From positions 10,642 to 74,641 of the forward strand of contig NZ_AXVL01000016.1 in NCBI RefSeq assembly GCF_000482505.1: a stretch of DNA of 64,000 nt, in the 5' to 3' direction. Under the pieces are notes generated by a model. That model did no database searches. It had not been told where the DNA came from and was given only the letters and a program-made list of their open reading frames with translations. Below, piece after piece: positions 1 to 64,000 of this stretch. Every line of letters begins with the position of its first letter. Position 1 is the first letter of the stretch. The translations under genes were made by a program, and so were the position numbers. Origin of the DNA: Leptotrichia trevisanii DSM 22070. GTDB lineage: Bacteria > Fusobacteriota > Fusobacteriia > Fusobacteriales > Leptotrichiaceae.

Positions 1-69
1 TATTTGAGAGGAGGAGAATGTCCGATTAGGGAAGTTTTGAAAGAAATATCACAAAGTAAAATATTTTAA
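1..69 (+). CDS. 3' end of an unidentified gene (partial)
   Basis: An open frame enters from the left edge and stops at the TAA at 67-69, giving 22 residues that include GGECPIREVLKEI. A charged helical tail with one Cys is visible, but this is too little to assign a family. It converges on mnmA, and the hairpin between the two stop codons probably separates the transcripts. It could be a chance open frame, since nothing upstream can be seen. Confidence 0.4.
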   Translation, partial: YLRGGECPIREVLKEISQSKIF

Positions 70-112
70 AAAAAGCAGTCAAAAAAGATTTGTTGTGGTA
101 TTTAATGACTGC
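66..112 (-). terminator. Terminator of mnmA, overlapping its stop codon
   Basis: Perfect 7-bp arms GCAGTCA (75-81) and TGACTGC (106-112) enclose a 24-nt loop. Read on the minus strand, the stem is followed at once by a run of T, as in an intrinsic terminator. The mnmA stop codon (102-104) lies in the loop. On the plus strand the downstream T-run is weaker, so service to the gene ending at 69 is uncertain. Confidence 0.6.
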
Positions 113-1211
113 CCCTATATTTTTTACTCTGTCTTATTTCGCCGCCACCAACAATTTCATTGTCCAAATAAAATACAATGTGCTGTCCTTCTGAATTTTC
201 GTGAGTTTTTTCATCAAACTCAAAAATTATCCTATTTTCATTACTTTCTTCACTTTTTAAAATTTTCAACTCTCCAGCCAATCCTTTTGAAGAGAACCTC
301 GGACGTGCAGTTAATTTTTTTCCGACTATTTCTTTTAAATCATAATGAAATTTACAATTTATCACTTCTATTTCCTTTATTAGCAATTCATCAAAATCTC
401 CCACAACAACCTCATTTGTTTCAGGGCGAAGCTCAAGCACAAAAAACGGCTTTCCTAAATTAAGCCCCAGTCCACGCCGCTGCCCAACTGTGTAAAACTG
501 ATAACCTATGTGTTCTCCGATAATTTTACCATTTTTATCCACAAAATTTCCCTTTTTTACATCATTTCCGAGCACTTTTTTCAAAAATGGAATATATCCG
601 TTGGGAGCAAAGCAGATTCCTTGGCTATCGGGCTTATTATGAGTGTGAATACCATTTTGTCTTGCGATTTCACGAACTTCTGATTTTTCATATTCTGAAA
701 GTGGAAATAAAAATCTTTCCACAACATCTTTATCCAGTCGATAAAGCATATAAGTCTGATCTTTTCTGTTATTTTTATCCCATAAAAGCATATTATTCTT
801 ACTAACTTTTGAATAATGCCCTGTCGAAATGTATTTTATTCCCATTTTATCAGCGAATTCTACGAGTTTTTTTATCTTTACCTTTTCATCGCAAATTACA
901 CAAGGTGAAGGTGTTTTTCCAGCATTGTACATCTTTATAAAATATTCCATTACATCCTTTTTAAATTCTTCCACAACATTTAGGACATAATGAGGAATTC
1001 CCAAAGTGTAGCACGTATATCTTGCATCATTTATATCATCAAGGGAACAGCACGTTTTTCCAGGATTTTCTGAAAGTTCATCAGGCAAATGCTTTAACGT
1101 AACTCCTATAACTTCATAGCCTTGCTGTTTCAATAAAAGAGCAGCGACAGAACTATCTATGCCGCCACTCATTCCAACTACTACCTTTTTATCATCTAAT
1201 TTTTTGTTCAT
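102..1211 (-). CDS. mnmA: tRNA-specific 2-thiouridylase MnmA
   Basis: MnmA activates U34 of tRNA-Lys/Glu/Gln with ATP and inserts sulfur to give the 2-thiouridine of mnm5s2U. The 369-aa length is normal. The PP-loop SGGIDSS is at about residues 15-21. The first catalytic cysteine is in PSPCVICDEK (C104, with C107 making CxxC) and the second in GICFAP (C200). A KTCCSLDD segment near 52-59 is typical of one MnmA subgroup. Most MnmA proteins have NPC..CN at the first site, so SPC..CD is a variant and could mark one of two paralogs. It is the last gene of the minus-strand run that starts at manC. Sulfur could be supplied by the cysteine desulfurase encoded at 19.7 kb, which is an inference. Confidence 0.93.
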   Translation of the reverse strand: MNKKLDDKKVVVGMSGGIDSSVAALLLKQQGYEVIGVTLKHLPDELSENPGKTCCSLDDINDARYTCYTLGIPHYVLNVVEEFKKDVMEYFIKMYNAGKTPSPCVICDEKVKIKKLVEFADKMGIKYISTGHYSKVSKNNMLLWDKNNRKDQTYMLYRLDKDVVERFLFPLSEYEKSEVREIARQNGIHTHNKPDSQGICFAPNGYIPFLKKVLGNDVKKGNFVDKNGKIIGEHIGYQFYTVGQRRGLGLNLGKPFFVLELRPETNEVVVGDFDELLIKEIEVINCKFHYDLKEIVGKKLTARPRFSSKGLAGELKILKSEESNENRIIFEFDEKTHENSEGQHIVFYLDNEIVGGGEIRQSKKYRGSH

Positions 1212-1268
1212 TTCGTATTTCTTTCTCTTTCCTAAATTTCTAACTTCTATGTTTCCAAACTTAAAATC

Positions 1269-2147
1269 TTATTTTTTATTTTTCTCTTTTTGCCACATAT
1301 ATTCCCCGATTCCTAAAGCAAAAATTAAAAACAATTTATTTTTATTTTCTTTAAATATTTTTCCAAGTTTATATCCTGCTGCCCTGCAAAATTTGTAATA
1401 AACAGCATTATTTAGAACTTTCTGCTTAAAAGACAAATTTTGGGTATTGATTTCATTATGATAAAGAGCCTGTCCTTTCGGATTTCGCAGCAGTAAATTA
1501 TTGTATTTTGCTGTCAATCCATCTTCCTGATATTCCTTTATCTCAATTTTCTCATTTACATAAACCATTTTATACTTTTCACAAATTCTATTATAGACAA
1601 CAGCCTCAGTAATAAATTTTTCATCATCAAAAACTGGAAATTTATATTTTTTTATAATTTCAGTCCGAAACATAAGCCCTTTATCGCCCTTAACGCTATA
1701 TTTATTGTAAATATCAAACTGTGTTGAAATCATATCTTTTTCTGGAAAACTAGAACCTATAACTTCTCCATCTGGATAAGTTGATAAATACCCCATTCCC
1801 GCAATATCACTATTTTTTTCATATTTTTTCCAATATTTCAAAATAGTTTCAAGACCATTTTCGACATATTCATCATCAGAATCAAGGCATATAAAAAGCT
1901 CTCCATTTGCTTTATCAGTTGCGAAATTATACGCTCGCTGTTTACCTCCGTTTTCCTTAAAATAATACTTTATATCCAGCTTTTTTTCACTCAAAAATTC
2001 TTCTACCTTCTCTTTAGTTCCATCAGCAGAGCCATCATCTACAATAAGCCACTCAAAGTCCTTGTAAGTCTGTTTTTGAAGTGATTTATACAATTTTTCA
2101 AGCAGTTCTTTTCGATTAAAAGTTGGTGTAAAAATCGTAAATTTCAT
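1269..2147 (-). CDS. Family 2 glycosyltransferase (GT-A fold)
   Basis: This 292-aa cytoplasmic protein has the GT2 N-terminus (FTIFTPTFNRKELLEKLYKS), the nucleotide-site segment WLIVDDGSADGT near residue 34, and the metal-binding DxD as LDSDDEY near 94. The C-terminal third is basic and hydrophobic, as in enzymes that bind lipid-linked acceptors at the inner membrane face. It sits 35 bp downstream of a Wzx-like flippase and has its own AAGGGGAAA ribosome site. It very probably adds one sugar to an O-antigen, capsule or teichoic-like repeat unit. The sugar and acceptor cannot be read from the sequence. Confidence 0.85.
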   Translation of the reverse strand: MKFTIFTPTFNRKELLEKLYKSLQKQTYKDFEWLIVDDGSADGTKEKVEEFLSEKKLDIKYYFKENGGKQRAYNFATDKANGELFICLDSDDEYVENGLETILKYWKKYEKNSDIAGMGYLSTYPDGEVIGSSFPEKDMISTQFDIYNKYSVKGDKGLMFRTEIIKKYKFPVFDDEKFITEAVVYNRICEKYKMVYVNEKIEIKEYQEDGLTAKYNNLLLRNPKGQALYHNEINTQNLSFKQKVLNNAVYYKFCRAAGYKLGKIFKENKNKLFLIFALGIGEYMWQKEKNKK

Positions 2148-2182
2148 TTTTTATTTCCCCTTATTTTTCAAAACTTTAAAAT

Positions 2183-3643
2183 TTAACGTTTTATAATTTT
2201 TCTTTTTATTCCATTCACAAGATTTGCAATTTTAGCGTAAACTTCCCTATTTACAAGCAATTTCGTAACTATTGCCAAATAAACTATTTTCAAGCCAAAT
2301 TTCATCCACGAAAGCTGATCATTTGACAAATAAAATATTACAGGATTTACAATAATTATGAAATATAAAAATAATTTTTTATAATTAAACGAAATCTTAT
2401 ATTTTTTCCTTATAATCATCATTTCCATTATTGCTCTAAATAAAAAAGCAAGTAATGTTGTCCACGCCGCAATAATAGGCCCAATTTCTGGAAATTTTGG
2501 TATAAAAATTATATTTCCAACTAAATTAAATATCATTGCAAACATTGTAAAATAAAAAATGTATATACTATCTTCGTGAAAATGGAAAAAATAATCAAGG
2601 CAAAATAACGCCTGAATTACAATTCCAGCCAAAATTAACGGCATATAATTTATCGCCTGATGATAACTTTTTGGAAATATCAATTTTATTCCTTCTGGAG
2701 CAAACAACTGTGCAATTACACAGGCAAAGGAAATAATTGCAATAAAGTTTTCCACACTCCGTGTTATTCTCGGATTTGTCCTATCCTCCTTCATCGCCTC
2801 ATAAAACTCTGGCGTCCAGCTGTTTACAAAAGAACCTGTAACAACCGATAAAACTCTTCCCCCAGTAAATGCAAGTGTATACCCTCCAACTACCGCAAGA
2901 GAAACAAATTTTGCCAAAACAAGTCTATCGCTCAAATTTACAACCTGATCCGTAAGCTCAATAAAAATCAGCGGTAATCCATTTCTTAGCGAATATTTCA
3001 CATAATCAAAATTCAGCTTAAATCTAAATTTCCCAAAATAATCCTTAAAATAGAACAGAAATACTATAAGCAACGCAATTAAATTTGCAAACTGGTTTCC
3101 AAAAACTCCCCATTTTAAGTATTTTATAAAGTAAATTGCCAGAATATAAGTTGTAAAAAGGCTTACAACACTTCCTATCGCAACTTTCATATACATTCTC
3201 TTCATTCTGAACAAAGTTGTCGAAAGATTGTTAAAAGCGTTCGTTGTAGCAATTAAGACGCTGACAATTATCAAAGGATAGTAACTTACCTTGCTTAAAT
3301 CAACTATATATGAAAACAACTTTTGTGCTGCCGGTGTAAATAAAAAAATATAAGTAAGTACATTAAAAACTATTATAATCAAAGTTGAAGAAAACATATA
3401 GCTTCCAAACTCATCTTCACTTTCCTTCAAATCTACATATTTCTTCATCTGAGCATTATAAAGCCCCAGCCCCAGAATCACCGTAAACAATGAAGTAATC
3501 GGAGCCAACGTTCCCACAATCCCAAATTCTTCCTGTGTCAGTAACCTCGTTATTATCGGCAAAAATATAAATGAACCCATCTTTGTAACTAGGTTCATAA
3601 GAGAATAAACCATTGTACCCTTCAATAAATTTTTATTATCCAT
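2183..3643 (-). CDS. Polysaccharide flippase, Wzx/MATE-like (MOP superfamily)
   Basis: The 486-aa protein consists of about 12-14 hydrophobic segments separated by short basic loops, beginning with a Wzx-like N-terminus (GTMVYSLMNLVTKMGSFIFLP). Length and profile fit the polysaccharide transporters that flip undecaprenyl-linked repeat units across the inner membrane. It begins 15 bp after the kdsD stop and is followed by a GT2 gene, forming a surface-glycan cassette. Wzx substrates cannot be predicted from sequence. A lipid II flippase (MurJ) is less likely because MurJ is a more conserved protein and the context here is glycan export. Confidence 0.85.
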   Translation of the reverse strand: MDNKNLLKGTMVYSLMNLVTKMGSFIFLPIITRLLTQEEFGIVGTLAPITSLFTVILGLGLYNAQMKKYVDLKESEDEFGSYMFSSTLIIIVFNVLTYIFLFTPAAQKLFSYIVDLSKVSYYPLIIVSVLIATTNAFNNLSTTLFRMKRMYMKVAIGSVVSLFTTYILAIYFIKYLKWGVFGNQFANLIALLIVFLFYFKDYFGKFRFKLNFDYVKYSLRNGLPLIFIELTDQVVNLSDRLVLAKFVSLAVVGGYTLAFTGGRVLSVVTGSFVNSWTPEFYEAMKEDRTNPRITRSVENFIAIISFACVIAQLFAPEGIKLIFPKSYHQAINYMPLILAGIVIQALFCLDYFFHFHEDSIYIFYFTMFAMIFNLVGNIIFIPKFPEIGPIIAAWTTLLAFLFRAIMEMMIIRKKYKISFNYKKLFLYFIIIVNPVIFYLSNDQLSWMKFGLKIVYLAIVTKLLVNREVYAKIANLVNGIKRKIIKR

Positions 3644-3658
3644 TCAAAAAAATTCCCC

Positions 3659-4639
3659 TTATCTTAATCCTATTAAATCGTGCACTCTTATTAAGCCCAC
3701 AACATTCCCATTTTCCACAACTGGCAATACATTAATCTGGCTTTTTCTATTTTCCATCAGATGAAGTGCATCGAGAGCCATCGCATCTTTCTCAATCGTT
3801 ACTGGTGTGGAAATCATAATGTCGGAAGCCACATAATCAAAAAATTTCTCCTTATGTTCCAATGCACGCCGAATATCACCTTCTGTTATGATTCCAAGCA
3901 GTTTTCCATTTTCAAGTCCTGTATCTGAAATACACACAGCTCCTAATTTTTTCTTTGTAAGAACCATTAATACATTTTCAATTTTTTCATCTTCTTTTAC
4001 AACTGGCAGTTCGTCTCCAATGTGCATTAAATCTGAAACATGTAATAATAACCGTTTTCCAAGACTTCCTCCTGGATGATATTTAGCAAAGTCGTTTTCT
4101 GTAAAATTCTTTAATTTCATAAGGCATACGGCAAGTGCATCTCCTGTCACAAGTGTTGCTGTAGTTGAACTCATCGGAGCTTGCCCCAACGGACACGCTT
4201 CCTTTTCCACCCCGACATTAATCGTCAGTTCCGCATATTTCCCTAATGTAGAATTAGGATTTCCAGTAAATGCAACAATTTTTCCTCCAATTTTTCTTAT
4301 TGGTGCCAAAATGCTTAATACCTCATCTGAATTTCCGCTGTTTGAGATTGCAATTACAACATCTCCATCGCTAATCATTCCCAAATCACCGTGAAGTGCC
4401 TCTGCTGCATTTATAAATACTGCTGTTGTACCAGTCGAAGCAAGTGTCGCTGTAATTTTTTTCCCAATTATTCCAGACTTTCCAATTCCTGTCACAACAA
4501 CTTTATTATTATTTTTCAATTCCAAAATCATTTGAACTAACTTTTGAAAATTATCTCCCAGCTTATTTTTTAATTTTTCCAGTTCCGCAATTTCAATGTC
4601 AAATACATTTTTAGCTTCTTTTATAATATCTATTTCCAT
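3659..4639 (-). CDS. kdsD: D-arabinose 5-phosphate isomerase, KpsF/GutQ family
   Basis: The enzyme interconverts ribulose 5-phosphate and arabinose 5-phosphate, the first committed step to Kdo in LPS or capsule. The SIS sugar-isomerase domain occupies residues about 1-200, with VVTGIGKSGIIGKK and ISNSGNSDEVL phosphate-binding segments and AALHGDLGMI. Two CBS domains follow (about 205-326). The 326-aa length is standard. Its place between manC and the flippase favours a role in surface carbohydrate rather than sugar-alcohol catabolism. Kdo also fits the heptose gene rfaE2 at 53 kb. Confidence 0.92.
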   Translation of the reverse strand: MEIDIIKEAKNVFDIEIAELEKLKNKLGDNFQKLVQMILELKNNNKVVVTGIGKSGIIGKKITATLASTGTTAVFINAAEALHGDLGMISDGDVVIAISNSGNSDEVLSILAPIRKIGGKIVAFTGNPNSTLGKYAELTINVGVEKEACPLGQAPMSSTTATLVTGDALAVCLMKLKNFTENDFAKYHPGGSLGKRLLLHVSDLMHIGDELPVVKEDEKIENVLMVLTKKKLGAVCISDTGLENGKLLGIITEGDIRRALEHKEKFFDYVASDIMISTPVTIEKDAMALDALHLMENRKSQINVLPVVENGNVVGLIRVHDLIGLR

Positions 4640-4775
4640 TTTTAGTTTTGCTCCCTTTATTCAATAAATATTTTTATTGATGTTTTTTTATTATGTCCGA
4701 ATTTTTTTATATTAAACTAATATAACTTTAAAATAACACTAAAGTTCAAGTAAAATAGTCAACTATTATCTTGGA

Positions 4776-5897
4776 CTACTTATTTTGCATCTCAATTTTA
4801 TTCAATATTTTCTTAACTTCCTGACTTTTATCCTTATGGCAGACAAGCAAGGCATCCTTTGTATTTACAATAACAATATTTTCTAGTCCTATTGTAGCGA
4901 TAATTTTATCATTTTCCTTATTAATTACAATATTTCCTTCTGATTCAATCTGCTCAAAATGATTAGCTTGCACAACGTTGCTATCCTTGTCCTTTGGAAA
5001 AATATCCTCAAGCGACTTGAAATTTCCAACATCATTCCAGTCAATGTCAACTGGAATCACGCTCACAGATTTTGTATGCTCCATCACTCCAAAATCTATC
5101 GAAATTTTTTCAAATTTCTCAAATTCACCCTTTACAAAATTACTTAATTTCTCCCCATAAACTTCATTCAAATCTACATTTTCCAGCATTTTTTCAATAT
5201 TTTCCAAAATAGTCTTGTGTGTTTCCATATATTTTTTTATTTCATGTAAAATAAATTCCGTTTTCCAAAGAAACATTCCACTATTCCAAAGATAATTCCC
5301 CTGCTCAATATATTTTTCAGCCAGCTCCTTATTAGGCTTTTCCCTAAATTTTTTCACTTTATACGACTTGAATTTTCCTTTATTTTCACAATTATTTTTA
5401 TTGTCTTTTGTTTTTTTTCTATCTACATACTCAATATATCCGTACCCAGTTTCCGCATAAGTAGGCTTAATTCCCAACGTAACAATCTTATTTTTCTCAG
5501 CCTCCTGAAATGCAAACTCCAAGCTGTCCAAAAATTCCTTTTCCTTCTTAATCAGATGATCCGACGGTAAAACAGCCATAATGCTATTCTCATAAATTTT
5601 TCTGATAATACAGGCTGCGTATCCGATACAAGCCGCCGTATCCCTAGCCATTGGCTCAAAAATTATATTCCTGTCAGCAATCTCAGGAAGTTCCTTTTTT
5701 ATTATATCAAAATATTTAATATTCGTGGAAATAAAAATCCTCTCTATCGGAATAAGCTCCTTTATCCTGTCAATCGTTTCCTTTATCATAGTTTTTTTCG
5801 ACACAAGATCCAAAAACTGCTTCGGCTTCTCATTCGTAGACAACGGCCAAAATCTCGTTCCACTTCCCCCCGCCATAATTAAAGCTACCTTATCCAT
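4776..5897 (-). CDS. manC: Mannose-1-phosphate guanylyltransferase
   Basis: It makes GDP-mannose from mannose 1-phosphate and GTP. The nucleotidyltransferase signature ALIMAGGSGTRFWPLS is at residues 5-20, followed by KPKQFLDL. FREKP near 190 and WNSGMFLW near 207 are conserved in ManC. At 373 aa it is the single-domain form, without the C-terminal phosphomannose isomerase cupin of longer ManC proteins. It heads the minus-strand glycan run and faces away from hisS, so its promoter should lie in the 5898-6060 spacer. Product use (mannose, fucose or rhamnose derivatives) is not evident. Confidence 0.92.
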   Translation of the reverse strand: MDKVALIMAGGSGTRFWPLSTNEKPKQFLDLVSKKTMIKETIDRIKELIPIERIFISTNIKYFDIIKKELPEIADRNIIFEPMARDTAACIGYAACIIRKIYENSIMAVLPSDHLIKKEKEFLDSLEFAFQEAEKNKIVTLGIKPTYAETGYGYIEYVDRKKTKDNKNNCENKGKFKSYKVKKFREKPNKELAEKYIEQGNYLWNSGMFLWKTEFILHEIKKYMETHKTILENIEKMLENVDLNEVYGEKLSNFVKGEFEKFEKISIDFGVMEHTKSVSVIPVDIDWNDVGNFKSLEDIFPKDKDSNVVQANHFEQIESEGNIVINKENDKIIATIGLENIVIVNTKDALLVCHKDKSQEVKKILNKIEMQNK

Positions 5898-6062
5898 AAC
5901 TTTCTCCCGTTCTTCAATTAATTTTTATTTATCATCCTACTTTTTATCTATTCTTTTTTAGCTATTTTTTCAATTAAAAGTATAACATAATTTATTTGTT
6001 TTATCAAAAAGAATATTCATAAAATATTATTTGAATACTTGAAGATAAATTCAAAATAAATG

Positions 6063-6092
6063 TTGATAATAACTTACATTTTTTGATATAAT
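6063..6092 (+). promoter_or_regulatory. Candidate sigma-70-type promoter of hisS-aspS
   Basis: TTGATA at 6063-6068 and TATAAT at 6087-6092 are separated by 18 bp, about 57 bp before the hisS start. The short leader leaves no room for a T-box, so histidine-dependent antitermination is unlikely. Confidence 0.6.
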
Positions 6093-6149
6093 ATGAGAAG
6101 ATAAATTTTTAATTGCTAAAATTGTATGTGATGAAAGGATAAATTAAGA

Positions 6150-7385
6150 ATGATTAATGTTTTAAAGGGAATGAAAGATAGATATTCTGATGATGTAAAA
6201 AAATATGACTTAATTGTTGATACAGCAAAAAATGTATTTGAAAAATATGGATTTGAGCGAATTATAACACCTATTCTGGAAGAAACTGAGCTTTTTAGAC
6301 GTGGTGTTGGAGATGAGACGGATGTTGTTTCAAAGGAAATGTATGAGTTTACAGATAAGGGAAACAGAAACGTTACAATGCGTCCAGAAGGTACTGCCGG
6401 AGTCGTACGTGCCTATTTGGAAGCAGGCTTTCACAAATCTTCCCCAATCGTAAAATGGTTCTACAATGGTCCAATGTACCGTTACGAAGCCCCTCAAAAA
6501 GGAAGATTTCGAGAATTTCACCAAATGGGAATTGAAATGTTTGGAGTTCGTTCCGCTTACCTTGATGCAGAAATTATCCGAATGGGATGTGAATTCCTTG
6601 AAAAGCTGGGAATTACTGGACTGACTGTGGAAATAAACAGTCTTGGAAATATTGATTCAAGAAAAAAATACATTGATGATTTAAAAGCATTTATGGAAAA
6701 AAGACTGGATAAACTTAGTGACGACTCAAAACGAAGATACACAACAAATCCTCTAAGAGCCTTGGATTCAAAAGACAAAGGCGATCAGGAACAATTTATA
6801 AACGCTCCAAAATTATACGACTATCTTGACGAAGAAAGTAAAAATTATTTTGAAGATACAAAAAAATATCTTGAATTGATGAATATTAATTATGTAGTAA
6901 ACGACAAGCTGGTGCGTGGACTTGACTATTACTCAGATATAGTTTTTGAAATAAAATCTAATAAATTAGGCTCGCAAGCAACTGTACTAGCTGGAGGACG
7001 TTACGACAGACTCCTTGAAATACTTGGAAATGCAAAAGTCCCAGGAATAGGTTTCGCTGCTGGAATGGAAAGAATTGCAATGCTTATGGATGAAAATTTG
7101 ATTGCAAAAGAAGAAAACAAAATTTACGTTATTTATTTTGACGAAACAAAAGAATATTTTGTAAAAATAGTTGAAGAACTGCGAAAAAATGGAATAAAAG
7201 TTAATTTTGACTACAATCCAAAAAGTTTTGGAGCCCAAATGAAAAAGGCAAACCGTGAAAATGCAGACTATGTATTGATTTTAGGAGAAGATGAACAAAA
7301 AGAAAATGTAGTTACAATGAAGAAATTTAGTACAGGAGAACAAGAAAAATATAAATTAGAAGAAATTATTAAACTTTTAAAATAA
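6150..7385 (+). CDS. hisS: Histidyl-tRNA synthetase
   Basis: Class II synthetase that charges tRNA-His in the cytoplasm. The 411-aa protein has the HisRS N-terminus ([11 protein letters not shown]), motif 2 ([21 protein letters not shown] near 110-130), the histidine-binding [15 protein letters not shown] near 255, and motif 3 ([14 protein letters not shown]). An anticodon-binding domain forms the last 90 residues. A consensus-like promoter lies upstream, and aspS follows 40 bp downstream, the common hisS-aspS pairing. Nothing unusual is seen. Confidence 0.97.
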
Positions 7386-7425
7386 AAAGAGAAAATTTTG
7401 TAAAAAAGAAAAATTGAAAGGAAAA

Positions 7426-9213
7426 ATGAAAATGTACAGAAATTATAAATTAAATGAATTAAGAATAGAAAACATCGGAGAAGAAGTTATTTTATCTGGA
7501 TGGGTTTCAAAAGTTAGGGATTTGGGGCATTTCACATTCATTGATTTGAGAGATAGATACGGAATTACTCAAATTTTAGTGAATGAAGAAGTTTCAGGAA
7601 AAGAGCTTTTTGAAGAAGCTAGAAAATTAAAAAATGAATGGGTTATAAAAGTTACTGGAAAAGTTGCTGAAAGAAGCAGCAAAAATAAAAATATTTCTAC
7701 TGGAGATATCGAAGTTGAAGCAAAAAACATTGAGATTTTGAGCCGTTCTAAGCAATTACCGTTTGAAATTGATGAAACAGGAAATCTTAATGAAAATATG
7801 CGTCTAACTTACAGATATCTCGATATAAGACGTCCGAGAATGTTAAATAACATTATAAAAAGAAATAATATGCTGTTTTCAATTAGAAAATTTATGAATG
7901 AAAATGGATTTTTAGATATTGACACTCCTATTCTAGCAAAAGCCACACCTGAAGGAGCGAGAGATTTCGTTGTTCCAAGCCGAATAAATAAAGGCGACTT
8001 TTACGCCTTGCCGCAATCTCCACAGTTATTTAAGCAAATCCTTATGGTATCGGGTGTTGATAAATATTACCAGCTTGCAAAATGTTTTAGAGACGAGGAT
8101 TTAAGAGCCGACAGACAGCCTGAATTTACTCAATTGGACTTGGAAATGTCGTTTATTGAGCAAGAAGATATTTTAAATGTGACAGAAGCACTTGCAAAAC
8201 AAGTATTTAAAGATGTTACTGGTATTGAAATTACTGAAAATTTTGAAAGAATGAGTTATGATGATGCAATGAATTTTTATGGTTCAGACAAGCCTGATTT
8301 AAGATTTGACATGAAATTGATTGATTTATCCAAAGAAACAGAAAATTGTGGATTCGGAGTATTTGAAAATGCAATAAAAGATGGGGGAAATGTAAAAGCG
8401 ATTGTTGCTCCAAATGCTGAAAAATTCTCAAGAAAATACATCAAAGATTTAGAAGACTTTGTAAAGACATATTTCAAAGCAAAAGGGCTAGCTTATATCA
8501 AAATTAATGAAGATGGCGAAATTAATTCTCCAATTGCCAAATTTTTTACAGAAGAAAAATTAGCTGAAATTACTCAAAAATTAGGAATTAAAAATAACGA
8601 AATCGCTTTAGTTTTAGCTGATAAATACAAAATTGTTCACGACGGACTGGGAGCATTAAGGCTAAAACTGGGAGAAGAACTGGAATTAATTAACAAAGAT
8701 TCATTCAAATTCCTATGGGTAGTTGATTTCCCAATGTTTGAATGGAGCGAAGAAGAAAACAGATACAAGGCTCAACATCATCCGTTTACTTCAATAAAGC
8801 AGGAAGACAGAAAATATCTTGATTCAAATGAACTTGATAAAATAAAGACAGATTCCTACGATATGGTTCTAAACGGTTATGAAATCGGTGGAGGAAGTAT
8901 CAGAATTCACGAAGAGGAATTACAGGAAAAAGTGTTTGAAAAATTGGGGCTTAGCAAAGAAGAACAGCAGGAAAAATTTGGCTTCTTTCTGGAAGTGCTA
9001 AAATACGGAGTACCGCCACACGGAGGACTTGCCTTCGGAATCGACAGATGGCTTATGGCAATGTTAAAGGAAAACTCTATAAAAGAAGTAATCCCATTCC
9101 CTAAAACAAATAAAGGACAGGATTTGATGACAGGAGCTCCTGCTGAAATTGAAGAAAATGTACTTGCAGACGACTTAAGACTAAAATTACTGGAAATTGA
9201 AAAAGAAGATTAA
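7426..9213 (+). CDS. aspS: Aspartyl-tRNA synthetase (bacterial type)
   Basis: Class IIb synthetase of about 595 aa with an N-terminal OB fold (residues about 1-105), the catalytic core with motif 2 ([24 protein letters not shown]), the bacterial GAD insertion domain (about 285-410), and motif 3 ([15 protein letters not shown]). The start is taken at the ATG at 7426 or the ATG two codons later (7432); both follow the GAAAGGA site at 7415-7421, and a TTG at 7414 is less likely. Whether the enzyme is tRNA-Asn discriminating cannot be judged here. It is co-transcribed with hisS. Confidence 0.96.
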
Positions 9214-9238
9214 TTTATTGAAAGGGGAATTATTTAAA

Positions 9239-9451
9239 ATGATTATAATATTTGGAACGAAAAATAAAATAAAAAATCTAGGTGTGGTAGGAAGATATGA
9301 ATGTTCCCGATGCCACAACGTATCTGATTTACAGTTTATAAGCACACAACAATGGTTTACACTATTTTGGATACCTATATTCCCAATAAGCAAAAAACAG
9401 GAATTTATGCAATGTCCGATTTGTCATCAAGCCTATCAGGTTCCTAAATAA
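9239..9451 (+). CDS. Small zinc-ribbon protein
   Basis: A 70-aa protein with two CxxC pairs (CSRC and CPIC) about 40 residues apart, typical of short zinc-ribbon domain proteins of unknown function. A hydrophobic stretch (WFTLFWIPIFPI) between the pairs is characteristic of this family. The ATG at 9239 has AAAGGGG about 12 nt upstream and lies 25 bp after aspS, so it is probably the last gene of that operon. A membrane-associated or adaptor role is possible but not shown. Confidence 0.75.
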   Translation: MIIIFGTKNKIKNLGVVGRYECSRCHNVSDLQFISTQQWFTLFWIPIFPISKKQEFMQCPICHQAYQVPK

Positions 9452-9462
9452 AAGTTATTTAT

Positions 9463-9498
9463 AGAAACTGTTTCGACACTAAAAACGAAGCAGTTTTT
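9463..9498 (+). terminator. Terminator of the hisS-aspS operon
   Basis: AAACTG.TTCG pairs with CGAAGCAGTTT around a short A-rich loop, followed by TTTTTTG. It directly follows the zinc-ribbon gene. Confidence 0.75.
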
Positions 9499-9524
9499 TG
9501 TTATTTCTCAAATATAATGGGTTG

Positions 9525-9670
9525 AATATAAGTTATAAGATTTATCATAGTAAAATCATCTTAAAACTGAACTTTGAAGTTATGACTATTTTATTTACAG
9601 CTCCAAGATTATTTAATTTTATTTCAATTTTAGTGATATTTTGGAATATATTCATATTTTTTTATCTTGC
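9525..9670 (+). repeat. Degenerate member of the dispersed intergenic repeat
   Basis: This gene-poor stretch (9499-9811) carries AGTAAAATCATCTTAAAAC followed by AAGTTATGACTATTTTA and TTTGGAATATATTCATA. These match, in the same order, the copies near 10284, 30213 and 47478. A 63-codon open frame crosses it but has no ribosome site and is low-complexity, so it is not called as a gene. Confidence 0.5.
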
Positions 9671-9811
9671 TATTGGATTTATTGATTAATTTTGGATGTA
9701 TTTTTAATAAAAATTTACATTATTTTCCTAAAAAATAGAAAAATCAAAGAAAATATGATATACTATTATAGATAAATTATAATAAAAATGAAATCAAGGA
9801 GGAAATTTATT

Positions 9812-10216
9812 ATGAAAAAGAGTATGTTTGTATTATTTATTATGTCTATGGTGGCTTTTGCAGAAGGTACAGAAATAAAAAAGGTACATACTAAAACTGC
9901 GAAGTTGGAAAAAGATTCATATTGTAATATTCCGAAGGTATACAGTGATTTTAAGAAAATTAATGAAAAAGATTATAAAGTGGATGTGGATTTTGAAAAA
10001 TGTGTATTTGATGGGGAAACTTACAACAATGTAAAAGTGAGTGTTCTTATTCAAGATACTGAAAAAACTGAAAAATATTTGAAAAAATATAAATATATGC
10101 ATTTGAAAGCTGGAAGAAATCTGGTTTACAATGCAAAAGATAACAACTATTATTATGACGGTTCTTGGGCATTTAATAATGACAAGGCTTATCCAACAGT
10201 ATTCGATGGTAAATAA
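9812..10216 (+). CDS. Exported protein of unknown function
   Basis: 134 aa with a clear signal peptide (MKKSMFVLFIMSMVAFAEG, cleavage likely after AFA), then a lysine-rich mature part of about 115 residues with two Cys (near residues 39 and 63) that could form a disulfide. No family is recognised. The ATG at 9812 is chosen because GGAGGAAA stands 11 nt before it; an upstream in-frame ATG lacks a site. It is a single-gene unit with its own terminator. Periplasmic or secreted location is inferred. Confidence 0.7.
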   Translation: MKKSMFVLFIMSMVAFAEGTEIKKVHTKTAKLEKDSYCNIPKVYSDFKKINEKDYKVDVDFEKCVFDGETYNNVKVSVLIQDTEKTEKYLKKYKYMHLKAGRNLVYNAKDNNYYYDGSWAFNNDKAYPTVFDGK

Positions 10217-10232
10217 ATTATATATAAATTTA

Positions 10233-10263
10233 GAACGGCAGTTTTGTTAAATTGCCGTTTTAC
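10233..10263 (+). terminator. Intrinsic terminator
   Basis: AACGGCAGTTT (10234-10244) pairs with AAATTGCCGTT (10249-10259), then TTTT. It follows the exported unknown protein at 9812. Confidence 0.8.
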
Positions 10264-10283
10264 TAATTTTTGAGGTTAGATTT

Positions 10284-10400
10284 TATAGCAAAACTTCTTT
10301 AAAATCAAACTCAAAAGCTATGACTATTTTACTCAAACCCTAAATTTACTATAATTTTTAGTAGTTCAATTTTAAATGGGTTGGAATATACTTAATAAAT
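10284..10400 (+). repeat. Dispersed intergenic repeat, best-preserved copy
   Basis: The order is GCAAAACTTCTTTAAAATC, AAGCTATGACTATTTTACTC, AAACCCTAAATTTA, then GGGTTGGAATATACTTAAT. The same blocks occur in order near 9541, 30213 and 47478. No open frame crosses it. Confidence 0.55.
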
Positions 10401-10535
10401 TATTTTGACGACAAATGCATGAAGATTAGATTAAATTTTTAATACTCGCAAACATAGAAAAAATAGCTATTAAAAAATTAACTAACGAAAAATTGAAAGG
10501 AGATCAACTATAAATATCTTGAAAGAAGGGCTGAT

Positions 10536-10940
10536 GTGAACCACATGAATAAAAAAAAAGAATGCGAAGAACTATGGGCAAAAAATAAATATTATGTGTT
10601 AAGCAAATCGCATAAAGTGTACTTAGAAATAAGAAAGTATTTGAAAGAAAAAGAAATTGATATTGTATTTATTAATGAAAGAATACAAAAAGTAAGGAAT
10701 ATGAAAGAAAGTAAAAAAGATTTTAGTAATGCAATTCTTCATTTATGGGGATATTTCAAAAAAAAAGCAACGAAGCTCGAAAAACAAGGATTATTTAACA
10801 TACTGGAAGAATATATGGGAGGGAGAAATAATCAGAAATCTGTAATTGAATATATCAATACTTTACTAAAGAAATATCCAAATAAATATTTACAAGAATC
10901 TACTTTATTAACAGGAGAAAAAGATGAGACTATGGCATGA
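10536..10940 (+). CDS. YbgA-like protein (DUF1722)
   Basis: The 134-aa protein matches the DUF1722/YbgA domain as recalled: an N-terminal LWAKNKYYVLSKSHKVYLEI block, the core ILHLWGYFKKKATKLEKQ, and a C-terminal LLKKYPNKYLQESTLL. The function is unknown; in E. coli ybgA lies next to the photolyase gene phr. Here it overlaps by 17 bp a gene resembling pyrimidine-dimer glycosylases, so a link to UV damage is suggested. The start is GTG 10536 (AGAAGGG 5 nt upstream) or ATG 10545. An AAAGGAGATCAACT string at 10498 precedes it but is not followed by a start in this frame. Confidence 0.75.
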   Translation: MNHMNKKKECEELWAKNKYYVLSKSHKVYLEIRKYLKEKEIDIVFINERIQKVRNMKESKKDFSNAILHLWGYFKKKATKLEKQGLFNILEEYMGGRNNQKSVIEYINTLLKKYPNKYLQESTLLTGEKDETMA

Positions 10941-11292
10941 ACAAATTATTCATCTATTGCCTAAAAACCAGCTTCTTGGTCAACATAGAGAATGTTGTGC
11001 GCTTAGGGGAAATGGATGGAAAAAGAAACATAAAACAGTAGATTATGTATTTTTATATTCTCCATATTATTTATTTGTTTATCATTCATTGGTTATGGAT
11101 GAAATGGAAAACAGAGGGTATAAAGTTTCTAAAGAATGGAGAGATAAGAATTATAGGGGAAAGAAAGCAGAAAATTACAATAATCTTGAAGAAAAAATTA
11201 TAGATAGCCCGATTTACAAAGAGCATGATAATGAATATTTAGTTGAGTGTATCGAAAACTTGCGAAAAAAAGGGATTAAATTGGAACTATAA
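10924..11292 (+). CDS. Pyrimidine-dimer DNA glycosylase-like protein (TIGR02328 type)
   Basis: The 122-aa protein begins MRLWHEQIIHLLPKNQLLGQ and continues HRECCALRGNGW, the conserved start of a family related to T4 endonuclease V (Pyr_excise). YLFVYHSLVMDEMENRGYKV follows in the middle. Family members are annotated as pyrimidine-dimer glycosylases or as uncharacterised; activity of this subgroup is, to my knowledge, unproven. It starts inside the YbgA-like gene with AGGAGA 6 nt upstream, so the two are translationally coupled. Confidence 0.8.
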   Translation: MRLWHEQIIHLLPKNQLLGQHRECCALRGNGWKKKHKTVDYVFLYSPYYLFVYHSLVMDEMENRGYKVSKEWRDKNYRGKKAENYNNLEEKIIDSPIYKEHDNEYLVECIENLRKKGIKLEL

Positions 11293-11534
11293 AAGTTTTG
11301 ATCGTTTTAACTACTACAACTCATTGTCCCACAAGGGAGACACGAGCCAATGATTCTTGTAATAATTTTTAGATAACAAAAACAGCTGTGAAAAGAGAAT
11401 TATTTTAAAATCTTATTCAAAAATCCTCTGCAATATGATAAAATGTATTTAGATTTTTAAAGCTAGATTTAAAATTAAGTGTTAATAAATCTTTCTTTAA
11501 AACATAAAATATATATTGAAATGAAAGGAGATGT

Positions 11535-12134
11535 ATGATTAAAAGAGTATCATTACTTATGTTATCAATTCTAATGATGATGACTGTTGCTGTGCAATCA
11601 TACAGTAAAGAGTATAGGATGAAAGTGAAAATTATTACTGCAAAAGGTGATATTAATATTAATTTATTACCTGACAAATCGCCTGTAACTGTTGCTAATT
11701 TTGTAAATTTGGCAAAAAAAGGGTACTATAACGGATTAACATTTCATAGAGTTATTGAAAACTTTATGGCTCAAGGTGGAGATCCAAATGGAACAGGAAC
11801 AGGAGGGCCGGGATACCAATTTGAAGATGAAGTTGATAATGGGCTGAACTTTTCTAAAGCTGGTAAACTGGCTATGGCAAATGCTGGGCCAGGAACAAAT
11901 GGAAGCCAGTTTTTCATTACGACTGTGCCAACAGAATGGTTAAATGGAAATCATACTATTTTTGGAGAAGTTGTATCAGATACTGATTTGGCTGTTGTTA
12001 AAAAACTATCTAACGGAGATGTGATGACAAAAGTTATAGTTGAAGGTGACGTTGACGCTTTCTTAAAAACTCAGAAAAGTAGAGTTGACAGCTGGAATAA
12101 AACATTGAAGCAAAATTTTCCAAATAAATTTTAA
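11535..12134 (+). CDS. Exported cyclophilin-type peptidyl-prolyl isomerase
   Basis: 199 aa with a signal sequence ([24 protein letters not shown]) followed by a cyclophilin domain. Conserved catalytic segments are [22 protein letters not shown] and [11 protein letters not shown]. It should speed proline isomerisation during folding in the periplasm. A strong AAAGGAGATG site precedes the ATG. No Cys lies after the signal segment, so it is not a lipoprotein. argG begins 18 bp after its stop, so the two are probably co-transcribed without an evident functional link. Confidence 0.92.
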
Positions 12135-12152
12135 TTGAAGGGAAACAGGAAG

Positions 12153-13355
12153 ATGACAAAAGAAAAAGTAGTTTTAGCGTATTCAGGTGGGCTTGATACG
12201 TCAATTATCATACCTTGGCTAAAAGAACATTATGATTTAGAAGTAATTGCGTGCTGTGTGGATGTTGGACAGGACGAAGATATGGAAGCTGTGAAAGTAA
12301 AAGCCATCGAATCTGGTGCTTCCAAAGTTTATGTAGAAGATAAAAAAGATGAATTTGTAAGAGATTATGCTTTCCGTGCCTTAAGAGCGGGGGCAGTTTA
12401 TGAAAATAAATATTTATTAGGAACTTCATTTGCACGTCCTTTAATTTCTAAAGCGTTAGTAGATGTTGCCCATAAAGAAGGTGCAACATATATTTGTCAC
12501 GGATGTACCGGGAAAGGAAATGATCAGGTTAGATTTGAAACTGGAGTATTTTCATTGGATCCGACATTAAAAATAATTGCACCTTGGAGAATCTGGGATA
12601 TTTCCTCAAGAGAAGATGCAATTGACTACGCACAAAAAAAAGGTATAAAAATAAGTGTAACAAAAGAAAAAATTTATTCAAGAGATCAGAACTTATGGCA
12701 TATTTCCCATGAAGGTGGAGATATTGAAGGCCTTGAGAATGAACATAAGGAAGATATTGTCTATATGATGACGACTCCTCCTGAAAAAGCACCAGATAAA
12801 CCAACTTATGTAGATATTACATTCGAGCAGGGATGGCCTGTAAAAGTTGACGGAAAAGCATTGGAGCCAGTGGAATTATTAAGAAAATTAAATAAAGTTG
12901 CTGGAGAAAATGGTGTCGGAGTAATTGATATTGTGGAAAACAGACTGGTTGGAATGAAATCAAGAGGAATTTATGAAACACCAGGTGGAACATTGCTGAT
13001 GGAAGCACTAAAAGAGCTGGAAACTTTAATTTTTGACAAGGATACATTTGAGTTTAAAAAACTTGTTTCACAAAAATATGCAAGCATAGCCTATTCTGGA
13101 CAATGGTTTACACCACTTCGTGAAGGACTTGACGCATTTGTAGACGAAACTTCAAAAAATGTAAACGGTACAATAAAATTGAAATTGTACAAGGGAAGTA
13201 TAAAAATCGCTGGAAGATTCACTGATTTTGCATTATATGACGAGGAAATCTCTTCATTTGGTGCAAGTGAGCTTTACAGCCATAAGGATGCGGGAGGATT
13301 TATAAAATTATTCTCACTTCCAAACAGAATTAGAGCTTATAAAAAACATAAATAA
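12153..13355 (+). CDS. argG: Argininosuccinate synthase
   Basis: It joins citrulline and aspartate with ATP in arginine synthesis. The 400-aa protein has the N-type ATP pyrophosphatase loop [10 protein letters not shown] at its start, [17 protein letters not shown] near 115-130, and a normal C-terminal domain. The ATG at 12153 gives the usual N-terminus ([13 protein letters not shown]); GAAGGG lies 10 nt upstream. argH and the other arginine genes are not nearby, so it may act in citrulline recycling or with a distant argH. A strong terminator follows. Confidence 0.95.
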
Positions 13356-13365
13356 AATTAACTGG

Positions 13366-13403
13366 AGAATTCCTGAAAATAATAATTTTGGGAGTTCTTT
13401 TTT
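13366..13403 (+). terminator. Terminator of ppi-argG
   Basis: AGAATTCCTGAAAAT pairs with ATTTTGGGAGTTCT (one G-T pair and one bulged region), followed by a T-run at 13398-13403. Confidence 0.75.
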
Positions 13404-13487
13404 AATATTTCTCATTTTTTCAAAAAAGAAGCGAATCCCAAAAATTCCACTTCCAAACACAACAATCCATTTCACAAAAATTACAAA

Positions 13488-13679
13488 TTAAAAACGATTT
13501 CCATCTCTATCTTCACAACAGACATTTCTATCGCATTTTTCATAACATCTTACTCCTTTTTCTTCCCATCTTTCATTTACTCTTTTCCAATAACTTGGAC
13601 TAAACAGCTCACAGCTCACCACACTCAGTCCCAATAAAATTACAGCAAAAATTTTAAACATATTTTTCATAACATTCAA
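13488..13679 (-). CDS. Small Cys-rich lipoprotein of unknown function
   Basis: The 63-aa product has a signal peptide ending in a lipobox (LSVVSC, Cys near residue 23). The mature part is only about 40 residues, is strongly charged, and holds four further Cys in CYEKCDRNVCCED. Lipid anchoring and one or two disulfides are inferred. No family is recognised. Start choice between MNVMKN and MKNMF is uncertain because no clear ribosome site is seen. It faces a small hydrophobic open frame across a 12-bp gap; that region has a degenerate copy at 53.7 kb. Confidence 0.55.
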   Translation of the reverse strand: MNVMKNMFKIFAVILLGLSVVSCELFSPSYWKRVNERWEEKGVRCYEKCDRNVCCEDRDGNRF

Positions 13680-13691
13680 CTAAATTATTTT

Positions 13692-13874
13692 TTGGATATT
13701 TTGATTAGTAAATATTTTTTCATATTACTCTGTTTTTTCTTTTTTATTTTCGTAGGATTGCTCATTGCCACAAATCCTACAACCTATGGCCAGACTCCGA
13801 CTTTTATTTATCCAACTCCTTTCAGTCGTCAGACAGTCGTAGTTGAACAAATAAAAGCTCCGTCGGTTTATTAA
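13692..13874 (+). CDS. Small hydrophobic open frame, coding status doubtful
   Basis: A TTG-started frame would give 60 aa: one strong membrane segment (residues about 8-26) and a short polar tail rich in Pro, Thr and Gln. No ATG and no ribosome site are present. The segment has a diverged copy at about 53727-53850 where the frame is broken, and both copies contain a hairpin around GTAGGATTGCTCATTG. It may therefore be a structural repeat rather than a gene. Confidence 0.3.
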   Translation: MDILISKYFFILLCFFFFIFVGLLIATNPTTYGQTPTFIYPTPFSRQTVVVEQIKAPSVY

Positions 13875-14115
13875 AACTAAAATAACCTAAAATGTAAGCT
13901 TAGAGAATATTTTAATTAAATGATTAAAGAATAATTTTCAATTTTCAAATGAATTGACTATAACTAAAATTTATTACAAATAAAAACCAAAAAATATAGT
14001 TAAAAAATTTACAAAATAGATTTTTTATAGTACAATATACAAGAAATAGTTAAGAACAAATAGAAATTTTTAGAAACAGTAAATAGATAAGAATATTTTA
14101 AAGCAGGAGGTTTTA

Positions 14116-14991
14116 ATGAGAATAAAAGATATGTTTGAGAAAAAGGAACATTTAATTTCCTTTGAAATTTTTCCGCCAAATAAGAATTTTTCTGAGGAGA
14201 AATTAAAGAATGTTACGGCTGAACTGGCGGAATGCAAGCCTGATTTTATCAGTGTTACGTATGGTGCAGGTGGAAAGACTAAAGGTGGGACTATTGAAAT
14301 GGCTTCACACATCAAAAATAATTTGAAAACGGAAGTTTTGGCTCATTTGACTTGCGTTGGAAGTAAAAAAAGCGAGATTCACGATTATTTGCAGGAAGCA
14401 AAAAATCACAATATAAAAAATATTTTGGCACTTCGTGGAGATGTGCCGCAAGGTGAAACGGAAGAAATTTATAACAAGGGGGATTATAAATATGCTTCTG
14501 AACTAATTAGCGACTTGAGAAAAAACAGTGAATTTAATGATTTTTCCATTGGCGGGGCATTTTATCCTGAAACTCACTATGAAAACAATGATTTAGTAGA
14601 TTTATTCCATTTAAAAAATAAAGTTGAGGCTGGAACAGATTTTTTGGCTTCCCAGATGTTCTTTGACAATGATGTTTTTGTAAAATTTAAGGAGCAAGCA
14701 GAAAAACTAGATATAAAAGTACCTTTAGTTGCAGGAATTATGCCAGTTACAAATGCAAAACAAATAAAAAGAATTATAGAGCTGTCAAAATGCTCTGTAC
14801 CTCACAAATTAGATAAATTATTGGAAAAATACGGAGATAATCCAGAATCTATGAAAAAGGCTGGAATAATGTACGCAAGTGAACAAATTATAGAATTATT
14901 AGCTTATGGAATCAAAGGAATTCATATTTATACAATGAATAAACCTGAAATAGCAAAAGAAATTATGAAAAATATTGAATTTGCAAGATAA
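14116..14991 (+). CDS. metF: Methylenetetrahydrofolate reductase
   Basis: A FAD enzyme that reduces 5,10-methylene-THF to 5-methyl-THF for methionine synthesis. The 291-aa length is normal. Conserved segments are the start FEIFPPNK, ISVTYGAGG near 55, HLTCVG near 80, ILALRGDVP near 105 and FLASQMFFDND near 175. The ribosome site is GCAGGAGG, 6 nt before the ATG. The 240-bp AT-rich spacer upstream shows no SAM riboswitch-like fold. It stands alone, without metH or metE nearby. Confidence 0.95.
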   Translation: MRIKDMFEKKEHLISFEIFPPNKNFSEEKLKNVTAELAECKPDFISVTYGAGGKTKGGTIEMASHIKNNLKTEVLAHLTCVGSKKSEIHDYLQEAKNHNIKNILALRGDVPQGETEEIYNKGDYKYASELISDLRKNSEFNDFSIGGAFYPETHYENNDLVDLFHLKNKVEAGTDFLASQMFFDNDVFVKFKEQAEKLDIKVPLVAGIMPVTNAKQIKRIIELSKCSVPHKLDKLLEKYGDNPESMKKAGIMYASEQIIELLAYGIKGIHIYTMNKPEIAKEIMKNIEFAR

Positions 14992-15128
14992 ATTTTAAAT
15001 ATTTATTTAACAAATTAATTTTTGAAATATTTGATTATATAACCATTTTTATTTATTTTTTTTTATAAAAAAAGGTTATTGATAATTTAAAACTGAAATA
15101 ATTAAAATATAAAACAGGAGGTACTAAA

Positions 15129-15941
15129 ATGTCTATAAAAAAAGTATTAACAATTGCAGGATCTGATACAAGCGGAGGAGCTGGTATACAGGCGGATCTG
15201 AAGACGTTTCAGGAAAGAGGAGTGTATGGAATGAACGCTCTGACAGTTATTGTTACAATGGATCCTAGAAATAGCTGGGCTCATAAAGTTTTTCCCATCG
15301 AATTGAATGTCATAAAAGAACAGATTGACACTGTTATAAATGGAATTGGAGTGGATGCATTAAAAACTGGAATGCTTCCGACAGTGGAAATTATTGAATA
15401 TGTAGGCTCTATTTTAAAGGATTTGAAAAATCCGATTGTGATAGATCCCGTTATGGTTTGTAAAGTTAGCAGCGGTTCTACTGAAAACCTTTTTCCAGAA
15501 AATGTGATTGCAATGAAAAATCAGTTATTACCTTATGCAACTGTTGTTACTCCAAATCTATTTGAAGCAGCACAACTAGCTGGAATGGAGAAAATTGATA
15601 CGCTTGAGGAAGCAAAGGAAGCCGCCAAGAAAATATGTGATTTAGGTGCCAGAAACGTTGTTATAAAAGGAAGAAAATTTTTTGCTGGAGAAAAATCAAT
15701 CGACTTCTTATATGATGGAAAAGATTTTGAATTTTTTGAATCTGAAAAAATCAACACAGAATGGAATCACGGTGCAGGGTGTACTTTCTCCGCTTCAATC
15801 ACAGCAGAACTGGCAAAAGGTGCCACAGTAAGCAAAGCAGTAGCCACTACAAAAAAATTAATCACAGAAGCCTTGAAACAATCCTTTAAGTTAAATGATT
15901 ATACTGGGCCATTGAATCATAAGGCATTTGCTGTGAAATGA
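15129..15941 (+). CDS. pdxK: Pyridoxal/pyridoxine kinase of the ThiD family
   Basis: The 270-aa ribokinase-like enzyme begins with the ThiD signature LTIAGSDTSGGAGIQADLKT. It also carries TMDPRNSWAHKVFPIE, which matches the Firmicute PdxK subgroup (B. subtilis YwdB as recalled) rather than HMP-P kinases. GIGVDALKTGML, IDPVMVCK, TPNLFEA and the anion hole HGAGCTFSA follow. The likely role is PLP salvage, which suits the PLP-dependent SufS encoded downstream; a role in thiamine synthesis is less likely. GGAGG precedes the ATG. Confidence 0.85.
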   Translation: MSIKKVLTIAGSDTSGGAGIQADLKTFQERGVYGMNALTVIVTMDPRNSWAHKVFPIELNVIKEQIDTVINGIGVDALKTGMLPTVEIIEYVGSILKDLKNPIVIDPVMVCKVSSGSTENLFPENVIAMKNQLLPYATVVTPNLFEAAQLAGMEKIDTLEEAKEAAKKICDLGARNVVIKGRKFFAGEKSIDFLYDGKDFEFFESEKINTEWNHGAGCTFSASITAELAKGATVSKAVATTKKLITEALKQSFKLNDYTGPLNHKAFAVK

Positions 15942-15960
15942 TAAAAATATAATTTTTGAA

Positions 15961-15995
15961 AAGTATTCTCTTTATATAAGAGAGTGCTTTTTTTT
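15961..15995 (+). terminator. Terminator of pdxK
   Basis: AAGTATTCTCTT pairs with AAGAGAGTGCTT (two G-T pairs) around a 5-nt loop, then eight T. Confidence 0.8.
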
Positions 15996-16125
15996 ATAGA
16001 ATTAACCGTTATTTGAAGGTGAAATATCGAAAAGATTAATAAGTAATTCAAAGAAGAAATAATAAATCATTTTCATAATTGATTTTATTACAATTTTTTG
16101 ATAGAATATATAAGCGTAATTTGAT

Positions 16126-16154
16126 TTGATAAACAAATAAATTTATGATAAAAT
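16126..16154 (+). promoter_or_regulatory. Candidate promoter of the suf operon
   Basis: TTGATA (16126-16131) and TAAAAT (16149-16154) are 17 bp apart, about 100 bp before sufC. The sequence just after it (GAACTGAATG ... TTTGCTCAAACTTTATATTTA) resembles the right part of the dispersed intergenic repeat. No IscR- or Fur-type box is obvious. Confidence 0.5.
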
Positions 16155-16255
16155 CAGTTTAGGAACTGAATGTAAAAATTTGAAATTTTTTGCTCAAACT
16201 TTATATTTAATTTAGTTTGGGTATATTTATAAAATATTTTGGAGGTAAAATTAAC

Positions 16256-17002
16256 ATGAGTTTGTTAGAATTGAAAAATGTAAAATCTGAAGTAGAAGGG
16301 AAAGAAATTCTGAAGGGATTGAACTTAACCATAAATAAAGGGGAAGTGCACGTGATTATGGGGCCTAATGGGGCTGGAAAATCTACACTTGCAAGTATTC
16401 TTGTGGGGCATCCGAAACATGAATTAGTTGATGGAGAAATTATTCTAGATGGAGAAAATATTAATGAGGATGCTGTGGATGAAAGAGCTAAAAAGGGGAT
16501 TTTCTTATCGTTTCAATATCCTGAGGAAATACCAGGGCTTACTGTGGAGGATTTTTTGAGAACGGCAAAAGAGGCTGTTACTGGGGAAAAACAATATTTA
16601 ATGAAGTTTCACAATGAATTGGTGGAAAAAATGGAAAAACTTCACATTAATCCTGAATATGCAGACAGACATTTAAATGTTGGTTTTTCCGGTGGAGAAA
16701 AGAAAAAGAATGAAATTTTACAGATGGCAGTTTTAGAGCCAAAATTGGCTATTCTGGATGAAACTGATTCTGGACTTGATATTGATGCGACAAAAGTTGT
16801 ATTTGAAGGAGTCCAAAAATTAAAAACTAAAGATACAGCTTTACTTATAATTACACACTATGATAAAGTTCTTGAATATATGAAGCCTGATTTTGTTCAT
16901 ATTCTGATGGATGGAAAAATTGTTAAGACAGGTGGACAGGAATTAGTGGAAAGCATTGAAAAAGATGGTTATGCTAAAATGAAGAAAGACTTGGGATTAT
17001 AA
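16256..17002 (+). CDS. sufC: SufC, Fe-S assembly ATPase
   Basis: The 248-aa ABC-type ATPase powers the SufBCD scaffold. Walker A is GPNGAGKS near residue 36, the signature is NVGFSGGEKKKNE near 142, and Walker B is LAILDETDSGLDID near 164, with the H-loop in ITHYDK. It is soluble, without membrane segments. ATG 16256 is chosen for GGAGG 10 nt upstream and the canonical N-terminus MSLLELKNV. First gene of sufCBD-SU. Confidence 0.96.
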   Translation: MSLLELKNVKSEVEGKEILKGLNLTINKGEVHVIMGPNGAGKSTLASILVGHPKHELVDGEIILDGENINEDAVDERAKKGIFLSFQYPEEIPGLTVEDFLRTAKEAVTGEKQYLMKFHNELVEKMEKLHINPEYADRHLNVGFSGGEKKKNEILQMAVLEPKLAILDETDSGLDIDATKVVFEGVQKLKTKDTALLIITHYDKVLEYMKPDFVHILMDGKIVKTGGQELVESIEKDGYAKMKKDLGL

Positions 17003-17021
17003 TTAATACAGGATAGAAAGT

Positions 17022-18443
17022 GTGGGAAGAATGGAAAATAGAAAAAAAACGTATGTTGCAGACATTGAACGTGGTGTCTATGATATAAAAGATGAAGGAC
17101 ATTACAGATATAAAGTTGATAAGGGGCTTACAGCGGAAATTATTAATAAAATTTCAGATAGAAAAAATGAACCTGATTGGATGAGAGAATTTAGATTGAA
17201 GGCACTGGAAGTTTATGATTCAAAGCCAATGACTGATTGGGGGCCAGATTTGTCAGATCTTGATATAAATGATATTGTGCATTATTTAGAGCCTGATTCA
17301 GCACCGATGAATGAAAACTGGGATGATGTGCCAAGCTATATAAGAGAAACTTTTGACAGACTTGGTATTCCTGAGGCTGAGAAGCAATCACTTGCAGGAG
17401 TGGGAGCACAATATGACTCTGAGGTGGTTTATCACAGCATTCATAAGGATTTGGAAGAGCAAGGGGTAATTTATACAGATATTGAAACTGCTATTGTGAA
17501 ATATGAGGATATGCTGAAAGAACATTTTATGAAATTGATTTCAATTAATGATCATAAATTTGCCGCATTGCACGGAGCAGTATGGTCAGGTGGTTCTTTC
17601 ATTTATGTACCAAAAGGAGTAAAAGTAAAAATGCCACTTCAATCGTATTTTAGATTAAATGCGCCTGAAGCTGGACAATTTGAGCATACACTTATAATTG
17701 TAGACGAAGGAGCCGATTTACACTTTATCGAAGGATGTTCAGCACCAAAATACAAAAAAAATGTCTTACATGCTGGAGCTGTAGAGCTGATTGTCAAAAA
17801 AGGAGCAAGATTAAGATACTCAACCATCGAAAACTGGTCAAGAAATATGTATAACCTGAATACCAAAAGAGCATTAGTTGAAGAAGATGGTGTTATAGAA
17901 TGGGTATCTGGATCATTTGGATCAAGAGTTTCCATGCTTTATCCAATGAGTATCTTAAAAGGCAATCGTTCAAGATGTGAATTTACAGGAGTTACATTTG
18001 CAGCGGCTGGACAATATCTTGACACAGGATGTAAAATTATTCATCAAGGAAAACAGACTAGCTCGACAGTTCACTCAAAATCAATTTCAAAAAATGGAGG
18101 AACAGCTTTTTACAGGGGGCTTTTAAAAGTATTGCCAGAAGCAACAGGAGCAAGATCAACTGTGGAATGTGAATCGCTGATGCTAGATAATCTGTCAAGT
18201 TCAGACACTATACCAATAATTGATATAAATAACGACAGCGTAGATATTGGGCATGAAGCAAAAATTGGGAGAATAAGCGATGAAGCGATATTTTACCTTA
18301 TGTCAAGAGGTATAAGCGAAGATGAAGCAAAGGCGATGATTGTAAGAGGATTTGTTGAGCCGATTTCTAAGGAGCTTCCGCTTGAATATGCTGTAGAGCT
18401 TAATAAATTGATAGAGCTGGAACTGGAAGGAACTATTGGATAA
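17022..18443 (+). CDS. sufB: SufB, Fe-S scaffold protein
   Basis: The 473-aa protein (470 if started at ATG 17031) has the SufB beta-helix core, with WSGGSFIYVPKGVKVKMPLQ, FEHTLIIVDEGA, EGCSAP (family cysteine region) and the C-terminal SRGISEDEAKAMIVRGFVEPI. It assembles Fe-S clusters with SufC and SufD. GTG 17022 with AGGA upstream and ATG 17031 are both possible starts. It lies 19 bp after sufC. Confidence 0.95.
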   Translation: MGRMENRKKTYVADIERGVYDIKDEGHYRYKVDKGLTAEIINKISDRKNEPDWMREFRLKALEVYDSKPMTDWGPDLSDLDINDIVHYLEPDSAPMNENWDDVPSYIRETFDRLGIPEAEKQSLAGVGAQYDSEVVYHSIHKDLEEQGVIYTDIETAIVKYEDMLKEHFMKLISINDHKFAALHGAVWSGGSFIYVPKGVKVKMPLQSYFRLNAPEAGQFEHTLIIVDEGADLHFIEGCSAPKYKKNVLHAGAVELIVKKGARLRYSTIENWSRNMYNLNTKRALVEEDGVIEWVSGSFGSRVSMLYPMSILKGNRSRCEFTGVTFAAAGQYLDTGCKIIHQGKQTSSTVHSKSISKNGGTAFYRGLLKVLPEATGARSTVECESLMLDNLSSSDTIPIIDINNDSVDIGHEAKIGRISDEAIFYLMSRGISEDEAKAMIVRGFVEPISKELPLEYAVELNKLIELELEGTIG

Positions 18444-18479
18444 TTTAAAGACATTGCTTAAAAAATGAGAGGAGTAAAA

Positions 18480-19607
18480 ATGTTAGAAAAATCAAGCATA
18501 CAAAATCTTGATAACAGTGATTACAGATTAAAAATTTTTGAAGAATATAAAACACTTGAAAAAGTTAATTGGAAAAGGGTTGGCTATAAATATGAGGAGC
18601 CTGAAATTTTTAAGGAATTTAATAATCTGGAAGTTAAAAATGAAAATCAAGATGGAGTTGTTATAAAAAATATAAATGATTCACTACATGAACTTGAAAG
18701 ATTAAAAAACGATAATGATTATGGATTGGGAGATTTTTTCAAGAAACAGAACTTTGCTTTTTATAATGAAGGTAAATATTTGAAAATAAAAGAGAGAAAA
18801 ACTGTTGAAAAGCCAATTTACTTAAATTATCGTGCAAATAAAGAAAATAATTTTCTAGTTGACTACAATGTTATTGAAGTGGAAGATTTTGCAAAAGTTA
18901 CAGTAATAATTACTTATGATTCAGAAGATGATACACCAGTTTATCACAATGGGATTATAAAAGTGTTTACAGGACGAAATGCAGAAGTAAAAATTATAAA
19001 AATACAAACTTTAAATACAAATAGTTCCAATTTTGAATCATCTAAGATAGAAACTTTGGAACAAGGGAAAACTCAATATTACAGCGTTGAACTAGGTGGA
19101 AAGATTAATGCAATAAGCCATAAATCTTATCTTGAAGAAGATTCAGCAGAAGTTTATGTATGGCCTGCATACCTTGCTGATGAAGACAGAAAACTGGACT
19201 TGGAATACTCTGTGGTTTTCCGTGGACGTAGAACAATTGGAGAGCTTCAAGGAAGAGGGGCTGTAAAAGATACGGCTAAAAAAGTATTTCGTGGAAACCT
19301 TTACTTTAAGCAAGGTTCTAGTAAGTCTGAAGGACGTGAAGGGGAATTTGCAATTTTACTAAATGATAAAATAAAAGCTGATTCTATTCCAACATTATTC
19401 TGTAGCGAAGATGACGTTATCGGAGAACATGCCGCTTCTGTCGGAAAAGTTGATGAATCAAAATTATTTTATCTAATGAGCCGTGGACTTTCTGAAGGAA
19501 GGGCAAAAAAATTAATAGTAGAATCTTCATTCCGTCCGATAATGGATAACATTGATGATGAAAAGTTAAGAGAAAAATTATTTGAAGAACTGGAAAGAAG
19601 AATTTAA
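18480..19607 (+). CDS. sufD: SufD, Fe-S scaffold protein
   Basis: A 375-aa paralog of SufB with a shorter N-terminus. The C-terminal block SEGREGEFAILLNDKIKADSIP followed by GEHAASVGKVDESKLFYLMSRGLSEGRAKKLIVE is diagnostic. It forms a heterodimer with SufB on SufC. ATG 18480 has GAGAGGAG 6-7 nt upstream, which rules out the in-frame ATG at 18465 that overlaps that site. The N-terminal half is weakly conserved, as usual. Confidence 0.93.
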   Translation: MLEKSSIQNLDNSDYRLKIFEEYKTLEKVNWKRVGYKYEEPEIFKEFNNLEVKNENQDGVVIKNINDSLHELERLKNDNDYGLGDFFKKQNFAFYNEGKYLKIKERKTVEKPIYLNYRANKENNFLVDYNVIEVEDFAKVTVIITYDSEDDTPVYHNGIIKVFTGRNAEVKIIKIQTLNTNSSNFESSKIETLEQGKTQYYSVELGGKINAISHKSYLEEDSAEVYVWPAYLADEDRKLDLEYSVVFRGRRTIGELQGRGAVKDTAKKVFRGNLYFKQGSSKSEGREGEFAILLNDKIKADSIPTLFCSEDDVIGEHAASVGKVDESKLFYLMSRGLSEGRAKKLIVESSFRPIMDNIDDEKLREKLFEELERRI

Positions 19608-19630
19608 AAGAAAAATAAAAAAATGTGAAT

Positions 19631-19679
19631 TTGAAAAAATACCCACAAAGTGATATAATTTCTGTATTGCTTGTGGGTA
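19631..19679 (+). promoter_or_regulatory. Internal suf promoter overlapped by a perfect dyad
   Basis: TTGAAA (19631-19636), 17-bp spacer, TATAAT (19654-19659): a near-consensus promoter between sufD and sufS. A perfect inverted repeat flanks the -10 region, TACCCACAA at 19640-19648 and TTGTGGGTA at 19671-19679. The left arm lies in the spacer and the right arm just after the expected start site, a layout typical of a repressor operator. Operator function is an inference. Confidence 0.6.
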
Positions 19680-19700
19680 AAATTGTATAGGGAGGGAAAA

Positions 19701-20906
19701 ATGGACTATAGAAAAGAATTTCCAATATTTAAGAATAGAAATAATCACTATCTTGATACAGCGGCAACTTCACAAAAGCCTAAAAGAGTGTTGAATAAAA
19801 TTATGGAATATTATGAAAAGTATAATGGTAATCCAGGGCGTGGCTCGCATACCTTGTCTATGGAAGCCTCAAACTTGATGGCAAACGCACGTAAAACTGT
19901 ACAGAAGTTTATTAATGCAAAATATTCAGAAGAAATAATTTTTACAAAAAGTACGACAGAATCAATCAATCTGATAGCCTATTCTTACGGGCTGGAATTT
20001 ATAAACGAAAACGACGAGATAATTCTAGGAATTTCAAATCATCACGCAAACATTGTCCCTTGGCAGTTTGTTGCTAAAAAGAAAAATGCTAAGATAAAAT
20101 TTGTTTATCTGACTGAAAATGGGCAGTTTGATATTGAAGATTTTAAAAATAAACTGTCAGATAAAACAAAACTTATAGCTATTTCTGCTGTGGTAAATGT
20201 TACAGGAGTTATTCAACCAATAAAGGAAATTATTGAAATTGCACGAAATAAAAATAAAAATATACGTATTCTTGTGGATGCTGCACAGTCGATGATACAT
20301 TTTAAACATGATGTTCAAGAACTGGATGCAGATTTTCTTGTATTTTCAGGACATAAATTATTTACTCCAATGGGAATCGGAGTTATGTACGGGAAAAAGG
20401 ATATTCTTGATAAAATGCCGCCTTTTTTATACGGTGGAGATATGATTGAGTTTGTGACAGAACAGGAATCAACGTTTGCACCACTTCCAAATAAGTTTGA
20501 AGGCGGTACTCAAAATGTAGAAGGTGCAGTAACTTTGGAAGAAGCAATTAATTTTATTGAAGAAATTAGTTACGAAAAAATTAATGAAATTGAAAATTCC
20601 CTTACGAAAATTGCTTTAGAAAAATTTAAAAAACTAGATTTTGTGGAAACTTATTTTACAAAAGATGTTGAAAGTGCTGGAATTATCGCCTTTAATGTAA
20701 AAAATGTGCATTCTCACGATGTGGCATTTATACTGGATTCTTACGATGTAGCAGTCCGTTCAGGGCATCATTGTGCACAGCCTTTAATGAAGTATTTAGG
20801 AGTGCCTTCGTGCTGCCGTGCAAGTTTTAGCATTTACAACAATGAAGAGGATATTGATAAACTGATAGAAGGACTTTTAAAAGTGAAGGAAGTTTTTGAA
20901 TTATAG
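19701..20906 (+). CDS. sufS: SufS cysteine desulfurase
   Basis: A PLP enzyme of 401 aa that takes sulfur from cysteine. HHANIVPWQ near residue 114 and the PLP lysine in FSGHKLFTPMG near 224 are visible. The catalytic cysteine is in RSGHHCAQPL near 360, the group II (SufS) type. ATG 19701 follows GGGAGG; an earlier in-frame start would overlap the dyad. It can be transcribed both from the sufC promoter and from the internal promoter. Confidence 0.95.
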   Translation: MDYRKEFPIFKNRNNHYLDTAATSQKPKRVLNKIMEYYEKYNGNPGRGSHTLSMEASNLMANARKTVQKFINAKYSEEIIFTKSTTESINLIAYSYGLEFINENDEIILGISNHHANIVPWQFVAKKKNAKIKFVYLTENGQFDIEDFKNKLSDKTKLIAISAVVNVTGVIQPIKEIIEIARNKNKNIRILVDAAQSMIHFKHDVQELDADFLVFSGHKLFTPMGIGVMYGKKDILDKMPPFLYGGDMIEFVTEQESTFAPLPNKFEGGTQNVEGAVTLEEAINFIEEISYEKINEIENSLTKIALEKFKKLDFVETYFTKDVESAGIIAFNVKNVHSHDVAFILDSYDVAVRSGHHCAQPLMKYLGVPSCCRASFSIYNNEEDIDKLIEGLLKVKEVFEL

Positions 20907-20949
20907 GAAAAATAAATAAAAAGAGAAAAATTTGAAAAGGAGGTTTAAT

Positions 20950-21390
20950 ATGAATTTAGAAAAAATATATCAGCAGACAATACTAGAATACAGCAGACGT
21001 AAGGAGCTAAACCGTGAAATTGAAAATCCGACATTTGCAGAACGTGGGCATAATCCAAATTGTGGAGATGACTTGACACTTGAAATAAAAATTGATGAAA
21101 ATAATGTAATTACAGATGCCGCATTTATTGGAAGCGGATGTGCTATTTCAACTGCTTCGATGGCTATGCTGATTGACTTGGTAAAAGGGAAGACAATGGA
21201 AGAAGCAAAGGAAAAAGTAAATTTGTTTTTCAAAATGATGAAGCAGGAAGAAAAATTGACAAGTGAAGAAAGTAAAAAATTAGGAGATGCTGTTCTTATG
21301 GAATACGTGGCTCAAATGCCTGCAAGAGTAAAATGTGCGACACTTAGCTGGCATTCATTAAAAGTAATTGTGGATAAGAGTGAAAAGTAG
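20950..21390 (+). CDS. sufU: SufU, sulfur acceptor for SufS
   Basis: 146 aa of the IscU/SufU fold. Three conserved cysteines are in NPNCGDDL, GSGCAIS and RVKCATLSW, and the insertion before the third Cys (KQEEKLTSEESKKLG) is typical of SufU rather than IscU. It receives persulfide sulfur from SufS. AAAAGGAGG precedes ATG 20950. It is the last gene of the suf run; the DNA after it is broken up by IS elements. Confidence 0.94.
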   Translation: MNLEKIYQQTILEYSRRKELNREIENPTFAERGHNPNCGDDLTLEIKIDENNVITDAAFIGSGCAISTASMAMLIDLVKGKTMEEAKEKVNLFFKMMKQEEKLTSEESKKLGDAVLMEYVAQMPARVKCATLSWHSLKVIVDKSEK

Positions 21391-21403
21391 AATAATAATA
21401 TAA

Positions 21404-21454
21404 AAAAGCTGTTTAATAAACCAACTCCAAAAAGTTGGACAAAAAATTTAACTA
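21404..21454 (+). other. Hairpin sequences after sufU, possibly a split terminator
   Basis: GCTGTTTAATAAAC resembles the left arm and loop of a terminator but is cut off. CCAACT-ccaaaa-AGTTGG (21421-21438) follows, with an A-run instead of a T-run. The IS starts at 21455. A possible reading is that an insertion split the original suf terminator. Confidence 0.3.
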
Positions 21455-22342
21455 GGGCATGTCTGAAAACCCTAAAATCAGTGATATTTTTAATGATTAT
21501 AAAATAGAATACTCATAGTTAGTTGAAACATTGCTACCATATCTGTTACAATAAAAGAAAAGTCATAGGAGGACTTTTCATGCAAAGAAGATATGAAGTT
21601 TCAGATGAACAGTGGAATAAAATAAAACATATGTTTCCTAAAGCTAAAACAAGACGTCCAGGCCTGATGTTTAATGCTGTCCTTTGGATTACCTGCAGTG
21701 GTGCACCCTGGAGAGATCTTCCCAAACGTTTCGGTTCTTGGAAAACTGTGTATTCACGTTTTTGCAAATGGCGTGATGAAGAAATTCTTCACAAGGTATT
21801 TGAACATTTGAAAAAAGATGCCGCCTATGAGAACCTTAGTATTTACTCAACAGCAGTTAGAGCTTATCAAAGCAGTGCAGATTCAAAAAAGGGGCAGAAA
21901 ATTCAGAAGTAAATCAGCATATTGGCATAAGTTCAGGTGGAAAAACAACCAAAATCCATGCAGTTGTAGACGAACTAGGAAACCCGGTATACATCAAGCT
22001 GACTGCAGGGCAAATTCACGACAGTACACAGGCCATTGAAATATTGTTAAACATAAAGGGAGGCAATATACTTGCAGACAAGGCATATGGAACGCAGGAA
22101 ATACGAAAATACATAGAGGACCAGGAAGCTAAATACACGATACCCCCGAAATCCAATACAAAAGACAAGTTGTGGAATGCTTTTTCAACAGGCTTAAACA
22201 GTACCGCAGAATAGCGACACGTTATGATAAGCCGACAACTTCGTTTATGAATTTTATTTATATGGGTTGCATAATGATTTTAATAAAATAAGTTTAAGTA
22301 ATCATTAAAAATATCACCGATCCAAAGTTTTCAGACATGCCC
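21455..22342 (+). mobile_element. Decayed IS5-family element (IS427-like), 888 bp
   Basis: The ends are inverted repeats: the left end begins GGGCATGTCTGAAAAC and the right end closes with GTTTTCAGACATGCCC. GTGATATTTTTAATGATTA is also repeated inverted just inside both ends. A TA dinucleotide flanks each side, as expected for TA/TNA target duplication. The transposase inside is broken. Confidence 0.85.
21580..22291 (+). pseudogene. Broken IS5-family transposase
   Basis: The first frame (21580-21912) encodes YEVSDEQWNKIKHMFP and APWRDLPKRFGSWKTVYSRF, typical of the IS5/IS427 N-terminus. The frame then shifts near 21890 into NQHIGISSGGKTTKIHAVVDE and GGNILADKAYG, which contain the first two Asp of the DDE triad. 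A second shift, with apparent loss of sequence near 22170, leads to VVECFFNRLKQYRRIATRY, holding the Glu. At least two frame breaks make it inactive in cis. Confidence 0.85.
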
Positions 22343-22350
22343 TAATTAAT

Positions 22351-22392
22351 AAGGATTAATTTCTATATAAAGCAGAGGTTAATCCTTTTAAT
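22351..22392 (+). terminator. Terminator-like hairpin right of the IS5 element
   Basis: AAGGATTAA (22351-22359) pairs with TTAATCCTT (22379-22387), then TTAATTT. It may have been the original suf terminator, now pushed downstream by the IS insertion, or a barrier before the IS110 element. Confidence 0.55.
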
Positions 22393-22395
22393 TTC

Positions 22396-22705
22396 TTGTA
22401 TGATAAATATATAAATAATTATATAAAATACCACACACTCCTTTCTTTATATTTCTTATTTTTTTCTTTTCTGTTCCTATTGCTTTTCTCTTCCCTTATT
22501 TTGTATAATTATTTTAGGGAAACTGCGGACTTTTTATTTTTCTTAAGGAGCTCTCGCTACTTTTCAATGGAGATTATTGCCGCTGTTTTATCTTTAACCC
22601 TTATAGTTGGATAAGTTTTTAAATTTTTATGTTTAGCAAGAATGCGCCTGATAAAACTTTGCGGTTCCTACAGTTCCCCTATTTCTTCTTAAAGGATGTG
22701 ATCTT
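22396..22705 (+). other. IS110 upstream non-coding arm, candidate bridge RNA
   Basis: Recent work shows that IS110-group elements express a bridge RNA from the non-coding arm before the transposase. This 310-bp arm has no credible gene: one low-complexity frame crosses it without a ribosome site. From about 22520 its composition becomes mixed, with GAAACTGCGGAC, GGAGCTCTCGC, TTGCCGCTG and AATGCGCCTGATAAAAC, as expected of a structured RNA. The fold and guide loops were not determined. Confidence 0.4.
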
Positions 22706-23875
22706 ATGTTTTTTTTAGGCATTGATATCGCCAAGCTCAACCACGTTGCTTCCCTTGTTTCTGACAACGGAAATATCGTTTTTTCTAATTTTATGTTCAA
22801 AAACACTCTTGAGGGCTTTCTTTCCTTAATTGATAAAGTAAAGTCCATCCCTAAAGATGACATTGTTATTGCTCTTGAATTTACTGGACACTATTCTGAC
22901 AATTTTGTTAATTTCTTCTTTAACAAAAAGTTTAATGTCACTCTAGTCAATCCTGCAAATGTCGCCAATTTTAGAAAATCTTATGGAAGGGATTCTAAAA
23001 ACGACAGGATTGATTCCATCAATATCGCTAAAATGCTGCTTTCCCGTGAATACTCTCTCGTTACACAGAGCGATATTGAATATCTTTCATTGAAAAAACT
23101 CAACAGAATCAGAGATTCCCTTGTCAAGCAGAAAAGTAAATGCAAAATTTTGCTGTCCAGAAATCTCGATTCCATATTCCCTGAGCTTCACCTGCTGCCT
23201 TCAGGCATCCATTCTAAAGCTGTCTATGCCCTTTTGAAGAAATATCCTTCTTCAGAAGAAATAGCTGCCTTAGGAATTGATGTTTTAACAAATATTTTAA
23301 AAACTAATTCCAGGGGGCATTTCTGTGAAAAGACTGCCTGTATTATCAAAAGTCAGGCTAAATCTTCTGTCGGTTTCGAGGACATCTCCTTAAGTTTTCA
23401 TATTTCACAGCTGATTTCCTCTATTGAGCTGCTGGAAGAGCAGATAAGGAATACTGAAAAGCAGATCAATGCCATCATTGAAAAGCTTAAACCTGTTATC
23501 CTGTCTATTCCTGGCATAAGCAATGTTGCCTGTGCCTGCATTCTGGGAGAAATCGGAAATATATCAAGATTCCGTTCCCCTTCAAAGCTATTAGCATTTG
23601 CAGGCTTAGATCCTAAAGTCAGACAGTCAGGGCAGTTCAGAGCCTTATCATGCCGAATGTCAAAACGTGGCTCAAAATATTTACGATATTCCCTAATCTA
23701 CACTGCCTGGAATGCTGTCCGAAACAATGAAGTTTTCAGTAATTACTATGCTCTTAAACGTTCACAGGGGAAAAATCATTACAAGGCACTGGGGCATGTT
23801 GCCCATAAGCTTGTAAGAGTTATTTACAGACTTATGAAAGATAATATTCCATTTGATGCTGAGCAGCTTATTTAA
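22706..23875 (+). CDS. IS110-family transposase (DEDD type), intact
   Basis: 389 aa. The N-terminal RuvC-like DEDD domain shows D7 (FFLGIDIAK), E58 (ALEFTGHY) and D100/D103 (KNDRIDS). A coiled linker around 235-265 leads to the C-terminal Transposase_20 domain with SIPGISNVACACILGEIG and LLAFAGLDPKVRQSG; the serine of that QSG is the probable nucleophile. AAAGGATGTG precedes the ATG. No frame break is seen, so the element may be active. Recombination is expected to be guided by a bridge RNA. Confidence 0.93.
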   Translation: MFFLGIDIAKLNHVASLVSDNGNIVFSNFMFKNTLEGFLSLIDKVKSIPKDDIVIALEFTGHYSDNFVNFFFNKKFNVTLVNPANVANFRKSYGRDSKNDRIDSINIAKMLLSREYSLVTQSDIEYLSLKKLNRIRDSLVKQKSKCKILLSRNLDSIFPELHLLPSGIHSKAVYALLKKYPSSEEIAALGIDVLTNILKTNSRGHFCEKTACIIKSQAKSSVGFEDISLSFHISQLISSIELLEEQIRNTEKQINAIIEKLKPVILSIPGISNVACACILGEIGNISRFRSPSKLLAFAGLDPKVRQSGQFRALSCRMSKRGSKYLRYSLIYTAWNAVRNNEVFSNYYALKRSQGKNHYKALGHVAHKLVRVIYRLMKDNIPFDAEQLI

Positions 23876-23984
23876 AAAAACTATACAAAATATCTAAGAA
23901 AATCTATTTTCAATAGGTTAATTTAAATTCGCCCAAAATTCAAGATCAAAAATTTTAAAATTTTTTTTAAAAAAGGCTTGACAA

Positions 23985-24085
23985 TTCATAGTTGATCTCC
24001 TTTATTTATTTTTATAGTCATTTGTAAAAACCTAAAAAAATTCAAGACTTTTTCAACATATATATAATGATTTTTCTCCAATTTA
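23985..24085 (-). repeat. Leader repeat, copy 1 (headless gene start)
   Basis: On the minus strand it reads GGAGAAAAAT ... ATGTTGAAAAAGT ... ACAAATGACT ... AAAGGAGATCAACT and then ATG AAT TGT CAA GCC. Only a 23-codon frame follows, ending inside the area next to the IS110 element. It closely matches the leader of the glycoside hydrolase (28106-28200), so it looks like a start region that lost its gene. Confidence 0.55.
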
Positions 24086-24226
24086 AAGGTACAATTTATT
24101 ACCACACAAACTTACCCAAAAAGAGAATTATCATGCCTAAATTTAATCCGAAAATGTCTCTTTCCGTCTATTCAATTTTCTCTTTTCCAGTCAATTTTTT
24201 ATTCTTTTGTCAGTTTAGTGAAAAAA

Positions 24227-24273
24227 ACTACACCTCCTATCTTGTCGTATCCAAGATTCCGGGTGCAGTTCAA
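24227..24273 (-). terminator. Strong two-tier hairpin followed by T7
   Basis: On the minus strand, CTGCACC pairs with GGTGTAG (outer stem, one G-T), and ATCTTG pairs with CAAGAT (inner stem, loop GATACGA). A symmetric CGGA/AGGA internal loop separates them, and seven T follow. It could terminate transcripts coming from the damaged tRNA-Asn. On the plus strand, GGGTGCAGTTCA resembles the end of IS3-type elements, so it may instead be an IS end remnant. Confidence 0.45.
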
Positions 24274-24360
24274 TACCTATATAATCCATTTATCAAAAAC
24301 ATCAACTGATAATCAATTCATGTACCTAAAAGCGGATTTACTTTTCCTGTAAATAAAAAA

Positions 24361-24438
24361 TGGCGTCCCCGGTTGGACTCGAACCAACGGCCCTCTGATT
24401 AACAGTCAGATGCTCTAACCGGCTCGAGACACAAGGGC
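24361..24438 (-). tRNA. tRNA-Asn(GTT) with a damaged 5' half, probable pseudo-tRNA
   Basis: From the D-loop to the CCA end the minus strand is a normal tRNA-Asn: GAGC, anticodon stem-loop CTGACTGTTAATCAG with GTT, T arm GTTGG-TTCGAGT-CCAAC, then CGGGGACG-CCA. The expected acceptor 5' strand would be GTCCCCG, but GCCCTTG is found (one mismatch, two G-T pairs). The D-stem is TCTC instead of GCTC, and one extra base lies in the loop. The 5' part instead continues the leader repeat. It is probably a recombination or attachment-site remnant. Confidence 0.6.
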
Positions 24439-24560
24439 TTGACAATTCATAATCTCCTTTTTTATTATTCTTTTAGTCATTTGTAAAAGTCTAAAATTTC
24501 TAATAATTACAATGCTTTTACAGTTCTAATTTTTACTATTTTTCTCCAGTATTTTTGTTA
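24439..24560 (-). repeat. Leader repeat, copy 2, fused to the tRNA-Asn remnant
   Basis: The minus strand shows GGAGAAAAATAGTAAAAATT, then ACTTTTACAAATGACTAAAA and AAAAGGAGATT, and then ATG AAT TGT CAA GCC as in copy 1. After five shared codons the sequence runs straight into the tRNA-Asn remnant, and the frame stops after 11 codons. Confidence 0.55.
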
Positions 24561-24891
24561 TAAAATTTTAATATTTTAGATAAAAACACTATATTTATTG
24601 AGTTTTTATATTATTACTTTTACAATCGCCTATATTATTCCTTACTGATACTATAACATAAAAAAATTTGATTTTTGTGTATTTATTATTATTTTTATAT
24701 TTTAAAATTGAAAAATTCAAAAAAGTTAAGATTCCTACAATTAATTAATTATAGCCATTATTCTATAGTTGTTGTGCGGGTTTATAATTACTATTTTTTT
24801 TAGTTTTGTATCATAAGCATAACCTCCATCATTGCTTACTTCTCTAAAAAATACTTTCTTTTACAGTATTTTCAAATCAATTTAAGTTGAT
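24561..24891. other. Gene-free AT-rich stretch
   Basis: No open frame with a ribosome site, no clear promoter and no strong hairpin is seen. It separates the mobile-element scrap region from the 3' end of the glycoside hydrolase gene. Confidence 0.6.
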
Positions 24892-24946
24892 TTTCAGGTT
24901 ACCTAAAATCATATGAAATTAATCATCATATTCAAGCAACCTGAAA
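24892..24946 (-). terminator. Inverted repeat after the glycoside hydrolase gene
   Basis: Perfect 9-bp arms TTTCAGGTT (24892-24900) and AACCTGAAA (24938-24946) lie 13 bp beyond the stop codon. The 37-nt interior has weak pairing. The following bases are not a T-run, so it may be a transcript-end stabiliser rather than a classic terminator. Confidence 0.45.
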
Positions 24947-24958
24947 TAAAGTCCACCA

Positions 24959-27900
24959 CTATTTTTTATACAGACGCACATAATCAATCTCTGTAGTTTG
25001 AACCGGGAACGGAGCATTGATGGAAGGTGGGGTTTGACTAGGTTCCCATTCTACATAATCATTAATAATGAAATGCCATTTATCGTTCTCAAATCCTTGT
25101 TTGACTAAAGCGGAACTGATGTTCAGCTTACTATAGTCTTCATCCGGCATAGTTGAAAGATAGTTACCATATTGATCATATCGAGTATTGTCAACTACAC
25201 TGATACGTCGAGCATCTTTAATACGATAATGAACCACAGGAATCAATCTTCCGTCCATATAATAACTTACTTTCGTTCCATCAAACTCAATTGCCCAGAC
25301 ATGCCATTCGTCTGTAAGCGATTTAGATTGTCCGCCAACACGGTTTTCCAAACGGTGTGTAAAGCCACGAGGAGTCCATTCGTGATTGACTTGGCTGTAA
25401 TAACAACTGATATTGGATGCAGGCCACGCATAACTCGGAGTATCTGCAAACCATTCCAAAATCAATAGTGATCCATAAGGTGCATTACCGCCGGGAACTT
25501 TACAGATAGGTGTGTCTATATCATTTTGCTGTTTCTGCATCCACAGAGCTGTACGCATTCCTCGCAAATGATTCCAGTTCATTTTAGCACGTATTTCCGC
25601 ACGGAATGGCTTTGAAGCATCCACAAGTTTGTCAGATTCCAGCCTACCACTTGAATATTGGGTAACCTTACCTGCAGGACATACACCCGTAGTTGCATTT
25701 GCATCAGTTAGAGGATCTCCTTTTCTGTTAACACAATGACGTCGTGTAGTAATTTTGGCACGTTCACCATCCAGACTGATGTTGTTTGGCAGATAAGTCA
25801 AATGACTTCCCAGATGATTAATAATTCTTTTACTTTGCCAATTTGCAGGAAGACTTCTGTCCTTAAATTCCCAACACTTCACACTCTTCCATTGGCCCGA
25901 AGCATCTGTGGCACTGTCACATCCATTTGCAAGTGGAGCTGGAGATGGCGAAGGTGCTGGATTATTATTAATAAATCTTCGAATTACATCTACTGCCTTT
26001 TTTTCAGTACCATCTGACTTCCAAATTCCAAAATAATTTTCAGGATCTGCCGCATCCAGTACATCAGGACGTCCGTTATGATCAGCATCAATGTTTGCAT
26101 CAGGAACACCATCTCCATTTGTATCAATATTTACATCAAGCCATCCATCGCCGTTACTATCCCTATCCAATACTCCTGAAGTAATATAAGGCTTTCTGTC
26201 TTTTGCCTGATATAAAATAAGAGGGCCGAATATATTTGATCTTTGATACCATCCTAAAATTTGACTTATTATATTAGCCTGTTTTGTTTCTTCAACACCG
26301 GGATAAGAAGCATCCAGTCCTACTTCTGATGGCCATATTTTTTTATTACCATCACCGTGTTCTGACATTATCTGGTATAATGTTTTCTCTCCTCCTCCAG
26401 GTTTTACAACATCACCTATCATATTTGCCCAGCCATTATCCCCAAAAGCTCTGGCATAAATTCCATAAGGATGGTGCGATAATCCATCAAAATATCCTTT
26501 TGCCCCGGCTCTGTACATTCTTTCCAGAAATTCCATAGGCCCGATATACCCTGTTGAATTGTTGGTAGCACCTACCGTCATCCCACCAGCCATAATATTC
26601 ACATCAATATGAGCATTATGTGCTGCTGTATACGCTATTTTCAGCAAATCAGTATAATGTTCAGGATTCGGTTTAGGATTTTGAATAGTATCATGCCAAA
26701 ACTCAGGATTTCCTGGTTCATTCCAAAATTCATAGTCTATTACTCCCTTTGGAGCGTATCTTTTTACCAATGCACTTACAAAATTTGAAAAACCATTATC
26801 ATATTGTGGAAGCGGAGCAAATGAAGCTACCCAAATTTTTCTTGCATTTAACGCATTTTTTTCAGCAGTCGAAAGTTTGTCTGCCCCTGTCGCCCATTCA
26901 GGAGCACCGCTTATCTGCATTAAAACTTTTAAGTTATATTTTCTTGCAAGAGCAACGGCATCATCAATGTCCTGCCAATCATATCCTCCATTTTTTTTAG
27001 ATTGGATTCTATGCCATGAAGCTGTAATTCTTACCCACTGAAATCCTACTCTTGCTATTTTTGAATAAGAGTCTTCCGCTTCTTGAAGATTACTTCTCCA
27101 AAAAGGATTGACAGGCTGTATTCCAATTCCTCTCACATTATGAATTTTTGAATCGTCTTTCTTCTGTTTTTTAGGATTGGAACTATCATCTTTGCCACCA
27201 CCATTTCTACCATTTTGAGGTCCAGAAGTTCCACCTTTTCCACCGCCTCTATGATGTCCAATTCCACCAGCAATTGCTCCGACAGCAGAAGCTCCTGCCA
27301 CTCCGCCGATAATAGGCCCAACAGGAACTTTCCCTCCTATATTGCCTCCTAAAGATCCTATATTTCCTTTTGGCTGTCCTATATTTCCAATAATATTACC
27401 GGCTTTTTCCGCTGTATCTGAACAGTTCAATATTACCGCATCACTATTTTCTGGATTATCTGGAAAAACTTTATTCCCGTCAACAACTCTAACTATATTT
27501 GAACATTTTAAAGTTATTTCATTTGAATTAGCTGTTCCGCCGCTATTTATCGCTGTTTCATTTTTTAGCAGATTTTCAGATACACTGGAACATTTTAATA
27601 TTATATCATTTGAACCGCCACTGTCTGATAACGGTATTTCAGTTTTATTTACATTTTTTACTGTATTTGAACATTTCAGCTGTATTCCCTTAATGCTTCC
27701 AGTTTTATCCGTTTGAAATAATTCATTTGCATTAATTATTCTAACTATATTTGAACATTTCAGTATTTTTTCATCAGAATTTCCATTTTTTTCTGCTTCA
27801 CCTGCTGCATTTTCACTTGTATTTAAGCATTCCAGCAGTATATCTTTGGAATTAACTTTATTTGTTCCAATCAAATTCTCACTGCTGTTTTCAGAATTTA

Positions 27901-28105
27901 GACATTTTAAAAATATATTATTGCCATTATTTACAGCTGTTCCCATTCCCTGTGCAGTTTCTCCTGCCATATTTGAACATTTTAATAATATTTCGCTGTT
28001 ATTTTTTATTTCACTTGCTGAAGACGTCACATTTCCTGCATTTTCAGCCATTATTGAAAAACTTGTAAAAATGAAGAGCAAAACCTCAACTATAAATCTT
28101 TTCAT
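24959..28105 (-). CDS. Large exported glycoside hydrolase: Cys-repeat, GH-A, Ca repeats, GH16-like
   Basis: 1048 aa. Order: signal peptide (1-21); eight repeats of about 25-29 residues, each with one Cys in an ILKCSN-like motif (Cys 43, 68, 93, 117, 145, 172, 201, 228); a Gly/His-rich linker (about 240-310); a clan GH-A TIM barrel like GH39/PslG (about 320-640), with likely acid/base E463 in FWNEPGN and nucleophile E594 in WPSEVG; DxNxDG calcium-type repeats (646-681); a Pro-Ser linker; and a GH16-like lectin-fold domain (about 740-1048). In the GH16-like part the usual ExDxxE is replaced by ILEWFADT, so activity is doubtful. Its DNA has clearly higher G+C. ATG 28105 has AAAGGAGAT 6 nt upstream. 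A beta-glycan or biofilm-polysaccharide substrate is inferred. Confidence 0.85.
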   Translation of the reverse strand: MKRFIVEVLLFIFTSFSIMAENAGNVTSSASEIKNNSEILLKCSNMAGETAQGMGTAVNNGNNIFLKCLNSENSSENLIGTNKVNSKDILLECLNTSENAAGEAEKNGNSDEKILKCSNIVRIINANELFQTDKTGSIKGIQLKCSNTVKNVNKTEIPLSDSGGSNDIILKCSSVSENLLKNETAINSGGTANSNEITLKCSNIVRVVDGNKVFPDNPENSDAVILNCSDTAEKAGNIIGNIGQPKGNIGSLGGNIGGKVPVGPIIGGVAGASAVGAIAGGIGHHRGGGKGGTSGPQNGRNGGGKDDSSNPKKQKKDDSKIHNVRGIGIQPVNPFWRSNLQEAEDSYSKIARVGFQWVRITASWHRIQSKKNGGYDWQDIDDAVALARKYNLKVLMQISGAPEWATGADKLSTAEKNALNARKIWVASFAPLPQYDNGFSNFVSALVKRYAPKGVIDYEFWNEPGNPEFWHDTIQNPKPNPEHYTDLLKIAYTAAHNAHIDVNIMAGGMTVGATNNSTGYIGPMEFLERMYRAGAKGYFDGLSHHPYGIYARAFGDNGWANMIGDVVKPGGGEKTLYQIMSEHGDGNKKIWPSEVGLDASYPGVEETKQANIISQILGWYQRSNIFGPLILYQAKDRKPYITSGVLDRDSNGDGWLDVNIDTNGDGVPDANIDADHNGRPDVLDAADPENYFGIWKSDGTEKKAVDVIRRFINNNPAPSPSPAPLANGCDSATDASGQWKSVKCWEFKDRSLPANWQSKRIINHLGSHLTYLPNNISLDGERAKITTRRHCVNRKGDPLTDANATTGVCPAGKVTQYSSGRLESDKLVDASKPFRAEIRAKMNWNHLRGMRTALWMQKQQNDIDTPICKVPGGNAPYGSLLILEWFADTPSYAWPASNISCYYSQVNHEWTPRGFTHRLENRVGGQSKSLTDEWHVWAIEFDGTKVSYYMDGRLIPVVHYRIKDARRISVVDNTRYDQYGNYLSTMPDEDYSKLNISSALVKQGFENDKWHFIINDYVEWEPSQTPPSINAPFPVQTTEIDYVRLYKK

Positions 28106-28200
28106 TCTGTATCTCCTTTCTAAAATTGTCATTTATAAAAGCCAAAAAAATCTGAATTTTTCAGCACTTTTTCAACATATACTTAATTTTTTCTCCTTAT
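28106..28200 (-). promoter_or_regulatory. Leader of the glycoside hydrolase gene (leader repeat, copy 3)
   Basis: On the minus strand: GGAGAAAAAATTAAGTATAT, GTTGAAAAAGTGCTGAA, TTTTTTTGGCTTTTATAAA, TGACAATTTTAGAAAGGAGA and the ATG. The block is shared in order with 23985-24085 and, less well, 24439-24560. A small hairpin CTGAAAAATTCAG lies inside. It probably contains the promoter or an untranslated control region. Confidence 0.5.
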
Positions 28201-28237
28201 ATATCTAAAATACTTTATAAAATTAATAAACATAATT

Positions 28238-29974
28238 TTATAATCTATCGAAATTTAAATTATTGATTATATCTATAGCATCCTTTTCAGATATAGTTTT
28301 GTTGTTATCTTTTTTTATTTCATCTTCAGAATATCTATTATTTTTTACAGCATTGGTTCTTAAAGTCGAAACCTTGTTGCTGTTTTCTTTTAGATTAGCA
28401 GCTATATCTATTCTGTCTTCTTCCGGTATATCATAATAGGTATAAGCTGCCGCCCTTGCTTCTCTTATTTCATCTTCAATATATTTTTTATTTTTTGCAG
28501 TGTTCTTTTTTAAAGTTGAAATTTTTTTATTTGTTTTGTTTAGATTGCCAGCTATGTCTATCCTGTCTTCTTCTGGTATATCATTGTAACCATAGGCTGC
28601 TGTTCTAACTTCTTTTATTTTTGGCTTATTTTTAATGCTTCCTATTCTGTATCCCACTCTTATACCGAATGTATCGATTTTACCTTTAGTTTTGACAGGA
28701 TTGACTATATCTTTCGGCTGATATTTAAAATTTGCCCTTTCATAAAGAGCTTCTATAGAAACTGGCCCTAATTCCGTACCTAATCCTCCAGCATAGTAAA
28801 GTCCTCCACGAAGATCTTTCCTGTTAAAATTCTCCTCCTTTATTTCACCATGCACATATCCTATTCGTCCAACGGCATAAACAAGATTATTACCTTTGTT
28901 ATTTACCAAGTTAATCTTCGTTGTAGCGTAAGCAGGATAAGTCCTTAAAACGTGTTTCTGTTCTCTATCATTAAAAAAAGCTGTAATATCAAGAAATTTT
29001 TGCTCTACACCTATTCCCAGTTCAACAGCTCCCTGATTATCAAATAAATATTCCAATCCAATAACAGGCATTTTTTTTATATCAAAATCTGACTTTGCAG
29101 ACTGCCATTTATTATTTTTCATTCCTGTCCCCAAAAACTGTTCTGGCTGGACATTATATCTATTTTTGAAATTATATCCTGCATTTAGCCTGAGTTCTCC
29201 ACCATTCCATTTTCTTTTCTGAATTTTATCGGTAGTGTACTGCATATCTCCCGTTTTAGCAAAAATATCCGTTCTAAAAGGATCGAAAGGTACAACTTCA
29301 TTTTTTTTCTTTGATAAATTTTTCGTATTTTCAATACTGTACCCTATCCTTATACCAATTGTATTTATGTTGTCTTTAGTCTTTTTAAAATTATTTATGG
29401 TACTTATATTATTTCTGTTTATGTTACCTAAATTTACTTTATCATATTGTAAATTTGATCTTTCATATAAGGCTTCTATGGAAACTGGCCCGACTTGAGT
29501 ACCTAAACCTCCCGCATAATAAAGTCCTCCACGAAAATTTTTATCATTTAAATCTTTCTTATTATCTCTTCCAGCTTTAGCATGGGCATATCCTGCTCTT
29601 CCAATAAGATAAACCAGATCATTTCCCGATTTAGAAGTTACCAAATTATATTTACCTGTCAGGTACATTGGAGTTATTTCATACATTTTAATTTCCTTTT
29701 TATCTTTTAAGGCCGAAGATTTTACAGAAAATTTATGTTCCGTACCAATTCCTAGTTCAAGTCTTCCCTGATTGTCAAATAACCACTCGATTCCTGCAAC
29801 GGGGCCATTTTTGAATTTATAATCATAGTTGGTATTTGAAGTCCCCTTCTGATGTTTAGTCAAATCATTTTTATATGCCCTGTCAAAATCCCATCCCCCA
29901 TTTATTTTAATTTCCTGAGCCATTGCAGTAGCTGCCGACAACATCATTGTACTTAAAATGTGTAATTTTTTCAT
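28238..29974 (-). CDS. Outer-membrane protein with two tandem beta-barrel domains and a repeat tail
   Basis: 578 aa with a signal peptide (cleavage after TAMA, near 19). Residues about 20-215 and 255-445 are two copies of an OmpW/opacity-like 8-strand barrel. They share GLEYLFDNQG..ELGIG, RGGLYYAGGLGT.(V/L)GPVSIEALYER and the final strand IGIRIGY/FGIRVGY. The tail has two 45-residue repeats (459-503 and 509-553) beginning AAYxYxDIPEEDRIDIA and ending in charged coiled-coil-like helices. It lies 130 bp upstream of the exported glycoside hydrolase on the same strand, suggesting joint surface function. No substrate can be inferred. Confidence 0.75.
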   Translation of the reverse strand: MKKLHILSTMMLSAATAMAQEIKINGGWDFDRAYKNDLTKHQKGTSNTNYDYKFKNGPVAGIEWLFDNQGRLELGIGTEHKFSVKSSALKDKKEIKMYEITPMYLTGKYNLVTSKSGNDLVYLIGRAGYAHAKAGRDNKKDLNDKNFRGGLYYAGGLGTQVGPVSIEALYERSNLQYDKVNLGNINRNNISTINNFKKTKDNINTIGIRIGYSIENTKNLSKKKNEVVPFDPFRTDIFAKTGDMQYTTDKIQKRKWNGGELRLNAGYNFKNRYNVQPEQFLGTGMKNNKWQSAKSDFDIKKMPVIGLEYLFDNQGAVELGIGVEQKFLDITAFFNDREQKHVLRTYPAYATTKINLVNNKGNNLVYAVGRIGYVHGEIKEENFNRKDLRGGLYYAGGLGTELGPVSIEALYERANFKYQPKDIVNPVKTKGKIDTFGIRVGYRIGSIKNKPKIKEVRTAAYGYNDIPEEDRIDIAGNLNKTNKKISTLKKNTAKNKKYIEDEIREARAAAYTYYDIPEEDRIDIAANLKENSNKVSTLRTNAVKNNRYSEDEIKKDNNKTISEKDAIDIINNLNFDRL

Positions 29975-30183
29975 AATTTTTGTTCTCCCTTAATTCTGCA
30001 AATCTCTTTTTTATAATTTCATACTCAAACATTTAAAAAAATTATAAAAAAATAAAAAACATTATATTTTAACTAAAATATATCTTTCTTAAGTAAATAT
30101 ATTCTACTAAATTTTTTAGGATTTTTCAATAAAAAAAATAATATCAGTACATTGTATAATCAAATATAACACTAATTTCTTTA

Positions 30184-30212
30184 TTGAAATTGACTTTTTT
30201 TCTTGTTATAAT
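30184..30212 (+). promoter_or_regulatory. Promoter of the radical SAM gene
   Basis: TTGAAA (30184-30189), 17-bp spacer, TATAAT (30207-30212), a near-consensus match. The expected start site lies at the left end of the dispersed repeat, so the repeat would form the 5' leader. The rest of 29975-30183 is AT-rich without recognisable features. Confidence 0.65.
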
Positions 30213-30330
30213 TATAGCAAAACCACTTTAAACACAAATTTAAAAATTATGGCTCTTTGCTCAAATCCTAATTTTTTCTAATTTAAGTTAATTTTATTTT
30301 GAAGAGGTTTGAATATACATAAATAATAAA
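30213..30330 (+). repeat. Dispersed intergenic repeat as 5' leader of the radical SAM gene
   Basis: GCAAAACCACTTTAAACAC, AAAATTATGGCTCTTTGCTC, AAATCCTAATTTTTTC and GAGGTTTGAATATACATAAA follow the same order as at 10284. It ends 17 bp before the start codon of the radical SAM gene. Confidence 0.5.
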
Positions 30331-30346
30331 AACGAGGTGTTACTAT

Positions 30347-31714
30347 ATGAAAATAAAAATGATACTGCCTGCTCTTACAGAAGCTGAAAGCCCATTTTGG
30401 CGTCCTGTCAAATATTCATTATTTCCTCCACTGGGACTGGCAACACTTGCAGGGTATTTTTCAGAAGATGACGAAATAGATTTGCAGGATCAGCATGTAG
30501 AAAAATTAAATTTAGAAGATAATCCTGACTTGGTTATTATTCAAGTGTATATTACAAATGCTTACAGAGCTTATAAATTAGCCGATTACTATAGGAAAAA
30601 AGGCAGTTATGTAGTATTAGGAGGGCTTCATGTAACTTCATTGCCGGAAGAGGCGATGGAACATGCCGATACTATAATGATTGGCCCAGGAGAAGACATC
30701 TTTCCTAAATTTTTACAGGACTTTAAAAATAAAAATCCACAAAAAATGTATATTTCTACACACAGAACTTTAATTGGAGCACCGCCTGCACGAAGAGATT
30801 TAATTAAAAGAAATAAATATCTTGTACCAAATTCTATCGTGGTAACGAGAGGTTGTCCTCATCATTGTGATTTTTGCTACAAAGACGCTTTTTACCAGAA
30901 TGGAAAATCATTTTATACTCAGCTTGTCGATGATGCGCTAAAAGAAATTGACAGGCTGCCAGGAAGACATTTATACTTTTTAGATGACCATTTATTAGGA
31001 AATCCTAAATTTGCTGCGGAACTTTTTGAAGGAATGAAAGGAATGAACAGGTTGTTTCAAGGTGCGGCAACAGTTGACTCAATACTTACGGGAGATTTAA
31101 TAGAAAAGGCTGCTCAAGCAGGATTAAGAAGTCTTTTTGTAGGATTTGAAACTTTTTCTCCAGAAAATCTAAAATCCAGCAATAAAAATCAAAATTTAAA
31201 AAGAAACTATGAAAAAGCAGTAAACAGGCTTCATTCGTTGGGAATTATGATAAACGGGAGCTTTGTATTTGGATTGGATTACGATGACAAGGACGTCTTT
31301 AAAAGAACTGTTGAATGGGGAGTAAAAAACGCCATAACAACTTCTACTTACCACATTCTAACTCCTTATCCAGGAACAAGGCTGTTCAAGCGGATGGAAG
31401 ATGAAGGCCGAATAATAACAAGAAATTGGGATTTATACGATACAAGACATGTTGTCTATAAAACCCGAAATATGACTGCTGACGAAATCGAACAAGGCTA
31501 TAACTGGGCATACAAGGAATTCTACAAATGGAAAAATATATTCAGGGCAAGTGGATATCACGAAATAGATAAGCATAAGCTAAAACACTTTTTTTATACA
31601 GCTGGCTGGAAAAAATTTGAACCTTTCTGGAATTTTATAATAAAAACTAAACATTTAAACAATATGACTCCCGTGCTTGAAAGCATACTAAGCAATGTCA
31701 GAAAAAATAAATAA
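30347..31714 (+). CDS. B12-binding domain radical SAM protein
   Basis: 455 aa. An N-terminal Rossmann-like cobalamin-binding domain (about 1-130, PPLGLATLAGYF, VVLGGLHVTSLPEEA, IGPGED) precedes a radical SAM core. The cluster-binding CxxxCxxC is C170, C174 and C177 in RGCPHHCDFCY. The layout is that of the BchE/HpnJ/HpnP class, which act in methylations or rearrangements, but the substrate cannot be assigned. The usual cobalamin DxHxxG motif is not evident, so B12 may be bound base-off or not at all. It is a single-gene unit with its own promoter and terminator. Confidence 0.85.
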   Translation: MKIKMILPALTEAESPFWRPVKYSLFPPLGLATLAGYFSEDDEIDLQDQHVEKLNLEDNPDLVIIQVYITNAYRAYKLADYYRKKGSYVVLGGLHVTSLPEEAMEHADTIMIGPGEDIFPKFLQDFKNKNPQKMYISTHRTLIGAPPARRDLIKRNKYLVPNSIVVTRGCPHHCDFCYKDAFYQNGKSFYTQLVDDALKEIDRLPGRHLYFLDDHLLGNPKFAAELFEGMKGMNRLFQGAATVDSILTGDLIEKAAQAGLRSLFVGFETFSPENLKSSNKNQNLKRNYEKAVNRLHSLGIMINGSFVFGLDYDDKDVFKRTVEWGVKNAITTSTYHILTPYPGTRLFKRMEDEGRIITRNWDLYDTRHVVYKTRNMTADEIEQGYNWAYKEFYKWKNIFRASGYHEIDKHKLKHFFYTAGWKKFEPFWNFIIKTKHLNNMTPVLESILSNVRKNK

Positions 31715-31744
31715 TAAAAATTAAATGAACTTAGTATTCTGAAA

Positions 31745-31815
31745 ATACAATCATTCATTATTTTTAAGTCAGTTTTAAAGTAGTTTTATTGTATTTAATA
31801 AGTTGAAATGTTTAA
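31745..31815 (-). repeat. Dispersed intergenic repeat, inverted partial copy
   Basis: On the minus strand, AATACAATAAAACTACTTTA is followed by AAACTGACTTAAAAATAATG, matching the left part of the repeat at 10284. Confidence 0.45.
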
Positions 31816-31820
31816 AATTG

Positions 31821-31866
31821 GAGAGAAAACCATTTTTTATTTATTGTCCCTGGTTTTCTCTTTTTA
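31821..31866 (+). terminator. Terminator of the radical SAM gene
   Basis: AGAGAAAACCA (31822-31832) and TGGTTTTCTCT (31851-31861) form a perfect 11-bp stem followed by TTTTT. It may also act from the other side for the convergent glycosyltransferase gene, although its T-run on that strand is poor. Confidence 0.85.
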
Positions 31867-31912
31867 ATTTATTGAAATTATTTGTTTTAGGTTTTTTTAT
31901 ATAAAAAGATTT

Positions 31913-32944
31913 TTATTTTTTTTGATTTAATATATACTCATAATATTCTTTGTATTTTTTTCCTACATTGAACAAATCTCGTTCTTTTGCGATATTATAA
32001 GCCTGTTCCGTTAATTTATCCAAGTTTTCCACATTGTTTTCCACAATGCTTCTTATTTTTTCACAAAATTCCTCATTATTCCTAGCTTTAAAGCATGTTT
32101 TCCCATCTTCCAGCCAGTCTTCATACACAGGAATATCCCTCACTACAAGCGGTAATTTTGCTGAAAGTGCTTCCAGCACCACGATTCCTTCATTTTCCTC
32201 ATACGTCATGAATAAAAAGGCTTTAGCGGCACTAAATGCTCCGATTAAAATATCTTTATCAACGTATCCTGGAAAAATCAAGTTTCTGGGAGGATTTTCG
32301 ATGATTTTCTGTATTTTGTCAGGCAGCATTGATTTTACACTTGACGAGCCGAACCAAAGGAATTGGTAATCGCTACATTCCTGTGCCACTTTTACAAAAT
32401 CTTTTATCCCTTTTCTCTCAAAAGGCAATCCAGCCGTTATAATTAATGGTTTATTTATGTCATAAACCGATTTATACTCATTTAAAAATTTTTCTTTTAA
32501 AGCCTCATTTTTATTAAATTTATTTATATTTACGCCATTTGAAATTACCCTAATTTCTTTTTCCTTTTCCAAATATTTTGATTTTATAAGGTTTTTAGTG
32601 TATTCTGATGGGGAAATCAAATAATCTGCTTCATTATATAATTTTTTTGTCCAGAATTTTATAATTGGTGACAAAACGTAACTTCCCTTTATGCTCCCAC
32701 GAAAATCCTCATATGTCGTATGTGTATGATAAATCACAGGCTTGCCTTTTTTCTTGGCCTGTTTTAATACTTCGTACGACTTTAATGCAACTGTATTTAT
32801 ATGTGCTAAATCGTAATCATCTTCCGGATCCTGTGTAATTTCAACATTATTTGCTCCAAGGGCTTCTACCTGATGATTTAAGGCTTGTCCAACGCCGGAT
32901 TTGCTGAAGGAACTTTTCCCCTCTGAATATAGTAAAACTTTCAC
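31913..32944 (-). CDS. Diglucosyl-diacylglycerol synthase-like GT4 glycosyltransferase (alDGS)
   Basis: 343 aa of the GT-B fold. The N-terminus KVLLYSEG..SFSKSGVGQALNHQVEALG and DPEDDYDLAHINT follow the pattern recalled for alDGS, the enzyme adding a second glucose to glucosyl-diacylglycerol. The E-x7-E nucleotide motif is in EENEGIVVLEAL near 255. GTG 32944 is preferred: GAGGAG is 10 nt upstream, whereas ATG 32953 lies one base from that site. It follows, and overlaps by about 100 bp, the alMGS-like gene. Confidence 0.8.
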   Translation of the reverse strand: MKVLLYSEGKSSFSKSGVGQALNHQVEALGANNVEITQDPEDDYDLAHINTVALKSYEVLKQAKKKGKPVIYHTHTTYEDFRGSIKGSYVLSPIIKFWTKKLYNEADYLISPSEYTKNLIKSKYLEKEKEIRVISNGVNINKFNKNEALKEKFLNEYKSVYDINKPLIITAGLPFERKGIKDFVKVAQECSDYQFLWFGSSSVKSMLPDKIQKIIENPPRNLIFPGYVDKDILIGAFSAAKAFLFMTYEENEGIVVLEALSAKLPLVVRDIPVYEDWLEDGKTCFKARNNEEFCEKIRSIVENNVENLDKLTEQAYNIAKERDLFNVGKKYKEYYEYILNQKK

Positions 32945-34103
32945 GACTATCATACTCCTCTATTGTTTTTTTATAAACCGCTTCCACTCTTTCCCCAAAT
33001 TTTTGTGCTGTGTAATCCTGTGAAGCGACAAAAGCATTTTCGATAATTTTCTCCCGAAATTCCTTATCTTCCTTTAAAAGCATTATAGAATTAATAAATT
33101 CCTCTTCTGTTCTGTAAACAAGCCCTGCTTCATTTTTTACAAGCAAGTCTTCCAAATTCAAGTCGTATCTTGCCACAACAGGCGTTTTTGCAGCCATTGC
33201 CTCTACAAATGTAAGCCCCTGTGTTTCCGATATACTCGCATTCAAAAATACATCCCCCATCTGATAATAAGCTGCCACCTTATCATGTGGCACTTCCCCT
33301 GTAAAAATAACCCTGTCTGAAATATCAAGTTTTTCAGCCTGATTCTTTAAATCATCCAAAATTCTTCCACGCCCGACAATCATAAACTTAAAGTTTTCAT
33401 CCTTAATTTTGGAAAACATATCAATTAATAAATCAATACTTTTCTCTTCGGCAATCCGTCCGATATACACACAAAGAAAATCACTCTTCTCTATCCCAAA
33501 ACTTTCTCTCATAAATTCCAAATCTTCGTCTGAATAATTCCCACGATAAAATTTATCCAGTTCCAGTCCAGTTGGAATAATATTCATTGTCTGATCAACA
33601 CCGTAAGAATACAAAATATCCTCAACTTTTCGTGTAGGCACAATTAGAGCGTTGCATTTTTCACAATAAAACTTACTAATTGCAGCTGCAATCTTTTTCC
33701 CAGCTGAAACAAATCTCGAACCAAAAATATAATGTGTATAATATTCATACAAAGTATGATACGTATGAACAAGCGGTATTTCCAAATTAACCGCAGCAAA
33801 TCTCGAAAATGTCCCCACTCCCCATTCTGTCTGGGAATGAATAATATCTAGCTCCAATCTCTTTATTTTTTTTATTATTTTTGAAGAATAAATCATTCCT
33901 AGCCGATACTGTGGCAACGGTTTAAATTCCATACTTGGTATTCGCAAGACATTAGGCTCGACTTGTGGCGCATCAGGATCAGTCGTAGTAATAATATACA
34001 CCTTATGCCCTAGCTTTCTAAGCTCCTTCTCAAGTGTCATAATTGAACTCACAACTCCGTTTACTTGAGGCCTATACGTATCTGTAAATATCCCAATTCT
34101 CAT
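32847..34103 (-). CDS. 1,2-diacylglycerol 3-glucosyltransferase-like GT4 protein (alMGS)
   Basis: 418 aa. MRIGIFTDTYRPQVNGVVSS, HSQTEWGVGTFSR, VHTYHTLYEYYTHYI and ASISETQGLTFVEAMA are signatures of the monoglucosyl-diacylglycerol synthases of Firmicutes, with the E-x7-E motif at the last. It should transfer glucose from UDP-glucose to diacylglycerol at the inner membrane. The last 33 residues (SRESFTIFRGE... to the stop at 32847) lie over the start of the next gene and look non-homologous. In another frame a TGA-TAG pair sits at the overlap, so a late frameshift may have extended the protein. Confidence 0.85.
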   Translation of the reverse strand: MRIGIFTDTYRPQVNGVVSSIMTLEKELRKLGHKVYIITTTDPDAPQVEPNVLRIPSMEFKPLPQYRLGMIYSSKIIKKIKRLELDIIHSQTEWGVGTFSRFAAVNLEIPLVHTYHTLYEYYTHYIFGSRFVSAGKKIAAAISKFYCEKCNALIVPTRKVEDILYSYGVDQTMNIIPTGLELDKFYRGNYSDEDLEFMRESFGIEKSDFLCVYIGRIAEEKSIDLLIDMFSKIKDENFKFMIVGRGRILDDLKNQAEKLDISDRVIFTGEVPHDKVAAYYQMGDVFLNASISETQGLTFVEAMAAKTPVVARYDLNLEDLLVKNEAGLVYRTEEEFINSIMLLKEDKEFREKIIENAFVASQDYTAQKFGERVEAVYKKTIEEYDSRESFTIFRGEKFLQQIRRWTSLKSSGRSPWSK

Positions 34104-34224
34104 TTTTACACTTCTCCTTCTATAATAAAATCTCTTCCAATTCTATTTTTCCCCTTTTGAAAATTTTTTTAGGTTATTATAAATTTTCACATAAATAATT
34201 ATCTTATTATATTTTACCTGTATC

Positions 34225-34345
34225 ATTTTTTTTAAATACAGTAATTCTATTTCAATTTTAGAGCAAAAAATTTTGAAAAACATTGAAATAAAAACACAAT
34301 ATAACTCCAATTTTAAAGTAGGTTTACTGTATTTATTTTATAAAA
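34225..34345 (-). repeat. Dispersed intergenic repeat, inverted copy
   Basis: On the minus strand, AATACAGTAAACCTACTTTA and AAATTGGAGTTATATTGTG correspond to the left part of the copy at 10284. The remainder is diverged. It fills much of the spacer upstream of rbgA's terminus and downstream of the alMGS promoter area. Confidence 0.4.
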
Positions 34346-34372
34346 TTTAAATAAAAAAATCTCTCAATTATG

Positions 34373-35248
34373 CTAATTTTTAGGAATTTCCAAAAAGAAT
34401 CTTCCTATTTTTCCCATTCTGTAATCTTTCAATATTCTTCTTGAAATAATTTCATAATTATGTTCATCATTTTTAGAAACTCCCAGTCTTTTTTCCAGAA
34501 TTTCCAGTATCTTATAATTTTCCAATCCCAGAATTTCCTCATCAGCTGTATATTCTTCCAAATTATATACTTTCACCAAATTCTGAATTTTTCCCAAATC
34601 CTTTAATTTATCCAAAAATTTCATTGCAACTTGCTCAAGTGGCAACACATTATCCTTTATCGAACCAGTAATTGCCAGATTGTAAGCCACTTCATCATCT
34701 TCAAATTTTGGCCATAAAACCCCCGGTGTATCTAGCAGTTCCAATTTTTCATCAATTTTTATCCACTGCTTTCCACGTGTAAATCCTGGAGTATTCCCCA
34801 CTCTTGCCTTATTTTTATTTACAAATTTATTAATAAATTTAGACTTCCCAACATTAGGAATCCCAACAATCATCGCCCTTACTTCAGTTTTACGAAGCCC
34901 TTTTTTCTTCATCTTTTCCAATTTTTCGGCATAAATTTTATCCGTAATTTTCCGTAACTCATTAAAATTTGTCCCTTTTTCCACGCTCAAAGCCACAAAA
35001 TAATCAGAAAAATTATTTTCCAAAAAATAATCCTCCCAAATCTTCCATTCCTTGCTATTAATTAAATCCACCTTATTCAGCACAATAATCTTCTTTTTAT
35101 TATTTGCCAACTTTGAAATATCTGGATTTTTACTAGAAATCGGAATCCTTGCATCCAAAATCTCAATCACAATATCAATTATCTTAAGATTTTCCACAAT
35201 CAAATCCTTCGTTTTCTTCATATGCCCCGGATACCAGTTTATATTCAT
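34373..35248 (-). CDS. rbgA: Ribosome biogenesis GTPase RbgA/YlqF
   Basis: A circularly permuted GTPase for late 50S assembly. The 291-aa protein starts NWYPGHMKKTKD and has the G-motifs in permuted order: G4 NKVDL near 58, G1 GIPNVGKSKF near 129, and G3 DTPGVLWP near 178. A C-terminal ANTAR-like helical domain follows (about 205-291). Lengths and motifs are normal. It lies between two minus-strand neighbours, with a 742-bp spacer upstream that is mostly occupied by the structured repeat. Confidence 0.95.
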   Translation of the reverse strand: MNINWYPGHMKKTKDLIVENLKIIDIVIEILDARIPISSKNPDISKLANNKKKIIVLNKVDLINSKEWKIWEDYFLENNFSDYFVALSVEKGTNFNELRKITDKIYAEKLEKMKKKGLRKTEVRAMIVGIPNVGKSKFINKFVNKNKARVGNTPGFTRGKQWIKIDEKLELLDTPGVLWPKFEDDEVAYNLAITGSIKDNVLPLEQVAMKFLDKLKDLGKIQNLVKVYNLEEYTADEEILGLENYKILEILEKRLGVSKNDEHNYEIISRRILKDYRMGKIGRFFLEIPKN

Positions 35249-35467
35249 TCTTTCATTTTCTCCATTTTCTATCTATTTTTTATAAAAAATATTATCTAAA
35301 TTTTTATTTTTAATCCTAAAATTAAGGTTAATTTTAAAATTAAAGATAAAAACTCAATATTATCAACCTTTTCTATCTATTTTTCAGTTTATTTTTTTAT
35401 TTTTATTTCAATTTATTTTTATTAATAATTATTTTCTTATTTTATTTATATTAGTTTTTTTAACGCA

Positions 35468-35925
35468 GAGGTATCAGACACCATACCTCTTATTTCGTAA
35501 TAACACTTATTTTAACATCTTTAACTGGTTGGTTATCACTTAATAGTTGTGGCGAAAGTTCTACAAACTACTCTGGCTTTACGCAAAACTTTCTTATAAC
35601 AGAAAAAGAAAACTCGATTTTTAATAACAATTCTCTCATTTCTTTAAATAATTACAATTCAAATTGTATTCAAAAATCTCAAACAATTCTTTTTTTATTA
35701 ACGAAATTTTGCTTGAGAATTCATTTAATTAAATTATTTTTTATAATTAAATTAAAAATGTCGTGATTTTTTTGAAATAAAAACTACTATCTGAGCTTTT
35801 TCAAAATATTGAAGTTAAAGTAATAACCTCTATTAAAAAGCGAGTTTAGTTTTTGTTTCAAAAAAATGCTTAGACAAGCCAGGTTTGCAAAGGGGATGGC
35901 GACTGTTCCCCTTTGCTTTATAAAA
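35468..35925 (+). repeat. Long structured intergenic repeat, copy A
   Basis: This 458-bp element is related over most of its length to 46492-46802. It starts with hairpin GAGGTAT-cagacacc-ATACCTC. Near 35759 it has GTCGTGATTTTTTTGAAATA, whose T/A-rich arm can pair with GTTTCAAAAAAATGC downstream. Then comes the conserved TTAGACAAGCCAGG, and it ends with hairpin GCAAAGGGGA-TGGCGACTG-TTCCCCTTTGC (35887-35915), followed by TTTATAAA. No gene is found in 35249-35990. Orientation is assigned from the terminal hairpin; a function as non-coding RNA is inferred. Confidence 0.6.
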
Positions 35926-35990
35926 AGGAAAAAACATATAAATTACAAAAAAAATATTTATTAACGACAATTCATTAAAAAAATATATTC

Positions 35991-36680
35991 TTATTGATTT
36001 TTTAAATAAATACCATCATCATTTATAGCCCTTATAAATAAAACAATTTCTCCCTTAATTGGCTTTTCTTCCAACTTTTTTATAATTTCAGAAACATTTC
36101 CACGGATTATTTCTTCGTAAATTTTGGTAAGTTCCCTTGTGATTACAATGTAACGTTCTCCCAAATACTCCTTCACATCCTTTAGAGTTTTCAAAATTCT
36201 GTTTGGAGACTCCAAAATTACAATAGTCCGCTCTTCTTCCTTTAATTTGTTGAAAAGTGTCTGTCTACCTTTTTTCTTTGGTAAAAAGCCTTCATATGCC
36301 ATTCTTCGCATATCCAGTCCTGAAATGCTTGCACCTGTTACAATCGACGAGGCTCCTGGTATTCCAACAACTTTTATCCCAGCCTTCAAAATCTCATTTA
36401 CCAGCTCAAAGCCAGGATCTGAAATACACGGTGTTCCAGCGTCTGTTACAAGTGCAATTGTTTTTTCATCTTTTAGAAGATTGATAATGTTTGTGATCTG
36501 ATGAAGTTTATTATGCTCATGGTATTGGTACACTGTTTTCTGGATTTCATAATGGGAAAGAAGTTTTTTTGTAATTCTTGTATCTTCTGCAAAGATATAT
36601 TCAACTTCCTTCAAAACTTTTATCGCTCTAAAAGTTATGTCCTCTAAATTTCCAATTGGTGTACCAACAACATAAAACAT
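35991..36680 (-). CDS. rsmI: 16S rRNA 2'-O-ribose C1402 methyltransferase
   Basis: The 229-aa SAM enzyme methylates the decoding-site C1402 ribose. The start FYVVGTPIGNLEDITFRA, AEDTRITKKLL, VTDAGTPCISDPG and PGASSIVTGASISG are the conserved RsmI/tetrapyrrole-methylase segments. It ends about 50 residues earlier than E. coli RsmI and lacks the extra C-terminal domain, as is common in several phyla. It follows ctpA by 51 bp. Confidence 0.94.
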   Translation of the reverse strand: MFYVVGTPIGNLEDITFRAIKVLKEVEYIFAEDTRITKKLLSHYEIQKTVYQYHEHNKLHQITNIINLLKDEKTIALVTDAGTPCISDPGFELVNEILKAGIKVVGIPGASSIVTGASISGLDMRRMAYEGFLPKKKGRQTLFNKLKEEERTIVILESPNRILKTLKDVKEYLGERYIVITRELTKIYEEIIRGNVSEIIKKLEEKPIKGEIVLFIRAINDDGIYLKNQ

Positions 36681-36731
36681 ATATTTCTCCTAATTTTTAA
36701 TTTCTTTTCTTAATTTTTCTAATTTCTATTA

Positions 36732-38048
36732 CTATTTTCTTTTTCCTGTTCCGATTATTTTTTTATTCATTTCTTCGACTGCTCTTTTTAACTGAACATC
36801 TCCCGCAGAAATAATTTTAGTGGCTTCTTCCTTACCTTTATCTTTTATAATAATTTCCTCAATTTCTTTTTCTCTGTTTTTTCTAGCTTGCTCACTGTCA
36901 TTTGCGTATCCTTTTAGTGCAAGAAGCTCTTCCATTTTCACTTCTATATCCGGCTCAATTCCTTTTTCATGAATGTAATGTCCTTTTGGCGTAAAGTATT
37001 GGGCAATAGTAAGTTTTATGGCATCTTCTGTTCTCAAAGGTATAACTTGCTGCACAATTCCTTTTCCAAATGTCTTTTCTCCAATAATTGTACCACGTTT
37101 GTAGTCTTTAATTGCACCTGTTACAATTTCCGAAGCACTTGCGCTTGCTTTATTTGTCAATACGATTAATGGGAAATTACCTAGATTTTTTGAAGTTCTG
37201 TTATAATTTCTTTGTTGTCCATTTTTATATTTCAAGTAAACGATTAAGTCTTCTTTTACAAAAAGTGAAGAAATATCCTGTGCTTCCTGCAGTGATCCTC
37301 CTGGATTAGAACGTAAATCCAGGATTAATCCCTTCATTCCTTTAGCTTGCAAATCTTTAATAGCTTTTTCAACTTCGGCTCCAACGTGATTTCCAAATCT
37401 TAATAAACTCACATAACCGATGTTATTTTCAAGCATTTTGCTTTCAACCATTTCCAGTTTGATTTTTGCTCTTGTCAATGTGAACTTCATTGGTTCCTTT
37501 TTACCTTCCCTAACTACTTCTAAATCAACTTTTGTGCCTTCCTTACCTTTCAAAAGTTTTACAGTTTCATTTGCTGTAAGTGGTAAAATATCTTTCCCAT
37601 CAACTTTTATAACTTTATCTTTTATTTTAATTCCTACTTTTTCAGCCGGACTTCCGATAAATGGTGAAATAACTTCAAGAGCTTCCCCTTTTTTCTTGCT
37701 AATGCTCATTCCAACACCAACATATTCACCTTCCATATCTTCAGAAAAGTCTGCCAGATCTGCTTTAGACAAATATTCTGAATAAGGATCCTTAAGTCTG
37801 TTTACAACTCCTGCAACTGCCCCTTCATAAAGTTCCTTTTTGCTTGGAGTAGCTTCCTTTCCAACATAATTATTTTCAATAATATTTATTACATCCACAA
37901 TCCTGTTCAGTTCCGTCGTATCTTTTGAATATCCGGCACTTGTATTTTTGTCATTTCTTGATGTTTTTATTATAGTAGTTGCCGCAAACAAAGGCATACT
38001 TACCAATACTAATCCCAATACTGCTTGTACTATTTTGTTTTTTTTCAT
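36732..38048 (-). CDS. ctpA: C-terminal processing protease (S41 family)
   Basis: 438 aa with an N-terminal signal-anchor (about 7-25), a PDZ domain (about 100-185) with GVGMSISKKKGEALEV, and the S41 core. The catalytic Ser is in NKASASASEIVTGAI and the Lys in GEKTFGKG, the usual Ser/Lys dyad. RSNPGG lies upstream of them. It acts in the periplasm on C-termini of envelope proteins. The charged tail (KNREKEIEEIIIKDKGKE) is unusual but low-complexity. It lies between tlyA and rsmI, likely in one transcript. Confidence 0.94.
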   Translation of the reverse strand: MKKNKIVQAVLGLVLVSMPLFAATTIIKTSRNDKNTSAGYSKDTTELNRIVDVINIIENNYVGKEATPSKKELYEGAVAGVVNRLKDPYSEYLSKADLADFSEDMEGEYVGVGMSISKKKGEALEVISPFIGSPAEKVGIKIKDKVIKVDGKDILPLTANETVKLLKGKEGTKVDLEVVREGKKEPMKFTLTRAKIKLEMVESKMLENNIGYVSLLRFGNHVGAEVEKAIKDLQAKGMKGLILDLRSNPGGSLQEAQDISSLFVKEDLIVYLKYKNGQQRNYNRTSKNLGNFPLIVLTNKASASASEIVTGAIKDYKRGTIIGEKTFGKGIVQQVIPLRTEDAIKLTIAQYFTPKGHYIHEKGIEPDIEVKMEELLALKGYANDSEQARKNREKEIEEIIIKDKGKEEATKIISAGDVQLKRAVEEMNKKIIGTGKRK

Positions 38049-38140
38049 TTTTCCTCCTAAAATATACTATAATAATCAACTGCAAAATTTTACAATTAAC
38101 TATTGCATTTAAATAAACTCTTTTAAATATTACTTTAATT

Positions 38141-38878
38141 CTATGAAAATTTTAATAACATTAAAAATTCTTTGTTTCCCTTCGCTCCTTTTATTGGCGA
38201 ATCTCCTACACCAGCCAGTTCGTATCCGCATTCCTTTGAAAAGGAAATTATTTTTTTTATGGCTTCATCATGATATTCTTCATTTTCTACAACACCATTT
38301 CTTCCAATTTTTTCCCTTCCAACTTCAAATTGTGGCTTAACCAGCATTACAATTTTTCCATTTTTTTTAAGAAATTTTTCAAAATATGGAATAACCTTTG
38401 TCAAGGAAATAAAAGAAACATCAATTACGATGATATCAGCCTTTTCATTTCCAATATCCTCTTCCTTCAAATCCTTTATGTGCATTTCCTCCAGCGAAAC
38501 AACTTTTTCGTTATTCCTCAATTTCCAGTCAAGCTGATTTTTTCCAACATCAACGCTATACACACGCCTTGCCCCATTCTGCAATGCACAGTCTGTAAAT
38601 CCGCCTGTAGATGCCCCAATATCAAGCACTAATTTATCACTAAAATCCAAATCCCAAGTCTTTATGGCTTTTTCCAGTTTCAATCCACCACGACTGACAT
38701 ATTTTAATTTTTCTTTAATACGGATGTTTAGCTCATCATTGTCCTTAAACATTGTTCCAGCCTTTGTTACAACCTGTTCATTTACAATAACGTTTCCAAC
38801 CATTATTTCCCGCTTGGCTTTTTCCCTCGTTTCAAAAAACTCCCGCTCCACTAGGATTAAATCCAATCTTTTTTTCAT
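38141..38878 (-). CDS. tlyA: TlyA-type rRNA 2'-O-methyltransferase
   Basis: 245 aa. An N-terminal S4 RNA-binding domain (residues 1-60, KRLDLILVEREFFETREKA) is joined to an FtsJ-like Rossmann methyltransferase with DIGASTGGFTDCALQNGA near 80-97 and the conserved VDVSFISL near 152. TlyA methylates ribose in 16S/23S rRNA in some bacteria and is often called hemolysin A for historical reasons; rRNA modification is the better call. Target sites here are unknown. Confidence 0.92.
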   Translation of the reverse strand: MKKRLDLILVEREFFETREKAKREIMVGNVIVNEQVVTKAGTMFKDNDELNIRIKEKLKYVSRGGLKLEKAIKTWDLDFSDKLVLDIGASTGGFTDCALQNGARRVYSVDVGKNQLDWKLRNNEKVVSLEEMHIKDLKEEDIGNEKADIIVIDVSFISLTKVIPYFEKFLKKNGKIVMLVKPQFEVGREKIGRNGVVENEEYHDEAIKKIISFSKECGYELAGVGDSPIKGAKGNKEFLMLLKFS

Positions 38879-39056
38879 TGCTTTCTCTTTCCAGTTTGTA
38901 ATAAATAAAAGATAACTTATAATAAATCATATCCCTTATTTTTCTATTTATTTTTTATTACTAAAATCATATTTACAAAAAATTACTCATAAACTTATTT
39001 ATTTTACCATATTTTAAGCCATTTTTCAAATTTTTAAGCAAAAATGATAAAGTAAA

Positions 39057-39088
39057 AAGAAAAAATCACAGTCAAATAAACTGCGATT
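39057..39088 (-). terminator. Terminator after the DUF212 gene
   Basis: On the minus strand AATCGCAGT pairs with ACTGTGATT (one G-T) around a 7-nt loop and is followed by TTTTTTC. It closes the rsfS to DUF212 group of genes. Confidence 0.75.
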
Positions 39089-39105
39089 AATTCCAAAAAT
39101 ATTTT

Positions 39106-39567
39106 CTAACCTAATATATATCCTTTGAATAAAAGTCCTATAACAACTCCAAGAACACTTCCCCAAAACACTTCCACCGGTGTATGTCCAAGAAGCTCCT
39201 TAAATTTTTCATTGATTATTTCTATGCCATCATGATGTTCAATGGCGTCCACCAGTGTGTTTAAGGCTTTGGCGTGTTTTCCAGCCTGCTGTCTTACTCC
39301 TGTCGCATCATACAGGACAATTCCTGCAAATACCATCGAAATTGCAAATTCGATTGAACTAAATCCTTTTAGTAAAAATACACCTGTTACAAGGGAAACA
39401 ACTGTTGAAGCGTGGGAACTTGGCATTCCACCAGTCTGGACAAGTCTTGCCCACTGAGGCTTCTGTCCCTTGAATACAGGAAAAAAAACTTTGTAAAACT
39501 GTGCTGAAAAGCATGAAATAGCCGCAACATCAAGAAGCCTGTTTCCAAACAGTATTCCTCCACTCAT
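39106..39567 (-). CDS. Divergent PAP2 family membrane protein (DUF212)
   Basis: 153 aa with about four membrane segments. GGMPSSHASTVVSLVTGV near 46-63 and YDATGVRQQAGKHA near 85-98 are the phosphatase-like motifs of this family (YuiD in Bacillus). Family members are thought to act on lipid pyrophosphates, but the function is not settled. It begins 31 bp after yhbY and is followed by a terminator. Confidence 0.88.
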   Translation of the reverse strand: MSGGILFGNRLLDVAAISCFSAQFYKVFFPVFKGQKPQWARLVQTGGMPSSHASTVVSLVTGVFLLKGFSSIEFAISMVFAGIVLYDATGVRQQAGKHAKALNTLVDAIEHHDGIEIINEKFKELLGHTPVEVFWGSVLGVVIGLLFKGYILG

Positions 39568-39598
39568 TTATTTTTTCCTCTCCATTTTCCATAAAATT

Positions 39599-39937
39599 TT
39601 ATCTATTATTTTTTTTACTTTTTCTAAATTCATTAAATTCAGGCGTAATTTTTGCATCCTTTGTAGTCTTGGGCTTGAAAAATATTAATACATTTCCTAT
39701 TTTATCCACAAATACTGATTTTGTTTTTTGGGCAACTTCTGTTGCCATTTCCCTATCAAATTCAACTGATGAATTTTGCAGAATTTTTACTTTTATCAGT
39801 TCTCTTTTTTTCACAACTTCGGCAATTGATTTTAGTACATTCTCATCAATTCCATCCTTTCCGATTCTCACAATTGGATCCAGATTGTGTGCCAATTTCT
39901 TTAAAAAAGCTCTCTCCTTACTTGAAAGCTGTATCAT
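39599..39937 (-). CDS. yhbY: YhbY-type CRM-domain RNA-binding protein
   Basis: 112 aa. A CRM domain (residues about 1-95) with LSSKERAFLKKLAHNLDPIV, RIGKDGIDENVL and LIKVKILQNS, followed by a basic tail. YhbY associates with pre-50S particles. It starts 3 bp after rnj ends, so the two are coupled, linking RNA processing and ribosome assembly. Confidence 0.92.
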   Translation of the reverse strand: MIQLSSKERAFLKKLAHNLDPIVRIGKDGIDENVLKSIAEVVKKRELIKVKILQNSSVEFDREMATEVAQKTKSVFVDKIGNVLIFFKPKTTKDAKITPEFNEFRKSKKNNR

Positions 39938-39940
39938 TTT

Positions 39941-41818
39941 CTAAACCTCCATTATAATCGGTAAAATTATAGGCTCCCTGTCTGTTTCTTTATTTAGGAA
40001 CTCTCCTACTTTTGCCCTTATTCTCTGTTTAATTTTACCTATTTCCTTTATTCCTTCATTTTCCATACTGCTAAGTTCCAGCCTGACTAACTCTTTTGTT
40101 TCAGATAACAGGTTTTCCGCATCTTTATTATATACAAATCCACGTGTTACAAGTTCCACCTGTTTATTAAACTTCCCATTTCTATATTGAGAAATCGAAA
40201 TAATGACTATTCCATCATCCGCCAGATTCTGTCTATCTTTCAACACGGCATTCCCAATATCCCCAATTCCAAATCCATCAATGAATGTCGCACCACTAGG
40301 TACTTTTCCCACGTGCCTGAATTGGCTTTGGGATAATTCCAGTTTTGCTCCATTTTCTGATAAAATAACATTTTTTTCAGGCACTCCGACAGCCATTGCC
40401 AGTTCCTTATGTTTTTTTATCATCGCATATTCACCATGCACAGGCAAAAAGAACTTAGGTTTTACAAGATTTAACATTAATTTCTGCTCTTCCTGACAAC
40501 CATGCCCTGATACGTGTATCCCGATTCCTTTTTCAAATACAACGCTTGCATCACGTTTCATAAGCTGATTTATGTTTTTAGTGGCAGCCTTTTCATTTCC
40601 TGGAATAGGTGTTGCCGAAATTACAACTGTGTCCCCTTCCCTTAGCGAAATATATTTATGCGTTCCATTTGCAATTCTTGAAAGTGCCGCAAGTGGTTCC
40701 CCTTGTGTTCCAGTACATAAAATAAGCACTTTATCAGCTGGATACGTTTCAACTTTATCAATGTCTATCATTATATCTTTTGGTATTTTTAAATATCCAA
40801 GGTTTGAACAGATTTCAAAGATTTTTACCATGCTTCTTCCATCAATTGCGATTTTTCTTCCGTGTTTTGCCGCAATATTTACAATTTGCTGCAATCTATG
40901 TACATGTGAGGCAAATGCAGCCAAAATAATTCTCCCATCAGCTTTTGCAAATTCGTCCTTCAAACTTTCTCCAACTGTTCTTTCCGATGGCGTAAATCCA
41001 GGAATCTGTGCATTTGTACTGTCTGAAAGCAGTAAGTCCACACCTTCTTCCCCTAATTGAGCCAATCTTCCAAAGTCAAATCCTTCCCCATCAACTGGTG
41101 TCAAGTCAACTTTAAAATCTCCAGAGTGTAAAATTGTTGCCGCAGGAGTTTTTATACAAATTGCATAACAGTCTGCGATACTGTGCGTTACGCTTATAAA
41201 TTCCACTGTAAAGTATTTTGATACTTTTAAAATCGTTCTGCCGCTAATTACCTTTTCTTTTGGAAGTTTTGCATCTTTTTTCTCAAATTTTGCCTTTGCA
41301 AGTGCAAGTGTCAGTCTTCCACCATACATAGGAATGTTTTCTGTCCCTAATTTTTGATAGAAATAAGGGATTGCCCCTATGTGATCTTCATGCCCGTGTG
41401 TCAAAAGTAAGCCTTTTATTTTGTGTCTATTTGACTCCAGATATGAAAAATCCGGAATGATAACATCTATTCCCAAATGCTCATCTTCAGGGAAAGTAAG
41501 CCCTGCGTCCACCACAATAATTTCATCCTTATATTGAAAAGCTGTCATATTTTTTCCAACTTCCTCAATTCCTCCAAGTGGGATTACATACATTTTCTCT
41601 TCTTTTTCTTTTCCCTCAACTTTTCTGTCTATGTGTCTATTCCTGTCGTTTACTCTTGGAATATAACGTGTTTCGTTTTTTTCATCTAAATGTCTTCGGT
41701 TCGTACTTTTCCTTCTAAATCTTTTCATTCCTGATTTTATTTTATTAACATCTTCCTTTTTTGAAAAATTTCTCTTAAAAGTTTGATTTCCGAACTCAGC
41801 TTTTTCTTTTTCTGACAT
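39941..41818 (-). CDS. rnj: Ribonuclease J with a long basic N-terminal extension
   Basis: 625 aa. The metallo-beta-lactamase/beta-CASP core starts with MYVIPLGGIEEVGKNM near residue 75. It has the zinc motif HGHEDHIG near 140 and DSTNAQIPG near 267, then a C-terminal domain. RNase J is a 5'-3' exonuclease and endonuclease of RNA decay. The first 74 residues are rich in Lys, Arg and Asn and absent from compact RNase J. They are probably real because AAGGAGGTG lies 9 nt before the first ATG, while no site is evident before Met75. Confidence 0.95.
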   Translation of the reverse strand: MSEKEKAEFGNQTFKRNFSKKEDVNKIKSGMKRFRRKSTNRRHLDEKNETRYIPRVNDRNRHIDRKVEGKEKEEKMYVIPLGGIEEVGKNMTAFQYKDEIIVVDAGLTFPEDEHLGIDVIIPDFSYLESNRHKIKGLLLTHGHEDHIGAIPYFYQKLGTENIPMYGGRLTLALAKAKFEKKDAKLPKEKVISGRTILKVSKYFTVEFISVTHSIADCYAICIKTPAATILHSGDFKVDLTPVDGEGFDFGRLAQLGEEGVDLLLSDSTNAQIPGFTPSERTVGESLKDEFAKADGRIILAAFASHVHRLQQIVNIAAKHGRKIAIDGRSMVKIFEICSNLGYLKIPKDIMIDIDKVETYPADKVLILCTGTQGEPLAALSRIANGTHKYISLREGDTVVISATPIPGNEKAATKNINQLMKRDASVVFEKGIGIHVSGHGCQEEQKLMLNLVKPKFFLPVHGEYAMIKKHKELAMAVGVPEKNVILSENGAKLELSQSQFRHVGKVPSGATFIDGFGIGDIGNAVLKDRQNLADDGIVIISISQYRNGKFNKQVELVTRGFVYNKDAENLLSETKELVRLELSSMENEGIKEIGKIKQRIRAKVGEFLNKETDREPIILPIIMEV

Positions 41819-41876
41819 TTAGTAAACACCTCCTTCTTTCTTTTTGATTTTTTTATATTTCTTTAATTTTTATATT

Positions 41877-43847
41877 TTATCTATTTGCTACTTTTTTATT
41901 ATTATTTGCTTCCTGTTGTTTTTTATTTTCTTCTTCCTTCTTTTTCAATATTTCCTGCTGTACCTTTTTAATAACGTATTTATCTCTATATTTCAGTATA
42001 AATTTAAGTGCCACATTTCCAGAAGCTACTCCCCCGTATCCTCCACCTTCTACAATGGATACAAATACAATTTGAGGGTTGTCTGATGGAAAATATCCTG
42101 CAATCCACGAGTGATTATCTCCAAAGCCTGAATTTTGTGCAGTCCCTGTCTTTGCAGAAACTGGATAGCCTCCAATCCTTAACAGTTTTGCAGTCCCTCC
42201 ATAACCACTTACAGGCAATTTTAAAGCATTTTGTAACAATTTCAGATTTTTTGGGCTGACATTTAATTTTCTTACAACCTTTGGAGTATTATTTTCAACT
42301 TTTCCTGAATAAGTTACAAATCTGTCAACAACTGTAGGTTTTAACTGAACTCCATTATTTGCAATGGCCTGATAAGCAGAAGCAATTTGAATAGGAGTTG
42401 CCAATACATAACCTTGCCCTATTGACATATTTATCAAATCTCCCGGTAGCCATCGCTGATCCTGTTTTTTCTTAAATCTTTTTTTCTTCCATTCAGGACT
42501 TGGCAATGCTCCCGCCAGCTCTCCCGGAATATCAATTCCCGTTTTGGATCCAATTCCAAATTCTTTTGCATATTTTACTATATTTTGAACTCCAGCCTTC
42601 TGAGAAAAAACATAATAATATGTATTTACAGATTGCTCAATAGATTTTGCAAAGTTAGTTATTCCACTTCCGTGTTTATGCGAATCTCTAAATATTAACC
42701 TTCCGTATCGATATTGTCCCGTTGAATTTACTGTCGCATATGGTGAAATTCCCGATTCCAAGATACCCATTCCAGTTATTGCCTTAAAAGTCGATCCTGG
42801 CGGGTAAAGTCCAGCAATTCCCTTATTTACTAGCGGCTTTGCCTTTGAATTTACCAATTCATTCCACTGATTATCAGGTATTCTTGAACTTAATAAATTC
42901 AAGCTGATTTCAGGATTGCTGACAAATGTAATAATTTTCCCAGTTTTTGCCTCCATTGCGATAAAAGCTCCACTTTTACCTATAAAAGCATCTGTCATAT
43001 ATTTTTGCAATTCCATATCAAGTGATAAATAGACGTTTTTCCCTGCGACACTTTCAGTTGTTTCCATTTGTCTTATAACATTTCCCTTGGCATCAACTTC
43101 GACATTTTCTCTTCCGTCCTGCCCTTTCATTTCCTTATCATAAGAACGTTCCACACCTTTTTTCCCAATTAAATCACTATTTCTGTAACCTTCCTTTTCC
43201 AAATCCTTAAATTCCTTTTCACTGATTGGCTTTACATATCCAATAACGTGGGAAGCCAGAGAATCTTCAGGATAGTATCTCTTGTTATACTCAACTATAT
43301 CAATTCTGTCATTATCAATTTTTTCGATTGCCTTTAATGCGACTTGTTTTTCCAAATCTTCAATAACAAGAATTCTTTTATCCGTTCCCATTCTTTGTTG
43401 CTTAAAAAATCTGTCAATCAAATAATCAACTTGATAACCTGTAATTTGACTTATTTTATTTATATCAAATATTGTCTCCTTTATACGCTTTGCAACCGCT
43501 TTCCGTTCTTGTGAAAGTCTTGCATCTATCTGTTCTTCCGTCATATTCTTTACTTCTTTTAATAAAGCCACGTCTTTTGGATCCAACGGATGTGTATGTA
43601 AATGGATTACTTGATAACCTGTTGTATTTTTCGCAAGTAATTTCCCTTCCCTATCGTAGATTTCTCCACGTGTAGCTTTTATTATATTAGTTCTAATTCT
43701 ATTTTGTAACGCCTGTTCCGCATATTCAGACGCATTTAATACCTGTAATGTAAATAATCTTGCCACCAATAGTAAAAAAACTGCTCCCACAAGAACAAGA
43801 AAAACTATAAACCGTATATTTTTTTCTTCTTTATCTAATTCTCTCAT
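41877..43847 (-). CDS. mrdA: Penicillin-binding protein 2 (elongation transpeptidase)
   Basis: 656 aa. One N-terminal membrane helix (about 15-37) and a PBP dimerisation domain precede the transpeptidase. The active-site Ser is in PGSTFKAITG, and the KTG motif is KTGTAQNSGFG. It crosslinks peptidoglycan in the periplasm during side-wall growth. The tail is rich in Lys, Glu and Asn. ATG 43847 is preferred because AGAGGGAA lies 5 nt upstream; an in-frame ATG at 43892 would add 15 residues without a site. rodA and mreBCD are not adjacent. Confidence 0.93.
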   Translation of the reverse strand: MRELDKEEKNIRFIVFLVLVGAVFLLLVARLFTLQVLNASEYAEQALQNRIRTNIIKATRGEIYDREGKLLAKNTTGYQVIHLHTHPLDPKDVALLKEVKNMTEEQIDARLSQERKAVAKRIKETIFDINKISQITGYQVDYLIDRFFKQQRMGTDKRILVIEDLEKQVALKAIEKIDNDRIDIVEYNKRYYPEDSLASHVIGYVKPISEKEFKDLEKEGYRNSDLIGKKGVERSYDKEMKGQDGRENVEVDAKGNVIRQMETTESVAGKNVYLSLDMELQKYMTDAFIGKSGAFIAMEAKTGKIITFVSNPEISLNLLSSRIPDNQWNELVNSKAKPLVNKGIAGLYPPGSTFKAITGMGILESGISPYATVNSTGQYRYGRLIFRDSHKHGSGITNFAKSIEQSVNTYYYVFSQKAGVQNIVKYAKEFGIGSKTGIDIPGELAGALPSPEWKKKRFKKKQDQRWLPGDLINMSIGQGYVLATPIQIASAYQAIANNGVQLKPTVVDRFVTYSGKVENNTPKVVRKLNVSPKNLKLLQNALKLPVSGYGGTAKLLRIGGYPVSAKTGTAQNSGFGDNHSWIAGYFPSDNPQIVFVSIVEGGGYGGVASGNVALKFILKYRDKYVIKKVQQEILKKKEEENKKQQEANNNKKVANR

Positions 43848-43909
43848 AAATTCCCTCTTCATTTCCAATACATTGATTATCTTATTAAACAAATTATTTT
43901 AAAAAATGG

Positions 43910-44257
43910 CTATTCTCCATCATTTTCTTCATTCACGCCATTATAAAAATCATCTAATCTGTAATATTCCCTTGCGTCCTTGCTAAACACGCTGACAATT
44001 AAATCCCCTGCGTCAATAAGAACCCAGTTTGCCTCATCAAGCCCCTCCACACTTTTCACATTGTCAAGGCTCTTCTTTATATCAGTCGCTATCGCTTCAA
44101 TATTTCTGGAAGAACTCCCAGTACACAAAATCGAATAATCAAAAAATGGTGATTTTCCTCTCATATCATACACCTTTATATCCTGTGCCTTCTTATCTTC
44201 CATAATATCAATTATCTCTTGAACTTCTTTTTCATAATTATTATTTATTTCACTCAT
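43910..44257 (-). CDS. rsfS: Ribosomal silencing factor RsfS
   Basis: 115 aa with the RsfS/Iojap core: KKAQDIKVYDMRGKSPFFDYSILCTGSSSRNIEAIA and WVLIDAGDLIVSVFSKDAREYYRLDDFY. It binds uL14 and blocks subunit joining in poor growth conditions. It precedes mrdA on the minus strand. The stop at 43910 leaves 62 bp to the mrdA start used here. Confidence 0.94.
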   Translation of the reverse strand: MSEINNNYEKEVQEIIDIMEDKKAQDIKVYDMRGKSPFFDYSILCTGSSSRNIEAIATDIKKSLDNVKSVEGLDEANWVLIDAGDLIVSVFSKDAREYYRLDDFYNGVNEENDGE

Positions 44258-44349
44258 TCTAAAAATTTCCTTTCTTTTTTACATTATTTTTTATTAATTC
44301 TATTTCAATTTTTTATTTTAAACTTTTTTATTTATCAAAATTTTACAAA

Positions 44350-44382
44350 AAAATTATTATAATACCACTACTAAGGTATATT
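44350..44382 (-). terminator. Probable terminator after rsmE
   Basis: On the minus strand AATATACC pairs with GGTATT around an 8-nt loop; ATAATAA and seven T follow. The T-run is a little distant from the stem. Confidence 0.4.
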
Positions 44383-44439
44383 ATATTATATATTTGACTA
44401 ATTTTCAATTTATTTCTCAATTTTTAGTAAAATAAAAAA

Positions 44440-45153
44440 TTATATATAAAAATTGGCAATAATGCCACACACCACAATTGCCGCAGTTTCTGCCCTCAAA
44501 ATACGTTTTCCTAGGCTGATTTCTATTGCTTTGTTTTCTTTTAAAAAATTGACTTCCTCTTGGGTAATTCCACCTTCCGGGCCAATTATGTATAAAATAT
44601 TTTTATCTTCTTTCTTTATTATTTCTGATAAAGATTTTGACTCATCACTATTTTCATAAGCAAAAATTATTTTATCATATTTTTGATAATTAATTTCTGT
44701 CAATTTTTTTACAGGCGTAATTTCAGTAAATTTTATTCCTCTGCATTGTTTCAGGGATTCCCTTACAACTATGTCCCATTTTTCTTTTTTTTCGTTAATT
44801 TTTACGACAACTCGTTCGGTTTTTAAAGGAATTATTCTATTTACGCCAATTTCTGTCAGTTTCTGTATTGCCAGATTCATTTTATCATTCTTTAAAATTC
44901 CTATTGCAACATCAATATTTACATTTAAGGAATAACTGTCTTCTTTTTTTTCCAATATTTTTACAGCAACTTCCTTTTTTGAGATTTCCATAATTTTCGT
45001 AAAATATTCATATTTGCCGTCAATTATCCGCAATTCATCGCCTATATTTAGACGATAAACATTTTGAATATGATTGCAGTCTGACTTATCTTTTATCAAA
45101 ATTTTTTTATTATTTTCATCAATATTTTCTTTTTCCGCTATTACAGTCAACAA
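44440..45153 (-). CDS. rsmE: 16S rRNA m3U1498 methyltransferase
   Basis: 237-aa SPOUT-class enzyme. HIQNVYRLNIGDELRIIDGK (PUA-like N-domain, about 28-47), KLTEIGVNRIIPLKTERVVVK near 100, and the trefoil-knot SAM site IGPGGITQEEV-like (IIGPEGGITQEEVNFLKEN) and LGKRILRAETAAI at the end are diagnostic. It is a single gene between rsfS and ruvB on the minus strand. Confidence 0.94.
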   Translation of the reverse strand: MLTVIAEKENIDENNKKILIKDKSDCNHIQNVYRLNIGDELRIIDGKYEYFTKIMEISKKEVAVKILEKKEDSYSLNVNIDVAIGILKNDKMNLAIQKLTEIGVNRIIPLKTERVVVKINEKKEKWDIVVRESLKQCRGIKFTEITPVKKLTEINYQKYDKIIFAYENSDESKSLSEIIKKEDKNILYIIGPEGGITQEEVNFLKENKAIEISLGKRILRAETAAIVVCGIIANFYI

Positions 45154-45308
45154 TAGCTTTTCACCTCATTTTTTTCATTTAAATTTTTATAATTTTAAAA
45201 CATTCTAAAATTTCTGTAAATTTTGTCTAAATAAAAGTTACATAAATTTAGTGTTTGAATAAAATATCTATATTCTCTAAGTTCTGTTTTAAAATAATAT
45301 GTATATCG

Positions 45309-46319
45309 TTATCCCTTTTCACTAAATATTTTTTCAATTCCTAAATGCTTATATCCAAATTCCGTTACAACTCTACCACGTGGAGTTCTTTTTATAAATC
45401 CAATTTTTACTAGATATGGTTCATAAACTTCCTCAATTGTTCGTCTATCCTCTCCTAGTAAAAGCGACAATGTTTCAATTCCAACAGGCCCTCCATTGTA
45501 AACATTTATAATTGATAACAAAATATTTCTGTCAAGTTCATCAAGTCCATTATCATCCACTCCCAGAAGCCTCAAAATACCATCAACACTTTCCTTTTCC
45601 AAAACGCCAGAACCTTCCACCAATGCAAAATCCCTCGCTCTTTTCAAAAGCCTATTTGCAATTCTGGGTGTTCCTCGACTTCTTTTGGCAATTTCCGTAA
45701 TTCCGTCCTCATCATACGAAACATTTAGAATATTTGCCCCTCTTCGTATAATTTCCTTCAATTCTTCCAATTTGTAATATTCCATCCTATGAGTAACTCC
45801 AAATCTGTCTCTAAGCGGTGTACTTAACTGGCCTGCTCTCGTAGTTGCTCCAATTAATGTAAATTGTGGCAATTCTACACGAATACTTCTTGCAGACGGC
45901 CCTTTTCCGATAAGAATATCCAGTTCCCCATCTTCCATCGCAGGATACAAAATTTCCTCCACCGATGTATTTAATCTATGAATCTCATCAATAAACAAAA
46001 TATCATTTTCCTCCAAAGACGTCAAAATAGCCGCTAAATCCCCAGCTTTTTCAAGTACAGGGCCAGTCGTTATCTTCAAATTTACTCCCATTTCTGTGGC
46101 AATAACTCCCGCAAGAGTAGTTTTCCCCAGTCCCGGAGGCCCATACAGCAAAATATGATCAAGCGATTCATTCCTCATTTTAGCAGCCTTTATAAATATA
46201 TTCATTTTTTCTTTCAAATCTTGCTGGCCAATATATTCCTTAAAAGTTTTTGGCCGTAAACTTCTTTGAATATTGTCCTCTCCTAATTCCTTAGGTTCCA
46301 ATATTCTTTCCTCATTCAT
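45309..46319 (-). CDS. ruvB: Holliday junction branch-migration helicase RuvB
   Basis: 336-aa AAA+ motor. Walker A is GPPGLGKTT near 60, Walker [10 protein letters not shown] near 109, sensor 1 IGATTRAG near 155, and the arginine finger region LRDRFG near 168. The C-terminal winged helix ends in [13 protein letters not shown]. It drives junction migration with RuvA, which is not adjacent. The 490-bp spacer upstream contains structured repeat copy B. Confidence 0.97.
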
Positions 46320-46491
46320 TCCTTCTCCTCAATATTTCTTCTTTATTTCTTTATTTAATTTTTTTTATTTATAAATTAATTTCTTAAATACTCTAATTTA
46401 GTTATTTTTATTTAAATTTTATAAAAAGAATTCTTGTTAATAGATATTTTTTCTATACTTTATATGTTATTTCTTTTTCTAAATTACAAGG

Positions 46492-46802
46492 ATATATCCT
46501 TTTTTTCACAATAATGATTAATTTAATACGATTAACTAGTTATAACCTAATACTAATGACAAAAGTTCCACGAACTCTCTCTGCTTCTCGAATTTTAATC
46601 TTATAACAAAAATTTTTATGATTATTAAAATAATAAATTTATCTATTGAATCTTTATCAAAATAATTGTTATGATTAAACATAAAGTGTCGTGATTTTTT
46701 GGAAATAAAAATTACTGTTTGAGCGGAGCGAGTTTAATTTTTATTTTCAAAAAATGCTTAGACGAGCCAGGTTGTAAGGGCATGGCGACTGATGCCCTTA
46801 CG
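46492..46802 (+). repeat. Long structured intergenic repeat, copy B
   Basis: 311 bp. A short hairpin AAGGATATATCCTT plus TTTTT opens it. Then come segments shared with copy A (CTTATAACA, GTGTCGTGATTTTTTGGAAA). A long A/T arm TTTTTTGGAAATAAAAATTA pairs with TAATTTTTATTTTCAAAAAA around GAGCGGAGCGAG. Then follow the conserved ATGCTTAGACGAGCCAGGTT and the final hairpin GTAAGGGCA-TGGCGACTGA-TGCCCTTAC (46774-46801). The final stem differs from copy A by compensatory changes while its loop is identical. It ends 10 bp from the 3' end of the DUF445 gene. Apart from this, 46320-46811 holds no gene. Confidence 0.6.
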
Positions 46803-46811
46803 TTAAAAATT

Positions 46812-47456
46812 TTATATCTGTTTTAATAATAACATTATAAAAAACTGGAATAACGCAATTACTCCTCCCAATACTCCACCAATAATCTCAATATGCTTTA
46901 ATTCATTTTTAGATACGGACAAAATGATTTTTTCCATTTCCTCCAGCGAAAAATTTTTCATTTTTTCCAGCATAATTTCTTTAAAGTCTATTTTGTCTTC
47001 TGCAATTTTTATGATTTCCTCCACTATTTCCTCTTTGTTTTCCAAAATTGATTTTTTAAAATATGATTTTATCTTTTCAATTACTGAATCGTTTAAAAAC
47101 ATCTTTAATAGCGGATTTTTTTCTAATACACTTTTTTTCAGCTTTTCACCTATAATTTTGTCAAGCAGCTTATCCAGAACTTCATCGTTAATTACATCAC
47201 TGTCTTTTAGCTTTGCAGTAATGTGTTCTACTGAGATAAGTTCCTTTTCTATTGTTTCAGCAATATTTTCTGATATTCTGTCCCTATTCTTTGGGATTAG
47301 TCCCTGTATTTTAAAAAATAGCAAATTTACTTCCTTATAAGGCCTGAATAGCAGCTTTATTGCCAGATAATTTGTAAACCATCCTATAAGTATTCCAACA
47401 AATACCATTATAGCAAGCTGTACTAATAAATTTCCCAATTTTTCCTCCATATTCAT
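46812..47456 (-). CDS. DUF445 family membrane protein
   Basis: 214 aa. A first membrane segment contains the family motif GWFTNYLAIKLLFRPYKEV (about residues 27-45) and then LIPKNRDRISENIAETIEKELIS. A charged helical middle and a C-terminal membrane anchor (LGGVIALFQFFIMLLLK) follow. The function is unknown in all bacteria known to me. The start is taken at MNMEEKLGN; an ATG at 47486 would add 10 residues that lie in a dispersed repeat. Confidence 0.82.
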   Translation of the reverse strand: MNMEEKLGNLLVQLAIMVFVGILIGWFTNYLAIKLLFRPYKEVNLLFFKIQGLIPKNRDRISENIAETIEKELISVEHITAKLKDSDVINDEVLDKLLDKIIGEKLKKSVLEKNPLLKMFLNDSVIEKIKSYFKKSILENKEEIVEEIIKIAEDKIDFKEIMLEKMKNFSLEEMEKIILSVSKNELKHIEIIGGVLGGVIALFQFFIMLLLKQI

Positions 47457-47477
47457 ATCTAAGTGAGCAATTTTGCA

Positions 47478-47575
47478 GTAAATCATTTAAAACTAACCTT
47501 AAAAGTTATGACTTTTATTCAAACTTTATATTTCCTAATTTTATCAATTTATTTTATAAAGAAATATGTATACTA
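47478..47575 (+). repeat. Dispersed intergenic repeat
   Basis: TTTAAAACTAACCTTAAAAG, TTATGACTTTTATTCAAACT, TTATATTTCCTAATTTT and AAATATGTATACT follow the order of the copy at 10284. It fills the spacer between the flavodoxin and DUF445 genes. Confidence 0.5.
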
Positions 47576-47995
47576 ACCAACTATTGCTCTTCCGTATTCC
47601 TTGCATTTCTCAATTTTTTCATCATCATCAACAGCCAGATGAATGATAAGTCCGTCGTTTACAATAGAAAACCCTTCATTTATCATTTCTTCACGCCAAG
47701 TCTCCATCCATCCACCTTGTCCCCAGTCATAGGAGCCAAAAAGTCCAACTGTTTTTCCAAAAATTTTGTCCTTTATCCCTTCAATAAATTCTATCATTTC
47801 AGGTGCAACTTCCTCTGCTCCTCCAGCAGGCGATCCGAATGCTACAAAATCAGCATTTATTGCATTTTCATTGGCTTCTTCCACATTTATCAATTTTACA
47901 TCGGCTCCAGCATTTTCTGCCCCTTCTCCAATGTATTTTGCCATATCCGCAGTATTTCCAGTACCTGTATAATAAATTATATTTAATGTTGCCAT
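47573..47995 (-). CDS. Flavodoxin
   Basis: 140 aa. The FMN phosphate loop is YYTGTGNTADMAKYI near residues 8-22, and the isoalloxazine loops are FGSPAGGAEE and FGSYDWGQGGWMETW. It is a low-potential electron carrier able to replace ferredoxin. It lies 63 bp downstream of ackA, separated by a UUCG-type hairpin, so it may be partly co-transcribed with acetate genes. Its partner enzymes are not visible here. Confidence 0.92.
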   Translation of the reverse strand: MATLNIIYYTGTGNTADMAKYIGEGAENAGADVKLINVEEANENAINADFVAFGSPAGGAEEVAPEMIEFIEGIKDKIFGKTVGLFGSYDWGQGGWMETWREEMINEGFSIVNDGLIIHLAVDDDEKIEKCKEYGRAIVG

Positions 47996-48026
47996 TATTT
48001 TCCTTTCTATTTATAAGTTATTGTAA

Positions 48027-48048
48027 AGCCAAACTCGAAAGTCTGGCT
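48027..48048 (-). terminator. Compact hairpin between ackA and flavodoxin
   Basis: On the minus strand AGCCAGACT-TTCG-AGTTTGGCT forms a 9-bp stem (one G-T pair) with a stable UUCG loop. Only a weak T-tract follows, so partial termination or 3'-end protection of ackA mRNA is likely. Confidence 0.55.
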
Positions 48049-48058
48049 ATCTGTATTT

Positions 48059-49255
48059 TTATTTTGTTAATTTATAAGTATCTCTTGCAATTACAAGTTC
48101 TTCTGCTGTTTCAATCTTATAAATTTTAACTTTTGAATTTTTTGTTGATAATTCAACATTTCCTGATAGTCTTTGTTCATTTTTTTCTTTATCCAGTTCA
48201 ATTCCAAAATATGAAAGTCCTTCACAGATATGCTGTTTTGCTCCAACTGAATTTTCACCAATTCCACCTGTAAAGGCAATTGCATCAACACCATTCATTG
48301 CTGCAACATAAGCTCCAATATAAAGCTGTATTCTGTAGCAGAACATTTCATAAGCTAAAACAGCTTTTTCATCCCCAGCTTTTTTGGCTGTATCTAAATC
48401 ACGAAAATCTGAACTTATTCCTATCATCCCCAAAATTCCAGACTTCTTGTTCATTCTATTATTCATTTCATCCAAAGATAGTCCTCTTTTTCTCATAATA
48501 TAAATAACAGAAGCAGGATCTACATCTCCAGTTCTAGTTCCCATCATAACTCCCGCAAGAGGCGTCATTCCCATTGATGTATCTACAACTTTACCATTTT
48601 GAACTGCTGAAATGCTCGCTCCATTCCCAAGATGGCAAACTATAATTTTGGAATCCTCTTTTCCTAACATTTCTCTTGCCACTTCACTTACGTATCTGTG
48701 AGAAGTCCCGTGAAATCCATATTTTCTAACTTTTAATTCAGTGTAATCTTCATAAGGATAAGGATACATATATGCTTTTGGCGGCATTGTCTGATGGAAA
48801 GCTGTGTCAAATACGACTACATTTTTCTTCCCAGGAAGCAATTTTTGGATAACCTTTATCCCCATTATATGGGCTGGATTGTGTAAAGGTGCAAGTGGTG
48901 CGATTTCTTCAAGATTTTTTATAACTTCATCGTCTACAATTACAGATTTTTCATAATATTCTCCACCATGGACAATTCTATGTCCTATCGAATCAATTTC
49001 ATCCACACTTGAAATTACCCCTATTTTCTCATCCTGAAGTGTCTTTAATATAAGTTCCACCGCAACTGTGTGATTTTCCATAGGAACTTCCATTTTATCA
49101 ACTTTTTCTCCAGTTAATAGATTTTTATAGCTGAAAATAGGATTAGTAATCCCTATTCTTTCACAATTTCCCTTAGCCATCGACTGCTCATTAGTCATAT
49201 CAATAAGTTCAAATTTTGCAGATGAACTCCCGCAATTTATTACTAAAACTTTCAT
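48059..49255 (-). CDS. ackA: Acetate kinase
   Basis: It forms ATP and acetate from acetyl phosphate. The 398-aa ASKHA-fold enzyme starts KVLVINCGSSSAKFELID. It has RIVHGGEYY near 90, FDTAFHQTMP near 145, CHLGNGASISAV near 205, and FTGGIGENS near 325. ATG 49255 is chosen for GGAGG 6 nt upstream; an in-frame ATG at 49267 is too far upstream of it. It is paired with pta just upstream in the reading direction. Confidence 0.97.
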   Translation of the reverse strand: MKVLVINCGSSSAKFELIDMTNEQSMAKGNCERIGITNPIFSYKNLLTGEKVDKMEVPMENHTVAVELILKTLQDEKIGVISSVDEIDSIGHRIVHGGEYYEKSVIVDDEVIKNLEEIAPLAPLHNPAHIMGIKVIQKLLPGKKNVVVFDTAFHQTMPPKAYMYPYPYEDYTELKVRKYGFHGTSHRYVSEVAREMLGKEDSKIIVCHLGNGASISAVQNGKVVDTSMGMTPLAGVMMGTRTGDVDPASVIYIMRKRGLSLDEMNNRMNKKSGILGMIGISSDFRDLDTAKKAGDEKAVLAYEMFCYRIQLYIGAYVAAMNGVDAIAFTGGIGENSVGAKQHICEGLSYFGIELDKEKNEQRLSGNVELSTKNSKVKIYKIETAEELVIARDTYKLTK

Positions 49256-49396
49256 TTTTTCCTCCAAATTTTTATTTTCATTTTTAAAACACTCTCAAAT
49301 CCTCTAATATTAACTATTTAAGATTAAACATTTTCAATGCTTAAACAAAATAGTTTTATTTTTTTATTTTATGTTTAAACCGGTTTTATATAAAAA

Positions 49397-50401
49397 CTAC
49401 ATTTCAGATTCTACAGCCGTAATTGCCACAACCTCAACTATATCTTCCACACTGCATCCTCTTGAAAGATCGTGAACTGGACGTGCCAATCCTTGAATTA
49501 ACGGCCCTAACGCTTTCGCCTTAGCCAGTCTCTGTGTCAATTTGTAACCGATATTTCCTGAATCCAAGTCAGGAAAAATCAATACGTTTGCCTGCCCTGC
49601 TACTTTTGATCCAGATGCTTTTGCAGCAGCTACTTCTGGCACGATTGCCGCATCCAGCTGCAATTCCCCATCAAAGTCAAAATCAACATTTCTGACTTTT
49701 AAGATTTCGATGGCTTCTCTAACCTTGCTTACAGAAACCCCGTCAGCACTTCCTTTTGTAGAAAATGATAAAAATGCTACTTTAGGTTCTTTTATTCCCG
49801 CAGTAAATCTAGCTTTTTCCGCTGCAGAAATGGCAATATCGGCAAGTTGCATAGCAGTAGGATTAGGAATTACTCCACCATCTGAATATACAAATGTTCC
49901 GTTATCCCCAAATTCAGGAGTGTTTGTTATCATAACAAAAGAACTTGATACCGTTTTTAAGCCTTCTCTTGGCCCAATTACATGGATTGCCGCTCTTAAA
50001 ACGTGTGCTGTTGGTGAAGATGAACCTGCCACCATTCCATCAACTCTACCCTGATGTACAAGCATTGCCGCAAAATATCTTGGATCTGACATGAGTATCG
50101 CTTTTGCCGTTTCAAATGTCATTCCTTTTTTCTCTCTTCTTTTTTTCAAGAGCTCCGACATATTGTCAATTGTTGCACATGAATCAGGATTGTAAAATAT
50201 CGCTCCTTCCAATGAAACTCCAATTTTGTCTGCTTTTGCCTTTATTTTTTTTTCATCTCCGACTAAAGCTATTTTTGCAATTCCTTCACTAATAATTTTT
50301 TCTGTTGCCCGCAAAACTCTTTCATCCTCTGTTTCAGGTAAAATAATGGTTTTGTTTAATTTTTTAGCTTTTTCTTTTAATTCATCTGTCAATGTGTTCA
50401 T
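49397..50401 (-). CDS. pta: Phosphate acetyltransferase
   Basis: 334 aa, the short form without an N-terminal regulatory domain. KTIILPETEDERVLRATE, GMVAGSSSPTAHVLRAAI and PDLDSGNIGYKLTQRLA are conserved. It converts acetyl-CoA to acetyl phosphate for AckA; the pair gives ATP by substrate-level phosphorylation, which suits a fermenting anaerobe. ackA follows after 140 bp. Confidence 0.96.
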   Translation of the reverse strand: MNTLTDELKEKAKKLNKTIILPETEDERVLRATEKIISEGIAKIALVGDEKKIKAKADKIGVSLEGAIFYNPDSCATIDNMSELLKKRREKKGMTFETAKAILMSDPRYFAAMLVHQGRVDGMVAGSSSPTAHVLRAAIHVIGPREGLKTVSSSFVMITNTPEFGDNGTFVYSDGGVIPNPTAMQLADIAISAAEKARFTAGIKEPKVAFLSFSTKGSADGVSVSKVREAIEILKVRNVDFDFDGELQLDAAIVPEVAAAKASGSKVAGQANVLIFPDLDSGNIGYKLTQRLAKAKALGPLIQGLARPVHDLSRGCSVEDIVEVVAITAVESEM

Positions 50402-50431
50402 AATTTTTTCTTCCTTTCCTTATTTTTTTTA

Positions 50432-51625
50432 TTATTCAAACATAGCTTCAACAAATTCCTTTGTATCAAATTCCCGTAAATCCTCGATTCCTTCTCCAAC
50501 ACCTATAAATTTAATCGGTTTTTTTAGTTCTTCTGTGATTGGGAAAATAATCCCTCCTTTTGCCGTCCCGTCAAATTTTGTCAAAATAATTCCTGTCAAA
50601 TCTACGATTTCATTAAATATTCTAGCCTGCTCCAATCCATTCTGCCCAGTTGTACTGTCAATTACAAGCAACGTTTCAAAGTCAGTTTCTCCAGACTGCT
50701 CACGTATAATTTTATTTATTTTTTCAAGCTCCTTCATCAAATCACGTTTATTGTGAAGCCTTCCGGCCGTATCCAGTATTGCCACATCAAATCCACGATT
50801 TTTAGCGGTTTTCACCGTATCAAAAATTACAGCGGCAGGATCACTTCCATGTGCCTGTTTTATAACTTCCACACCAGTCCGTTTCCCCCATTCCTCAACT
50901 TGCTCAATGGCAGCGGCTCTAAATGTATCTCCAGCCCCAATAATAACCTTTCTCCCGCTATCCTTCAATTTTTTCGCTATTTTACCAATGGAAGTAGTCT
51001 TCCCAACTCCATTTACTCCCACAACTAAAAGGATATTTAGTTTTCCATCCTGTAATTTTAATTTTGTGCTGTTTTCATCGTTGTAAACAAGTTTCGCCTT
51101 TAACAATTCCTTTAATTCATCGTAAATTTGTTCTGATGTTTTCAATTTCTTTCGTGAAACTGATTTTTCCAGGTCCTCCACAAGCTGCATTGTCATATTC
51201 ATTCCAATATCTGACTGAATCAGCAATTCTTCCAGTTCTTCGTACAAATCGTCGTCTATCGCCTTCCCTAAAAGCATTTCCTTTAATTTTCCAAAAAATC
51301 CTTTTTTCGGAGTTGCCAATCTATCTTTTAAAGGCTTTAATTTAGGTTTGCCTTTCGTTTTTTCATCTAATTTCTCTTCTGTTTCTTCTATTTTTAAATT
51401 TTCAATTTTTTCTTTTTCAGAATTTTTTTCATTATTTTCAGATTTTTCAATATTTTTTCCTAAAATTTCTTCAGCTGTTTTCTTTATTTCTTTTTCAGTT
51501 TCAGCTTTAATTTTATCCATTTCACTTTGACTGTCCTCAATTTCCTTTTCTATCTGATTTTCTAAAGTGTTTTTCTGTTCCTCATCTTTTTTCTTTTTTC
51601 CAAATTTAAAAAAATTTTTCAGCAT
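50432..51625 (-). CDS. ftsY: Signal recognition particle receptor FtsY
   Basis: 397 aa. A highly charged A domain rich in Glu and Lys (about 1-95) is followed by the N domain and the SRP GTPase: G1 GVNGVGKTTSIGK near 206, DTFRAAA near 235, G3 DTAGRLHNK near 285, and G4 TKFDGTAKGG near 350. It docks translating ribosomes with SRP at the membrane. Its ATG shares one base with the tsaB stop (TAATG), so the genes are translationally coupled. Confidence 0.96.
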   Translation of the reverse strand: MLKNFFKFGKKKKDEEQKNTLENQIEKEIEDSQSEMDKIKAETEKEIKKTAEEILGKNIEKSENNEKNSEKEKIENLKIEETEEKLDEKTKGKPKLKPLKDRLATPKKGFFGKLKEMLLGKAIDDDLYEELEELLIQSDIGMNMTMQLVEDLEKSVSRKKLKTSEQIYDELKELLKAKLVYNDENSTKLKLQDGKLNILLVVGVNGVGKTTSIGKIAKKLKDSGRKVIIGAGDTFRAAAIEQVEEWGKRTGVEVIKQAHGSDPAAVIFDTVKTAKNRGFDVAILDTAGRLHNKRDLMKELEKINKIIREQSGETDFETLLVIDSTTGQNGLEQARIFNEIVDLTGIILTKFDGTAKGGIIFPITEELKKPIKFIGVGEGIEDLREFDTKEFVEAMFE

Positions 51626-52365
51626 TATTTCTTATCCCTTTCCGCCTGTGATTTTTCCAGATAATCCGGTTTCAGATTAAAAATATCAGTCTTTCTCACC
51701 ACACCAGCATTTTCCAAATTTTTATCCAAAAACATCTGTACAAAAGTCATTGTATTAATTGTCAAATTCTTATCTTCAAATATTTTCACACAGTTTCCTA
51801 ATTTATTCAATATTTTAGCCTTATAATTAAAAACTGCATCTCCAATCAGATAAACTTTTTTATTATTTTCCTTATTTTCAATTATTTCCTCAATTGCATT
51901 ATCCAACTTTGCAACCTCATAATTTTTTATCAATTTTAGCCTATTTTCGCTCGAAGTTTCATAAGCCGCACAATAAATTTTTTCCTTTCGTGAATCAATC
52001 AGCGAATATATTTTCAAATCCTCATCATTTCCCAAACTTGTTTTCAAATTATAATACCCTTGAAAACCAAGTGCATCCAACTCATTCACCTCATAAAAAT
52101 TTACATTCCGTCCAAAAAACAATCCCTTAACAACCGAAATTGCTATCCGAACACCCGTAAACGAACCCGGCCCTATCGAAACAATCACATTTTCAATTTC
52201 GTCGAGCTTTTTCCCAGTCCATTTCAAAAGGCTGTCAATCTGCTCTAAAATCGTAGTAGAATGTGTTTTTGCCATTTCCACATGAATTTCCCCCAGCAGC
52301 TTATCTTTCTCATAAAGCGACAATCCAGCCAGTCTAGTCGTCGTCGTTATCGCAAATATCAACAT
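51625..52365 (-). CDS. tsaB: tRNA t6A biosynthesis protein TsaB
   Basis: 246 aa. The start is LIFAITTTTRLAGLSLYEKDKL, and HSTTILEQIDSLL and SIGPGSFTGVRIAISVVKGL near 65-85 are typical of TsaB. It scaffolds TsaD and TsaE in making N6-threonylcarbamoyl-A37. Here the usual first D of D(T/S) is absent (AITTTTR), a divergence worth noting. ATG 52365 is preferred, with GGAG 7 nt upstream. tsaE lies 143 bp upstream; tsaD is not in the window. Confidence 0.9.
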   Translation of the reverse strand: MLIFAITTTTRLAGLSLYEKDKLLGEIHVEMAKTHSTTILEQIDSLLKWTGKKLDEIENVIVSIGPGSFTGVRIAISVVKGLFFGRNVNFYEVNELDALGFQGYYNLKTSLGNDEDLKIYSLIDSRKEKIYCAAYETSSENRLKLIKNYEVAKLDNAIEEIIENKENNKKVYLIGDAVFNYKAKILNKLGNCVKIFEDKNLTINTMTFVQMFLDKNLENAGVVRKTDIFNLKPDYLEKSQAERDKK

Positions 52366-52395
52366 ATTTTTCTCCATTTTTCATTTTTCTTCACT

Positions 52396-52480
52396 TTTAC
52401 AATAAAACTTCTTTAAAATCAAATCTGATAATCAATATCCCTCTCAAAAACTAATTTTGCTTAATCCAGTAATCAATTTA
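52396..52480 (+). repeat. Dispersed intergenic repeat, partial
   Basis: TACAATAAAACTTCTTTAAA followed by ATCAAATCTGATAATC matches the left end of the copy at 10284. The right part is not recognisable. Confidence 0.4.
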
Positions 52481-52508
52481 ATATTAAACCCAAACATTAA
52501 AAATTAAA

Positions 52509-52961
52509 TTATTCAATTTCAAAATCTACTTTTTCCCCATTTTCAATATTATAAACTGACACTTCACGAGCCACATCCGAATAATGATTTATCTCAACAA
52601 ACACCGCATCCTCAGGCATTTCATCCAAAATCTTGTCCGCCCACTCAATAATTACAACACTTCCATCTTCCCCAATATAATCCTCAAACCCAATCTCATA
52701 AATTTCCTCAGAATCATTAATCCTATACACATCAAAATGATACACTGGTACATCCCCAGAATTATATTCAATCACATAAGTAAACGTCGGACTTTTCACA
52801 TTCTCCGTAATATTATAATATTCACAAATCTTCTTAGTAAATGTAGTCTTTCCCGCCCCCAAATCTCCAATAAGCCCTAGGCAACCTCCGTTTTTTAACT
52901 TTTCTGCTAAATTTTTGGCTAATTTATCTATCTTATCAAATGTTAATATTTTATTTTTCAT
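52509..52961 (-). CDS. tsaE: tRNA t6A biosynthesis ATPase TsaE
   Basis: 150 aa. The P-loop is GLIGDLGAGKTTFTKKI near 33-49; SPTFTYVIEY and YHFDVYRI follow, and IEWADKI is near 113. It is the ATPase of the TsaBDE complex. The start is MKNKILTFDKID (52961); another Met four codons upstream is possible. It lies on the minus strand after rfaE2. Confidence 0.93.
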   Translation of the reverse strand: MKNKILTFDKIDKLAKNLAEKLKNGGCLGLIGDLGAGKTTFTKKICEYYNITENVKSPTFTYVIEYNSGDVPVYHFDVYRINDSEEIYEIGFEDYIGEDGSVVIIEWADKILDEMPEDAVFVEINHYSDVAREVSVYNIENGEKVDFEIE

Positions 52962-53054
52962 AATTTTTCTCACTTCTAAATATCAATCAAATTCTATTTT
53001 TAAATAAAAATATATTTTATTAACAAATATTTCTTCTATCATTTTTAGGTTTTT

Positions 53055-53561
53055 TTATTTTTTATACACTTCAATAATTTTATTAATAATTTCAGTTGTG
53101 GAAATGTTATCCACAAAGGATAAAATCTTTACTTCTCCACCATTTTTTTCAACAACTTTTGTTTCTGGCAAGTCTTCTTTTTTATAATCTCCACCTTTTA
53201 CGTGAATACCTGGCTTTAAAATATCCAGCAGTTTTTCTGGTGTTTTTTCATCAAAAATTACTGTATAATCTACAAACTTTGTACCCAAAAGGACATAGGC
53301 TCTACTTGTTTCGCTATTTATCGGCCTTTTATCCCCTTTATTCACTTTAACCGAAGCATCACTGTTCACACCAACAACCAAAATATCACCTAGATTTCTG
53401 GCTTCCTCCAGATAAGTTAAATGCCCAACATGTAAAATATCAAAAACTCCGTTAGTAAAAACTACCTTTTTCCCAGCCTTCTGCAATCTCACTATTTCAT
53501 TTCTCATTTCATCAGCAGTCAGCAAATTATCTTTAAAATTTTTTCCCAATTTTCTCTCCAA
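53055..53561 (-). CDS. rfaE2: Heptose 1-phosphate adenylyltransferase (HldE C-domain type)
   Basis: 168 aa. The cytidylyltransferase-like fold has FTNGVFDILHVGHLTYLEEA near 35-54, VGVNSDASVK, and the end VDNISTTEIINKI. It makes ADP-heptose precursors for LPS core as a separate protein, without the fused kinase domain of E. coli HldE. The matching kinase gene is not in the window. Together with kdsD it argues for an LPS-like outer membrane with Kdo and heptose. Confidence 0.9.
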   Translation of the reverse strand: MERKLGKNFKDNLLTADEMRNEIVRLQKAGKKVVFTNGVFDILHVGHLTYLEEARNLGDILVVGVNSDASVKVNKGDKRPINSETSRAYVLLGTKFVDYTVIFDEKTPEKLLDILKPGIHVKGGDYKKEDLPETKVVEKNGGEVKILSFVDNISTTEIINKIIEVYKK

Positions 53562-53726
53562 TATATTTTATCTATTTATTTATAATAATAATGTACTTAT
53601 TCATATACTCAATCCCTAAATTTATTTAATTTTAAAAAGGTTTGAGCATACATCAAATTATACCACATTTTTTCCAAAAAAAGAAAATTTTTCTATTTTT
53701 TTTCAACTTTTATTTTTTCTAATTTC

Positions 53727-53850
53727 AACAATTGTATTTTATTATTTTTTGGATATTTTAATTAATAAATATTTTTTTCTTTTTAATTTTTGTAGGATTG
53801 CTCATTGTCGCAAATCCTTATCTTGCAGTAAAGGTTTATATCCTTTATTA
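53727..53850 (+). repeat. Degenerate copy of the 13.7-kb small-ORF region
   Basis: TTTTTTGGATATTTTAATTA, TTTTTGTAGGATTGCTCATT and GTCGCAAATCCTTA align with 13689-13790, with one internal deletion of about 16 bp that breaks the hydrophobic frame. The segment GGATTGC-tcattgtc-GCAAATCC can form a hairpin. The rest of 53562-53994 contains a partial dispersed repeat (TTTAATTTTAAAAAGGTTTG then AGCATACATCAAATTA near 53621) and no gene. Confidence 0.5.
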
Positions 53851-53994
53851 AAAAAGTTTGTAATAATTTCGTTATTTAAATGGACTTTAGTATAAGCATA
53901 TTCTCACAATTTTTTATCAAAAAAGAAAAAAAAGAAGTATCAGCTTACTGCTTTTACTTCTCTGAAATTTTAGAATTTTATTATCAGTACTTCT

Positions 53995-54432
53995 TTATTG
54001 AAATATTTTTATAAAACGTTTTTGAGTTTTATTACAAGTATAACCAATATTCTCATAAAATTTATGTGCTTTTAAACGATGAGAACCAGAATTTAATCTA
54101 ATGAAATTAACATTATTATTTAAAGCATATTCTTCAACAAAAACCATCAGTTTTTTTCCAATACCCTTGCCTTGAAAATTGGAATTTACTGCTAATCCTA
54201 GTATATTTAATCCAATATCACTATATAAACTTTCATACATCTCTGCATGAACAAAACCAACAACCTTACTTGCTTTTTTATCTTCATATACTGCGATAAT
54301 ATGATGTTTATAATCAATAGATAATTTTTCAATTTGCGTCTTGACAGTATTAATATCAACATCATATCCTAACTCATCTTTACAAATTTCTTGTATATCT
54401 TTCGCATCTAGTACATTAATCTCTCTTATCAC
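53995..54432 (-). CDS. GNAT-family N-acetyltransferase
   Basis: 145 aa with the GNAT acetyl-CoA motif NSNFQGKGIGKKLMVFVEEYA near 85-105 and SGSHRLKAHKFYENIGY near 116-132. The N-terminal half (IREINVLDAKDIQEICKDELGYD) fits small stand-alone acetyltransferases of the type that often modify aminoglycosides or small amines, but no substrate can be assigned. It stands alone next to the relict toxin-antitoxin locus. Confidence 0.85.
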   Translation of the reverse strand: MIREINVLDAKDIQEICKDELGYDVDINTVKTQIEKLSIDYKHHIIAVYEDKKASKVVGFVHAEMYESLYSDIGLNILGLAVNSNFQGKGIGKKLMVFVEEYALNNNVNFIRLNSGSHRLKAHKFYENIGYTCNKTQKRFIKIFQ

Positions 54433-54522
54433 ACTTTTACCTCTATAACTTCTAATTTTTCATATTCACTTTTTCCTTAATACATATTACATACTTCAAT
54501 TTTAGTATTATTTCATATACAT

Positions 54523-54642
54523 TTATTTAGAAAAATCCGTTATCAGTATTTCCACTTCAATTTTATCTTCAAGCTCAGCATCCATAATGTATCCCCATAA
54601 CATATTTGTTTGATCTGCTTCAAATTTTTCATTCAATATCAT
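54523..54642 (-). CDS. 39-aa open frame coupled to the toxin remnant
   Basis: It starts at ATG 54642, whose first bases overlap the TGA of the toxin remnant (ATGA), with AGGAGATCAACT as ribosome site. The product is acidic, ending EVEILITDFSK, with no recognised family. It may be a remnant joined by deletion to the broken toxin gene. Confidence 0.35.
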   Translation of the reverse strand: MILNEKFEADQTNMLWGYIMDAELEDKIEVEILITDFSK

Positions 54643-54728
54643 AGTTGATCTCCTGAATAATTTAAAACTCTACCTTCAAAAAGTTTCAAATAATTTATAT
54701 AGCTTTCATCTACTTCATATAACCTCAT
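54639..54728 (-). pseudogene. Truncated ToxN/AbiQ-like toxin (29 aa)
   Basis: MRLYEVDESYINYLKLFEGR and VLNYSGDQL resemble the N-terminus recalled for type III toxins (ToxN begins KFYTISSKYIEYLKEFDDKV). Only 29 of about 170 expected residues remain. It has a strong GAGGGGGA site and directly follows the ToxI-like RNA and its terminator, the classical type III order. The toxin is surely inactive. Confidence 0.55.
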
Positions 54729-54741
54729 AAATTCCCCCTCG

Positions 54742-54828
54742 AAAAAAAGCCACCATAATTGGTAGCTTTGCATTTAAAGTTGCTTCATTTTAAGGTAGTG
54801 GAACACCTGTTTTTAAATTTTTTCTTTC
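54742..54828 (-). ncRNA. ToxI-like antitoxin RNA remnant with terminator
   Basis: On the minus strand, AGGTG-ttcca-CTACCTT is followed by AAAATGAAGC and then a partial second unit AACTTTAAATGCAAAGC. The Pectobacterium ToxI repeat, from memory, begins AGGTGATTTGCTACCTT and continues TAAGTGCAGC, so the match is close. Then AAGCTACC pairs with GGTGGCTT (54747-54768), followed by T7, the terminator that limits toxin expression. ToxI arrays usually have several repeats; about 1.5 remain. Confidence 0.6.
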
Positions 54829-54834
54829 AATATA

Positions 54835-54862
54835 ATTATATCATATTTAGTTAATTAGTCAA
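54835..54862 (-). promoter_or_regulatory. Promoter of the ToxI-like RNA
   Basis: On the minus strand TTGACT (54862-54857), 16-bp spacer, TATAAT (54840-54835). A strong promoter right before the antitoxin RNA is expected for type III systems. Confidence 0.7.
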
Positions 54863-54905
54863 TGCTTTTTTCTTTTTTTATTTATAAATTTTTAAATTAT
54901 TTTTA

Positions 54906-55883
54906 TTAATCACAAAAATCTGTTGCAATCAAATATACTTTTACACAGCTTCCTTTTTGCTCAAAATCTTCAAAATTTTCAAATTTAGATTCTTCAAAGA
55001 CTGTTCCCCATGCGAGAAATAAGTCTGGATTTTCTGAACTTTTGGCTACTGCTGTGGCGATTTGACTGATTTCTTCGAGGCGTATGTCTTTTCCTGAGGT
55101 TATGTTCATTAGTATTTTTCCAGCGCCTTTTATTGAGCGTTCCAGAAGCGGTGTATTCAGTGCCTGTTCTACTGCCTTTTTTGCTCTGTCCTCTCCATCT
55201 GCTTTTCCAAATCCTAACACTGTCTTGCCTGAATTTCGCAATATAGATTTAATATCTGCAAAGTCCAAATTTACAATTCCCTGTTTTTTTATTAAATCCA
55301 ATATCCCTTTTACAATTGTTACAAAGGATTTTTCCCCTTTTTCATAAATATTTGCTATTGGAATGTCTGTATATAAATCATTTAATTTTTGATATGGAAT
55401 GACTATTACTGTATCGGCGAAATGTTTTAATTTTTTCTTTCCTTTTTTAGCAAGTCTTATTTTATTGGAGGCTTCAAATTTAAAAGGTTTTGATACAATT
55501 GCAACTGTTAATATATCCATTGATTTTGCAATTTCTGCGATAATAGATGAGGCGAATGTGCCGGTTCTTTCACCCATTTCAGCCATAATAAATGCCATGT
55601 CTGCCTTTTCCAGCTCTTTTTTGACTTGCATCTTTAACCCTTCTACGGCTTCATAAGAAATTATTGAAGATACAAATATTTTTGTATCAGCTTTTGAATT
55701 GTCTAAATTGCTTCTTTCAGTATCTACAGCTATAAAATCAGCTCTTATATCCTGTCTTGCCACCATTTTATTTATTACATTGTTCCCTGTTTTCCCTATC
55801 CCTATAATTTTTATCTTTACTCCATTTAATGTTTTTTTACCAATATTCCTTTTTTCTTCAACATCTTCGGCAATGTCCCACAT
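54906..55883 (-). CDS. FtsZ-like GTPase with an altered nucleotide loop
   Basis: 325 aa. The FtsZ fold is clear: IKIIGIGKTGNNVINKMV near 23-40, FIAVDTERSNL near 50, SSIIAEIAKSMDILTVAIVSKPFKFE near 112-137, and the T7 loop NLDFADIKSIL near 205-215. The tubulin signature GGGTGTG is replaced by GERTGTF (104-110), so GTP binding may be changed. The C-terminal linker and FtsA/ZipA-binding peptide are missing. No ftsA or other division gene is nearby. It may be a second, specialised FtsZ, or the sole divergent one. The N-terminal 20 residues precede the core. Confidence 0.8.
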   Translation of the reverse strand: MWDIAEDVEEKRNIGKKTLNGVKIKIIGIGKTGNNVINKMVARQDIRADFIAVDTERSNLDNSKADTKIFVSSIISYEAVEGLKMQVKKELEKADMAFIMAEMGERTGTFASSIIAEIAKSMDILTVAIVSKPFKFEASNKIRLAKKGKKKLKHFADTVIVIPYQKLNDLYTDIPIANIYEKGEKSFVTIVKGILDLIKKQGIVNLDFADIKSILRNSGKTVLGFGKADGEDRAKKAVEQALNTPLLERSIKGAGKILMNITSGKDIRLEEISQIATAVAKSSENPDLFLAWGTVFEESKFENFEDFEQKGSCVKVYLIATDFCD

Positions 55884-56286
55884 TGTCCTATCCTCCCAAA
55901 CAATCTTACTGTAAAATCATTTTTTTTATTACACGCAACTTTGAAGTATATCACACGAATCTTTGTTTTTCATTTCAAAAAAAGTTGATTTTATTTTTTG
56001 TTTTAAAACTACTTTAAAAATATGCAAAAACCGTCTTATAACAACAATAATAACAATTTCATCAGTCCATTACTAAAAAAATTTCAATATATGGCAATTC
56101 TAGTTTAAAACGGGAATAAAAGGTTAGTTTTTTACATATTTTACTCCAATTTTTTTAATGAATTGACTATATATTATAAAATTATAGAAAAATATTACTA
56201 TATTTCATTTTTTTTTATGAATTTTTGGATTATACTATTCTTGTAGATACAAAGAATTATTTAAATATAAATTGGGAGGCGGTTTT
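55884..56286. other. Divergent spacer between ftsZ-like and msrAB
   Basis: No gene is found. It must hold promoters for both sides. TATACT at about 56231-56236 is a possible -10 for msrAB, but no good -35 fits. A partial dispersed repeat (AAAACTACTTTAAAAATATG, near 56003) is present. No operator-like dyad is obvious. Confidence 0.5.
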
Positions 56287-57363
56287 ATGAAATCTAGAAG
56301 TCTACTATTATTCTTAATACTATCTTTAGCTTTATTTTCAGTAGTATTATCAAGTAAAAATAAAAATCGGAAAAACAGAAGTGAAAATAAGATGAAAAAC
56401 GAAAATATGGTTCAGACAGGAAGTGAAGACATTAGAGAAATTTATCTCGCCGGCGGCTGCTTCTGGGGACTTGAGGCATATATGGAAAGAATTGACGGGG
56501 TAAAGGATGCCACGGTTGGTTATGCGAATGGTAAAACTGAAAAAACCAGCTATAATATCATCGGGGCAACAGATCACGCAGAAACAGTTCACGTGAAATA
56601 TGATGCAAATAAAATTTCTTTGAGCAAGCTGCTTAAATATTATTTTCAAGTTGTAGATCCTACCAGTATTAATCAGCAGGGAAATGACAGGGGTAGACAA
56701 TACAGAACAGGAATTTACTATACCAACCCTAAAGACAAGGACATTATTTCACAAGAAATTGAAGAAGAGCAGAAAAAATATACAGATAAAATTCAAGTTG
56801 AAGTCCTGCCTTTGAAAAATTACATATTAGCAGAAGAATATCATCAGGACTATTTGAAAAAAAATCCTAACGGATATTGTCACATTGATGTCAGTAAGGC
56901 AGATGAAGTTATCATTGATCCAAAAGATTATCCAAAACCAAGTGACGAAGAATTGAAAAAACGGCTTACTCCACTGCAATACAGTGTTACACAGAAAAAA
57001 AATACCGAACATTCTTTTTCAAATGAGTATTGGGATAATCATGAAGCTGGAATTTATGTGGATATAACAACAGGGGAACCATTATTTTCCTCAAAGGATA
57101 AATACGATTCAGGATGCGGCTGGCCAAGTTTTACAAAACCTATTTCAAAAGATGTTGTAACTTATGCAAATGATACAAGTTTTAATATGGTAAGGACAGA
57201 AGTGCTTAGCCGAAGTGGAAAAGCCCACTTGGGACATGTTTTTGATGACGGCCCTAAGGACAAGGGTGGACTTCGATATTGCATAAACAGTGCTTCAATC
57301 AAATTTATTCCTTTAAAAGATATGGAAAAAGAACATTACGGATATTTAAGAAAATTAGTTCAA
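56287..57363 (+). CDS. msrAB: Fused methionine sulfoxide reductase MsrA-MsrB, exported
   Basis: 359 aa. An N-terminal signal-anchor (about 5-22) and a lysine-rich linker lead to MsrA (about 48-200), with the catalytic Cys in AGGCFWG (C58). MsrB follows (about 225-350), with the catalytic Cys in RYCINSAS (C332) and GCGWPSF before it. MsrA reduces the S- and MsrB the R-form of Met sulfoxide, here on envelope proteins. The MsrB zinc CxxC pairs are absent. ATG 56287 follows GGGAGG. The stop is the TAA at 57364-57366. The next gene, ccdA, supplies electrons; the locus resembles the Fusobacterium MsrAB-ModRS locus. Confidence 0.94.
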
Positions 57364-57390
57364 TAAAATGAACAGGATAGGAGATAATTT

Positions 57391-58029
57391 ATGTTTAATC
57401 AGCCATTATTAGTAGGAAGCGTTTTTTTAGGCGGGGTAGCAAGTTTTCTATCACCGTGCATCCTTCCAATTGTTCCTGTATATTTAGGCATTCTAAGCAA
57501 AGGGAAAAAAACAGTGCTTAATACATTTTTATTCATTCTAGGCCTTTCGCTTACTTTCGTGAGCATAGGTTTTAGCTTTAGCTTTCTTACAGGAATATTC
57601 TTTAATGACACTATAAAACTTATGGCAGGAATAATTGTAATAATACTGGGACTACACCAGACAGGTATACTAAAATTTAGCCTTTTAGAAAAAAATAAAA
57701 CCCTAAACTTTGATTTAATTGGTAAAAATTCTTCATTACAGGCTTTTTTGCTGGGATTGACATTTAGTCTGGGATGGACTCCATGTGTAGGCCCTATTCT
57801 TGCCTCAGTGCTAGCTCTCACAGGTGACAGAGGATCCGCAATCTACGGAGGATTGATGATGTTTATATATGTCTTAGGACTTGCCACTCCATTTGTCCTT
57901 TTTTCCTTTTTCTCTCAGGAGCTGTTAAAAAAAATGCGAGTTTTAAATCAGTACACAAATTATTTTAAAATTTTTGGTGGATTTCTAATTATATTTATGG
58001 GAATTTTACTAATAATAAATAAGTTTTAA
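57391..58029 (+). CDS. ccdA: CcdA-type thiol-disulfide electron transporter
   Basis: 212 aa with six membrane helices. The redox cysteines are C23 in FLSPCILP and C132 in GWTPCVGP, in the first and fourth helices. It passes electrons from cytoplasmic thioredoxin to periplasmic thioredoxin-like proteins. It starts 25 bp after msrAB. Together with the following thioredoxin it should keep MsrAB reduced. Confidence 0.94.
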   Translation: MFNQPLLVGSVFLGGVASFLSPCILPIVPVYLGILSKGKKTVLNTFLFILGLSLTFVSIGFSFSFLTGIFFNDTIKLMAGIIVIILGLHQTGILKFSLLEKNKTLNFDLIGKNSSLQAFLLGLTFSLGWTPCVGPILASVLALTGDRGSAIYGGLMMFIYVLGLATPFVLFSFFSQELLKKMRVLNQYTNYFKIFGGFLIIFMGILLIINKF

Positions 58030-58174
58030 TAATTTTCTTTTAAAATTTATTCTCTAAAATTCAGCAAAAAAATATTATATTGAATAATACTCAAAGATTA
58101 AACTTGAAATTTTTATTGAAAAAAATACAAAAATATTTATAAATTTGTTATAATATGGAAAGGAAGTAGTTTTT

Positions 58175-58645
58175 ATGAAAAAATTAATTGCGATAGTTGC
58201 AACTATGTTAAGTTTTGGTGTAACTTCATTTGGAAATACATTACAAGGGGTTCAGTTAAAGGATATTAATAATAAACCTGTTTCCCTTAACAAATACAAA
58301 GGTAAGAAAATATATATTAAAATGTGGGCTTCGTGGTGTCCTATCTGTCTTTCAGGATTAAGCGAAATTAATTCTTTAAGTGCAGATAAAAGTAAGAATT
58401 TTACAGTTATAACAATTGCTTCTCCGGGACAAAAAGGAGAAAAACCTACAGCCAAATTTATTCAGTGGTATAAAGGACTTAATTACAAAAATACTACTGT
58501 ATTGCTGGATGAAAAGGGGGAAGTGCTAAAAAGGGCAAAAGTTTTAGGGTATCCTTCAAATATTGTTCTGGATGGAAATTTGAATATTGTTAAAACTTTA
58601 CCGGGACATCTGACTGCTGCACAAATCAAAGGAGCTGTTAAATAA
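58175..58645 (+). CDS. Periplasmic thioredoxin-like (TlpA/ResA-type) protein
   Basis: 156 aa with a signal peptide (cleavage after TSFG or near 20) and a thioredoxin fold. The active site is WCPIC (C55, C58) in KMWASWCPICLSGLSEI; the cis-Pro loop is LGYPSNIVLDG. No lipobox is present, so it is probably soluble in the periplasm or held by the signal segment. It is the likely electron link between CcdA and MsrAB. Confidence 0.92.
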   Translation: MKKLIAIVATMLSFGVTSFGNTLQGVQLKDINNKPVSLNKYKGKKIYIKMWASWCPICLSGLSEINSLSADKSKNFTVITIASPGQKGEKPTAKFIQWYKGLNYKNTTVLLDEKGEVLKRAKVLGYPSNIVLDGNLNIVKTLPGHLTAAQIKGAVK

Positions 58646-59428
58646 GTGTATAGTATTTTAATAATTGATGATGAACCGATTATACGAAGAGGTATTAAAA
58701 CTTTTATTGATTTTGAAAAATATAAGATAAGTGATGTTTATGAGGCAGAAGACGGTAATTCTGCCTTTAAGACTTTTTCTGAAGTTTTGCCTGATCTTGT
58801 CTTGCTTGATATAAATATTCCATTTAAAAATGGCCTTACTCTTGCACAGGAAATGAAAGAGCTGAAAAACGATGTAAAAATAGCCATCATTTCAGGATAT
58901 GACTACTTTGAATACGCTCAAAAGGCTTTAAAAATCGGAGTTGAAGATTATATTTTAAAACCTGTTTCAAAGACTGATATAAATGAAATAATCTCAAAAC
59001 TGATTTACAGACTGGAAGAAACTAGAAAATACAACGAAGCCAGAAAAATTATTAATAAAATCAGTCACACTGAAAAAACTGCCAAAGATGTTTCCTACAG
59101 CAAGTATAAGGATATTTTAACAAAAAAAATTGAAGACAAATACAGCGAAATTTCCTTTAACTTAAATTCACTGGCGGATGAAATGAACTTATCCTCAGGA
59201 TATTTAAGTTCGCTTTTTAAAAATTTATTTGGTATTCCTTTTCAGGACTATTTAAATAATATGCGGATGGAAAAGGCAAAGCTACTGCTTTTGACAACGG
59301 ATCTGAAAAATTATGAAATTGGAGAACTCGTGGGAATAGAAAATTTTAACTACTTCAATTCAAAATTTAAAAAAACTTTTGGAATGACTCCAAAAGAGTT
59401 TAAAAAAAGTGTATTGGAGAAATTATGA
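58646..59428 (+). CDS. AraC-type response regulator (ModR-like)
   Basis: 260 aa. A receiver domain (1-120) has acidic DD at 8-9, phospho-acceptor D55 in LVLLDINIP, and K in LKPVSKTD. The C-terminal AraC HTH pair (about 160-260) has FNLNSLADEMNLSSGYLSSLFK and FNYFNSKFKKTFGMTPKEFKK. GTG 58646 directly follows the thioredoxin stop. By analogy with ModR it may activate the msrAB operon. Confidence 0.92.
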   Translation: MYSILIIDDEPIIRRGIKTFIDFEKYKISDVYEAEDGNSAFKTFSEVLPDLVLLDINIPFKNGLTLAQEMKELKNDVKIAIISGYDYFEYAQKALKIGVEDYILKPVSKTDINEIISKLIYRLEETRKYNEARKIINKISHTEKTAKDVSYSKYKDILTKKIEDKYSEISFNLNSLADEMNLSSGYLSSLFKNLFGIPFQDYLNNMRMEKAKLLLLTTDLKNYEIGELVGIENFNYFNSKFKKTFGMTPKEFKKSVLEKL

Positions 59429-61095
59429 AACTAAAAAAAACAATGAAAAATTCAATGTTACTCCAGCTATTTTTTTACTATCTGATTGGAAACTTATTAT
59501 TCATCCTGTTTTTAAGCAGTATTTTTTACTATACTTCAAAATACATCATAATGAATAAGGAAATTGAGTATACTAACGAAAATGTTATAAGTACATCCCG
59601 TTATATTACTCTTTATGCTGATAAATTGAAAAATATGATTAATCTTTTGTCTGTTGATGCCGATGTTAGAAATTTTTTAATATCAGGAAATGAAGATTCA
59701 AAAAAGAGCATTAAAAAAATGATATACTCAATTCTCGGGAATAATAAAGGAATTAAAAGTATTACTGTAATCGGAAAAAATGGTAACATTGTATCCAGTG
59801 ATAAAAACAATGATATGAAAATATCAGAAAATATGATGAAGGAAAAATGGTATGTCGATGCGATAAACAATTCAGATATGCCCGTTTTTAATCCCAGCAG
59901 AAAAAATTCCACCTCCTCTATGAACTCAGCTCTCTGGTTTCTGTCAATCAGTCGGGACATAAAAAATTCAAAAGGGGAAAATCTTGGTGTTATCGTTTTT
60001 GACATTAAATATGAAATTCTTGAAAGATATTTAAATTCCATTTCTTTTGGAAAACAAAGCGACAATATTATAGTAGACAAAAACAACAATGTTATTTACT
60101 ACAAAGACGTAAAATGTTTTGCCGATAAAAAGTGTCTTGCAAAATTTTCAGAAAAGAATAAGGATAAAGATACATATTTATATGAAATAAACATTGAAAA
60201 TACAAACTGGAGCCTAAGAAGCATAGCAAACACAAATGACTTAGTTACCTTAAAGAAAAATTTTTCCCACATAGTTATTATCATTTTCCTAGTTTCACTA
60301 GCTTTTTCCTCTATTATTACATTTATCGTAATAACAAAGATTCTAAAGCCTTTAATAAAACTGGAAAATCATATGCAAAATTTTGAAAATAATCTACGGG
60401 AATTTCATTTAAGTGAAAAAACAGGCTATGAAATTCAGAACCTTGTGGAACATTTTAATATAATGGTTGAAAAGATAAAATATTTGCGGGAATATGAAAT
60501 AAAGGCTCTTCACAGCCAGATTAATCCACATTTTCTGTATAACACGCTAGATACAATCATTTGGATGGCAGAATTTGAAGACAATGAAAAAGTAATCAGC
60601 ATTACAAAATCACTTGCAAACTATTTTAGGCTTTCCCTTAGCAACGGTCACGAAAAAATACCGTTAAAAGATGAAATTATGCACACTAAAGAATATTTAT
60701 TCATACAAAAGCAGAGATACGAAGACAAACTTTCCTATTTTTTCAACATAGAAGATGAAAGCCTTCTTTCCATCGAAGTTCCAAAAATCATAATCCAGCC
60801 AATTGTAGAAAACTCCATTTATCACGGAATAAAAAACCTTTCTGGAAACGGAATTATCACAATAGACGTTTACAGAGAAAACAGCACTGTCAATATCTCA
60901 GTTAAAGACAACGGAATAGGCTTTGAAAAGGCTAAACAGTTCAAAAAAAGCAAGACAGGCGGTGTAGGAACCCAAAATGTCGATAAAAGAATAAAATTCT
61001 ATTACGGCAAAAATTATGGCGTATTTATAAATAAAGACAACAACACCGAAGGAGCAGAAGTAATTATAAAAATTCCTTTTAAATCAAGTTTGTAA
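59425..61095 (+). CDS. Sensor histidine kinase, YesM type (ModS-like)
   Basis: 556 aa. Membrane helices lie at about 12-36 and 281-304. The periplasmic part between them is CACHE-like and contains two nearby Cys (C231 and C237). A HAMP-like segment follows, then the His_kinase domain with H369 in HSQINPHFLYNTLDTIIW, and the ATPase with VENSIYHGI, DNGIGF and GGVGTQNVDKRI. It overlaps the regulator gene by 4 bp. The Cys pair could sense oxidation directly, which is an inference. Confidence 0.92.
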   Translation: MKLKKTMKNSMLLQLFFYYLIGNLLFILFLSSIFYYTSKYIIMNKEIEYTNENVISTSRYITLYADKLKNMINLLSVDADVRNFLISGNEDSKKSIKKMIYSILGNNKGIKSITVIGKNGNIVSSDKNNDMKISENMMKEKWYVDAINNSDMPVFNPSRKNSTSSMNSALWFLSISRDIKNSKGENLGVIVFDIKYEILERYLNSISFGKQSDNIIVDKNNNVIYYKDVKCFADKKCLAKFSEKNKDKDTYLYEINIENTNWSLRSIANTNDLVTLKKNFSHIVIIIFLVSLAFSSIITFIVITKILKPLIKLENHMQNFENNLREFHLSEKTGYEIQNLVEHFNIMVEKIKYLREYEIKALHSQINPHFLYNTLDTIIWMAEFEDNEKVISITKSLANYFRLSLSNGHEKIPLKDEIMHTKEYLFIQKQRYEDKLSYFFNIEDESLLSIEVPKIIIQPIVENSIYHGIKNLSGNGIITIDVYRENSTVNISVKDNGIGFEKAKQFKKSKTGGVGTQNVDKRIKFYYGKNYGVFINKDNNTEGAEVIIKIPFKSSL

Positions 61096-61195
61096 TTTAT
61101 TCTCCTACTCCTTTTAATACTATTTCTCATTTTTATTACACACTATTAAAATATCCTTTAATCAAATTTTTTCATAATTTTATATTTTTTCTTTT

Positions 61196-61236
61196 TAAAA
61201 AGCAAGGAAAATCAATCGCCATTTCCCTTGCTTTAT
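61196..61236 (-). terminator. Hairpin with the TGGCGATTG loop, downstream of upp
   Basis: On the minus strand AAAGCAAGGGAAAT-GGCGATTG-ATTTTCCTTGCTTT forms a long stem (one mismatch), followed by more T. The loop nearly equals that of the terminal hairpins of the structured repeats at 35.9 and 46.8 kb. On the plus strand it could also end the modRS transcript. Confidence 0.7.
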
Positions 61237-61260
61237 AAATATTTATTAATCAAAATATAC

Positions 61261-61297
61261 AAAAAATACCCTAATTATTTTAATTAGAGTATTTTCC
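61261..61297 (-). terminator. Terminator of upp
   Basis: On the minus strand AAAATACTCTAATTA pairs with TAATTAGGGTATTTT (one G-T) and runs into TT-rich DNA; it lies 17 bp past the upp stop. Confidence 0.75.
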
Positions 61298-61313
61298 TAA
61301 AAAATCCATTTTA

Positions 61314-61937
61314 TTATTTTGTTCCAAATATTCTATCTCCCGCATCTCCCAATCCTGGATAGATATACGCATGTTCATTGAGTCCAGTATCAATTGCCGC
61401 AATGTACAAATCTATATCAGGATGTTTTGCACAAAATTTATTTATTCCTTCAGGAGCTCCAATAATGCTTAATACTGTTATGTTTTTTACACCCCTGTCT
61501 TTTAGGTAATCAATTGTGTAAATCATTGAACCACCTGTTGCAAGCATTGGATCTACTACGAAAACTTGACTTTCGACAACGTTTGTGGGCATTTTTGCGT
61601 AATAGTAGACTGGCTCTAAAGTTTCTTCGTTTCTGTAAACTCCCAGATGCCCTACTTTTGCATTTGGAAGAAGCTGCAATATTCCATCTATCATTCCAAG
61701 TCCTGCTCTTAGGATGGGAACTAATGTTATTGGCTTATCTAGAACTTTTGTAGTTGTTTTCTGAATAGGAGTTTCTGTTTCAATCTCCTTGAGCGGCAAA
61801 TGTTTTGTTGCTTCATAAACCATAAGTCCTGCTATTTCGTTTAAGCTTTCCCTAAAAAGTTTAGTGTCTGTATCTTTATTTCTCAAATTTGAAAGTTTAT
61901 GTTCAATTAGTGGATGTTTCAATTCAAAAACTGCCAT
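61314..61937 (-). CDS. upp: Uracil phosphoribosyltransferase
   Basis: 207 aa. Uracil salvage to UMP with [24 protein letters not shown] near 74-93, the PRPP loop [20 protein letters not shown] near 125-144, and the uracil-binding end [16 protein letters not shown] are diagnostic. It is not next to a uracil permease. A single-gene unit with a terminator; the PII-like gene lies 70 bp upstream. Confidence 0.96.
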
Positions 61938-62007
61938 TAATAATCACTCCGTTCATTTTTTTCTATACTCAAACTATATTTTTTTATTTCCTTGCAATTT
62001 ACAATCT

Positions 62008-62304
62008 TTACAAAATAATATCATCTACAGGTAAAACAGCAGCACCCATCGAGATACTCTTCCCTAAATCGATTTTCATAATTTTAATAAGCCGCATAAT
62101 TTCCTTTGCCTGCTCATCTTCCAGATACGTTACAAGAATGCTGTCAGTCCCTGGCCAGACATGGCTGTTAAAATGTTTTAATGTTTTGCTCCAACAGCTG
62201 TAAACTTGTGGAATTATTATATATTGCTCAATTCCATATTCACGCATTTCCTCTTTTATTTTATCTATAAAGTAGGAATCAAAATATATTTCAACCCTCT
62301 TCAA
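62008..62304 (-). CDS. PII-like transporter-associated protein (PG0541 type)
   Basis: 98 aa with a ferredoxin-like/PII-like pattern: KRVEIYFDSYFIDKIKEEMRE, SHVWPGTDSILVTYLED, and a C-terminal amphipathic segment. It lacks the T-loop uridylylation Tyr of classical GlnB. Such small proteins are found next to RND efflux genes, as here (31 bp after the RND gene), so regulation of that pump by a bound ligand is plausible but unproven. Confidence 0.7.
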   Translation of the reverse strand: MKRVEIYFDSYFIDKIKEEMREYGIEQYIIIPQVYSCWSKTLKHFNSHVWPGTDSILVTYLEDEQAKEIMRLIKIMKIDLGKSISMGAAVLPVDDIIL

Positions 62305-62335
62305 GAAAACACCTCCTTTTCTTTAAAGTTTATTA

Positions 62336-64000
62336 TTATTTATTTTGTGATCTTTCAGCCATTTTTTTTGCTTTTCTTGCTTCCTCTTTTGCCTTTTGTC
62401 TTCTTTCTTTTCTTTCTTCAACTATAGAATAAGCTACAGGTATAAAGAATAATGTCAGCAATGTACAGAACGAAAGTCCAAACATAACTGCTACCGCCAT
62501 TCCTTGATAATATCCCGAACTTCCCTTACTTGAAAATATCATTGGAGTCCATCCAAGTACTGTTGTAAGAGTTGTCATAAGTATCGGACGTAGCCGTGAA
62601 CCTGCCGCTTCCACAAGTGCCTCCTGAATTTCCATACCCTTTTGCCGCAGACTTGATACGAAATCCAGTAACACAATCGCATTATTAACTGCCATACCAA
62701 ACAACATCAGAATACCAATCATAACAAACATGCTAAGCTGTATTCTCGTTACAGCCAGCCCAAACATTACTCCAATCATTGACAATGGTAACGCCAACAT
62801 CATTATTATCGGTAAAACAAATGATTCAAGCTGTACTGCCAGTACGATATAAATAAGTGCTATTGAAAGAATAAGGGCATTCATAATTTCTCCACCCATT
62901 TCCTGTTGACTTTGGGCATTTCCGGCTGGAGTTATTTTATATCCTGCCGCAGGATTCGTCTTTTGGAATGAATCATTTACAAATTTTGACGCATCATTCA
63001 ACCCTTTTGATTTATCCAGATTTGCCCCTACTGTTACAATTTGAGAACCGTTGTAAGTTTCTATCGAAGCTGCACCTTCCACCTGTTTCATTGTGGCTAT
63101 ATCTCCCAGCCTTACAAACTGCCCCTCACTTGTTTTTATCATTATATTCAGTATTTTGTCAAGTGAATTTTTATATTGATCCTCAAATTCTATATGAACT
63201 TTTAATGTTTCTGTATTTTCGGTAATTTCTATCGGATCTACTCCTAAAACCGTCTGATTCAGCATTCTAGTTATATCTGTAACGCTTAATCCATAACTTT
63301 CGGCTTTCACTCTGTTTACATCCAGTTGTGCCTGTGGGTATCCACCTTCTGATGAAGATTTTACATCCTTAAACCAAGCCTGCTGCTTCATATCCGCCAT
63401 AATCGCATTGGCAATTCTGTTGATTTCTTCAGCGTTATCCCCTTCCACTTGGAAAGAATAGTCTTTTGAAACTGAACGTCCTCCAGCTTTTTGCGGAGAA
63501 ACTGCAATTGTAACGTTTGGAATATTGCTCATTTTTTGACGCATTCTCTCCATAGCCTTCATTGTGTCCTTTTTTACATCGACATTGACTATTGCCGCCT
63601 GAGCATTTACTATTGTAGTATAATTTTTTGTAACAGGATCTTCTTTTACTATCTGCTCCATCTGCTTAGAAATCTCATGTGCCACTTCCACGTCAAGCCC
63701 TGTCGAAAGCTGTGCAACCACCGAATACTCATCATTGTCAATCGTTGGGAAAAATGCTGTTTTTACAGTTTTTCCAAGTCCAAAAACGACTACGATAAAT
63801 AAGACTATTACTCCTATTATAACTACCTTTCTATTTTCAAGTGCCTTTTTTACAAGATTTTTATATTTATCCCTGAAAGCATTAAATCTGTATGCTTTAC
63901 CTGCTGCACCTGATATTTTCTCAATATTAAGAAATATACTCGAAGCCATCGGGATAAACAGCATTGCCACAACAATTGAAGTTGACAGTGCAAACATCAT
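62336..64000 (-). CDS. RND-family efflux transporter, C-terminal part
   Basis: 554 residues are visible; the N-terminus lies beyond the right edge. Periplasmic porter segments (VDNDEYSVVAQLSTGLDVE, TVGANLDKSKG), then membrane helices with YIVLAVQLESFVLPIIMMLALPLSMIGV and LFGMAVNNAIVLLDF, VEAAGSRLRPILMTTLTTVLG, and a Lys/Arg-rich tail are typical of AcrB/HAE1 pumps. The visible length suits half of a protein of about 1000 aa. Substrate is unknown. The adaptor (MFP) and TolC-like partner would be expected to the right. Confidence 0.93.
   Translation of the reverse strand: MMFALSTSIVVAMLFIPMASSIFLNIEKISGAAGKAYRFNAFRDKYKNLVKKALENRKVVIIGVIVLFIVVVFGLGKTVKTAFFPTIDNDEYSVVAQLSTGLDVEVAHEISKQMEQIVKEDPVTKNYTTIVNAQAAIVNVDVKKDTMKAMERMRQKMSNIPNVTIAVSPQKAGGRSVSKDYSFQVEGDNAEEINRIANAIMADMKQQAWFKDVKSSSEGGYPQAQLDVNRVKAESYGLSVTDITRMLNQTVLGVDPIEITENTETLKVHIEFEDQYKNSLDKILNIMIKTSEGQFVRLGDIATMKQVEGAASIETYNGSQIVTVGANLDKSKGLNDASKFVNDSFQKTNPAAGYKITPAGNAQSQQEMGGEIMNALILSIALIYIVLAVQLESFVLPIIMMLALPLSMIGVMFGLAVTRIQLSMFVMIGILMLFGMAVNNAIVLLDFVSSLRQKGMEIQEALVEAAGSRLRPILMTTLTTVLGWTPMIFSSKGSSGYYQGMAVAVMFGLSFCTLLTLFFIPVAYSIVEERKERRQKAKEEARKAKKMAERSQNK

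Follow-up and report, generated by a model that had tools for sequence, protein, structure and literature searches.

The locus of paralog A

We analysed a 64,000-nucleotide stretch of Leptotrichia trevisanii DSM 22070 DNA, the whole of which is referred to as the window. A gene on its minus strand encodes an FtsZ-fold protein, here called A, beside remnants of a second FtsZ paralog, D, and of a toxin gene. The following features were mapped:

54523..54642, (-): remnant of D, the last 39 aa of the FtsZ C-terminal domain (MILNEKFEADQTNMLWGYIMDAELEDKIEVEILITDFSK); 18.8 bits to PF12327, matching intact D genes beside A in relatives
54639..54728, (-): ToxN/AbiQ-like type III toxin remnant of 29 aa, the first codons of the gene; a deletion joins it to the D remnant
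54783..54821, (-): single copy, with a 35/39 match, of a 39-base tandem repeat (ToxI-like) that precedes toxN in a relative (L033)
54906..55883, (-): paralog A, a 325-aa FtsZ-fold protein with no C-terminal tail, from the open reading frame, Pfam, a residue map and the fold match to S. aureus (SaFtsZ) and B. subtilis (BsFtsZ) FtsZ
55248..55277, (-): T7 synergy loop of A, aa 203-212, IVNLDFADIK, with one V204L as the sole change in 10 genomes
55551..55580, (-): T4 loop region of A, aa 102-111, EMGERTGTFA, from the open reading frame and the residue map

The stretch 54523-54821 (-) can be described as the wreck of a ToxIN-like type III toxin-antitoxin system, fused by deletion to the D remnant.

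The reading frame of A is intact, and its ATG start follows a Shine-Dalgarno sequence, GGGAGGA, rated good. Pfam assigns both the Tubulin/FtsZ GTPase domain (PF00091, 91 bits against a cut-off of 33) and FtsZ_C (PF12327, 72 bits against a cut-off of 27), which places A in the FtsZ superfamily. Its score for TIGR00065 ftsZ is 223.9 bits, below the equivalog cut-off of 295.2, compared with 384.9 bits for the canonical FtsZ of the same genome. The protein ends in ...LIATDFCD at the end of the GTPase-activating domain (GAD), with neither a linker nor a C-terminal peptide for SepF, FtsA or ZipA. A previous sequence-only reading had described an FtsZ-like protein, located outside a division cluster, in which GERTGTF replaces GGGTGTG and the C-terminal tail is absent. 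The reading frame, Pfam and the residue map bear out the description, and the surroundings agree with it: msrAB lies on one side of A, and GNAT, rfaE2-like, tsaE, tsaB and ftsY genes lie on the other. An Rfam scan gave no match near the locus.

Foldseek searches with a model of A returned S. aureus, B. subtilis and M. tuberculosis FtsZ as best matches (E ~1e-21, TM ~0.65-0.72), at 33-38% identity in most fold alignments. The AlphaFold model was built from a five-row alignment, has a mean pLDDT of 64 and is good for the nucleotide half only; pLDDT values in the NBD are mostly 75-93, and the GAD half is poorly predicted because only five sequences could be aligned. Canonical FtsZ was sought in viral contigs to deepen this alignment, and none was found there.

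Nucleotide and T7 faces of A

Residues of A were mapped onto SaFtsZ numbering. The T4 loop reads EMGERTGTF compared with GMGGGTGTG in the canonical FtsZ of the same genome, corresponding to G107E, G108R and G112F within the GGGTGTG motif, and G104E is changed in addition. In other genomes, the T4 loop of A contains GEKTGTL, GEKTGTP or similar (G108R/K, G112F/L). The T4 changes pointed out by the sequence-only reading are therefore real, but the damage extends beyond T4 to differences that it missed, comprising deletion of the T3 loop (SaFtsZ 70-75), N44D, D46E, loss of Q48, N166Y and D187E. Its suggestion that the protein may bind nucleotide weakly is probably too generous, since T2, T3, T4, T6 and the H7 base contact are changed and not T4 alone. 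Of the features by which a functional cell-division FtsZ is recognized, A lacks GGGTGTG in T4, an intact T3 loop and N166. The T1 loop reads GIGKTGNN, and G20, G23, N25, T45, T109 and G110 are kept.

The T7 loop, NLDFADIKSI, was rightly reported as retained: NLDFAD is found in 10/10 genomes, including N208, D210 and D213 of the N-x-D-x-x-D pattern; in the numbering of A itself, the two aspartates are D207 and D210. In S. aureus FtsZ, assembly is stopped by D46A, R143Q, N208L, D210N and D213N. D210 and D213 reach across to the next subunit, whose GTP is attacked by the water that they position, T7 being the in-trans catalytic loop (PMC8936486). We defined 75 positions that are nearly invariant among 33 canonical FtsZ sequences; A keeps 20/21 of them in the H7-T7-GAD half versus 30/54 in the nucleotide half (Fisher p=0.0008, with columns treated as independent). 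Given the losses on the nucleotide side and the unchanged T7 loop, A has lost one interface face and kept the other.

Selection on the gene follows the same two halves. By the Nei-Gojobori method, dN/dS of A falls from ~0.25 in the nucleotide half to ~0.08 across T7 and the GAD, compared with ~0.04 in both halves of canonical FtsZ; the values for D, B and E, paralogs described below, are 0.44, 0.13 and 0.18. These values show that A is no pseudogene and that its constraint lies on the T7/GAD side. Ten intact orthologs, conserved changes and purifying selection rule out a sequencing error, a pseudogene or a chance reading frame.

The nucleotide half of A occurs in two types with ~74% DNA identity, whereas identities reach 88-97% for the second half and 91-98% for msrAB in the flank. 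In the pair L034 and L036, the flanks are ~97-98% identical, yet the N-terminal half of A (the first ~165 codons) and the upstream region are divergent, the half being 67-75% identical. The contrast between the two types and their similar flanks indicates that the N-terminal half and the upstream region were exchanged between lineages onto a common T7/GAD half; as a side reading, localized recombination or balancing selection might account for the pattern in this pair. The NBD of A is ~99% identical between genomes G010 and G011, yet their ftsZ genes are 77% identical, and G010 appears to have received A horizontally.

FtsZ paralogs in Leptotrichia

The L. trevisanii assembly (2.85 Mb, 99.98% complete) contains a canonical ftsZ (L001) of 372 aa that adjoins an ftsQ-like gene and ends in the tail NFVLPPFFEE after a linker of ~60 aa. 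A SepF gene is also present, and the proteins with PF00091 besides canonical FtsZ are A and a further paralog, B (L002). Each of the 33 family genomes surveyed has a canonical ftsZ; A is found in 10/13 Leptotrichia and nowhere else, and B in 13/13 Leptotrichia and one neighbouring genus. A weak PF00091 match in G003 was discarded as a false positive, the gene reading as a VirB11-like ATPase. Because a tailed canonical copy is present in 13/13 Leptotrichia, an A-type protein as the only FtsZ of the genus is ruled out, as is A as the sole FtsZ of its own genome; with the tailed gene in the same genome, A is a paralog and not the main FtsZ, as the sequence-only reading had proposed in calling it specialized. 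A is thus a paralog that is conserved and tail-less, whose GTP site looks destroyed and whose T7 loop is intact, and it is present alongside a normal FtsZ. Among titles and the beginnings of abstracts in the literature naming Leptotrichia and FtsZ, no protein like A appears.

That A belongs to a series of several degenerate FtsZ copies in the genome, and that its sister D has been deleted beside it, escaped that reading. In eight relatives, D lies near A and encodes a protein of 282-284 aa that PF00091 misses at its gathering cut-off. T3 is gone, T4 reads SEKKNNE and N166 is replaced by L; the T7 loop reads NLDFDDVK or NLDFDDIK, with a single D210V in L041. D keeps 6/6 invariants of the T7 region but 12/21 over the whole H7-T7-GAD half. 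Five relatives (L033, L034, L036, L037 and L039) carry an intact ToxN/AbiQ-type toxin gene between A and D. A is present without an intact D in L. trevisanii and in G010.

A, B, D and E are all tail-less, and loss of the GTP site varies among them. B (L002:1066-1983, on contig C1 of the L. trevisanii genome) has 305 aa, reads GGATGSG, keeps N166 and looks like a working GTPase. It usually adjoins a divergently oriented gene for a DUF5362-like membrane protein. E, of 235 aa, is more degenerate still and resembles FtsZ mainly in the C-terminal half; its loci are L069:5751-6458 (C6:13750-14454 in L. trevisanii), L040:9621-10328, L064-L068 and L070-L072. The gene is part of a mobile-looking cassette that also encodes a WYL regulator, a nuclease-like protein of 379 aa and, as a further member, a PDDEXK-like or an Mrr-like protein. 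This cassette occupies differing genomic sites, is 92-96% identical between most species and also occurs in a second genus.

Other Fusobacteriota genera (g13, g19, g23 and g24; L073-L080) carry second FtsZ copies that are tail-less or otherwise unusual and largely keep the GTP motifs. The second FtsZ of L080 is extremely divergent. In one Fusobacteriota genome (G085), canonical-type ftsZ genes form a tandem pair (L081:1866-4321).

An FtsZ phylogeny, one of the checks proposed by the sequence-only reading, groups A with D and apart from the tail-less copies of other genera. A and D share a clade (support 100/98) that also takes in diverged D-like genes from G005 and G012, and A branches inside the canonical FtsZ clade of Leptotrichiaceae with support 83, a branch point that is not firm. 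A phage or plasmid origin of A was rejected: tblastn matches in phage and plasmid records are ~32-40% identical, those listed are annotated as ordinary FtsZ or unannotated, and the viral contigs scanned held no relatives.

Possible role of A and known systems

Our preferred explanation, held tentatively and at somewhat under an even chance, is that A is an FtsZ-derived, Leptotrichia-specific pseudo-GTPase that uses its T7 face to dock onto FtsZ in the GTP-bound state and so modulates FtsZ. A probably serves as an inbuilt regulator of the real FtsZ and not as an independent division protein, and we infer that the role of capping or regulating a main FtsZ, raised by the sequence-only reading, fits the kept T7/GAD face. 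A would bind no GTP and accept no subunit on its top face, and its bottom face, formed by T7 and the GTPase-activating domain, would sit on the GTP-bound top face of normal FtsZ. There it could supply the T7 aspartates in trans, resulting in faster GTP hydrolysis. Alternatively, it could act by sequestering or capping, blocking the top of free FtsZ or the top end of the filament and so making filaments shorter or more dynamic. Being tail-less, A would reach the ring only via FtsZ and not via SepF or FtsA. In mutants, top-interface defects are less toxic than bottom-interface defects, and filaments are tentatively held to grow at their bottom end (PMC8936486). This mutant logic, with subunits dead at the top being far less toxic than those dead at the bottom, predicts for A a mild, tuning effect and no action as a poison.

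Several points count against this explanation. Three Leptotrichia genomes have no A, so that A is dispensable in some species. In E. coli mutant work (Redick et al. 2005, J Bacteriol), a subunit with one good face reportedly binds weakly, and the T7 loop of A could be conserved for folding instead of docking. A pure FtsZ cap leaves the two divergent allelic N-terminal types unexplained. Among titles and the beginnings of abstracts in the literature naming Leptotrichia and FtsZ, no protein like A appears.

These allelic types are among the observations that would place A in conflict between host and phage or mobile elements, where the FtsZ-derived A, D and E would block or protect division during infection, either as arrest effectors or as decoys for phage FtsZ inhibitors. 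The swap of the N-terminal half between flanks that are 97-98% identical, the G010/G011 pair with its near-identical NBD and dissimilar ftsZ, the ToxN/AbiQ gene adjoining D in five genomes, and the E cassette with its WYL and nuclease-like genes, 92-96% identical across species at varying sites and in a second genus, all point this way. We nevertheless consider it unlikely: in most of the genus A is found at a stable chromosomal location, PADLOC gives no defence family for A or E, the viral contigs scanned hold no relative of A or D, and a decoy would be expected to conserve its surface, not to vary it. A version that joins conflict to docking, in which A, D and E form a pseudo-GTPase family whose T7 face seizes GTP-loaded FtsZ and so arrests or shields division on infection, draws on the exchangeable N-terminal half of A, the type III toxin-antitoxin locus with D and the mobile WYL/nuclease cassette of E; we regard it as quite improbable. 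A and D might instead assemble with each other, with or without B, into a heterodimer or heteropolymer that serves as a separate cytoskeletal element and does not act on canonical FtsZ. Their sister clades (100/98), their proximity in eight genomes and the T7 loop kept in both would suit such an element, which is improbable in our view because A persists without an intact D in its own genome and in G010, and because neither protein has a usable top face, which would leave both interfaces of an A-D stack free of nucleotide.

The state of the nucleotide site can be read in two further ways. A might be a decaying paralog without present function, as loss of the site, absence of A from three genomes and deletion of the neighbouring D in L. 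trevisanii would suggest; the intact reading frame in ten genomes, dN/dS of 0.08 in the GAD half, the invariant T7 loop and the good Shine-Dalgarno sequence speak against decay, and the selection result makes it very unlikely. Binding of GTP or another nucleotide in an altered pocket, making A a slow or alternative FtsZ, has similarly little chance of being right. The kept residues G20, G23, N25, T45, T109 and G110 and the confidently predicted NBD would allow it, but glycines of the phosphate loop have given way to acidic or basic side chains, the T3 loop is missing and the base contacts N166 and D187 are changed.

FtsZ can work only because every subunit contributes its T7 loop to complete the active site of its neighbour. 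With one face preserved and the other destroyed, a natural subunit offers a ready probe of FtsZ polarity, capping and in-trans GTP hydrolysis, and, if the docking explanation is true, division regulators can arise by one-sided decay of FtsZ. The graded stages represented by B, A, D and E in one genus make such a decay path testable.

Compared with canonical bacterial FtsZ (TIGR00065; S. aureus and B. subtilis structures), A is alike in fold, T7 loop and GTPase-activating domain, and differs by its dead-looking nucleotide face, the T3 deletion, the missing linker and C-terminal peptide, and the sub-equivalog score. The tail-less second FtsZ of other Fusobacteriota genera shares the absence of a C-terminal tail, but retains GGGTGS as well as the T3 loop and stands apart from A in the tree. 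MciZ, the FtsZ-capping peptide of B. subtilis, is not an FtsZ homolog; the outcome proposed for A would be alike, namely shorter, capped filaments. MciZ binds the bottom interface of FtsZ (PMC8936486), whereas A would bind the top face. PMC2875224 mentions FtsZ paralogs of archaea and bacteria that reportedly have no functional motifs and whose role is obscure; they resemble A in the absence of the usual motifs. Leptotrichia and Fusobacteria are unmentioned in that paper, and A arises near the canonical FtsZ of Leptotrichiaceae. In plants, FtsZ1 has no C-terminal peptide and tunes FtsZ2 (PMC8142252), and the title of a reference therein states that ARC3 raises FtsZ2 GTPase. FtsZ1 and ARC3 are eukaryotic, FtsZ1 keeps GTP binding and hydrolysis, and no membership is implied; as proposed here, A would be like these chloroplast proteins in being an FtsZ-derived partner that acts on a tailed main FtsZ.
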